37,861 nt of DNA. Source: Phreatobacter sp. Its GTDB lineage: Bacteria > Pseudomonadota > Alphaproteobacteria > Rhizobiales > Phreatobacteraceae. Positions 1 through 37,861 of this stretch are shown one piece after another; the stretch's first letter is position 1, and each line of letters begins with the position of its first letter. A model generated the notes under the pieces. That model had not been told where the DNA came from and ran no database searches. It saw only the letters and a program-made list of their open reading frames with translations. Where the stretch lies: NCBI GenBank assembly GCA_019749835.1, contig JAIEPJ010000314.1, forward strand, positions 1-37,861, read 5' to 3'. The position numbers and the translations under genes were made by a program.

Positions 1-258
1 GAGCTTGGCGAGCTGCGACAGATCGATGGCCTCGATCAGGGCGCCGAAGACCTGGCTCTTGGTCTCGTAGAAGGAGGACGAGCGCTGGCGATCCTCAACC
101 TGCGCCGCGACCGGCGCGATCGGTGGCGAGGCGATGGCGGCGCGCGGAGGCTCGGCCGCACGCACCGATGCAGGCGACGGAGCGCGCTCGAGCGTGCCCA
201 CGCCCGGAGGGGCTTGCCGTCCGATGCCAGATCCGGAATTGCCGCGCTTGCCGAACAT
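1..258 (-). CDS. cpaF: CpaF/TadA secretion ATPase, N-terminal part only
   Basis: This is the first 86 codons of the Tad/Flp pilus motor ATPase; the rest lies beyond the left edge. The product begins MFGKRGN, continues through a Pro/Ala-rich linker of about 50 residues, and ends in the segment FYETKSQVFGALIEAIDLSQ, which I recognise as the conserved start of the CpaF N-terminal domain. The Walker motifs would lie outside the window. It follows cpaE by 27 bases on the same strand, as in other cpa operons. In the family, CpaF hydrolyses ATP at the inner membrane to power Flp pilin polymerisation. The call rests on the short conserved segment plus position in the operon, and both agree. Confidence 0.88.
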   Translation of the reverse strand, partial: MFGKRGNSGSGIGRQAPPGVGTLERAPSPASVRAAEPPRAAIASPPIAPVAAQVEDRQRSSSFYETKSQVFGALIEAIDLSQLAKL

Positions 259-285
259 GCTGCCTCAGATGATTGCGACCGACCC

Positions 286-1554
286 TCAGGCCTTCTTGCG
301 GAACTGGGAGAGTTTCTCGAGGAGGGGCGACAGGGGGCCGAGAAGCCCGGGGCGCGCCCGCCTGGTGTCGTGACGACCGGTCAGCGCCAGGGCGAGATCG
401 GTGAACTGCTGGGCGACCCGATGGCCGGGCTCCATTTCCGCGATCATCTGACCGTTGTTGGCGGCGGTGCCGAAGAGCTGCGGCTCGAAGGCGATCACGG
501 CGATGGGCTCGGCTTCGAGAGCCTTGGCGAAGTCCGCCGGCTTGATCTCGGGGCGCTTGGCGAGGCCCGCCTGGTTGAGGATGTAGCGCGGCGGCGTGTC
601 GTTCGGCCGCGAGGCGCGCAGGAGGTCCATCAGGTTCTTGGCGTTGCGCAGATTGGCGAGGTCCGGGGCCGCAACGACCAGGATGTCGTCGGCCTGGATG
701 AGGCAGCGCCGGGTCCAGCCGGTCCAGGTATGCGGCAGGTCCATGACGATGGAGGGAACCGTCGCCTTGAGGATGTCGAAGAGCGGGTCGAAGGCCTCGG
801 GGCCGAGATCGCTGACACGCTCGAGGGTCGCCGGCGCAGCGAGCAGGGACAATTTGTCCGAGCAGCGCGACAGCAGGCGGTCGATGAACGCGGTGTCGAC
901 ACGGTCCGGCGAGAAGATCGCATCGGCGATGCCCTGAGGCGGGTCCTGGTTGAAGTCGAGGCCGCCGGTGCCGAAGGCGAGATCCATGTCGGCGATGCAG
1001 GTGTCGGTGCCGATGTCGCGCGAGATGGCCCAGGCGAGGTTGTGGGCGATGGTCGAGGCACCGACACCGCCCTTGGCGCCGATCACGGCGATGGTCCGCC
1101 CGACCGGCTTGGCGCCTTCGTTCGCATAGAGTCCCGACACGGTGCGGATGAGGTCGAGGACACCGGGAGCACCGATGATGTACTCGCTGACGCCGCGGGC
1201 CATCAGCTCGCGGTAGAGAACGATGTCGTTGACCTGGCCGACGACGATCACCTTGGTCGTGGCGTCGCAGACCTCGGCGAGTTCGTCGAGGTGACCGATG
1301 ATCTCGCCCTTGCGGCCGAGTGTCTCAAGAATGACGACGTTGGGGGTCGGCGCCGAGCGATAGGCCTCGACTGCGCCCGGGGCGCCGCCCATCTGGACGC
1401 GAACATGGGCCTTGTCCATGCGCCGGTCCTCGGCCGCATCGGCGATGACGGACGCGAGTTCCGGTGTCTCGCAGAAGGCCTGCAGAGAGATGCGCGGAAC
1501 TGCGGCGATCTGTTCGCCGCCGCCGTCCGCAATCTGGTTGGCTTCGTCTGTCAC
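286..1554 (-). CDS. cpaE: CpaE, ParA/MinD-like ATPase for Tad pilus localisation
   Basis: Predicted 422-aa protein of the CpaE/TadZ family, which positions the Tad pilus machine, often at a pole. Residues about 48-145 form a receiver-like domain without a normal phosphoacceptor (VVILET where a receiver usually ends in Asp). Residues about 154-400 are a MinD/ParA-type ATPase. The P-loop reads AKGGVGAST at 160-168: the signature Lys is kept but the usual GK(T/S) lysine is Ala, which is common in CpaE. I chose the GTG at 1554 because a GGAGG lies just upstream inside the end of cpaD and the resulting length fits the family. A longer frame to 1683 would overlap cpaD heavily and adds a low-complexity tail. 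It is 4 bases downstream of cpaD and is probably translationally coupled to it. Confidence 0.92.
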   Translation of the reverse strand: MTDEANQIADGGGEQIAAVPRISLQAFCETPELASVIADAAEDRRMDKAHVRVQMGGAPGAVEAYRSAPTPNVVILETLGRKGEIIGHLDELAEVCDATTKVIVVGQVNDIVLYRELMARGVSEYIIGAPGVLDLIRTVSGLYANEGAKPVGRTIAVIGAKGGVGASTIAHNLAWAISRDIGTDTCIADMDLAFGTGGLDFNQDPPQGIADAIFSPDRVDTAFIDRLLSRCSDKLSLLAAPATLERVSDLGPEAFDPLFDILKATVPSIVMDLPHTWTGWTRRCLIQADDILVVAAPDLANLRNAKNLMDLLRASRPNDTPPRYILNQAGLAKRPEIKPADFAKALEAEPIAVIAFEPQLFGTAANNGQMIAEMEPGHRVAQQFTDLALALTGRHDTRRARPGLLGPLSPLLEKLSQFRKKA

Positions 1555-1558
1555 GGGC

Positions 1559-1999
1559 TCAGCCTCCGCCCCGCACCGCGCTCTTGATGTCAGTGAGCGG
1601 CTGGATGGGGGTATGAACGGTATGGGGCCCGGGTGCGTCGCCGCGGCGGTAGCGGCCGATGACCGTCTGGCGGCGGGCGGCATCGAGCCCGCCCTCGGCG
1701 CGCGGCTGCAGCAGGTCGTTGGGATTGGCGACGATGGCGGCCAGGTTGTGCTGGGTGGCGCAACCGTGGTTCCAGTTCGGCCGGTTCAGAGCACTGACAT
1801 TGCCCGGACCGACGCCGAGGTCTTCCGGCCACTGTCCACACTGGGAGGTGACATAGGCGCCCTGCGGTCCGACGACGATCGGATGGCGCATCCGATAATC
1901 GTGCGGATAGGGGTCGTTCATCGTTGCGACCGATTTACAGCCGCCGAGCGCGAGCGCCAGCCCGACCAGGGTCAGCTTCGCAGTGGTGCCGAACGACAT
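1559..1999 (-). CDS. cpaD: CpaD-family pilus lipoprotein, short form
   Basis: A 146-aa predicted outer-membrane lipoprotein with the lipobox LGGC at about residues 18-21. The next segment, PYPHDYRMRHPIVV, is the typical CpaD start. It then runs almost directly into the C-terminal CpaD block: CGQWPEDLG, then NWNHGCATQHNLAAIVANP and DLLQPR. From memory, usual alphaproteobacterial CpaD proteins are roughly 220-240 aa with about 80-90 residues between these two blocks; that middle part is absent here, with the reading frame intact. CpaD is thought to help the CpaC secretin assemble or stay in the outer membrane. The ATG at 1999 is chosen because it begins a clean lipoprotein signal; an in-frame start at 2068 would overlap cpaC. 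It lies between cpaC and cpaE. Confidence 0.85.
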   Translation of the reverse strand: MSFGTTAKLTLVGLALALGGCKSVATMNDPYPHDYRMRHPIVVGPQGAYVTSQCGQWPEDLGVGPGNVSALNRPNWNHGCATQHNLAAIVANPNDLLQPRAEGGLDAARRQTVIGRYRRGDAPGPHTVHTPIQPLTDIKSAVRGGG

Positions 2000-2027
2000 G
2001 GTCCTATCCCTCTTGATGTACGCGCGG

Positions 2028-3479
2028 TCAGTCACGGATGAACCCCACCGGTCCGTTGAAACGTCCACCTGCGGCCGGCGGCTGGCCGGAGCCGTAGATG
2101 CGGTTGAGACGGCCGATCAGGATGCCGGCCGGATCGGAGGCGTCCTGGAGATTGTCGTCGGGACGGGCGAGCTGGTTCGCCGAGGTCGGCCGCACGATAT
2201 AGGGCGTGACCATGACGACGAGTTCGGTCTGGCCGCGCTGATAGTCGCGCGAGCGGAACAGGGCCCCGAGGACGGGCATGTTGAGCAGGCCCGGCGTGCC
2301 GGAGATGTTCTGGCGCGTCTGTTCCTGCAGCAGGCCGGCCATGACCATCGTGCCGCCGGACGGCAGTTCGATCGTGGTGTCGGCGCGGCGGGTGCGCAGG
2401 CCGCGGACGGTGACATTGGAGAGCTGCACGGTGAGCTGGTTGTCGATCTCGCTGACCTCGACGCCGACACGCAGGCTGATCCGGCCTTCCGACAGGACGA
2501 CCGGCGTGAAGGCAAGGCCGATACCGAAGGGCTTGAACTCGATGGTCACGTTGCCGGTCAGGTCGCGGCCGGTCGGGACCGGAAACTCGCCACCGGCGAG
2601 GAACTTCGCCTGTTCGCCGGAAATGGCGGTCAGTGTCGGCTCGGCGAGGGTCCGCACGAGACCATGCTCCTCGAAGGCCTGGATGGTGCTGTTGAAGACG
2701 TTGTTGCCGACGCGGGTGCCGATGACCGCCGTATTGGACGGAGAGGTGCCGGTGGCATTGTAGCGGCCGGAGGTGAGCAGGCCGTAGACGAAGCCGCCGG
2801 CATTGCCAAGGTTGCCCGACGCGCCCGTCAGGGTGGAAGTCGGGTCGAAGGCGGCAAGGTTGACGCCGAGCTGCTTGATGGCGGTGCGCTGGACTTCCGA
2901 GACGGTGACCTTGAGGTGGACCTGGTCGCGACCACGGATGGAAATGGCGTTGACCACCTTCTTCTCGTCGCCGACCAGCTTGGTGGCGATGTCGATGGCC
3001 TGCTGTGCCTCGAGCGGCGTCATGACCTGGCCGGACACGACGACGGCATCGGCGACCGAGCGCACCTCGATGCCGGCATTGGGCAGCGCCGAACGCAGGG
3101 TCTGGCGCAGGCCGACCAGGTCACGGCCGACCTCGATGTCGTAGGAGGCGATCTGTCGCCCCTCGGCATCGAGGAAGAAGACATTGGTCTGGCCGACCGC
3201 GACGCCGATCAGGAAGGCGCGGCGGGCCGAGCGCACGACGGCATTGGCGATGGCCGGATTGGCGACGATGACGTCACGGGCGTCACGCGGCAGCTCGACG
3301 GGCAGCGACTTGCCGACACCGAGCGTGATGGTGTTGCTGGCGACCGGGCGCTGCTGGCGCTGCACCGTGCTCTGCTGCGCGGCCGCGGGAGGCACCGCGA
3401 GCGCCAGGACGGCAAGGGAGGCCAGCGTGAAAGCCAGGTGACGGCCGGACATCATCGTGCAGCGCAGCCGGGCGAACAT
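2028..3479 (-). CDS. cpaC: CpaC, outer-membrane secretin of the Tad pilus
   Basis: A 483-aa secretin (RcpA/CpaC family) forming the outer-membrane channel for the Flp pilus. It has a Sec signal ending near PAAAQ (about residue 35). A pilus-assembly N domain follows (VGKSLPVELPRDARDVIVAN and the segment on either side), then a BON-like segment, then the secretin domain with GGEFPVPTG, ELPSGGTMVMAGLL and the closing TELVVMVTPYIVRP. The ATG at 3479 is preferred because an AAAGAGG ribosome site sits 5 bases upstream and a normal signal peptide results. An alternative ATG at 3527 overlaps the cpaB stop by ATGA and would add 16 residues. The N domain is related to the separate protein encoded at 6690-7241. 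Confidence 0.95.
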   Translation of the reverse strand: MFARLRCTMMSGRHLAFTLASLAVLALAVPPAAAQQSTVQRQQRPVASNTITLGVGKSLPVELPRDARDVIVANPAIANAVVRSARRAFLIGVAVGQTNVFFLDAEGRQIASYDIEVGRDLVGLRQTLRSALPNAGIEVRSVADAVVVSGQVMTPLEAQQAIDIATKLVGDEKKVVNAISIRGRDQVHLKVTVSEVQRTAIKQLGVNLAAFDPTSTLTGASGNLGNAGGFVYGLLTSGRYNATGTSPSNTAVIGTRVGNNVFNSTIQAFEEHGLVRTLAEPTLTAISGEQAKFLAGGEFPVPTGRDLTGNVTIEFKPFGIGLAFTPVVLSEGRISLRVGVEVSEIDNQLTVQLSNVTVRGLRTRRADTTIELPSGGTMVMAGLLQEQTRQNISGTPGLLNMPVLGALFRSRDYQRGQTELVVMVTPYIVRPTSANQLARPDDNLQDASDPAGILIGRLNRIYGSGQPPAAGGRFNGPVGFIRD

Positions 3480-3523
3480 GGGGGCCTCTTTCAGAACGGT
3501 GGTCGTGGGGCGGCGCTGCATCA

Positions 3524-4369
3524 TCATTCCGGTCCCTGGCTGCCGACGACGGAGCGCACGCCGTGGCGGACGATGGCGATACGGCCCTCCTGGCCGAACA
3601 GCGCATCACCTGTGCCGGCGCCCTCGCCGGCCAGGTTGGAAACGGAGGCGTCGGCAAGACTGCGCAGCGACAGGGACAGGGTCCCGAGTTCGCGGGCGAG
3701 GGCGAGGGTCTCGGCCTGCGACGGGGTAAGTTCAAGTGTCGCCGTGCGACCGACGATCGTCTTCTCACCGCCCCGCTCCTCGACCGTCTGGTCGACGGCG
3801 AGAACCCGTACGTTGCGCAGGACGGTGGCGGTGGTGTGGGTGAGGCCCTCGGCCGTGGCGGCGGCGCTGCTGTTGCGGCGGGCGAGGATGACGTCGACGC
3901 GGTCGTTCGGCAGGATGAAGGCGCCGGCGCCGCGCGAGGGGTCGTCGATCGGGGCTGCGATGGCGCGCATGCCGGGGGTGAGGATCGCCGACATGAAACC
4001 GCGATTGCCCTTCACCAGCCGGGTGGGACGGATGGGCTCGCCGGGGACGAACGTTGTCCGCACGATGGAACCGATCACCTCGTCGAGGGCGGCGGCGCCG
4101 GTGTCGCCCGTGCGACGGACGACGAAGCTGCCGGTGCCGGCCTCTTCGGGCCAGCGGCGCCAGGTGACGTCGTTGGGCAGGATGATCTTGCCGAGCGGCA
4201 GGTCGGCATTGGCGACCAGGACCTCGACGGTCGGGATCTGCGGCGCGGGCGCAGCGGCCTGCTGCGGCGCCGGGACGGCCGTCTGGCGGCTCCCCATCAT
4301 CATGGCCGCAAGACCGCCCGCTCCGAGCGCCACGGCGATGACCACGATCTGTGCAGGCTTCAAACGCAT
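3524..4369 (-). CDS. cpaB: CpaB/RcpC, periplasmic Tad pilus assembly protein
   Basis: A 281-aa CpaB-family protein. It has one N-terminal membrane segment (PAQIVVIAVALGAGGLAAMM) and a Pro/Ala/Gln-rich linker. An SAF-type domain follows, starting with TVEVLVANADLPLGKIILP, and then the segment GMRAIAAPIDDPSRGAGAFI and LPNDRVDVIL, which is diagnostic for CpaB. The family is thought to work in the periplasm beside the CpaC secretin. The ATG at 4369 is chosen over 4414 because it begins the membrane segment directly and has GAGGG about 9 bases upstream. It is the first gene after a 138-bp gap from cpaA that carries a possible promoter, so cpaB-F may form their own transcription unit. Confidence 0.93.
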   Translation of the reverse strand: MRLKPAQIVVIAVALGAGGLAAMMMGSRQTAVPAPQQAAAPAPQIPTVEVLVANADLPLGKIILPNDVTWRRWPEEAGTGSFVVRRTGDTGAAALDEVIGSIVRTTFVPGEPIRPTRLVKGNRGFMSAILTPGMRAIAAPIDDPSRGAGAFILPNDRVDVILARRNSSAAATAEGLTHTTATVLRNVRVLAVDQTVEERGGEKTIVGRTATLELTPSQAETLALARELGTLSLSLRSLADASVSNLAGEGAGTGDALFGQEGRIAIVRHGVRSVVGSQGPE

Positions 4370-4436
4370 CCCACGAACCCTCGGCGCGACCAGGCGCAAC
4401 TCGCCTCGTCTCAACCCGGATTCGATCAGGGAAAGG

Positions 4437-4451
4437 TCAACTTATGGTTAA
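4437..4451 (-). promoter_or_regulatory. Candidate CtrA-type box upstream of cpaB
   Basis: On the minus strand the sequence reads TTAACCATAAGTTGAC, that is TTAA-N7-TTGA, one base from the CtrA full-site pattern TTAA-N7-TTAA. It lies about 70 bases upstream of the cpaB start, in the gap after cpaA. A GATTC (GANTC, CcrM-type methylation) site is at 4419-4423. CtrA controls pilA and the cpa genes in Caulobacter; its use here is inferred only from the motif. Confidence 0.35.
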
Positions 4452-4507
4452 CTGCCGGTGAGCAAGTTGACTTAACGAACGATGACTTGCCCTAACGTCA
4501 CCATTTT

Positions 4508-5014
4508 TTAGCGCAGGGCAGCAGTCATCCAGAAGCTGGAGGGGTAGAGCATGAGGCCCGCGGCGGCCAGGGCGATGCCATAGGGGATACCGGTCTTGGC
4601 ATCGGTCATGCGGGCATACCAGCCCTCGCGCAGCAGGAAGGGGGGATGGAGCGGGACCCCGCGCAGGGCGAGGAGGCCGATGGTCAGGAGGCCCCCGAAC
4701 AGCGACGCGTAGACCGCGTAATCCAGAAGCTGGGCCCAGCCGAGCCAGAGTGCCGTGGAGGCTGCGAGCTTGGCGTCGCCACCGCCCATCCAGCCCAGGG
4801 CGAAGCAGACGAAACAGATGCTGAGCACGAGGAAGCCGGCCGCCAGATGCATGCCGATGACCGGCCAGCTCATGCCGGTAAGGAAAGCCAGCACCAGGAA
4901 CCCTGCCACCAGGATCAGCGACACGCGGTTCGAGATCGTCATGGTGAAAAGGTCACTGGCCGCGGCGAAGGCCATCATCGCCGGGAAGATGAGAAGAATG
5001 GCGAACTCGAACAT
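4508..5014 (-). CDS. cpaA: CpaA, Flp-type prepilin peptidase (A24 family)
   Basis: A 168-aa polytopic membrane protein of the A24 (type IV prepilin peptidase) family. Two expected catalytic aspartates are visible, one in the segment AAASDLFTMTISNRVSL near the N-terminus and one in GWMGGGDAK. About five or six hydrophobic segments follow each other, as in TadV/CpaA proteins that lack the extra methylase domain. It would cleave the leader of the two Flp pilins (5311-5475 and 5872-6036) and of the TadE-like proteins (7373-8586). The ATG at 5014 is preceded by GGAAGGGA and gives the usual short N-terminus; the longer frame to 5125 adds a non-hydrophobic tail. Confidence 0.93.
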   Translation of the reverse strand: MFEFAILLIFPAMMAFAAASDLFTMTISNRVSLILVAGFLVLAFLTGMSWPVIGMHLAAGFLVLSICFVCFALGWMGGGDAKLAASTALWLGWAQLLDYAVYASLFGGLLTIGLLALRGVPLHPPFLLREGWYARMTDAKTGIPYGIALAAAGLMLYPSSFWMTAALR

Positions 5015-5063
5015 GGCATCCCTTCCGGTCAGGTGATGGCCCGACGATAGGGCAGGCCCGGTT

Positions 5064-5240
5064 TCAGGACAGTGAATGAACGAGGCCGACAACGCCCGTC
5101 GTGATGGCAACGAGCAGGACGGCAATCACCCAGCGGAGATCGCGTCGCGTGTCCTCGCGCAGGATGCCGAAGGCAGTCCTGTCGAGGGCGGGGCGATGGT
5201 TCGACGCGCGCGGGGCGGCCTGTCCCGTCAAGACGTGCAT
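5064..5240 (-). CDS. Possible 58-aa single-pass membrane protein
   Basis: A short frame between the first Flp pilin gene and cpaA that ends in a clear membrane segment (WVIAVLLVAITTGVVGLVH) after a basic stretch (LREDTRRDLR). This gives an N-in, single-pass topology. I do not recognise a family. The ATG at 5240 is chosen because the longer frame would run through the terminator-like hairpin at 5262-5288. The ribosome site is weak. A transmembrane segment preceded by charged residues is more than I expect from a chance frame, but the gene is unproven. If real, its position suggests a small partner in pilin processing or membrane anchoring. Confidence 0.4.
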   Translation of the reverse strand: MHVLTGQAAPRASNHRPALDRTAFGILREDTRRDLRWVIAVLLVAITTGVVGLVHSLS

Positions 5241-5261
5241 GGATCGGGCTTTCGGAAAGAC

Positions 5262-5288
5262 CGATGGCCCGCCGGGGGCGGGCCATCG
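5262..5288 (-). terminator. Hairpin after first Flp pilin gene
   Basis: A perfect 11-bp inverted repeat (CGATGGCCCGC with its complement; a twelfth pair is possible) lies 22 bases past the stop of the pilin gene at 5311-5475. On the minus strand it is followed by GTCTTTCC, only a weak U-tract. It probably stabilises the abundant pilin mRNA or partly ends transcription so that less message reads into cpaA. Confidence 0.6.
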
Positions 5289-5310
5289 CATGGGCGGCTG
5301 GACGCCGCGA

Positions 5311-5475
5311 TCACTTCAGGTTGGTGTTGATGTTGGTGAAGGTCGTGTTGACCTTGCTGCCGAGGTTGTAGACGGCGGTGATGACGACGGCGGCGATGCC
5401 GGCAGCGATCAGGCCGTATTCGATGGCGGTGGCGCCCGAGTTGTCCTTGGCGAAACGGGCGAAGAGGTTCTTCAT
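5311..5475 (-). CDS. Flp-type pilin, copy 1
   Basis: A 54-aa Flp/Fap pilin (PilA-like), the building block of the Tad pilus. It begins MKNLFARFAKDNSGATAIEY: a short basic leader, then the cleavage motif G-ATAIEY with Glu at +5 and Tyr at +6. The hydrophobic helix LIAAGIAAVVITAVYNLGS and a short polar tail ending NTNLK follow. An AGGAG site sits about 7 bases before the ATG. It is almost the same as the second copy at 5872-6036, differing mainly at one leader position (K for R) and in the tail (KVNTTFTNI versus NVNSKFEAI). It would be cut by CpaA (4508-5014) and exported through CpaB-F. Confidence 0.95.
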   Translation of the reverse strand: MKNLFARFAKDNSGATAIEYGLIAAGIAAVVITAVYNLGSKVNTTFTNINTNLK

Positions 5476-5797
5476 GGCTGACTCCTAGTTGTCCACGATG
5501 CGCCGAAAGAGCGCTGTTCGCCGGTCAATTTGCGATGATCGGTTCGAACTGACCGGACCTTATCGAGAAGCTCTTGCCCCTTCGTTAAGTCACAACTCGG
5601 ATCGGGTTAATTCTACGGCAGAATACAACTCGGTTAAAAACATATTTAATTCGTGACTTATTTGATTTTCAGCAAACGAAAACGCCTGTCTATTGTAGTT
5701 AATTTTTTATTTGCTGACGAATTTACGTCGTCTGCTTTTTTCTTGTTGCTGTTCGCTGGCCGCGATGCCTTGCCGGAGTTCTGCCGTGCGGCGGAAC
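5476..5797 (-). promoter_or_regulatory. Leader and promoter region of Flp pilin copy 1
   Basis: No convincing gene. The first 165 bases align well with the leader of pilin copy 2 (6037-6215). An AT-rich stretch, about 5590-5790, stands out against the GC-rich surroundings. TTAAAAACATATTTA (TTAA-N7-TTTA) at 5634-5648 lies about 159 bases upstream of the pilin start. The second copy has the same pattern at nearly the same distance, so this is a candidate regulator site; on the minus strand it reads TAAA-N7-TTAACC, near a CtrA box. I could not place -35 and -10 elements with certainty. Confidence 0.55.
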
Positions 5798-5839
5798 CAC
5801 AAAACAAGCCGGCCCTGCACACGGTGGTGCAGGGCCGGC
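5798..5839 (-). terminator. Intrinsic terminator of Flp pilin copy 2
   Basis: A perfect 13-bp inverted repeat (GCCGGCCCTGCAC at 5808-5820, complement at 5827-5839, loop of 6) begins 33 bases past the stop of the pilin gene at 5872-6036. On the minus strand it is followed by TTGTTTTGTGG, a fair U-tract. It should end the pilin copy 2 transcript before the promoter of copy 1, so the two pilins are probably separate transcripts. Confidence 0.8.
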
Positions 5840-5871
5840 GATGAGGCACGAAGACGCAGGGTGTGCGCTTC

Positions 5872-6036
5872 TTACTTCAGGTTGGTGTTGATGGCCTCGA
5901 ACTTGGAGTTGACGTTGCTGCCGAGGTTGTAGACGGCGGTGATGACGACGGCGGCAATGCCGGCGGCGATCAGACCGTATTCGATGGCGGTGGCGCCGGA
6001 ATTGTCCCGGGCGAAGCGTGCGAAGAGGTTCTTCAT
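5872..6036 (-). CDS. Flp-type pilin, copy 2
   Basis: A 54-aa Flp pilin. It begins MKNLFARFARDNSGATAIEY, with the same cleavage motif (G-ATAIEY) and hydrophobic helix as copy 1, and a slightly different surface tail (NVNSKFEAINTNLK). The start at 6036 matches copy 1 exactly and has AGGAG upstream; an in-frame ATG at 6057 would add MDKQESA and break the match. It has its own terminator (5798-5839) and an upstream region copied from, or into, copy 1. The sequence does not show which pilin is the major subunit. Confidence 0.95.
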   Translation of the reverse strand: MKNLFARFARDNSGATAIEYGLIAAGIAAVVITAVYNLGSNVNSKFEAINTNLK

Positions 6037-6689
6037 GGCTGACTCCTGTTTGTCCACGATGCGCCGTCTCGGGAGCGGCGCGGTCCGCCGGTCAAGTTGC
6101 TATGATCCGTTCGAACTGACTTCACGCTACCGAACAGCCCTTGCCGCATCGTTAAATCCATTTCGCGAAAATCTGAATTTTCGCAACGTATTGAATGTGG
6201 TTAAATGCTCATTTATCGGAAAAATAGAATCTATTTGTCGATAGGTATATGACGATGCTATGCACCATATACAGCCCTATTATTACGACATTCGGCAATC
6301 TTGGCCACCATATTCAAAATGAATATGGTGTTAATTGTCCCGCTTCGCTGATATTCCCTTTGGTAGTGCCTAAGGATTGTTTTTCTGCGGCGGGTCACCC
6401 AGGACAAATCCAGCAGCGATGACGCGCAACAGAACATGGAACAATTGTGCAGATGCCCGCGCCGCGAAGGCAATCGCCGGCCGGGTGGATGCCTTCACCG
6501 ACCACCAGCGTCTTTGCCGCGGCTGGTGATGCGGCCGGACCACGCATTGCCGGCAACGGGGCGCGCCGTCTTCCCTCCGAAGCGGCGCGGTCCATCGCGA
6601 CGGGACGCCGCCCGCCCCATTGGCAATTCATTCACCATTTCCTGTTTTTCTGCGGGAGCACATTGGACCGCCCCCGAACGAGAGCTTCG
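6037..6689. promoter_or_regulatory. Divergent intergenic region, 653 bp, no gene seen
   Basis: Lies between Flp pilin copy 2 (minus strand) and the gene at 6690 (plus strand). The pilin-proximal part carries the copied leader, with TTAAATGCTCATTTA (TTAA-N7-TTTA) at 6201-6215 and a GAATC (GANTC) site at 6227-6231. The middle, about 6160-6400, is AT-rich. A 10-bp perfect inverted repeat is at 6306-6330. The last 250 bases are GC-rich, and open frames there look like chance; no clear promoter could be fixed for the plus-strand gene. Confidence 0.6.
6306..6330. repeat. AT-rich perfect inverted repeat
   Basis: CACCATATTC and its exact complement GAATATGGTG are separated by AAAAT. In DNA form it resembles a dimeric repressor operator; as RNA it would be a 10-bp hairpin with a 5-base loop. 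It lies 270 bases from the pilin start and 360 bases from the plus-strand gene, so neither use is obvious. Confidence 0.55.
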
Positions 6690-7241
6690 ATGAAAACGAT
6701 GGTCAGGCTCACCGACTCGATTTCGCTTTGCGCCCGCAGCGCCGTGATGGCGGCTGCCGCCCTGATGATGCTCATCCCCGCCGGGACTGCCCGGGCCGCC
6801 GAGACGCCGCTCGCCGGCGCCATCTCCGCGGATCTCGCCGGCGTCGTTGCCCAGGGCATGACCGTGACCATGGATCAGGCGCGCGTGATCCGTTTGCCGG
6901 CGAGTGTCTCGACCCTCGTCATCGGTAATCCGCTGATCGCCGACGCCTCCGTTCAGCGCGGCGGCCTGATGGTCCTGACCGGCAAGAGCGTCGGCTCGAC
7001 CAATCTCATCGCCCTCGACGGGCGCGGCGAGCCGGTGTTGACCATTCAGATTCGCGTGCGCGTGCAGAACGACTCGGTCGTGCAGGTCTACCGCGGGGTC
7101 GACCGCGAGACCTATTCCTGCTCACCCACCTGCGAACGGACCATCGCGGTCGGAGATTCGAAGGCGTTCTTCGAGACGGCTCTCGGCAATGCGCGGACGC
7201 GGGACGGGGCGGCCTCGGCCGGGGGTGCCGCGCCGCGGTAA
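6690..7241 (+). CDS. Pilus assembly protein with secretin-type N domain
   Basis: A 183-aa exported protein. It has a Sec signal (MAAAALMMLIPAGTARAAE), then a domain of about 80 residues (MTVTMDQARVIRLPASVSTL, VIGNPLIADASVQRGGLMV, LTGKSVGSTNLIALDGRG) that matches the N domain found at the start of CpaC secretins (T2SS-T3SS pilus N domain). The tail contains two cysteines in YSCSPTCER that could form a disulfide, and an Ala/Gly-rich end. The secretin domain itself is absent, so it is a stand-alone N-domain protein, common in alphaproteobacterial Tad loci. Its likely site is the periplasm next to CpaC or the TadE proteins. I chose the ATG at 6690 because upstream sequence in frame does not look coding and the signal peptide starts there. 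Confidence 0.85.
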   Translation: MKTMVRLTDSISLCARSAVMAAAALMMLIPAGTARAAETPLAGAISADLAGVVAQGMTVTMDQARVIRLPASVSTLVIGNPLIADASVQRGGLMVLTGKSVGSTNLIALDGRGEPVLTIQIRVRVQNDSVVQVYRGVDRETYSCSPTCERTIAVGDSKAFFETALGNARTRDGAASAGGAAPR

Positions 7242-7372
7242 GGCCGGAAGGCGATTGGTCGCACCTTCGCGACAAAGTCAGTCGGTCCGGGCAAGGGTTC
7301 ATCAACAGGTTTCCGCTAAGACAAGCTTCCGGGGACGTCCATTCGGCGTCCGGGACCCTTGGAGGTTTGGGC

Positions 7373-7966
7373 ATGTCTGCTGCGTGGGAGAGCTCTCGGC
7401 GCGTCGGGTCGCGCTACTCCGGTTTTGGGGGGCTGCTGCGCGCCGTGATGACAAAACCGCGCATCGTGCGCCGCTTCCGGCGCGACAAGGACGGCGTCGC
7501 GGCGGTGGAATTCGCCCTCGTCGCCGGCCCGTTCCTCTTCCTGCTCTTCGCGATCATTGAACTGGCGATGGTGTTCTTCGCCGGCCAGGTGCTGGAGACA
7601 GCCACGGCCAGCGCCTCGCGCCTCATCATGACCGGCCAGGCCCAGACGCAGAACTTCAACCAGGCCAGTTTCAAGAACGAAATCTGCAACAAGACCAACG
7701 CGTTGATGAACTGCGCGGGCATTGCGGTTGACGTGCGCACCTACTCGAACTTCAGCAGTGCCAGCACGAGCCAGCCCGTCAGTGGCGGCGCGGTCAACTA
7801 TGCCGGCATGACCTATGCCCAGGGCACCGGCGGCGACATCGTGGTGGTGCGGGCCGTCTATGAATGGCCTGTACTGATGCCGACCTTCGGCCTGACCGTG
7901 GGCAATCTCTCCAATGGCAAGCGCCTGCTGATGGCGACGGCCGCCTTCCGCAACGAGCCGTTCTGA
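7373..7966 (+). CDS. TadE-family pseudopilin
   Basis: A 197-aa TadE-like protein. After a basic start of about 40 residues comes DKDGVAAVEFALVAGPFLFL: a prepilin-type cleavage site with Glu at +5 followed by one membrane helix. The rest is extracytoplasmic, with a Cys pair (ICNKTNALMNC) that may form a disulfide. In Tad systems these minor pseudopilins are cut by the same peptidase as Flp (here CpaA) and are needed for pilus formation. The ATG at 7373 is set by a GGAGG 7 bases upstream. It is followed after 11 bases by a second TadE-like gene. Confidence 0.9.
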   Translation: MSAAWESSRRVGSRYSGFGGLLRAVMTKPRIVRRFRRDKDGVAAVEFALVAGPFLFLLFAIIELAMVFFAGQVLETATASASRLIMTGQAQTQNFNQASFKNEICNKTNALMNCAGIAVDVRTYSNFSSASTSQPVSGGAVNYAGMTYAQGTGGDIVVVRAVYEWPVLMPTFGLTVGNLSNGKRLLMATAAFRNEPF

Positions 7967-7977
7967 GAGGAGCCGAC

Positions 7978-8586
7978 ATGAGTGCCGTCACGTCCCTCCG
8001 CCGAGCCCGCGCCATGACCCGGCGTACCGTTCAGGCCTTGAGGACCCTGCGCCGCGACAACCGGGGCGTCTCTGCCGTCGAGTTCGCGCTCGTGCTGCCG
8101 CTGATGGTGACCCTGTTCCTCGCCACCGTGGAGACCACCCAGGGCCTCCAGGCCGACCGGAAGGTCTCGCTCGCCTCCCGTGCCCTTTCCGATCTGGCGT
8201 CACAGGCGACCGCGATCTCGAACACGGACATGAGCAACATCATGGATGCGACGGCCGATATCATCGCCCCGTTCGCCGTCGCCAATGCGCAGATCGTCGT
8301 GACGGGTATCCAGACCGATATTCTCGGCGTGTCACGGGCCGTCTGGAGCGACGCACGCAACGCCTCGCGCTATACCTGCGGCCAGACGATGACCGTGCCG
8401 ACAGAGCTGAAGCCGCTGATCGGCACCACCGGGTTCCTTGTCCTGGCAGAGGTGAAATACACCTATACGCCCACGGTGGCCTATCTCATCTCAGGCTCGA
8501 TCGTGCTCTCGGACCGGCTCTATACCCGTCCGCGCATCGGTGAGTCGGTGAGCCGCACGCCGAGCCAGGGCGCCGGCTGCATCTGA
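7978..8586 (+). CDS. Second TadE/TadF-like pseudopilin
   Basis: A 202-aa protein with the same plan as its neighbour: a basic N-terminus, the motif RDNRGVSAVEFALVLPLMVT, then one helix and a long exported domain with two cysteines, one of them near the C-terminal end (GAGC). AGAGGAG lies just before the ATG at 7978. It is 11 bases past the first TadE gene, so the two are surely cotranscribed and may form a heteromeric minor pseudopilin complex. Whether it is best called TadE or TadF cannot be decided by eye. It ends one base from the convergent flavoprotein gene. Confidence 0.88.
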   Translation: MSAVTSLRRARAMTRRTVQALRTLRRDNRGVSAVEFALVLPLMVTLFLATVETTQGLQADRKVSLASRALSDLASQATAISNTDMSNIMDATADIIAPFAVANAQIVVTGIQTDILGVSRAVWSDARNASRYTCGQTMTVPTELKPLIGTTGFLVLAEVKYTYTPTVAYLISGSIVLSDRLYTRPRIGESVSRTPSQGAGCI

Positions 8587-8587
8587 C

Positions 8588-9832
8588 CTACCAGGTTCCG
8601 ACCTCGGGGACCGGCGGCGGCAAACCGAGCCGTGTCGCCATGGCGGCGGCGGCGGCAGCAGCGGTCGCAAAGGTCGCCTGAAGCAGGTAGCCGCCGGTTG
8701 GCGCCTCCCAGTCGAGCATCTCGCCGGCGACGAAGATGCCGGGCAGGCACGCAAGCTCGAACCCCTCTCCCAGCGCATCGAAACGCACCCCGCCCGCCGT
8801 CGAGATCGCCCGGTCGAGCGGGCGCACGCCCGTCACCGGCAGGACGACGTCCTTGATCAGGGCGGCGAGCGCCACAGGTGCGCGCGGCAGAGGACCGCCC
8901 GCCGCTTCGCGCAGCAGCGCCACCTGCTGGGCGCCGAGAGAGAGCGTCTTCCTGAGGACCGCGGAGAGCGAATCCTTCGGCCGGGCGCCGGCAAGCCGCC
9001 GGGCGATCGCAGCCCCGTCGAGGTCGGGCTTGAGGTCGAGGCAAAGCCTTGCCGAACCCTGCGTTGCGAGGCTCTCGCGGATGGCGGCCGACAAGGCGTA
9101 GATCGCCCCTCCTTCGAGCCCCTGCGCGGTGATCATCGCCTCGCCACGCGCGCTGCGGCCAGCGATGCGGATGGCGACAGACTTGAGCGGCTGACCGGCG
9201 AAGCGCCGCGCAAAATCCGCCGTCCAGCCCAACTCGACACCCATATTGGACGGGCGCAGGGCAGCGAGCGCAACGCCTTCCGCCTCGAGCAGCGTCGTCC
9301 AACCGCCATCGGACCCCATGCGCGGCCAGCTGGCGCCGCCGAGCGCCAGGAGGGCTGCATCGCAGGACACGTCGACCCGGCCCTCGGGCGCCTCGAAGGT
9401 GAGGGCGCCGTCTGCTGCAATCCCGACGAGGCGATGGCGCATCACCAGGCGGACGCCGAGGCCGGCGAGACGTGCGAGCCAGGCGCGCACCAGCGGCGAA
9501 GCCTTGAAGGCTTCCGGGAAGACGCGCCCGGAGGTGCCGACGAAGGTCGGCTCGCCCAGCCCGGCGGCCCAGGCGCGCAGGGCCGCCGGCGGAAAGGCGT
9601 CGAGCGCGGCGGAGAGATGCGGCGGCAAGGCCTCGTAGCGGGCGCGAAAGGCTTCGCGAGGCTCGGAATGGGTGAGGTTCAGGCCGCCGCGGCCGGCGAG
9701 GAGCAGCTTGCGGGCGGGTGACGGCATCCGGTCGTAGACCGTCACCGCAGCTCCCGCCGCCGCCAGACGTTCGGCCGCGAAGAGCCCAGCGGGACCCGCC
9801 CCGACGACGACGACAGCCGGCGGCCGGGTCAT
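8588..9832 (-). CDS. FAD-dependent oxidoreductase, BaiN/HI0933-like
   Basis: A 414-aa flavoprotein. Residues 5-25 form the FAD-binding Rossmann loop (VVVVGAGPAGLFAAERLAAA). RKLLLAGRGGLNLTHSE is typical for the HI0933/YhiN/BaiN family, as is the ending STAGGVRFDALG with FVAGEMLDWEAPTGGYLLQ. The exact reaction for most of this family is unknown; I see it as the subgroup near TIGR03862. Its start ATG overlaps the glpD stop by ATGA, so it is translationally coupled to glpD and probably follows glycerol induction. It could recycle or dispose of reduced flavin or quinone products, but that is a guess. Confidence 0.85.
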   Translation of the reverse strand: MTRPPAVVVVGAGPAGLFAAERLAAAGAAVTVYDRMPSPARKLLLAGRGGLNLTHSEPREAFRARYEALPPHLSAALDAFPPAALRAWAAGLGEPTFVGTSGRVFPEAFKASPLVRAWLARLAGLGVRLVMRHRLVGIAADGALTFEAPEGRVDVSCDAALLALGGASWPRMGSDGGWTTLLEAEGVALAALRPSNMGVELGWTADFARRFAGQPLKSVAIRIAGRSARGEAMITAQGLEGGAIYALSAAIRESLATQGSARLCLDLKPDLDGAAIARRLAGARPKDSLSAVLRKTLSLGAQQVALLREAAGGPLPRAPVALAALIKDVVLPVTGVRPLDRAISTAGGVRFDALGEGFELACLPGIFVAGEMLDWEAPTGGYLLQATFATAAAAAAAMATRLGLPPPVPEVGTW

Positions 9833-11325
9833 CCGCCGCAATGGGCCGCCACGGCCGCCCGCTGCGCGGCATCGAGACGCAGCCCGAGCTTGGAGCGGCG
9901 CCACAGCACGTCGTCGGCGGTCAGGGCCCATTCCTCGCGCTTAAGATAGGCGATCTCGGCTTCGGTCAGACCCGCGCCAAAATCGCGGCCGAGATCGGTC
10001 ATCGCCGTCGCGCCCGCGAGAATGACCGCGGCCCGGCTGCCATAGGCCCCGGCGAGGCGGGCGGCGAGCTGGGGATCGAGGAAGGGATGGCTGCGCCGAA
10101 GGCTCTCCGCGAGGCCGGGCCCATCGGGGTCGATGTCGCCGCCGGGCAGCGCGGCCTCCGCCGTCCAGCCGATGCCCTCGCCCAGCGCCGGCAGGTCGGC
10201 GGCGAGCTCGTCGAGGGCGCTGATCGCGAGCCGGCGATACGTCGTGATCTTGCCGCCGAAAATGGAGAGGAGCGGCGGGACCGCGCCGCCGCCGTCCTTG
10301 TGAAGCACATAGTCGCGCGTCGCCTCCTGGGCGGCAGAGGCGCCATCGTCATAGAGCGGGCGGACGCCGGAATAGGTCCAGACGACGTCCGCGGGTGTCA
10401 CCGGGTCGCGGAAATATTCGCTCGCGGCCGCACAGAGATAGGCGATCTCGGCCGGGCTGGCGGTCACCGCCGCGGGGTCGCCGACATAGTCCTGGTCGGT
10501 CGTGCCGATCAGGGTGAAATCGCGCTCATAGGGAATGGCGAAGACGATGCGGGCATCGGCGTTCTGGAAAATATAGGCCCGGTCGTGATCGAAGAGCTTC
10601 GGCACGACGATATGCGAGCCCTGGACCAGACGGACCCGCGCCGGGGTGGGTGCCTTCGCGACCCCCGTGAGGAAGGTCTCGACCCAGGGCCCGGCCGCAT
10701 TGACGAGCGCCCTGGCTGCGACCGTTTCGGTGGCGCCGCTGATCCGATCTTCGAGCGTGACGTGCCAGAGGCCGCCTGCGCGCGTCGCGGCGACCGCCCG
10801 GGTGCGTGTTCGGATGACGGCGCCACGGTCGGCGGCGTCACGGGCGTTGAGCACGACAAGGCGCGAATCGTCGACGCGGCAGTCGGAATATTCGAAGGCC
10901 TTGCCATATCCGGCCTTCAGAGACTTGCCGGCGACGTCCGTCGCCAGGTCGAGCGTACGGGTCGCCCACAGACGCTTGCGGCCGCCGAGGTGGTCGTAGA
11001 GAAACAGGCCAAGGCGCAGCAACCAGGCCGGCCGCAGGCCCGCGTGATGGGGCAGAACGAAGCGCAGCGGCCGGATGATGTGCGGCGCGATGCCCCAGAG
11101 CACCTCGCGTTCGATCAGGGCCTCGCGCACCAGGCGAAACTCGTAGTGCTCGAGGTAACGCAAACCGCCATGGATCAGCTTGGTCGACCAGGACGAGGTG
11201 GCGCTGGCGAGATCGTCCTGCTCGACCAGCATGACGGAGACGCCGCGGCCGGCGGCATCGCGCGCGATGCCGGCTCCGTTGATGCCTCCGCCGACCACCA
11301 GAAGGTCGACCGTCGTCCCGGACAT
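9829..11325 (-). CDS. glpD: Aerobic glycerol-3-phosphate dehydrogenase
   Basis: A 498-aa FAD enzyme that oxidises sn-glycerol 3-phosphate to dihydroxyacetone phosphate and passes electrons to quinone at the inner membrane. The FAD loop is LLVVGGGINGAGIARDAAGR at residues about 8-28, followed by the family block TSSWSTKLIHGGLRYLEHYE. WTYSGVRPLYDDG and SIFGGKITTYRRLA are typical GlpD motifs, and a C-terminal helical domain closes the protein. The ATG at 11325 begins right at the FAD domain and has GGGGA upstream. It is divergent from glpK across a 126-bp region that must hold both promoters. I saw no glpF or glpR in the window. Confidence 0.96.
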   Translation of the reverse strand: MSGTTVDLLVVGGGINGAGIARDAAGRGVSVMLVEQDDLASATSSWSTKLIHGGLRYLEHYEFRLVREALIEREVLWGIAPHIIRPLRFVLPHHAGLRPAWLLRLGLFLYDHLGGRKRLWATRTLDLATDVAGKSLKAGYGKAFEYSDCRVDDSRLVVLNARDAADRGAVIRTRTRAVAATRAGGLWHVTLEDRISGATETVAARALVNAAGPWVETFLTGVAKAPTPARVRLVQGSHIVVPKLFDHDRAYIFQNADARIVFAIPYERDFTLIGTTDQDYVGDPAAVTASPAEIAYLCAAASEYFRDPVTPADVVWTYSGVRPLYDDGASAAQEATRDYVLHKDGGGAVPPLLSIFGGKITTYRRLAISALDELAADLPALGEGIGWTAEAALPGGDIDPDGPGLAESLRRSHPFLDPQLAARLAGAYGSRAAVILAGATAMTDLGRDFGAGLTEAEIAYLKREEWALTADDVLWRRSKLGLRLDAAQRAAVAAHCGG

Positions 11326-11451
11326 GCTATTCCCCAAGTGCCGCGTCAGCCCTCCGTCTGACGCCTTTTGGCTTCCGCCGCAAGGCTGCACGGTGGCACA
11401 GTGGACGCAATCCGGCAGCGGCCGAGCCGCGCCTTGCATGAGGAAACGCGC

Positions 11452-12963
11452 ATGCCCTCCGATCGGCACCCGCCCGTGATCGTCGCGATCGACCAGGGCA
11501 CCACATCCTCCCGTGCCATCGTCTTCAGCCAGCGGCTGGAGGTGGTCGCCATCGCCCAGCGGGAGTTCACCCAGCACTTTCCGGCCTCGGGCTGGGTCGA
11601 GCACGACCCCGAGGAAATCTGGTCCGGCGTGGTGGAGACGGCGCGCGAGGCCCTGGCGAAGGCGGGCGTGACCGCTGCGGATGTCGCCGGCATCGGCATC
11701 ACCAACCAGCGGGAGACCGTCGTGGTCTGGGACCGGGCGACGGGGGAGCCGATCCATCGCGCCATCGTCTGGCAGGACCGGCGCACCTCGGCTGTTTGCG
11801 CCCGCCTGCGCGCGGAAGGCCACGAGGCGCTGGTGCAGGCCCGCTCCGGCCTCGTCATCGATCCCTATTTTTCCGGGACCAAGCTCGCCTGGATCCTCGA
11901 CCATGTCCCCGGCGCGCGGGAGCGGGCGGAACGCGGCGAGCTCGCCTTCGGCACCATCGATTCCTTCCTGCTCTGGCGGCTGACCGGCGGCAAGGTTCAC
12001 GCGACCGATGCGACCAATGCCGCGCGCACCATGCTGTTCGACATTCATCGCGGTGTCTGGGACGCCGATCTTTGCCGGCTTCTGGACGTACCGATGGCCC
12101 TCCTGCCGAGGGTGATGGACTGCGCCGCCGCCTTCGGCACGACGGAGCCGGGCCTGTTCGGCGGCGCCATCGCCATCGGCGGTATGGCCGGCGACCAGCA
12201 GGCAGCAACGGTGGGCCAGGCCTGTTTCGCACCGGGCATGATGAAATCCACCTACGGCACCGGCTGCTTCGCCCTGCTCAATACCGGTACCGAGGCCGTG
12301 GTCTCGCGCAACAAGCTGCTCACCACCATCGCCTATCAGCTCGACGGGCGGCGCACCTATGCGCTCGAGGGCTCCATCTTCGTCGCGGGGGCGGCGGTGC
12401 AATGGCTGCGGGACGGGCTGGGAATCGTCCGGATGGCCGGCGAGACGGGGGCGCTGGCCGCCGCCTCCGATCCGAACCAGGAGGTCATCCTGGTCCCCGC
12501 CTTCGTCGGCCTCGGCGCGCCCTATTGGGACGCCGATTGCCGCGGCGCCATCTTCGGCCTGACGCGGGCGACCGGCCCGAAGGAAATGGCGCGGGCGGCA
12601 CTGGAAAGCGTCTGTTTCCAGACCGCCGACCTGCTGGGCGCCATGCAGGCGGACTGGCCGGGTGCGGGCGCCTCGGGCACCGTGCTGCGCGTCGACGGCG
12701 GCATGGTGGCCTCCGACTGGACCATGCAGCGCCTTGCCGATCTTCTCGATGCGCCGGTCGACCGACCGAAGGTACTGGAGACGACGGCGCTGGGCGCCGC
12801 CTATCTCGCCGGCCTGTCGCGGAGCGTCTGTCCACCGCCAGCCGACTTCGCCCGCAGCTGGGCACTGGAGCATCGCTTCACGCCCGCCATGGATGCGACG
12901 GTCCGCGAGGACAAGCTCGCCCGCTGGAAGGATGCCGTGGCGCGCACGTTGTCACGGCGGTGA
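11452..12963 (+). CDS. glpK: Glycerol kinase
   Basis: A 503-aa FGGY-family kinase that phosphorylates glycerol to sn-glycerol 3-phosphate, the substrate of the neighbouring GlpD. Visible motifs are [17 protein letters not shown] at the start (phosphate-1 loop), [15 protein letters not shown], the segment [18 protein letters not shown], and [16 protein letters not shown] near the end. Length is normal for GlpK. The ATG at 11452 follows GAGGAAA by 6 bases. It ends 16 bases from the convergent ScfR-type gene. No glycerol facilitator is adjacent, so uptake must be encoded elsewhere or be passive. Confidence 0.96.
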
Positions 12964-12979
12964 CAGACCACGCCGCGCC

Positions 12980-14407
12980 TCAGCTGAGATCGAAGGGCAC
13001 CACCTTGCGCCGGTCGGTCGGCACACGGATCTCGCGGTCGATGGGCGGGACCGCCCGCTGGTGGCAATTGGTGCGCTCGCAGATCCGGCAGGAGACGCCG
13101 ATCTTCGCGACATTGGCCTCGGCCTTCAGGTCGATCCCCTCGGAATAGACGATCTCGCCGGCATAGGAGATCTCGCAGCCGAGACCGAAGGCATAGCGCC
13201 TGACCGGCGCCCGCCAGTGCGCGGCGCCCTTGGTGACGGCGCGGGCGAGCGAGAGATAGCGCGTGCCGTCGGGCATCTCGGCGACCTGGACAAAGGTGCG
13301 CCCCGCCTGTTCGAAGGCCTCATGGACGTTCCACAGCGGGCAGGCGCCACCGAACCGCGCGAACTGGAAGCGCGTCGCGGAGTGGCGCTTGATGACGTTG
13401 CCGGCGCGATCGACCTTGACGAAATAGAAGGGGATGCCGCGCTGGCCGGCGCGCTGCAGCGTCGACAAGCGATGGCAGACCTGTTCGAGGCTCGCCCCGA
13501 ACATGCGGCCAAGCCAGTCGAGATCGTGGCGCGTCTCCTTGGCGGCGGCGAGGAAGCGGCGATAGGGCAGCAGCAGCGCGCCGGCGAAGTAATTGGCGAG
13601 CGCGACGCGCCCGATATCCGCTGCGGCACGGGAGCGGAAACCCGATGCGGAGACGATCGCGGACATGGTCTCCGCCTGTTCCAGCCGGGCAATGCGGTTG
13701 GCCAGCAAAAAGGCCCGGGTGGAGGGGTCGAGCGAGCCGTCGAGGGCGACGACATTGGGCCCGGCCTCATAGCGCTCGAGGGTATCGTCCCCGAGACTGG
13801 CATTGGCGTCGACATTGAGCCCATGGCGGGCCGCGAGATAGCCGGCGAGCACCTGCAGGCGGTCGCTGGCGGCAGCCAGACCCAACCGCTCCGCGAGGTC
13901 CTCCGCGGCCCGGTCGAGATCATCGACATAATTGTCGACGTAGTGGAAATAGTCCCGCACTTCCTCATAGGGCAGAAGGGCGCCGGCCGTCTCAACCCCC
14001 GACGGCGGCAGGATCGGCGTGTCCCCGGCCGCCTGCAGACGCTCGCCGAGCCGCCGCGCCGTCTGGTGCATCCTCAGGAAGGCCCGCGCGAAGGCCGGAC
14101 TGTCGGAAGCGACGCGCTTGAGATCCTGCAGGCTGGGGGCCGTATCGGCGAGAAGGGGGTCCGCGGCAGCCTCCCGCAGGTCGGTGACGAGGCGGTCGGT
14201 GTCGTCAGTGGCGAAGGTCGCGAGGTCGACGCCGAAGGTCTGGCCGAGCGCGACGAGGACACTCGCCGTCACCGGCCGCTGGTTGTTCTCGATCTGGTTG
14301 AGATAGCTGACCGACAGGCCGAGCCGCTGGGAGAAGGCGGTTTGCGTGAGGCGGGTCTCCTCGCGCAATCTGCGCAGGGCCGGACCGACGAAGACTTTCC
14401 GCGACAT
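12980..14407 (-). CDS. ScfR-family (PccR/RamB-like) transcription regulator
   Basis: A 475-aa regulator. Residues about 8-65 are an XRE-type helix-turn-helix (LRRLREETRLTQTAFSQRLG then LSVSYLNQIENNQRPVT). The middle is an IrrE/M78-like region, with the segment FLLANRIARLEQAETM but no intact zinc HExxH motif. The C-terminal third matches the ScfR effector domain (ACPLWNVHEAF). Cysteines at about 356 and at 440, 443 and 448 (CRICERTNC) could hold a metal or Fe-S cluster; such a cluster has been reported for the relative PrpR of Mycobacterium tuberculosis. Known members sense short-chain acyl-CoA and control propionate, acetate or glyoxylate genes. No such target is adjacent; the divergent neighbour is a LuxR-type gene. 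Confidence 0.9.
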   Translation of the reverse strand: MSRKVFVGPALRRLREETRLTQTAFSQRLGLSVSYLNQIENNQRPVTASVLVALGQTFGVDLATFATDDTDRLVTDLREAAADPLLADTAPSLQDLKRVASDSPAFARAFLRMHQTARRLGERLQAAGDTPILPPSGVETAGALLPYEEVRDYFHYVDNYVDDLDRAAEDLAERLGLAAASDRLQVLAGYLAARHGLNVDANASLGDDTLERYEAGPNVVALDGSLDPSTRAFLLANRIARLEQAETMSAIVSASGFRSRAAADIGRVALANYFAGALLLPYRRFLAAAKETRHDLDWLGRMFGASLEQVCHRLSTLQRAGQRGIPFYFVKVDRAGNVIKRHSATRFQFARFGGACPLWNVHEAFEQAGRTFVQVAEMPDGTRYLSLARAVTKGAAHWRAPVRRYAFGLGCEISYAGEIVYSEGIDLKAEANVAKIGVSCRICERTNCHQRAVPPIDREIRVPTDRRKVVPFDLS

Positions 14408-14470
14408 GAGCCCACCCGGGAGGACTGATCGTTCGGCTTAGCCTAAACCACATTGGCCATTAGGTGTAGA

Positions 14471-14513
14471 TGCAAAAATTTTGCAATTTCGCAGCATGAC
14501 ATTTCGCATTTTG
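14471..14513. promoter_or_regulatory. Candidate ScfR operator array
   Basis: In the 189-bp divergent gap, TGCAAAAATTTTGCA at 14471-14485 is a perfect palindrome about one central base. Partial TTTGCA/TTTCGCA copies follow to 14513. The known sites of PccR (TTTGCAAA repeats) and of RamB share the TTTGCAA core. The cluster starts 64 bases from the ScfR start and ends 83 bases before the LuxR-type start, so it may serve both. Autoregulation is inferred. Confidence 0.55.
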
Positions 14514-14596
14514 ACACCGGCAAACCCGGTGCTAGCGTCTGTCCCAAGCAAGATCGGAACAACCGACGCGCCAGATGGCACTTGGAGGAACCGAAC

Positions 14597-15256
14597 ATGA
14601 CTGCCGACAACTCCGTCCGCGAACCCCTGCCGTTCGCCGTGCGCCACGCCTTTCCCATCGTCGCCGAGACGGTCGAGGCGCTGGTCCGCGCCAGCCATCC
14701 CGGCGCCCTGGCGACTGATCCGGGCAAGGCAAGCCTCGTCATCGCCACCCTGGCCGATCTCGACGGTCTCGACCTCGCCGAGGGGACGCGCGTCGCCGTC
14801 CTCATCGACCACGCCGACCGGCGGCCGGTCCAGGAGGCCCGCGCCCGCGGCGCCGTGGCGGCCATTCCGCTGGATCTTCCCGCCGACCATCTGCGCGCCG
14901 CCCTGGCGAGCGTCCTGTCTGCCCGCTCGTGGTGGCCGGTCGTGACCGCCGTCGATCCCGACGGCGACCTGTCGTCGTCGCGCAAGCTCGACGCGCTGTC
15001 GGGCCAGCAGTTCAAGGTGCTCGACCTGATGAGCCGCGGCCGGCTCAACAAGCAGATCGCCTACGACCTCGGGATCTCCGAGGGGACGGTGAAGTCGCAT
15101 GTCTCCTCGATCCTGAGGAAGCTCGGCGTCGAGCGCCGCACCCAGGCGATCGCCACCTTCATCACCGCCCACGAAGCCAGTGCGCGGATGCCGGTGCGGG
15201 GCGTGCCGGACGGCGCCGCCACCCATCTGTCGCGCGCCACCCACGCGGCGCGCTGA
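14597..15256 (+). CDS. LuxR-type regulator with degenerate receiver
   Basis: A 219-aa protein. Residues about 134-190 form a clear LuxR/GerE helix-turn-helix (LSGQQFKVLDLMSRGRLNKQ, then IAYDLGISEGTVKSHVSSIL, then RKLGVERRTQA). Residues about 15-110 look like a receiver fold, but the phosphoacceptor Asp is missing (LVIATLADLDGL), the acidic pair at the start is missing, and the late Lys is not seen (AIPLDLPADHLRAALASVL). It therefore probably does not respond to phosphorylation, or responds to another signal. GGAGG lies 8 bases before the ATG. No histidine kinase is nearby. It shares its upstream region with the ScfR-type gene. Target genes are unknown. Confidence 0.85.
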   Translation: MTADNSVREPLPFAVRHAFPIVAETVEALVRASHPGALATDPGKASLVIATLADLDGLDLAEGTRVAVLIDHADRRPVQEARARGAVAAIPLDLPADHLRAALASVLSARSWWPVVTAVDPDGDLSSSRKLDALSGQQFKVLDLMSRGRLNKQIAYDLGISEGTVKSHVSSILRKLGVERRTQAIATFITAHEASARMPVRGVPDGAATHLSRATHAAR

Positions 15257-15342
15257 ACCACTCCGCAGCATCCCTCATAGATTGCCGCACGCCGCTGCCC
15301 TAGGGTGGCGGCGTTCGCCCGTCTGAACCATCAGGGAATGCC

Positions 15343-15648
15343 ATGTTCGCTGCGTCACCACGGGTCGCCCCTTCAAAGATCGCCGCCGCCGCGATCATCC
15401 TCGCCGCATCGACGGCCAGCCTCGCCGCCCAAGACTATGGTGGATGGTCGTGTCGCGACCTCTGGATGGAGCGCAACCAGATCTACAAGGACGCGGGCTA
15501 TTGCTTCTCCACGCCGCGCGCCATCCGCACCTTCGGCAATGCCGGCTGCGTCTATGACCGCCAGGGTGACGTGCCGCTGTCGAACACCCAGCGCCGCATC
15601 ATCCAGGCCATCATCCGGGCCGAACGGTTCAACGGCTGCTCAGACTGA
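15343..15648 (+). CDS. Exported YARHG-domain protein
   Basis: A 101-aa protein with a Sec signal (AAAAIILAASTASLAAQ) and a single YARHG domain: CRDLWMERNQIYKDAGYCF, then RAIRTFGNAGC, and a final GC near the end. The four cysteines suggest two disulfides. The domain is common in small periplasmic proteins of alphaproteobacteria; its function is not known to me, though cell-wall links are often proposed. It is 5 bases upstream of a peptidase of cell-wall type (15654-16418), so the two are probably one operon. Confidence 0.85.
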   Translation: MFAASPRVAPSKIAAAAIILAASTASLAAQDYGGWSCRDLWMERNQIYKDAGYCFSTPRAIRTFGNAGCVYDRQGDVPLSNTQRRIIQAIIRAERFNGCSD

Positions 15649-15653
15649 CGGCA

Positions 15654-16418
15654 GTGGCTGTCTCGCGGCGCACCGTCCTCGGCGCTGTGCTGGCGCCGGC
15701 CATCCTGCCGCGTCCCGCTGCTGCGGAAGTGGGCCTTGCCCGCCTCGTCGCCGCCTATCCGGACCATCTCGTCGGGCTGGACAGGGATGTCCTCGTCTGG
15801 ACCGATGGCACGCGCATGGAAACCGGGGCGGGCCGCCCGGAGCGGCCGTTCGAGGTCATGCTGCGCGACGCGACCCTCGCCGACCAGATGCGCCAGACCT
15901 ATCCGGCCGGCCCTCCGGTGGGGCCGCCGGGTCGGAACCACAGCCCTGGCCGGATCAGAAGCACCGCCTTCTTCGTCAAGATGTATGGCGACTGCCGAAT
16001 GGGCGGCGCAGGGAGACGCCAGCGCACCGTCACCTGGATGCCGCAGACGCGGCCGCAGCCCCTACCGGTGACCATGGAGAACGATGTCGCGACGCGGCTG
16101 GAGCGCGTCATCGCCGAGCTTGAGCGCCTGCCCGACCGGCTGAAGGCCTATCTCGTGCCCTCGGCCGGCACGTTCAACTGCCGCACCGTGGCCGATACAG
16201 GCCTTCTGAGCATGCATGCCTATGCCGCGGCCATCGATCTCAATGTCGCCCATTCCGACTACTGGTCCTGGGCCCGGGCGCGCGGCGACATCCCCTATCG
16301 CAACCGCATTCCCTTCGCGATCGTCGAGGTCTTCGAGGCCCAGCGCTTCATCTGGGGCGGCAAATGGTATCATTACGACACCATGCATTTCGAATATCGG
16401 CCGGAACTGATCGGTTGA
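15654..16418 (+). CDS. M15-family (VanY/DD-carboxypeptidase-like) exported peptidase
   Basis: A 254-aa protein. The start VSRRTVLGAVLAPAILPRPA has a twin-arginine-like motif (SRRTVL) before a hydrophobic stretch and an Ala-rich cleavage region. The C-terminal part carries M15-type metal motifs: LSMHAYAAAIDLN (His and Asp ligands) and WYHYDTMHFEYRPEL (late His). M15 enzymes cut peptidoglycan peptides. Here it would be periplasmic and perhaps exported folded by Tat. The start is GTG at 15654; its ribosome site is poor, and coupling to the YARHG gene 5 bases upstream is likely. It ends 1 base from the convergent lysE-type gene. Confidence 0.83.
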   Translation: MAVSRRTVLGAVLAPAILPRPAAAEVGLARLVAAYPDHLVGLDRDVLVWTDGTRMETGAGRPERPFEVMLRDATLADQMRQTYPAGPPVGPPGRNHSPGRIRSTAFFVKMYGDCRMGGAGRRQRTVTWMPQTRPQPLPVTMENDVATRLERVIAELERLPDRLKAYLVPSAGTFNCRTVADTGLLSMHAYAAAIDLNVAHSDYWSWARARGDIPYRNRIPFAIVEVFEAQRFIWGGKWYHYDTMHFEYRPELIG

Positions 16419-16419
16419 A

Positions 16420-17043
16420 CTAGCGTTCCCAGGCCATCTTGCCGCCATAGGCCATCATGACGAGGCCGGTCCCCATGGCGAGAACCCGCCCGGTCGCCCC
16501 CGGCCGGCGGGCGAAGGGCAGGGTCCGAAGCGCCACGCCGAGAACGACATAGTAGAGCGTCGACATGGCGATCATCACGCCGACGCCGGCGAGGCCGATC
16601 GCCAGCGGCTGCTCGGCGAGGCGCGTCACGGCGAAGAGCGAGGAGACAAACACGAGGCTCTTCGGATTGCCGAGGGCGGTGGCGAGGCCGGTGAGGAAGG
16701 CCCGCCGGGGCGTCAGCATCGCCGCCGGCTCGCGCGCGGTTTGGGGCGCCGGTGCGAGGTTGCGGCGGATCAGCCCGAAGCCCATCCAGGCGAGGTAGAG
16801 CCCGCCGGCGACCTTCACCGCCATGGCGGCGGCGGGAAAGAGCTCGAACAGCCAGAACAGGCCGAAGAGCCCGGCGAGCCCCCACAGGAACGTGCCGAGG
16901 ACGATGGCGGCCGCCACGGCGACGATGGACGCGGTCGGCGAGGACAGTCCCACCGCCATGAACAGGATCATGTTCGGGCCGGGAGTCAGGACGGCGACGA
17001 GCCAGAGGCCGGCGAGAACGAGAAGGGTGTCGGCGGGAGACAT
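16420..17043 (-). CDS. LysE/RhtB-family amino-acid exporter
   Basis: A 207-aa membrane protein of about six segments. It opens with LVLAGLWLVAVLTPGPNMIL (the LTPGPN motif of the LysE/RhtB family) and has the family segment GLYLAWMGFGLIRR in the middle, followed by FLTGLATALGNPKSLVFV (the GNPK motif). Members export amino acids such as threonine, homoserine or lysine; the substrate cannot be told from sequence. The ATG at 17043 is chosen for normal length; an in-frame start at 17073 would add ten polar residues. It is separated from hisF by a palindromic repeat. Confidence 0.9.
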   Translation of the reverse strand: MSPADTLLVLAGLWLVAVLTPGPNMILFMAVGLSSPTASIVAVAAAIVLGTFLWGLAGLFGLFWLFELFPAAAMAVKVAGGLYLAWMGFGLIRRNLAPAPQTAREPAAMLTPRRAFLTGLATALGNPKSLVFVSSLFAVTRLAEQPLAIGLAGVGVMIAMSTLYYVVLGVALRTLPFARRPGATGRVLAMGTGLVMMAYGGKMAWER

Positions 17044-17082
17044 GATTCCGGATGGTCGGTCATCGTGTGACACACCCTATCC

Positions 17083-17171
17083 GTCATGGCCGGGCTTGTC
17101 CCGGCCATCCACGACTTGATCACAACGAGCAAAGGAGAAGTCGTGGATGCCCGGGACGACCCGGGGATGAC
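17083..17171. repeat. Palindromic intergenic repeat (lysE-hisF)
   Basis: Two 34-35 base arms at 17083-17117 and 17138-17171 are near-perfect inverted copies. The inner 12 bases CATCCACGACTT match exactly and the outer parts differ by a few changes. Each arm also folds on itself (GGCCGGG with CCCGGCC; CCCGGG). I recognise the type GTCATGGCCGGGCTTGTCCC as a dispersed element of rhizobial genomes. It may work as a two-way terminator or RNA stabiliser between lysE and hisF. Confidence 0.8.
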
Positions 17172-17197
17172 GCAGCAAGCGGCCGAATACAAGCTCC

Positions 17198-17982
<785 letters not shown>

Positions 17983-17986
<4 letters not shown>

Positions 17987-18720
17987 GCGGCGCGCGCTCC
18001 GCGGATCAGGGAAATGGCTTCGGCGGGATCGAGCCGGCCGTCATAGAGCGCCTTGCCGGTGATGGCGCCTGCGAGCTTCGCCGCCCGCGGCGTGAGGAGC
18101 TGGCGCACGTCGTCGAGGGAGGCGAGGCCGCCGGAAGCGATGACGGGGATGGAGACGGCGTCGGCGAGCGCGATCGTGCCGTCCCAGTCGATGCCGGTCA
18201 GCATGCCGTCACGGGCGATGTTGGTGTAGACGATGGCGGCGACGCCGGCGTCCTCGAAGCGGCGGGCGAGGTCGTGGGCGGCGAGTGTCGAGGTCTCCGC
18301 CCAGCCCTCCACCGCGACCCAGCCGTCGCGCGCATCGATGCCGACGGCCACCTGTCCGGGAAAGGCCTTGGCGGCGGTCCTGACGAAGTCCGGATCGCGC
18401 ACCGCAGCCGTACCGATGATGACGCGGGAGACGCCCTTGGCCAGCCAGCCCTCGACCGTCTTCATGTCGCGGATGCCGCCGCCGAGCTGGACCGGGAAGG
18501 CGGTCGCCGCGCGGATGGCCTCCACCGCCGCCGCATTGACCGGCTTGCCGGCAAAGGCGCCATCGAGATCGACGACGTGGAGATAGTCGAAGCCCTGGAC
18601 CTCGAAGGCGCGGGCCTGGGCGGCGGGATCGTCGGCATAGATGGTGGCCTGGGCCATGTCGCCCTGGCGCAGGCGCACGCAGCGGCCGTCCTTCAGGTCG
18701 ATGGCGGGAAAGAGCCTCAT
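17983..18720 (-). CDS. hisA: ProFAR isomerase
   Basis: A 245-aa (beta/alpha)8 isomerase that converts ProFAR to PRFAR in histidine synthesis. Seen are [20 protein letters not shown] at the start (catalytic Asp in AIDLKDG), [39 protein letters not shown]-like [10 protein letters not shown] and [14 protein letters not shown]. The ATG at 18720 starts directly at the barrel; the frame runs on upstream only because the repeat at 18780-18908 happens to be open. Overlaps hisF by 4 bases. Confidence 0.97.
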
Positions 18721-18779
18721 GATGCGGTCTCGGAAACGTGGCGCCGGTCCGGGCGGCAGCCGGCCTGACAGGAAGGGCG

Positions 18780-18908
18780 CTTCACCTCTCCCCGGCGGGG
18801 AGAGGTCGGCCGGAGCTGCAGCGACGGTCGGGTGAGGGGGTGAGAGCGAGCCACGGCCCCCTCTCCCGCCGCTGCGCACCGACCTCTCCCCGCCGGGGAG
18901 AGGTGAAG
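18780..18908. repeat. Palindromic repeat inside the his operon
   Basis: 28-base arms at 18780-18807 and 18881-18908 are exact inverted copies. Each arm is itself a hairpin (ACCTCTCCCC, loop GGC, GGGGAGAGGT). The inner 73 bases keep partial symmetry (GGTCGG and CAGCG blocks on both sides). It fills most of the 217-base gap between hisH and hisA. The type CCTCTCCCCG with GGGGAGAGG is frequent between genes in rhizobial relatives. Read-through from hisH to hisA is likely needed, so it probably does not fully terminate. Confidence 0.85.
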
Positions 18909-18937
18909 GACAGGTCGCGCCCGCCGGGTCGATGCGG

Positions 18938-19588
18938 TCACGGTCGCCACTCCAGGAAATTGCCGATGAGAGACAGGCCCAGCGTCTGGCTCTTCTCGGG
19001 ATGGAACTGCGTGCCGACCATCGTGTCGCGGGCGATCATGGCCGTGACCCTGGAACCGTAATCGGCCTCGGCGAGAACCACGTCATCGGCCGTCGCGGTG
19101 AGGTGATAGGAATGGACGAAGTAGGCGTGGAGACCGTCCGGTCCTGTGGGAATGCCGGCGAGGACCGGGTGGTCGCGCGTCACGTTCAGCGTGTTCCAGC
19201 CCATATGCGGGATCTTCAGGGCGGGATCGGCCGGGCGGATCAGGTCGATGTCGCCCGGCACCCAGCCGAGACCGGCCGTCGTGTCCTTCTCCAGGCCACG
19301 GCCGGCCATGAGCTGCATGCCGACGCAGATGCCGAGGAAGGGGCGGCCACGGCCACGCACGGCTTCCGTCAGGGCCTCGATCATGCCGGGGACCCCGGCG
19401 AGGCCCGCCTTGCAGTCGGCAAAGGCGCCGACGCCAGGCAGGACGATGCGGTCGGCCCGGCGCACGCTGTCGGGGTCGGCGGTCACCAGAACCGGGACGT
19501 TGAGGCCACGCTCGCGGGCCATGCGCTCGCAGGCCTTCTGGGCCGAATGCAGGTTGCCCGAGCCGTAATCGACGATGGCGACGCTCAC
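18938..19588 (-). CDS. hisH: Imidazole glycerol phosphate synthase, glutaminase subunit
   Basis: A 216-aa class I glutamine amidotransferase that feeds ammonia to HisF. Motifs: [14 protein letters not shown] at the start, [19 protein letters not shown] with the catalytic Cys, and [13 protein letters not shown] with the catalytic His and Glu. The start is a GTG at 19588 overlapping the stop of the DUF2628 gene (GTGA). Longer frames upstream are not coding. Gap to hisA is taken up by a palindromic repeat. Confidence 0.96.
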
Positions 19589-20088
19589 CGCCGGCCCCGC
19601 ACGCTCGGATCGGCCTCCGGAAAGAGGCCGAGAACGGGCTGCGGGCCCATGGGGGCGGCGACCGCCGGCTGCGACGCCGCGAAGAGCGATTCCGGGCGGG
19701 CGGCGGGAACGGTTCCGCGCTCGGCGAAATAGCGCCGCTCGGCCTCGTCCTGCGATCCGGCGACGACCACCGCCACCTCGCGCCAGCCGCGGCGGCGCAG
19801 CGTCCAGCGCTTCAGGTTGGTTGCCTCGAGACCGATCAGCAGGCTGAGGGCGGTCGTGATCATCGTGCGCAGCAGCGGCGACAGACCGGCAAAGGACAGC
19901 GCCAGCAGCGTCAGGCCCAGCAGCGCGAGATAGGCCAGCGTCACCAGCCACATGCGCTGCAGCGGAAACCACGCCCAGGGAAACAGGAAGGCGAGCGGCG
20001 CGAAGGAATCCGGCACGAACTGGACGGCGTCGTCGCCGGTCCTACCCGGAGGGGGGAGATGGACGGTGTAGCTCGTCTGGCGCGCCAT
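19585..20088 (-). CDS. DUF2628-type membrane protein
   Basis: A 167-aa protein with two or three hydrophobic segments ([35 protein letters not shown], a third in [16 protein letters not shown]). The sequence [20 protein letters not shown] fits the DUF2628 family. A Pro/Ala-rich cytoplasmic tail follows. It sits between hisB (1-base overlap) and hisH (4-base overlap), a position I recall for this family in other rhizobial his clusters. The function is unknown and no part suggests a catalytic role in histidine synthesis; it may simply share the transcript. Confidence 0.85.
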
Positions 20089-20675
20089 CAGAGCACTCCC
20101 TTGGTGGAGGGGATCTCGTTCGCCCGCCGGGCATCGATGGTGAAGGCGGCGCGCAGAGCGCGCGCGAGACCCTTGAAGCAGCTCTCGGCGACATGGTGGG
20201 CATTGTCGCCGTAGAGCGTCTCGACATGCAGGGTGATGCCGGCATTCATGGCGAAGGCCTGAAAGAACTCGCGCACCAGTTCGGTGTCGAAGGTGCCGAT
20301 CTTGTGGCGGGTGAATGCGGTGCGAAAGACGAGGAAGGGCCGGCCGGAGACGTCGACGGCAACGCGGGTCAGCGTCTCGTCCATGGGCAGATGGACGTCG
20401 GCATAACGGGTGATGCCCTTCATGTCGCCGAGGGCCTGGCGCACCGCCTGTCCAAGAGCGATGCCGACGTCCTCCACCGTGTGGTGGTCGTCGATATGCA
20501 GGTCGCCCTTTGCGCGGATGGAGATGTCGATCATGCCATGACGCGCGATCTGGTCGAGCATGTGGTCGAAGAAGCCGACACCGGTCGCAACCTCGGCGCG
20601 GCCGGAGCCGTCGAGATCGACGGAGACGATGATGTCCGTCTCCTTGGTGGTGCGGGTGATCTGGCCTTTGCGCAT
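20088..20675 (-). CDS. hisB: Imidazoleglycerol-phosphate dehydratase
   Basis: A 195-aa monofunctional IGPD (no phosphatase domain). Seen are the start [50 protein letters not shown] (manganese ligands), and [20 protein letters not shown] (second ligand set). It converts imidazole glycerol phosphate to imidazole acetol phosphate. It is first in the his cluster and is divergent from hslV, 134 bases away, an arrangement frequent in Hyphomicrobiales. Confidence 0.97.
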
Positions 20676-20760
20676 GGCTTTCTCCGGCGGTTGGCCGGAC
20701 TTCTAACAGCGGCGGCGGCGGTTTGAAAGGCGGAGCGGTCCGGCGGGCGCCGAAGCCCGC

Positions 20761-20791
20761 CTTGCGTCCTTCGCCAATCGGCCTACATCTG
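20761..20791 (+). promoter_or_regulatory. Candidate heat-shock (RpoH) promoter of hslVU
   Basis: CTTG at 20761-20764, a 17-base spacer, then CCTACATCTG at 20782-20791. The alphaproteobacterial RpoH pattern is CTTG-N16-18-CYTATNTNNG; only one base differs (C for T). It lies just upstream of the hslV ribosome site, giving a short leader. HslVU is a classic heat-shock protease. Confidence 0.55.
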
Positions 20792-20809
20792 CAGCTTTCC
20801 GGAGGTTCC

Positions 20810-21364
20810 ATGTCTTCGCAGAACGACGCCTTTCCCGGCTGGCACGCCACGACCATCTGCACCGTCCGCAAGGGCGGCAAGGTGGTGATCGGCGGCGACG
20901 GGCAGGTCAGCCTTGGCCAGACCGTCATCAAGGCCAATGCGCGCAAGGTGCGCCGGCTCGGCCGCGGCGACGTGATCAGCGGCTTCGCCGGCGCCACGGC
21001 CGACGCCTTCACCCTGTTCGAGCGGCTGGAGGCCAAGCTCGAGCAGTTCCCCGGCCAGCTCACCCGCGCCGCGGTCGAACTCGCCAAGGACTGGCGCACC
21101 GACCGCTACCTCCGGCGGCTCGAGGCGATGATGATCGTCGCCGACAAGGATGTGTCGCTGATCCTCACCGGCACCGGCGACGTGCTGGAGCCGGAAAACG
21201 GCGTCGCCGCCATCGGCTCCGGCGGCAATTACGCGCTCGCCGCCGCGCGGGCTCTCGCCGACACCGACCAGGACGCCGAGGCTATCGTCCGCAAGGCGAT
21301 GAAAATCGCCGCGGAGATCTGCGTCTACACCAATGGCAACCTGGTGCTCGAGAGCATCGGCTGA
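20810..21364 (+). CDS. hslV: HslV (ClpQ) protease subunit
   Basis: A 184-aa proteasome-like peptidase. After a propeptide of about 13 residues the mature N-terminus is [20 protein letters not shown], with Thr as the catalytic nucleophile. [20 protein letters not shown] and [15 protein letters not shown] are family blocks. It forms a double hexamer that is fed by HslU (22166-23476). A GGAGG site 4 bases before the ATG at 20810 sets the start. DUF2585 lies between hslV and hslU, a layout found in rhizobia. Confidence 0.97.
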
Positions 21365-21452
21365 CGGCATCCGACCCGCGGCCGTTCCGACCACGCGATT
21401 TCGGTCCCCGCCACGTCATGACTTGCGACGCGCCGGCGGCTAGGCTTTCCCC

Positions 21453-22094
21453 ATGACCATGACATCCTCTCCCTTCCAGCCGATCTCTGCGTCCTCCGGC
21501 TCGTCCTATCGCCCGAGCGGCCCGGCCGGCGGCTTCCCCTGGTGGCAGGCGCTGCCGCTGATCCTCATCCTCCTGGCGATCCAGGCCGGCGTGCTCTACG
21601 CCATGGGGCGCCTGCCAATCTGCGCCTGCGGCAGCATCAAGTTCTGGCACGGCATCGTCCTGAGTTCGGAGAACTCGCAGCATCTCGCCGACTGGTACAC
21701 GTTCAGCCACGTGGTCCACGGCTTCCTGTTCTATTTCCTCGCCTGGCTGGTGCTGCCGCGAAGCTCGCTCTGGACCCGGCTTGTGCTCGCCGTCGCGATC
21801 GAGGGCGCCTGGGAGATCGCCGAGAACACGCCGATGATCATCGAGCGCTACCGGGCAACGACCATCTCGCTCGGGTATAACGGCGACACGATCGTCAATT
21901 CGATCGCCGACACGCTCGCCATGGTCGCCGGCTTCGGCATCGCCGCGCTGCTGCCGGCCTGGGCGACGCTCGGCCTCGCCATCGCGCTGGAAGTGGGCCT
22001 CGCAGCGGTGATCCGCGACAACCTCATCCTCAACATCATCATGCTGGTCCATCCGGTCGAGGCGATCCGGCTGTGGCAGCAAGGTGGCGGTTAG
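21453..22094 (+). CDS. DUF2585 (UPF0314) membrane protein
   Basis: A 213-aa protein with about five membrane segments ([20 protein letters not shown] onward). Conserved polar stretches include the motif [20 protein letters not shown], then [15 protein letters not shown] and [18 protein letters not shown]. The length, the Cys-His-Glu/Asn pattern and the position between hslV and hslU match DUF2585. Function is not known. The pattern of conserved His, Glu and Asn in membrane segments suggests an enzyme or metal site rather than a simple scaffold, but this is inference. Confidence 0.88.
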
Positions 22095-22165
22095 CGCCGG
22101 TCCTTGATCGGCGGGTGACAATCGCCATCTCTCCGCTCGTCCAAGCCCCTCAGTCCAAGGTCCAG

Positions 22166-23476
22166 ATGACCGACTTTTCCCCCCGCGAAATCGTCTCCGA
22201 GCTTGATCGGCACATTATCGGCCAGAAGGACGCCAAGCGCGCCGTGGCCATCGCCCTGCGCAACCGCTGGCGCCGCCTGCAGCTCGACGAGAGCCTGCGC
22301 GAGGAGGTGTTGCCGAAGAACATCCTGATGATCGGCCCGACAGGGGTAGGCAAGACGGAGATCTCCCGCCGCCTGGCCAGGCTCGCCAACGCGCCGTTCC
22401 TGAAGGTCGAGGCGACCAAGTTCACCGAGGTCGGCTATGTCGGCCGCGATGTCGAGCAGATCGTCCGCGACCTCGTCGAGGTCGGCATCGGGCTGGTGCG
22501 CGAGGGCAAGCGCAAGGACGTTCAGGCCAAGGCGCATCTGGGCGCCGAGGAGCGCGTGCTCGACGCCCTGGTCGGCAAGACCGCCTCCCCCGCCACCCGC
22601 GAGAGCTTCCGCAAGAAGCTGCGCGACGGCGAGATGGACGACAAGGAGATCGACATCGAGGTGTCGGCGGGCAACCCGCAGGGCCTGCCGATGATGGACA
22701 TTCCCGGAATGCCCGGCGGCCAGATCGGCATCGCCAACCTCAACGACATGATCGGCAAGATGATGGGCGGGCGCACCAAGCAGCGTCGCACCACGGTGAA
22801 GGAAGCCTACGACCCGCTCGTGCAGGAGGAGGCCGACAAGCTGGTCGACCAGGACAATCTGGTGCAGGAGGCGATCCACCTCGTCGAGAACAACGGCATC
22901 GTCTTCCTCGACGAGATCGACAAGATCTGCGCCCGCGAGGGCAATCGCGGCGGCGAGGTGTCCAGAGAAGGCGTTCAGCGCGACCTGCTGCCGCTGATCG
23001 AGGGCACGACGGTCGCGACCAAGCACGGGCCGGTGAAGTCCGACCACATCCTCTTCATTGCCTCCGGCGCCTTCCACGTCGCCAAGCCGTCGGACCTGCT
23101 GCCGGAACTGCAGGGCCGCCTGCCGATCCGCGTGGAGTTGAAGCCGCTGACGCGGGAGGACCTGCGCTCGATCCTCACCGAGACCGAGGCGAGCCTCACC
23201 CGCCAGTCCATCGCCATGATGAAGACGGAAGGCGTCGACCTCGTGCTGACCGACGATGCCATCGATGCCATCGCTGACCTCGCGGTCGAGGTGAATGCCT
23301 CGGTGGAGAATATCGGCGCGCGGCGTCTGCAGACCATCATCGAGCGGGTGCTCGACGATATCTCCTTTACCGCCGCCGACCGCGCCGGCGAGACGGTGAC
23401 GATCGACGGCGCCTATGTCCGCCAGACCGTCGGCGATCTCGCCCGGAACGCCGATCTCAGCCGCTTCATTCTCTGA
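22166..23476 (+). CDS. hslU: HslU (ClpY) AAA+ unfoldase
   Basis: A 436-aa ATPase that unfolds substrates and feeds them to HslV. Seen are [20 protein letters not shown] at the start, Walker A GPTGVGKT at 57-64, pore loop GYVG ([15 protein letters not shown]), the family's intermediate domain, Walker B in [11 protein letters not shown], sensor region in [16 protein letters not shown], and the short C-terminal ending LSRFIL that docks in HslV. The ATG at 22166 gives the standard length; the frame is open further upstream, overlapping DUF2585. Confidence 0.97.
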
Positions 23477-23485
23477 GCGGCTGAG
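23456..23485. terminator. Hairpin across the hslU stop codon
   Basis: CTCAGCCGCT and AGCGGCTGAG form a perfect 10-bp stem with a 10-base loop, spanning the hslU stop and facing the convergent kinase gene. No U-tract follows on either strand, so Rho-independent action is uncertain; it may protect mRNA ends. Confidence 0.4.
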
Positions 23486-23502
23486 GTGCCGCGTCTTCGC
23501 GC

Positions 23503-24504
23503 TTAGAAGGCGAAGCCGTTCTCGGCAGCGAGCGCCTTGAGATTGGCCTCGGGGCGGGCGCCCATGTGGCTGATGATCTCGGCGGCGCAGAGGGCGCCGA
23601 GGCGCAGCGAGGTCTCGTGCGGCATGCCGCGGGCGAGGCCCGAGAGGAAGCCGGCGGCGAAGAGATCGCCGGCGCCGGTGGTGTCCACCACCTTGTCGAC
23701 CGGGAAGGCCGGCGCGGAGACGAGGGTCGCGCCCTCGACGGCGACGGCACCCTGTTCGGACCGGGTGACGACGGCGAGAGCCGCATCGGCGCGCAGCGCG
23801 TCGAGCGCCGTGGCGAAATCGGCGGTCTGGTAGAGCGACTTCAGCTCGCTCTCGTTGGCGAAGACGATGTCGACGGTCTTGCCCCGGATGAGGCCAAGGA
23901 ACTCGTCGCGGTAGCGGTCGACACAGAAGGCGTCGGACAGCGTCAGGGCCACCTTGCGGCCGGCGCCATGGGCGATTTCGGACGCCTTCAGGAAGGCCTT
24001 CTTAGCCTCCGGCGGGTCCCAGAGATAGCCCTCGAGATAGGTGATGCCCGACGCGGCGATGGTTTCGGCGTCGACGTCGGCGGGCGACAGGTTCTGCGCC
24101 GCGCCGAGATAGGTGTTCATCGTCCGCTCGCCGTCGGGCGTCACGAGGATGAAGGAGCGGGCGGTGGCCGGGCCTTCCGTCGCATCGGCGGTGGGGAAGT
24201 GGATGCCGGCAGCTTTCATCCCGTGGCGGAAGGAGGCACCGAGATGGTCGTTGCGCACCTTGCCGAGAAAGGCCGGCTTCAGGCCGAGAAGGCCGATGCC
24301 GGCGATGGTGTTGGCGGCCGAGCCGCCGGACATCTCGATCGTCTGGGCCATGGCGGCATAGATCGCCTCGGCCCGCGGCTCGTCGATCAGCATCATGGCG
24401 CCTTTCGGGACACCGAGGCGGGCGAGGACGTCGTCCTCGGTGCGGGCGAGCACATCGACGATGGCATTGCCGATTCCGGCGACGTCGTAGCGGGTCTGGG
24501 ACAT
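23503..24504 (-). CDS. PfkB-family kinase, adenosine-kinase-like
   Basis: A 333-aa ribokinase-fold kinase. The start YDVAGIGNAIVDVLARTEDD, then EMSGGSAANTIAGIGLLG (substrate site), FILVTPDGERTMNTYLGAAQ, IVFANESELKSLY, and VVDTTGAGDLFAAGFLSGL (catalytic Asp and anion hole) are all present. The early motif set resembles bacterial adenosine kinases, which phosphorylate adenosine or related nucleosides. A sugar kinase role cannot be excluded by eye. It converges on hslU and is divergent from gnd, with 131 bases between starts. Confidence 0.88.
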   Translation of the reverse strand: MSQTRYDVAGIGNAIVDVLARTEDDVLARLGVPKGAMMLIDEPRAEAIYAAMAQTIEMSGGSAANTIAGIGLLGLKPAFLGKVRNDHLGASFRHGMKAAGIHFPTADATEGPATARSFILVTPDGERTMNTYLGAAQNLSPADVDAETIAASGITYLEGYLWDPPEAKKAFLKASEIAHGAGRKVALTLSDAFCVDRYRDEFLGLIRGKTVDIVFANESELKSLYQTADFATALDALRADAALAVVTRSEQGAVAVEGATLVSAPAFPVDKVVDTTGAGDLFAAGFLSGLARGMPHETSLRLGALCAAEIISHMGARPEANLKALAAENGFAF

Positions 24505-24635
24505 GAAGGGCTCTCGCGGCGAAACTCTGGCGCCCTCTACACGCTGGGGCGCCATCCGGCAACGGCGCGCCATTGACTTCTCGGCGAAGTTCGGTTGCTT
24601 CGACGGGAAGAAAAAGACGGGCGCGGAGGACGTGC

Positions 24636-25606
<971 letters not shown>

Positions 25607-25610
<4 letters not shown>

Positions 25611-26149
25611 GGGCCGGCCTTTCGTCGGCGGCGGCCGCAGATCCCCCCCGCGCCACGGCGCTGATCGTCATGGGCGTGTCGGGCTCGGGCAAGTCGACAG
25701 TCGGCCTCGGCCTCGCCGACGCGCTCGGCTGGGACTTCCGGGACGGCGACAGCTTCCACCCGCCCGCCAACGTCGCGAAAATGCGCTCCGGCGCGCCGCT
25801 GACCGACGACGACCGCTGGCCCTGGCTCGACGCCATCAGCCGCCATGTCGCGGAGCTGGAGGACGGCGGTGGCCATGTGGTCATCGCCTGCTCCGCGCTG
25901 AAGCGCGCCTATCGCGACCGTCTCAGGGCCGCAGGCGCGCGGCTGCGCTTCATCCATCTCGACGGCTCCTTCGACCTGATCGACGGGCGCATGCGGGCGC
26001 GGCGCGACCATTTCATGCCGCCGAGCCTGCTGGAGAGCCAGTTCGCGACGCTGGAAGCCCCCGCGCCCGACGAGAAAGCCGTGACCGTCCCCATCGCGGA
26101 CGATCCCGAGGCGATCGTCGCGACGATCCTCGCCCGCCTCGCTGCCTAA
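25607..26149 (+). CDS. gntK: Gluconokinase
   Basis: A 180-aa P-loop kinase making 6-phosphogluconate from gluconate and ATP, the substrate of the upstream Gnd. Walker A is [40 protein letters not shown] with [11 protein letters not shown] is the gluconate kinase signature, and [13 protein letters not shown] follows. The start is GTG at 25607, overlapping the gnd stop; the first ATG in frame (25670) is inside the P-loop strand. No gluconate transporter is next to it. Confidence 0.92.
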
Positions 26150-26151
26150 GG

Positions 26152-26931
26152 TCAGCGCCGGCCGGGGAACTTGCCCCTGTTGCGGGCGAGATCGGCAAGG
26201 GCGCCGGCCCGCACCGCGGCCATGTCGCATTCGCCGATGACGATGCCGTAGCCACGCTCGGCGAGCATGAGCGGGTCGCGGCCGGGGATCGGGATCGTTC
26301 CCAGCACCTTGCCGGCCTTGAGCGTCGCTTCCGCCGCCCGGTCGATGCTCGCCAGCACATCCGGCTCGGTCAGGCGTCCAAGCTTGCCGAGCGAGCCGGC
26401 GAGATCGTTGGCGCCGATGAACAGGCAGTCGGCACCCGGCAGCGCGGCCATCGCCGCCGCATTCTGCGAGGCGAGGTCGCTCTCCACCTGGAGGGCGAGG
26501 AACGTGTCCTCGTGGGCGGTGTCGATATAGTCCTCGGCGAAGCCATAGAGCCCCGAGCGGGCGACGGAGGCGGAGTAGCCACGGCGGCCACGCGGCGGAT
26601 AGAGGCAGGAGGCGATGATGCCCTGCGCCTGCTCCACCGTGTCGATCATCGGCACCATCAGCGAATGGATGCCGGCATCCAGCATCCGCTTGAACATGCC
26701 GAAATCGTGGCTCGGCACGCGCACCATGGCGTCGCCGCCGCCGGCCTCGACCGCGCGCACGCAGGCCAGCGTCTCCGCCATGTCGATCGGCGTGTGCTCG
26801 GCGTCGATCAGCACGATGTCGTAGCCGGCAAGCGCATAGGTCTCGCAGACCGCGGGGGCTCCGGAGAACACCCAGGCGCCGAGAAGCCTCTCGCCCGCCA
26901 GGGCGCGGCGCTTGATGCGGTTGCGGGTCAT
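26152..26931 (-). CDS. HpcH/HpaI-family aldolase
   Basis: A 259-aa class II pyruvate aldolase-type barrel. Motifs are YDIVLIDAEHTPIDMAETLA (early His and acidic residues), AMVRVPSHDFGMFKRMLDAG, SLMVPMIDTVEQAQGII, LYPPRGRRGYSASVARSGLY, then a metal-binding region around VESDLASQNAAAMAALPGAD and CLFIGANDLAGSLG. Relatives cleave 2-keto-3-deoxy acids or 4-hydroxy-2-oxo acids to pyruvate and an aldehyde. The substrate is unknown. It overlaps the rbsK-like gene by ATGA, so its product or substrate may come from a sugar phosphorylated by that kinase. Confidence 0.87.
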   Translation of the reverse strand: MTRNRIKRRALAGERLLGAWVFSGAPAVCETYALAGYDIVLIDAEHTPIDMAETLACVRAVEAGGGDAMVRVPSHDFGMFKRMLDAGIHSLMVPMIDTVEQAQGIIASCLYPPRGRRGYSASVARSGLYGFAEDYIDTAHEDTFLALQVESDLASQNAAAMAALPGADCLFIGANDLAGSLGKLGRLTEPDVLASIDRAAEATLKAGKVLGTIPIPGRDPLMLAERGYGIVIGECDMAAVRAGALADLARNRGKFPGRR

Positions 26932-27869
26932 GGGGTCGTCCTCCGGTTTGGCGGGTTTCTCTGCTCCGCCAGGATGGCAGCTGCCGCATCGATGACGGCG
27001 AGATGGGGAATGCTCGGCTGGGCACCTGGCCGGCTGCAGGCGAGAGATCCTGCCGCTGCCGCGAATTCGAGGGCGGTTTCCAGGCCGCGGCGGCGGTCGA
27101 GCGCCGCGGCGAGCGCGCCGCAGAAGGTGTCGCCCGCGGCGGTGGTGTCGACCACCTCAACGGGATAGGCGGGGGCCTCGTGGCGGATTCCGTCGGCCCA
27201 GCAGATGGCGCCCTCCGCGCCGAGGGTCACGGCGACGGCGAGGCCATGGCGCGCCGATATCGCGGCGGCGACGCCATCCGCGCCGCCATCGACGAGGCCG
27301 AAACCGGCGCCGAGCGCCAGGACCTCGTGGGCGTTGACGACGATGACATCGACGAGGGCCGCCAGGTCCAGCGAGACGGGCCCGGCCGGAGCGCGGTTGA
27401 GGATGACGCGCATGTCGCGTGCACGCGCCCAGCGCGCGGCGGCGAGGATTTCCGCCTCGGGCACTTCCCATTGCATCAGGAGCGTGTCGCGCGCGGCCGG
27501 CGCCAGGCTTTCGAGCGCCGTCGCCCGGACGGCGGCATTGGCCCCCGCGGCGACAACGATCTGGTTCTCTCCCGCGGCGTCGACCGCGATGAAGGCGACG
27601 CCGGTCGCCGCATCGACGGGGACGACCGCGGACAGATCGACGCCGGCCTCCCCGAGCAGGGAGAGCGCCGGCGTGGCGTAGCCATCCCGGCCGACCGCTC
27701 CGACCAGCGCCACCGCGGCGCCGGCCCGTCGCGCCGCGAGGGCCTGGTTGGCGCCCTTGCCGCCGGGGATCACGGCATAATCGGGTCCCGCCACGGTCTC
27801 GCCCGCGCGCGGGAGGGCCGGGACGCGGGCGACCAGGTCGATGTTGATGGAACCGAAGACGATGATCAT
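26928..27869 (-). CDS. rbsK: Ribokinase-like PfkB sugar kinase
   Basis: A 313-aa kinase. IIVFGSINIDLVARVPALPR at the start, IPGGKGANQALAARRAGA (substrate), VVNAHEVLALGAGFG and EVVDTTAAGDTFCGALAAAL (catalytic Asp) agree with ribokinases. It would phosphorylate ribose, or a related pentose or deoxysugar. No ribose ABC transporter is near. The downstream gene codes for an HpcH/HpaI-type aldolase with a 4-base overlap, unlike standard rbs operons, so the substrate may not be ribose; the symbol is by family only. Confidence 0.85.
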   Translation of the reverse strand: MIIVFGSINIDLVARVPALPRAGETVAGPDYAVIPGGKGANQALAARRAGAAVALVGAVGRDGYATPALSLLGEAGVDLSAVVPVDAATGVAFIAVDAAGENQIVVAAGANAAVRATALESLAPAARDTLLMQWEVPEAEILAAARWARARDMRVILNRAPAGPVSLDLAALVDVIVVNAHEVLALGAGFGLVDGGADGVAAAISARHGLAVAVTLGAEGAICWADGIRHEAPAYPVEVVDTTAAGDTFCGALAAALDRRRGLETALEFAAAAGSLACSRPGAQPSIPHLAVIDAAAAILAEQRNPPNRRTTP

Positions 27870-28004
27870 GACAGGCGGAGGCGGCAGGGAGCCAAGGCTT
27901 GCGCTGCGGCAGCCACAGGGTCAAGCCGGTGTGAGCAGGGCGGCCTTGCATGCCGCGGGACGTCCATCACCGCTTTTCATTTGCCCTGACCGGGCAACCG
28001 CCCC

Positions 28005-28766
28005 ATGTGCTCCGTCATGAGTTCCGTCACCGCCGCCATCGAGGTCGAGAACCTGGTCAAGGATTACGGACCCGTCAGGGCCGTGGCCGGACTGAGCTTT
28101 GCCGTGGCCGGCGGCTCGACGACGGCGCTGCTCGGCGGCAATGGTGCCGGCAAGTCGACGACGATCGGCATGATCATGGGGCTCGTCCTGCCGACCTCCG
28201 GCACGGTCCGCGTGCTCGGGACGGACATGGTGCGGCGGCGCCACGACGTGCTGCACCGGATGAACTTCGAGAGCCCCTATGTGGACATGCCGCACCGGCT
28301 GACGGTCCGGCAGAATCTCCAGGTCTTCGGCATGCTCTACGGCGTCCCGGACCTGTCCGCCCGCATCGCGACGCTCGCCGCCGACCTCGACCTCACCGCC
28401 CTGCTGGACCGGCCTTCAGGCAAATTGTCGGCCGGGCAGAAGACACGGGTGGCGCTCGCCAAGGCGCTCATCAACGAACCCGAGGTCATGCTTCTGGACG
28501 AACCGACCGCCTCGCTTGACCCGGATACGGCCGACTGGATCCGCGGCCATCTGGAGCGCTACCGCGACCGGCGCGGCGCAGCCATCCTTCTGGCGTCGCA
28601 CAATATGGGCGAGGTCGAACGGCTCTGCGACCGCGTGATCATGCTGAAACAGGGCCGCATCGAGGACGACGCTTCGCCCGCCGAACTCATCCGCCGCTAC
28701 GGCCGCAGCAGCCTCGAGGAGGTCTTCCTCGACGTCGCGCGCGGCCGCCGGGAGACTGCCGCATGA
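28005..28766 (+). CDS. ABC-2-type transporter ATP-binding protein
   Basis: A 253-aa ATPase. Walker A is GGNGAGKST at residues 44-52, the signature is LSAGQ at 141-145 (variant of LSGGQ), Walker B is VMLLDE at 161-166 followed by PTASLDP, and the H-loop His is at 199 (ASHNMGEVERLCD). The C-terminal end SSLEEVFLDVARGRRE is like drug or polysaccharide ABC-2 exporters (CcmA type). Either ATG at 28005 or at 28017 could start it. It overlaps a TrpF-like gene (ATGA), which in turn overlaps the permease gene (29419-30216). Confidence 0.93.
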   Translation: MCSVMSSVTAAIEVENLVKDYGPVRAVAGLSFAVAGGSTTALLGGNGAGKSTTIGMIMGLVLPTSGTVRVLGTDMVRRRHDVLHRMNFESPYVDMPHRLTVRQNLQVFGMLYGVPDLSARIATLAADLDLTALLDRPSGKLSAGQKTRVALAKALINEPEVMLLDEPTASLDPDTADWIRGHLERYRDRRGAAILLASHNMGEVERLCDRVIMLKQGRIEDDASPAELIRRYGRSSLEEVFLDVARGRRETAA

Positions 28767-29422
28767 GCGCCCGCACCCGCGTCAAGATCTGCTGCATTTC
28801 CTCGCTCGCCGAGGCCGCGATGGCGATCGCCGCCGGCGCCGATGCGCTCGGCATGGTCGCCGCCACGCCGCCGGGATCGGGCATGGTCGACGATGCGACC
28901 ATCCGGGCGATCACCGCCGAGGTGCCGCCGCCGATCGCGACGTTCCTCCTGAGCTCGCGGCTCACCGGCCTCGAAATCGCCGAGCACGTAAGGCATTGCG
29001 GTGCCAGCACCATCCAGATCGTCGACCATATCGATCCCGGAGAGATCGCCGTCCTGGCGGTGGCAATGCCAGCCGTGCGGCGCGTGCAGGTCATCCATGT
29101 CGAGGGCCCCTCGGCGCTGGACCTCATCCCGCGCTACGAGCCCTATGTCCACGCCTTCCTGCTGGATTCGGGCAAGCCGGGCGGGACGATGCGCGAACTC
29201 GGAGGGACCGGTCGCACCCATGACTGGGACGTCAGCCGCGCCTTCGTCCGGGCGACGCGCCGGCCGGTGTTCCTCGCCGGCGGCCTGACGCCGGCCAATG
29301 TGGCGGAAGCCATCGCAAAGGTGGGCCCGTTCGGGGTCGACCTCTGTTCCGGGGTCAGGACCGACGGCCATCTCGACCCGGAGAAGCTCGCCGCCTTCAT
29401 GGCGGCGGTGAGGGCCGCATGA
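28763..29422 (+). CDS. TrpF-like (phosphoribosylanthranilate isomerase-fold) protein
   Basis: A 219-aa (beta/alpha)8 protein. The start RVKICCISSLAEAAMAIAAG with ADALGMV matches TrpF, with the general-base Cys at 10; the general-acid Asp is at 135 (FLLDSGKPGG). A phosphate site is seen in GGTGRTHDW (147-155), FLAGGLTPANV and GVDLCSGV. However, the segment where TrpF normally has an Arg for the anthranilate carboxylate (KSKRYI in Thermotoga) reads TPPGSGMV, and the VQLHG strand reads IQIVD. It may thus act on another phosphoribosyl-type substrate. It overlaps the ABC ATPase and permease genes by 4 bases each. No other trp gene is near. Confidence 0.8.
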   Translation: MSARTRVKICCISSLAEAAMAIAAGADALGMVAATPPGSGMVDDATIRAITAEVPPPIATFLLSSRLTGLEIAEHVRHCGASTIQIVDHIDPGEIAVLAVAMPAVRRVQVIHVEGPSALDLIPRYEPYVHAFLLDSGKPGGTMRELGGTGRTHDWDVSRAFVRATRRPVFLAGGLTPANVAEAIAKVGPFGVDLCSGVRTDGHLDPEKLAAFMAAVRAA

Positions 29423-30216
29423 GCTTTTCCGTCCAGCGCGTCGGCGCGCTCTGCCTGCGCTACATCTATCTCCTCGCCTCGTCCTGGCCGCGGCTTCTCG
29501 AGCTTGTCTACTGGCCGGTGCTCAATCTCCTGACCTGGGGCTTCCTGCAGACCTATGCCATGAGCGCGACCAACAGCACGCTGTTCGTCGGCGGGGCGCT
29601 GGTGTCGGGCCTGCTGCTGTGGGAGGTGCTGTTCCGCGGCCAGATCGGCTTCTCGATCTCGTTCCTCGAGGAGGTCTGGTCGCGCAATCTCGGCAATCTC
29701 CTGATGAGCCCGCTGCGGCCGGCCGAGTTCGTCGCGGCGCTGATGGTGATGAGCCTCGCCCGCCTCGCGGTCGGCATGATCCCGGCGACCATCCTCGCCA
29801 TCGCCTTCTTCGGGTTCGACCTGGCGCGGCTGGGGATCGGCTTTGCCGCCTTCTTTGCGCTGCTCGTCGTCACCGGCTGGGCGGTCGGGCTGGTCGTCTG
29901 CGGCCTGATCCTGCGCCACGGTCTCGGCGCGGAAAGCCTCGCCTGGACGATCATGTTCGTCTTCTGGCCGCTCTGCTGCGTCTATTATCCCCTGAGCGTG
30001 CTGCCGGGCTGGCTGAAGCCCTTCGCCCTGGCGCTGCCGCCGACCCATGTCTTCGAGGGCATGCGGGCGGTGCTGTCGGAGGGCGTGCTGCGCCTCGACC
30101 TGCTGGCGGCAGCCGCCGCGCTCAACGTGTTGTGGATCGTCGCGGCCTCCTTCGCCTTCGCCGCCCTGCTGGACCGCGCGCGCGACGCGGGAACCCTCCT
30201 GTCCAGCGGCGAGTGA
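29419..30216 (+). CDS. ABC-2-type transporter permease
   Basis: A 265-aa membrane protein with six predicted segments (among them LLELVYWPVLNLLTWGFLQT, LVSGLLLWEVLFRG, LAVGMIPATILAIAFFGFDL, FFALLVVTGWAVGLVVCGLI, FVFWPLCCVYYPLSVLPGWL). The last of these, followed by LPPTHVFEGMRAVL, is typical of ABC-2 permeases. With the ATPase at 28005-28766 it would form an exporter; two copies of each per complex are likely. The substrate is unknown. Its start overlaps the TrpF-like gene stop by ATGA, so the three products are probably made in fixed ratio. Confidence 0.92.
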   Translation: MSFSVQRVGALCLRYIYLLASSWPRLLELVYWPVLNLLTWGFLQTYAMSATNSTLFVGGALVSGLLLWEVLFRGQIGFSISFLEEVWSRNLGNLLMSPLRPAEFVAALMVMSLARLAVGMIPATILAIAFFGFDLARLGIGFAAFFALLVVTGWAVGLVVCGLILRHGLGAESLAWTIMFVFWPLCCVYYPLSVLPGWLKPFALALPPTHVFEGMRAVLSEGVLRLDLLAAAAALNVLWIVAASFAFAALLDRARDAGTLLSSGE

Positions 30217-30460
30217 CCCTCCGGTCCTCGTCTTTCGTCTGATGTCACTCGAATACCACGTTCATTGCGGGTTAACGCCTGCCCCTGCACGCTTGAGGTT
30301 GCCTGGACTGTAGCAAGTCCGTTACAAATTTTGGCAGTGCAGCAATCGAGATTGGATCTCTGCGGGTCTTTCGGGTCTTTCCGGATGCCATGGCCCGACA
30401 GGTCGCCCGACCGGACTGAAGCGACTTGGCCCAATCCTCCCCGTCCCCGGAGGCATTTGC

Positions 30461-31798
30461 GTGCTTTACCACTGGTACGAAGCCACCCATGCCATGCTGT
30501 CGCCCTATCGGGCCATGGCCGACGCCACCAAGCTGGCCCTGAACAGCCCGGTCAATCCCTTCTCGCACATGCCGATGGCCAAGCAGATGGCCGCCGGCGC
30601 AGAAATGTTCGAGCGCGCCACCCGGCGCTACGGCAAGCCGAGTTTCGACCTGCCGACCGCGTTTGTCGGCGGTGAACGTGTCGCGGTGACCGAGACTGTC
30701 GTGTGGAAACGGCCCTTCTGCGACCTCGTTCATTTCCAGCGCGCGGTTCCGGCGCGTCGCCGGCCAGACCCCAAGGTGCTGATCGTCGCCCCGATGTCGG
30801 GCCATTACGCGACGCTGCTGCGCGGCACGGTCGAGGCCTTCCTGCCGAACCACGAGGTCTACATCACCGACTGGCTCGACGCCCGCATGGTGCCGCTGGC
30901 GGACGGGCGCTTCGACCTCGACGACTATGTCGACTACGTCATCTCAATGCTGCATTTCCTCGGCCCGGACACCCATGTCATGGCGGTCTGCCAGCCAGCG
31001 GTGCCGGTCTTCATGGCCGTGGCGCGCATGGAGGCCGAGGACGATCCCTATGTCCCGACGACGCTGACCCTGATGGGCGGCCCGATCGACACGCGGTCCA
31101 ACCCCACCGCTGTCAACAAGCTCGCGGAGGAGCGCGGCACCGACTGGTTCCAGCGCAACGTCATCACCACCGTGCCGTTCCCGCATCCCGGCATGATGCG
31201 GCCGGTCTATCCGGGCTTCCTGCAGATCAATGGCTTCATGTCGATGAATCTCGACCGCCATGTCGACGCCCATCGCGAAATGTTCCGCAACCTCGTCAAG
31301 GGCGACGGCGACAACGCGCAGAAGCACCGCGGCTTCTACGACGAATATCTGGCGGTGATGGACCTCACCGCCGAATTCTACCTGCAGACCATCGAGCGGG
31401 TCTTCGTCGAGCACCACCTGCCGCGCGGCACGATGATGCATCGCAACCAGCGGGTCGATCCCAAGGCGATCAAGCGCGTCGCGCTGCTGACGGTCGAGGG
31501 CGAGAAGGACGACATCACCGGCGGCGGACAGACGCTGGCGGCCCACGGGCTCGCCACCTCGATTCCCGAGGACATGCGCCATCACCACCTGCAGGCGGCG
31601 GTCGGTCATTACGGCGTCTTCAACGGCTCGCGTTTCCGGGCCGACATCGCCCCTCGCGTGATGGATTTCATGCGCACCCATGCCTATCGCAAGGCCCAGG
31701 CCGCCAAGGTCCCCGCCAAGGAGAAGCCGTCCGCCAAGGCGACGGTGCTCAAGATGATCCGCGGCGGGCGCACCGTGGATGCGGCGAAGGGCGACTGA
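30461..31798 (+). CDS. phaZ: Intracellular polyhydroxybutyrate depolymerase
   Basis: A 445-aa alpha/beta hydrolase that degrades native PHB granules in the cytoplasm. It starts with LYHWYEATHAMLSPYRAMAD, typical of the PhaZ family, has the family segment IVAPMSGHYATLLRGTVEAF, the nucleophile Cys177 in VMAVCQPAVP (Cys instead of Ser, as in Ralstonia PhaZa1), an acid-residue region LLTVEGEKDDITGGG, and the late catalytic His in AAVGHYGVFNGSRF. The start is GTG at 30461, set by a GGAGG 7 bases upstream. The 244-base gap before it shows TTGGCAGTGCAGCAA (30332-30346), a TGC-rich sequence that could be a PhaR-type site, but this is weak. Confidence 0.95.
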   Translation: MLYHWYEATHAMLSPYRAMADATKLALNSPVNPFSHMPMAKQMAAGAEMFERATRRYGKPSFDLPTAFVGGERVAVTETVVWKRPFCDLVHFQRAVPARRRPDPKVLIVAPMSGHYATLLRGTVEAFLPNHEVYITDWLDARMVPLADGRFDLDDYVDYVISMLHFLGPDTHVMAVCQPAVPVFMAVARMEAEDDPYVPTTLTLMGGPIDTRSNPTAVNKLAEERGTDWFQRNVITTVPFPHPGMMRPVYPGFLQINGFMSMNLDRHVDAHREMFRNLVKGDGDNAQKHRGFYDEYLAVMDLTAEFYLQTIERVFVEHHLPRGTMMHRNQRVDPKAIKRVALLTVEGEKDDITGGGQTLAAHGLATSIPEDMRHHHLQAAVGHYGVFNGSRFRADIAPRVMDFMRTHAYRKAQAAKVPAKEKPSAKATVLKMIRGGRTVDAAKGD

Positions 31799-31923
31799 TC
31801 CCGGCCGACGGGATCTGCGGGTCGCGTTCTTCCGCCCCGGCCTGGCAGCAGCCTGCGGCGGGGACCGGTCTGTCACGTCTTCGCGGCTGGCCTCGGCACG
31901 GCCGACTCGGTTAATCTGAACGC

Positions 31924-32661
31924 ATGTCGATCATCCGCAGGCTGTTCCAGCGCGAACCCGATCCGCAGGCGATCACCGTCTCGCATGAGGGTGTGCCCTA
32001 TGCGGTGGAGCTGCGCCGCCTGCCGCAGGCGCGCCGCTTCACCCTCAGGGTGCGCGCCGCGAGCCGCGATGCCGTGCTCTCCATGCCGGCGCGGGCCAAG
32101 CTCGCCGACGCCATCGGCTTCGCCGAGCGCCATGGCGCCTGGATCGCCACCCGGCTCAACCGCATTCCCGAGGCGCTTGACTTCGCTCCCGGCGCCGTGG
32201 TGCCGCTCCGCGGCGTGCCCCATACGGTCATTCACAGCCCGGAACGACGGGGAACGGTCTGGGTGGAGGAGGGCGCCATCCTCGTTTCGGGCGATGCGGC
32301 CTTCCTGTCCCGCCGCGTGCAGGACTTCCTCAAGCGCGAGGCCCGCAAGGACCTCGAGGTGGCAACGCGGCATTATGCCGAGCGGCTCGGCGTCAAGGTG
32401 ACCCGAATCGGCATCCGCGACCAGGCGAGCCGCTGGGGCTCGGCCTCCTCATCGGGGGCGATCAATTACTCCTGGCGCTTGATCCTGGCTCCGCCCTTCG
32501 TGGTCGATTATCTCGCCGCGCATGAGGTGGCCCATCTCCGGGAAATGAACCATTCGGTGCGGTTCTGGCGGATCGTCCGGGATCTGTGTCCCGGCATGGA
32601 CGCGGCCAAGGCCTGGCTGCGCAGCAACGGGGCGACACTGCACCGCTACGGAGCGGACTGA
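31924..32661 (+). CDS. YgjP-like (DUF45) metallopeptidase
   Basis: A 245-aa protein of the YgjP/SprT-like family. The zinc site is HEVAHLREMNHSVRFW (HExxH plus a third His), preceded by RWGSASSSGAINYSWRLILA, which is the standard family block. The N-terminal half (VELRRLPQARRFTLRVRA, VLSMPARAKL) is the usual beta-rich part. Reported relatives are cytosolic zinc peptidases or putative DNA-protein-crosslink repair-like enzymes; its substrate is unknown. It ends in a hairpin shared with the convergent GNAT gene. Confidence 0.9.
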   Translation: MSIIRRLFQREPDPQAITVSHEGVPYAVELRRLPQARRFTLRVRAASRDAVLSMPARAKLADAIGFAERHGAWIATRLNRIPEALDFAPGAVVPLRGVPHTVIHSPERRGTVWVEEGAILVSGDAAFLSRRVQDFLKREARKDLEVATRHYAERLGVKVTRIGIRDQASRWGSASSSGAINYSWRLILAPPFVVDYLAAHEVAHLREMNHSVRFWRIVRDLCPGMDAAKAWLRSNGATLHRYGAD

Positions 32662-32686
32662 GCGGCGCCGCGGGATCGCCGCTCAG
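32658..32686. terminator. Hairpin spanning two convergent stop codons
   Basis: CTGAGCGGCG and CGCCGCTCAG form a perfect 10-bp stem with a 9-base loop. The two arms hold the stop codons of the metallopeptidase (plus strand) and of the GNAT gene (minus strand). No U-tract. Possibly a two-way transcript end. Confidence 0.5.
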
Positions 32687-33714
32687 GCGATCTGCTTCTG
32701 GACGAAGACGAGATCGAGCTTGCGGCCGAACTTCTCGCCGATGCCCGGCATGCGGCCGACCTCGATGAAGCCGGCGCGCCGGTGCAGCCGCAGCGAGGCG
32801 GTGTTGCGGCCCTCGATCCCGCCGATCATGACGTGCTTGCCGGCGGCCTTCGCGCGCGCGATCAGGCCCGCGAGCAGCGCCGAGCCGACGCCGGAGCCGC
32901 GCCGGTCGTCGCGCACATAGACGGAATGCTCGACGGCATTGCGATAGCCCGACCAGGCGCGAAACTGCAGATAGGATCCGAAGCCGACCACGGCGCCGCC
33001 GTCCTCCGCGACCAGAACCGGACTGCCGGCCGCCAGGCGGTCGCGCAGCCAGGCCTGTCGACTGGCGAGGTCCACCGGCTCGTCAGACCAGATGGCTGTG
33101 CTGGTAGCGATGGCGTGGTTGACGATGGCGAGGATGGCCGGCATGTCCGACGCCGTCGCGTCGCGCACACTGGCCGCCGAGACCGGCGTTCCGCGCGGCG
33201 GCGAGAGGTCCTTCAGATAGTAGGTGGTGTCGCAGAAGCCGCCGTCGGGCAGCAGCGCGAAGTCGGGCACGAAGCCGAAACGCGACCAGCCACCGCGCTC
33301 GTAGACGCGCTTGGCCTCCTCGCTCGCGGTATCGAGGATCAGCAGGTGACGGCCGCTGGCGAGCGCCTCCTCCTCAATGCGCCGCAGCATCGAGCCGGCA
33401 ATGCCCTGCCGGCGCCCGTCGGAATGGACGAGCATTTTCTTCACCTCGGCCCGATGGGGCTGGTTCGGCGGCATGTCGAGCCCGAGTTGGGCGGTCCCGA
33501 TGACCCGGTCACCGAGAAAGGCTGCGACCAGAACGGTGTCCCCGGCGGCGACGCTGTCGGCGACGTGCGCAAAGAACGCTTCACCGTCCCCCTGGCCGAA
33601 GGGCTTCATGAAGCTGACCGAGGCCCCATGGGTGACACAGTCGACCAGGACGGCCGCCAGATCGGGCAGGTGGCGCCTGGTCGCTGCGGCATTGAGCGTT
33701 TCGATCGTGATCAT
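32683..33714 (-). CDS. Tandem two-domain GNAT acetyltransferase
   Basis: A 343-aa protein with two GNAT domains. The first, residues about 1-165, has acetyl-CoA motif HSDGRRQGIAGSMLRRIEEE (motif A at 101-108) and ends with YERGGWSRFGFVPDFALL. The second, about 181-340, resembles phosphinothricin acetyltransferases (VRDATASDMPAILAIVNHAI, VYVRDDRRGSGVGSALLAGL, RLHRRAGFIEVGRMPGIGEK). They are joined by a short Pro-rich linker. The second domain may acetylate a small amine or amino-acid analogue. It is coupled (ATGA) to the XRE-cupin regulator upstream, which likely controls it. A frame extension upstream to 33825 would lie inside that gene. Confidence 0.9.
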   Translation of the reverse strand: MITIETLNAAATRRHLPDLAAVLVDCVTHGASVSFMKPFGQGDGEAFFAHVADSVAAGDTVLVAAFLGDRVIGTAQLGLDMPPNQPHRAEVKKMLVHSDGRRQGIAGSMLRRIEEEALASGRHLLILDTASEEAKRVYERGGWSRFGFVPDFALLPDGGFCDTTYYLKDLSPPRGTPVSAASVRDATASDMPAILAIVNHAIATSTAIWSDEPVDLASRQAWLRDRLAAGSPVLVAEDGGAVVGFGSYLQFRAWSGYRNAVEHSVYVRDDRRGSGVGSALLAGLIARAKAAGKHVMIGGIEGRNTASLRLHRRAGFIEVGRMPGIGEKFGRKLDLVFVQKQIA

Positions 33715-34310
33715 CGGCGCAGTCCCGGCGGTGCGGCATGGGACACCAGCACGACGCAGTAGCGCGCCGGCGCTTCGGTGCGATTCTCGAAGACCAGCGG
33801 CGTGTCGAGCCGCATCACCCGGCAATCACCGGGTCCGAGGTCGGTGGTCAGGCCGTCATAGGTCAGGGTCAGCGTCCCTGCGAAGACCCAGACGAACTGT
33901 TCGACGGGGATGACGACGATGTTGTCATAGGCGACACGCCTGCCGGGTGGCAGCATGACCTCGACGATATCGGTGCCGGAGGCATTGGGCGGGGCAACAT
34001 TGCGGCGGGTGTAGCCGGTATCAGGGTCGGTGCGCACCGCGGTGGCGGCGGCGCGGCGCACCGGATCGGGCCGCGGCTGCGGCCTTTCAAACAGCGCCCC
34101 GAGGGTGACGCCAAGGGCGGCACCGAGCTTGACCAGAAGGACCGCGGTGGCGCTCGCCTCGGCGCGCTCGATCCGCGAGATCATGGCACGGGAGACGCCC
34201 GACAAGGCCGCCAGTTGGTCCAGGGTCAGGCCCTTGGCGGCCCGCAATTCGCGCACGCGCTGGGCGACGATCTGGTCGAGATGGTCCGTCGAATCCGCGG
34301 TGCTGTCCAT
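33711..34310 (-). CDS. XRE-family regulator with cupin sensor domain
   Basis: A 199-aa regulator. Residues about 13-70 are an XRE helix-turn-helix (RVRELRAAKGLTLDQLAALS, then GVSRAMISRIERAEASATAV). Residues about 100-195 form a cupin (VIPVEQFVWVFAGTLTLTYD, then LGPGDCRVMRLDTPLVFENR). This domain order is found in regulators that sense small ligands such as polyamines or sugars. It is first in an operon with the double GNAT gene (ATGA overlap), so it may regulate resistance to, or modification of, an amine ligand. An inverted repeat just upstream could be its operator. Confidence 0.9.
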   Translation of the reverse strand: MDSTADSTDHLDQIVAQRVRELRAAKGLTLDQLAALSGVSRAMISRIERAEASATAVLLVKLGAALGVTLGALFERPQPRPDPVRRAAATAVRTDPDTGYTRRNVAPPNASGTDIVEVMLPPGRRVAYDNIVVIPVEQFVWVFAGTLTLTYDGLTTDLGPGDCRVMRLDTPLVFENRTEAPARYCVVLVSHAAPPGLRR

Positions 34311-34324
34311 GTTCCGAGAGTATC

Positions 34325-34342
34325 ATTCCCGGATAATGGAAT
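34325..34342. promoter_or_regulatory. Candidate operator of the XRE-cupin gene
   Basis: ATTCC and GGAAT half-sites are spaced by 8 bases (ATTCCCGGATAATGGAAT), 15-32 bases upstream of the regulator start. Position and symmetry fit an autoregulatory site; there is no direct proof. Confidence 0.4.
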
Positions 34343-34357
34343 CAACGATCGCCGACG

Positions 34358-35116
34358 CTAAGGCGTCATGGCGGCGACCGCCTCTTCCAGCCGTTTGATG
34401 TCCTCGTCGCGGGACAGGCGATGGTCGCCGTCCTTGACCAGCGTCACCACCACGTCGTCGCGGGCGATCTTTTCGGCGAGCAGCATGGCGTGACGCCAGG
34501 GCACGTCCGGGTCCTGCATGCCCTGCAGGATATGGACCGGGCAGCCGGTCTCGACCAGGCCGCCGAGGACGAGGTTGCGGCGCCCGTCCTCGATCAGGGC
34601 CCTGGTGATGGGATAGCCGCCGGAATCATAGGCCGAGGGGCGGATCCAGCGGCCCTCGGTCATGATCGTTCGACGGACCTCCTCGGAGAAGGACGGCCAC
34701 ATCAGCGCCTCGGTGAAATCGGGTGCCGGCGCGATCAGCACCATGGCGGCCGGCGGATTGGCCATGCGACGGGCGACAAGGAGAGCGATCCAGCCGCCCA
34801 TGGAGGAGCCGACGAGGACCGGACGCGGTCCGGCGAGCGCGACCATGGCGGCGGCTTCCTCGGCCCAGCGGGAGATCGTCCCCTCCTGGAAGTCGCCTTC
34901 CGATTCCCCGTGGCCCGAATAGTCGAAGCGCAGGAAGGCGCGGCCCGTCCGCGCGGCGAAAGCGGAGAGCGCCTCGGCCTTGGTGCCCTTCATGTCGGAC
35001 TTGAAGCCGCCCAGCCAGACGATGGTCGGTTCGCGCCCCGGCACGCGGCGCCAGGCGATACGGCGGGCGGCAGCGCCGGTTCCGACCGTCAGGACATCCG
35101 GTTCGGGGAGGTTCAT
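34358..35116 (-). CDS. ABHD10-like alpha/beta hydrolase
   Basis: A 252-aa serine hydrolase. The block IVWLGGFKSDMKGTKAEALS with FLRFDYSGHGESEGDFQEGT and ISRWAEEA is characteristic of the ABHD10-type family. The nucleophile is in LVGSSMGGWIALL (GSSMG), followed by an Asp in QGMQDPDVPW and a His in VKDGDHRLSRDEDI. Mammalian ABHD10 is a thioesterase and esterase; the bacterial role is unknown. The ATG at 35116 fits the domain; the longer frame from 35200 adds a basic tail that I do not trust. It lies 47 bases upstream of the XRE-cupin gene on the same strand. Confidence 0.9.
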   Translation of the reverse strand: MNLPEPDVLTVGTGAAARRIAWRRVPGREPTIVWLGGFKSDMKGTKAEALSAFAARTGRAFLRFDYSGHGESEGDFQEGTISRWAEEAAAMVALAGPRPVLVGSSMGGWIALLVARRMANPPAAMVLIAPAPDFTEALMWPSFSEEVRRTIMTEGRWIRPSAYDSGGYPITRALIEDGRRNLVLGGLVETGCPVHILQGMQDPDVPWRHAMLLAEKIARDDVVVTLVKDGDHRLSRDEDIKRLEEAVAAMTP

Positions 35117-35349
35117 CACGGCGGCAGATCTCCGAAACGGCAGGACCGGGAACGGATCCTGACTACCCGCCCGCGCGACCCGCGGGCAAGACCGGCGCAC
35201 AAAATGCCGGCAACCATTGACTTTCGCGGCGTTTCTCCCGATCTTCCCCAGCCTCCGGATGATCCGCAGGTGGGTTGGCGTCTTTCCCTTTTGGCAGGGG
35301 CGCGGCCTGCGGCGATCCGGTCCCAGAAACGTGTCAAGGAGACGCCCCC

Positions 35350-35889
<540 letters not shown>

Positions 35890-35928
35890 GGCTTGCCGGC
35901 CTCCGGCGCGACCCTGCATTGTCACTGA

Positions 35929-35960
35929 CGCCTGCGATCCGATCGCAGGCGTTTTCGTTT
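35929..35960 (+). terminator. Intrinsic terminator after infC
   Basis: CGCCTGCGATC (35929-35939) and GATCGCAGGCG (35941-35951) form a perfect inverted repeat around one base, so the stem is at least 8 bp with a small loop. GTTTTCGTTTC follows, a good U-tract. It ends infC 40 bases past its stop and sits before the class II aldolase gene, which probably has its own promoter. Confidence 0.85.
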
Positions 35961-35998
35961 CGGGATCAGCCCGAGCACATGAGATCCGGGAGACAGGC

Positions 35999-36721
35999 AT
36001 GTCCGCCACCGCCGATATCGGGACCTTGCGGCGCGACCTCGCGGCCGCGCTGCGGCTGGCCGCACGGTTCGACCTCAACGAGGGCATCTGCAACCACTTC
36101 TCCGTCGTCGTGCCCGGCGCGGACGAGCGCTACCTGATCAATCCCTACGGCATCCACTGGGGCGAGATGCGCCCGGACGACCTGCTGCTGATTGACGGCG
36201 AGGGTACGATCCACCAGGGCTGGGGCGAGGTGGAGGCGACGGCCCGCAACATCCACGTCGCAGGCCACCGGGCCAATCCGCGCCACCAGGCGATCCTTCA
36301 CGTCCACATGCCCCATGCCACTGCCCTCACCATGGTGGAGGGCGGCAGGCTGGAAATGGCGCACCAGACGGCCTGCCGCTTCCTCGACCGGACCGCCTAT
36401 CAGGGCTTCGGCGGCGTGGCGCTCAACGCCGAGGAGGGTGAGCGCATCGCCCAGGCGCAGAAGGACAATCCGCATGCCGACGTGATCTTCCTCGAACATC
36501 ACGGCGTGACCATCGGCGGGCCGACGGTCGCGGTCGCCTTCGACGACCTCTATTATCTGGAACGTGCCTGCCGGCAGCAGGTTCTGGCGCTGTCGACCGG
36601 ACTGCCGCTGAAGATCATCCCGGATGAGCAGGCGCGGCAGACGGCGCGGGAGTGGATGCAGGTCCTCGACTACCAGGCGACCAAGCATTTCCAGGCGCTG
36701 ATGCGGATCAACGGTTTGTGA
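35999..36721 (+). CDS. Class II aldolase/adducin-family protein
   Basis: A 240-aa protein of the FucA/AraD-like fold. It starts with LRRDLAAALRLAARFDLNEG and has ICNHFSVVVPG, LINPYGIHWGEMRPDDLLLI and then the zinc-binding region AILHVHMPHATAL (His-x-His) with a further His in FLEHHGVTIGG. FGGVALNAEEGERIAQAQKD is typical of the bacterial adducin-like group often seen with this name. Substrate unknown; relatives cleave or isomerise sugar phosphates, but this subgroup is uncharacterised as far as I know. A GGGAGA site precedes the ATG at 35999. Next gene is hemA, 153 bases later. Confidence 0.9.
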   Translation: MSATADIGTLRRDLAAALRLAARFDLNEGICNHFSVVVPGADERYLINPYGIHWGEMRPDDLLLIDGEGTIHQGWGEVEATARNIHVAGHRANPRHQAILHVHMPHATALTMVEGGRLEMAHQTACRFLDRTAYQGFGGVALNAEEGERIAQAQKDNPHADVIFLEHHGVTIGGPTVAVAFDDLYYLERACRQQVLALSTGLPLKIIPDEQARQTAREWMQVLDYQATKHFQALMRINGL

Positions 36722-36785
36722 CGGCCCGCGACCATCGGTGCGTGGCAGACCAGTTTGGAACGGTGCTAAACGACCGTCGCGGTCC

Positions 36786-36799
36786 TTGATCGACGTCAA
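36786..36799 (+). promoter_or_regulatory. FixK/FNR-type box upstream of hemA
   Basis: TTGATCGACGTCAA fits the TTGAT-N4-(A/G)TCAA pattern bound by FNR/FixK proteins in alphaproteobacteria. Its centre is 82 bases upstream of the hemA ATG. If it acts at -41.5, transcription would start near 36834, with CACATT at 36822-36827 as -10. Oxygen control of hemA by such regulators is known in Bradyrhizobium and Rhodobacter. Confidence 0.75.
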
Positions 36800-36874
36800 G
36801 GCCGAAACGGACGTGCTTCGGCACATTCTGACATCCCCCGACCTGTCGCCGGGGCTCGCACGGATCGACGAGCC

Positions 36875-37861
36875 ATGACCTACGCGCATTTTTTCGAGCA
36901 GGCCGTCTCTCGGCTCAAGGACGAACGCCGCTACCGCGTCTTCGCCGACCTCGAACGCAAGGTCGGCCAGTTTCCGCAAGCCACCTGGCATTCCCCGGCC
37001 GGCCCGCGTGACGTCGTCATCTGGTGTTCCAACGATTATCTCGGCATGGGCCATCACCCCAAGGTGGTGGAGGCGATGGCCGAGACCGCCCGCTCCATGG
37101 GCGCGGGCGCCGGTGGCACGCGCAACATTTCCGGAACGTCGCATCCGATCGTGGAACTGGAGCGCGAGCTCGCCGATCTCCACGGCAAGGAAGCCGCCCT
37201 GGTCTTCACCTCCGGCTACATCTCCAACCAGGCCGGCATCTCGACCATCGCCAAGCTGCTGCCCGATTGCCTCATCCTGTCGGATGCCCTGAACCACAAT
37301 TCGATGATCGAGGGCGTCCGTCAGTCCGGCTGTGAGCGCGTCATCTTCCGCCACAACGACCTCGCCCACCTGGAAGAGCTGCTGATCGCGGCGGGCCGCG
37401 CGCGCAACAAGCTGATCGTCTTCGAGAGCGTCTATTCGATGGATGGCGACATCGCGCCGATTGCCGCGATCTGCGATCTCGCCGAGCGCCACCACGCCAT
37501 GACCTATATCGACGAGGTCCATGCGGTGGGCATGTACGGGCCGCGGGGCGCGGGCGTCGCCGAGCGCGATGGGCAGATGAACCGGCTCGACGTCATCGAA
37601 GGCACCCTCGGCAAGGCCTTCGGCGTCATGGGCGGCTATATCGCGGGATCGGCGGCGGTGATCGACGCGGTGCGCTGCCACGCGCCGGGCTTCATCTTCA
37701 CCACCGCCCTGCCGCCGGCCATTGCCAGTGCCGCGGCCGCAGCGATCCGTCACCTGAAGGGCTCAGCCATCGAGCGCGACATGCAGCAGCGCCAGGCCGC
37801 CCGGACCAAGCGCGTCCTGGCGCTTGCCGGTCTGCCCGTGATGATGTCCGACACCCATATC
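36875..37861 (+). CDS. hemA: 5-aminolevulinate synthase, C-terminal end missing
   Basis: The first 329 residues of an ALAS; the window ends before the stop. It joins glycine and succinyl-CoA to 5-aminolevulinate, the first step of heme synthesis in alphaproteobacteria. It begins [20 protein letters not shown] and has [65 protein letters not shown] and the pyridoxal phosphate Lys247 in [18 protein letters not shown]. The ATG at 36875 is the natural start for the family; the ribosome site is poor. A FixK/FNR box lies upstream, so heme supply is probably tied to oxygen. Full length would be about 405-410 residues. Confidence 0.96.

Follow-up and report, generated by a model that had tools for sequence, protein, structure and literature searches.

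A separate, apparently undescribed paralog family of the phosphoribosylanthranilate isomerase TrpF was identified, one member of which is encoded between the ATPase and permease genes of an ABC-2 exporter in Phreatobacter. We coined the name TrpF2 for this middle protein and its relatives. Among the loci examined, the exporter link of TrpF2 is local to the genus Phreatobacter, and in several other genera the gene lies inside clusters of nucleoside catabolic genes. No description of a TrpF2-like family was found in titles and abstract starts of the open-licence literature, among the matches listed.

In a 100-row tree, built by a quick method with SH-aLRT as the only support measure, the 56 TrpF2 rows formed one group (support 98) that excluded the 23 canonical and 18 haloarchaeal TrpFs; TrpF2 differs from TrpF both as a separate clade and in the genes that surround it. 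Duplicates, fragments, sequences with stops and unrelated sequences (L030, L033, L055, L056, L060, L070, L076, L078-L084, L089, L105 and C_L128) were left out of the tree and of the residue tallies. TrpF2 was uncommon in the order (25/297 genomes including its own; E <= 1e-30), and was detected in 12/385 genomes of the class (including its own; scores > 270 bits) and 3/398 of the phylum (including its own). It was also present on two sphingomonad plasmids, one Acaryochloris plasmid and one phage-like contig, and in MAGs placed by a tree tool in Acidobacteriota, Planctomycetota, Verrucomicrobiota, Gemmatimonadota and Myxococcota; since MAG bins can carry stray contigs, this phylum spread calls for isolates. 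Two sets of matches were rejected as TrpF2. The haloarchaeal matches (L057-L081) are true TrpFs, with the Arg and the QLHG-type His kept in 18/18 rows used, and the weak class-level matches L196-L198 fell outside the clade and were excluded from the counts. Homologues of add, deoA, deoC and pnp were nonetheless placed close to L198.

TrpF2 of the window (the whole 37,861-nt stretch of DNA analysed) belongs to the Pfam PRAI family, with 72.3 bits against a cut-off of 22.7. It falls short of the NCBIfam TrpF equivalog level: the best model, NF002298, gave 125 bits against a cut-off of 215, and no TrpF model among those listed reached its own. The fold is that of TrpF (PF00697; 1NSJ/1LBM of T. 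maritima), with TMq values of 0.77-0.84 to the ten best single-domain PRAI chains, and the 14 best PDB fold matches of the predicted structure were all PRAI-containing proteins. Model confidence drops below a pLDDT of 50 at residues 36-39 and 139-150, the former directly before Gly40, the place of TrpF Arg36.

T. maritima TrpF numbering was counted on the alignment with TrpF2. TrpF2 shares with TrpF the glycine-rich phosphate loops and the catalytic Cys and Asp, which we take to be Cys7 and Asp126 of T. maritima TrpF. However, it differs in that Arg36 is replaced by Gly, Glu184 by Arg and QLHG by a QIV-type sequence, and in that Gln109, His112 and Gly137 are invariant in TrpF2 only. The QLHG His was kept in 40/40 TrpF rows and 0/56 TrpF2 rows, the window protein reading IQIVDH for VQLHG. 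L046 was the sole TrpF2 row with Arg at the Arg36 place, where 22/22 canonical and 18/18 haloarchaeal rows have Arg. A simulation of PRA-bound TrpF describes a salt bridge between Arg36 and Glu184, with Arg36 shielding the substrate from the negative side chain (PMC9088769). Across TrpF2, the two salt-bridge partners are therefore changed in concert, and Arg occupies the Glu place. The initial annotation of this DNA had recorded that catalytic Cys10 and Asp135 are kept, that the early-loop Arg is absent and that the VQLHG strand is changed, all of which the alignment with T. maritima TrpF confirmed. The paired Arg36/Glu184 change goes beyond the single Arg loss it had listed.

By ORF reading, the three genes of the trio lie on the plus strand and share ATGA at both joints (Table 1); this layout, already described in the initial annotation, agrees with the Pfam assignments. 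The products are 253 (ATPase), 219 (TrpF2) and 265 aa (permease) long. An ABC_tran ATPase and an ABC2_membrane permease, both over their Pfam cut-offs, make up an ABC-2 exporter pair. It resembles two-gene ABC-2 exporters of the DrrAB/NodIJ kind, as the best NCBIfam matches were drrA for the ATPase and the DrrB-family model Mtu_efflux for the permease, both under the curated cut-offs; unlike these exporters, the Phreatobacter pair has a same-strand gene between ATPase and permease. Two blocks in the divergent intergenic region, GGTCAA and ATTTGCCCT, were identical in 12/12 Phreatobacter loci.

Table 1. Features of the trio locus and diagnostic TrpF2 codons, in window positions
Feature	Positions	Strand	Evidence
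PfkB-family kinase, probable ribokinase, divergent neighbour	26928..27869	-	Pfam PfkB 3.1e-54; same place in 12/12 Phreatobacter
Divergent intergenic region, ribokinase-like gene / trio, probable promoter region	27870..28004	.	114-148 bp in 12/12 Phreatobacter loci
ABC-2 exporter ATPase gene	28005..28766	+	Pfam ABC_tran 2.7e-28, over cut-off; ortholog 5' of permease, same strand, in 22/23 TrpF2-free loci
ATGA stop/start overlap, ATPase to TrpF2	28763..28766	+	Kept in 12/12 Phreatobacter genomes
TrpF2, TrpF-fold paralog, 219 aa	28763..29422	+	Pfam PRAI 5.7e-20; own clade, support 98; mean pLDDT of model 87.6
Cys10 codon, equivalent of TrpF catalytic Cys7	28790..28792	+	Cys in 56/56 TrpF2 and 40/40 TrpF rows
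Gly40 codon, place of TrpF Arg36	28880..28882	+	Gly in 55/56 TrpF2; Arg in 40/40 TrpF rows
His112 codon, invariant in TrpF2	29096..29098	+	His in 56/56 TrpF2, 0/22 canonical rows
Asp135 codon, equivalent of TrpF catalytic Asp126	29165..29167	+	Asp in 56/56 TrpF2 and 40/40 TrpF rows
Arg199 codon, place of TrpF Glu184	29357..29359	+	Arg in 56/56 TrpF2; Glu in 40/40 TrpF rows
ATGA stop/start overlap, TrpF2 to permease	29419..29422	+	Kept in 11/12 Phreatobacter genomes
ABC-2 permease gene	29419..30216	+	Pfam ABC2_membrane 7.7e-9, over cut-off
PHB depolymerase (phaZ-like), 3' neighbour of ABC pair	30461..31798	+	Pfam PHB_depo_C 5.5e-97

The trio was present in 11/11 other Phreatobacter genomes among the matches listed, with a protein identity of 68-97% across the genus; near-identical loci in named records were Phreatobacter MAGs (97 and 95%). 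Whether the overlaps are conserved had been raised in the initial annotation, and within the genus they are. The 4-base overlap between ATPase and TrpF2 occurs in 12/12 Phreatobacter genomes (the TrpF2 start being ATG in 10 and GTG in 2), and that between TrpF2 and permease in 11/12, with a 10-bp gap in the remaining one. Pairwise dN/dS to the window copy was 0.07-0.31 for TrpF2, 0.08-0.16 for the ATPase and 0.05-0.24 for the permease, and purifying selection acts on all three genes. Given the retained overlaps, the sequence identity and the dN/dS of TrpF2, the layout is not due to chance, and its tight conservation suggests that co-production of TrpF2 and exporter brings some benefit. A layout specific to one strain was ruled out, as the whole genus has the trio; among the loci seen, it was found in that genus only.

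The initial annotation had proposed that the Phreatobacter TrpF2 works with the exporter, preparing or sensing the compound that it moves. The retained layout and overlaps and the purifying selection on all three genes favor this model. However, TrpF2 and the exporter each do without the other elsewhere. At E <= 1e-20, 52/199 genomes of the order gave a single match to the permease; 45 of these are not Phreatobacter, and none of the 23 exporter loci examined among the 45 contained TrpF2. On the strand of the permease, 22/23 of these loci have the ATPase on its 5' side (the exception lies near a contig end) and 21/23 a phaZ homologue on its 3' side. In 17 of the 22 loci showing both ABC genes, the spacing between them was at most about 104 bp, which also argues against TrpF2 as a partner. 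Since the loci of related genera show this gene order with no TrpF2 in it, we regard ATPase-permease-phaZ as probably the older unit. Conversely, no permease match (E <= 1e-4) was found in the 60 non-Phreatobacter TrpF2 loci (50 in a first set and 10 added later), and the best ATPase match across them was 32% identical. In one genome, G181, the ABC pair is on one contig and TrpF2 on another. The proposed role in export was therefore not borne out: an obligate partnership is ruled out as a general property, and we consider even a Phreatobacter-specific role of TrpF2 in preparing or sensing the exported compound unlikely.

We also rejected the idea that these exporters generally have room for a gene between ATPase and permease. 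A gap of ~1 kb was present in three loci (L147, L148 and L154); in L147, the one of the three that was read, the gene that fills it (Pfam F420_oxidored and P5CR_dimer) is on the opposite strand and thus no operon insertion. Among the loci seen, a same-strand extra gene at this position occurred in Phreatobacter only.

Outside Phreatobacter, TrpF2 was observed inside same-strand clusters that resemble deo-type nucleoside catabolic operons (deoA, deoB, deoC, add, pnp, cdd, upp). The gene order was permeases-cdd-pnp-deoC-aldDH-deoA-add-TrpF2 in L200, permeases-cdd-pnp-deoC-aldDH-deoA-deoB-TrpF2 in L201, permeases-cdd-pnp-deoA-deoB-(one gene)-add-TrpF2-5'-nucleotidase in L202 and permeases-cdd-pnp-deoA-deoB-add-GTP_CH_N protein-DUF1688-upp-TrpF2-PfkB kinase in L199. 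These genes were placed by tblastn and one copy per product was Pfam-checked, deoB only to its metalloenzyme superfamily. A TrpF-like gene in deo-type operons was not found in the open-licence literature, among the matches listed.

When an 18-gene list was searched by tblastn, at least two listed nucleoside genes were detected in 9/50 non-Phreatobacter TrpF2 loci (L048, L053, L055, L098 = L199 and L200-L204), a count that is partly circular, since the list was taken partly from TrpF2 loci themselves and six of the nine positives supplied query genes; two of the 50, L029 and L030, are near-copies. In L053, one of the three positives outside the query sources, the matches were weak (25-34% identity). 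Two more loci had one listed gene. The 41 loci without a nucleoside cluster, some with very short flanks, count against a nucleoside-related function. With the gene list fixed, at least two listed genes were present in 5/10 later loci from two further orders, three of these positives representing one genus already seen; among genera new to the study, 2/6 were positive. Of the five other later loci, one had only add, located at a contig end, and the remaining four had none. In L245, which has no listed gene, an inosine-uridine nucleoside hydrolase lies beside TrpF2 on the other strand. Control stretches (20 of 19.9 kb, taken at round-number positions in 10 TrpF2 genomes) contained two listed genes in 1/20 cases (deoC and aldDH), and add, deoA, deoB, pnp, cdd and upp in none. 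TrpF2 neighbors in other loci included CobT, a purine-type phosphoribosyltransferase, GTP cyclohydrolase I, BioY, EamA and flotillin.

At the Phreatobacter locus, the ribokinase-like gene is the only nucleoside- or ribose-type neighbor, which also counts against a nucleoside-related function. Its product is 57% identical to the kinase encoded directly 3' of TrpF2 in L199, compared with 46-48% to plasmid ribokinases (best 8 of 251 listed); one other plasmid record falls in the 60-80% band, and the likeness is therefore only a hint. In L199, the GTP_CH_N protein and DUF1688, presumably URC1 and URC4, lie with upp beside TrpF2, and the URC pathway was considered for this reason; it stays a lead, as the arrangement comes from the L199 genome alone. 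URC4 is described as degrading ribosylurea (PMC7530994).

The reading that we prefer, and to which we give about an even chance, is that TrpF2 is a phosphoribosyl isomerase of nucleoside/ribose catabolism that was secondarily inserted into the exporter operon. At the level of sequence, catalysis is favored by the conserved Cys, Asp and phosphate-loop glycines, and the altered pocket speaks against anthranilate as the ligand. TrpF2 would open the ring and carry out an aldose-to-ketose (Amadori-type) shift via Cys10 and Asp135, acting on a 5-phosphoribosyl compound other than phosphoribosyl-anthranilate. A phosphoribosyl substrate would fit the chemistry described for TrpF, an Amadori rearrangement of phosphoribosyl amine (PMC9088769, PMC7591586). 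A phosphoribosyl isomerase was chosen in view of the products of nucleoside clusters, ribose 5-phosphate and N-ribosyl compounds. Candidate substrates are ribose 5-phosphate and an N-ribosyl 5-phosphate derived from nucleoside breakdown; phosphoribosyl-urea is suggested by the presence of DUF1688 and the GTP_CH_N protein in one genome. In the Phreatobacter ancestor, the TrpF2 gene would have landed inside the older ATPase-permease-phaZ unit, divergent to the ribokinase-like gene. It is now probably made in step with the exporter through the overlapping start and stop codons, and the exporter itself would need no TrpF2.

The coupling between TrpF2 and exporter in Phreatobacter can be read modestly, as co-expression from the region shared with the ribokinase-like gene, or more boldly, as a functional link to export. 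A fuller proposal, which we put forward tentatively, is that a new nucleoside-breakdown enzyme, a phosphoribosyl isomerase acting for example on an N-(5-phosphoribosyl) compound such as phosphoribosyl-urea or on a ribose phosphate, arose from TrpF by loss of the loop-3 pocket Arg and gain of an Arg at Glu184, and was captured in the Phreatobacter exporter operon, where it may either feed the export of a ribose-derived by-product or relieve it.

A special case of the phosphoribosyl isomerase reading, overlapping with it in likelihood, is that TrpF2 is a catabolic ribose-5-phosphate isomerase. From the known pathway, DeoB is expected to yield ribose 5-phosphate, which it would supply in the nucleoside clusters, and TrpF2 adjoins a ribokinase-like gene both in L199 and in Phreatobacter. 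However, RpiA was detected in 25 of the 35 TrpF2 genomes checked and RpiB in all 10 others, so that this activity would be redundant in TrpF2, and replacement of a missing isomerase is not supported. We regard this special case as rather improbable.

TrpF2 could also be a redundant second phosphoribosyl-anthranilate isomerase, as its fold and its Cys and Asp would allow and as its annotation in three plasmid records implies. The Phreatobacter genome contains a second PF00697 gene, which scored 156 bits vs 72 for the window gene and which, away from the window, overlaps a trpB-like gene (Pfam PALP) by 4 bases. The middle gene is thus neither the only trpF of the genome nor, as the initial annotation had foreseen when it noted that no other trp gene is near, the housekeeping one. 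Apart from the TrpF-like gene, no trp gene was seen among the genes called in the window, and the second, canonical trpF that the annotation had suggested looking for does exist, beside the trpB-like gene. A separate canonical trpF was found in 23/25 TrpF2 genomes of the order. In one of the other two, G036, the 4,279-base contig with trpA breaks off 814 bp upstream of that gene, on the side expected to carry trpB and trpF; the other, G181, is 86% complete and trpA was not found in it. Together with the family-wide change of Arg36 (55/56), Glu184 and the QLHG His (56/56 each) on the anthranilate side, the canonical copies make a second isomerase of this kind improbable. A non-catalytic sugar-phosphate sensor or regulatory subunit appears very unlikely: TrpF2 adjoins transport genes in several genomes and two of its loops are modelled with low confidence, but Cys10 and Asp135 are invariant (56/56) and the new invariant Gln109, His112 and Arg199 suggest catalysis.

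TrpF and HisA are model enzymes for the evolution of new specificities. Amadori chemistry on phosphoribosyl amines, as described for HisA and PriA (PMC9088769, PMC7591586), would be shared by TrpF2; in contrast to these isomerases, TrpF2 matches Pfam PRAI and not His_biosynth, and the HisA-like gene of the window (17983-18879; Pfam His_biosynth) is separate. As a natural TrpF paralog family in which the catalytic pair is kept and the Arg-Glu pair replaced, TrpF2 offers a natural counterpart to laboratory HisA/TrpF evolution. The phosphoribosylanthranilate isomerase label that it bears in plasmid records would mislead pathway reconstruction, and its presence in operons of nucleoside catabolism suggests that nucleoside breakdown includes a step not yet assigned.

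A PHB depolymerase gene lies downstream of the homologous ABC-2 pair in 21 of the 23 TrpF2-free loci from other genera, so that the association of the exporter with phaZ is conserved. In three TrpF2-free exporter loci (L147, L148 and L154), ABC ATPase and permease genes were spaced by approximately 1 kb. The spacer in L147 was occupied by an opposite-strand gene with Pfam domains P5CR_dimer and F420_oxidored.

Genes accompanying the exporter and histidine genes in the window
Feature	Position	Strand	Pfam
PHB depolymerase gene (phaZ)	30461-31798		
Two His_biosynth proteins, HisF- and HisA-like	within 17198-20675	-	His_biosynth
Glutamine amidotransferase, HisH-like	within 17198-20675	-	
IGPD (hisB)	within 17198-20675	-	

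The window also contained histidine genes, with about 10 kb between TrpF2 and the HisA-like gene. HisA is the other Amadori isomerase, beside the TrpF kind.

TrpF2 was also detected on a phage-like contig and on plasmids. A 31.8-kb IMG/VR contig (L254) carried a TrpF2 with 55% identity (4108-4755), adjoined by a guanylate-cyclase-domain gene and located near a terminase large subunit gene. Plasmids of Sphingomonas and Sphingobium (L029 and L030, 9998-10675) carried TrpF2 beside genes that encode a DUF4403 protein and a response regulator; in these plasmid records, TrpF2 was annotated as phosphoribosylanthranilate isomerase. Of all 56 TrpF2 rows, only L046 had Arg at the place of T. maritima TrpF Arg36, within the loop MPTSPR; this protein clustered with TrpF2 and retained the family-invariant residues.

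In L050 (4989-6255), a GTP cyclohydrolase I gene directly followed TrpF2, and their longest ORFs shared 14 bases; reactions of GTP cyclohydrolase I also include an Amadori-type step. In L199 (10001-12655), upp, TrpF2 and a PfkB kinase gene were adjoined by genes for DUF1688 and GTP_CH_N proteins, a gene set that possibly represents a bacterial uracil-catabolism (URC-like) cluster.
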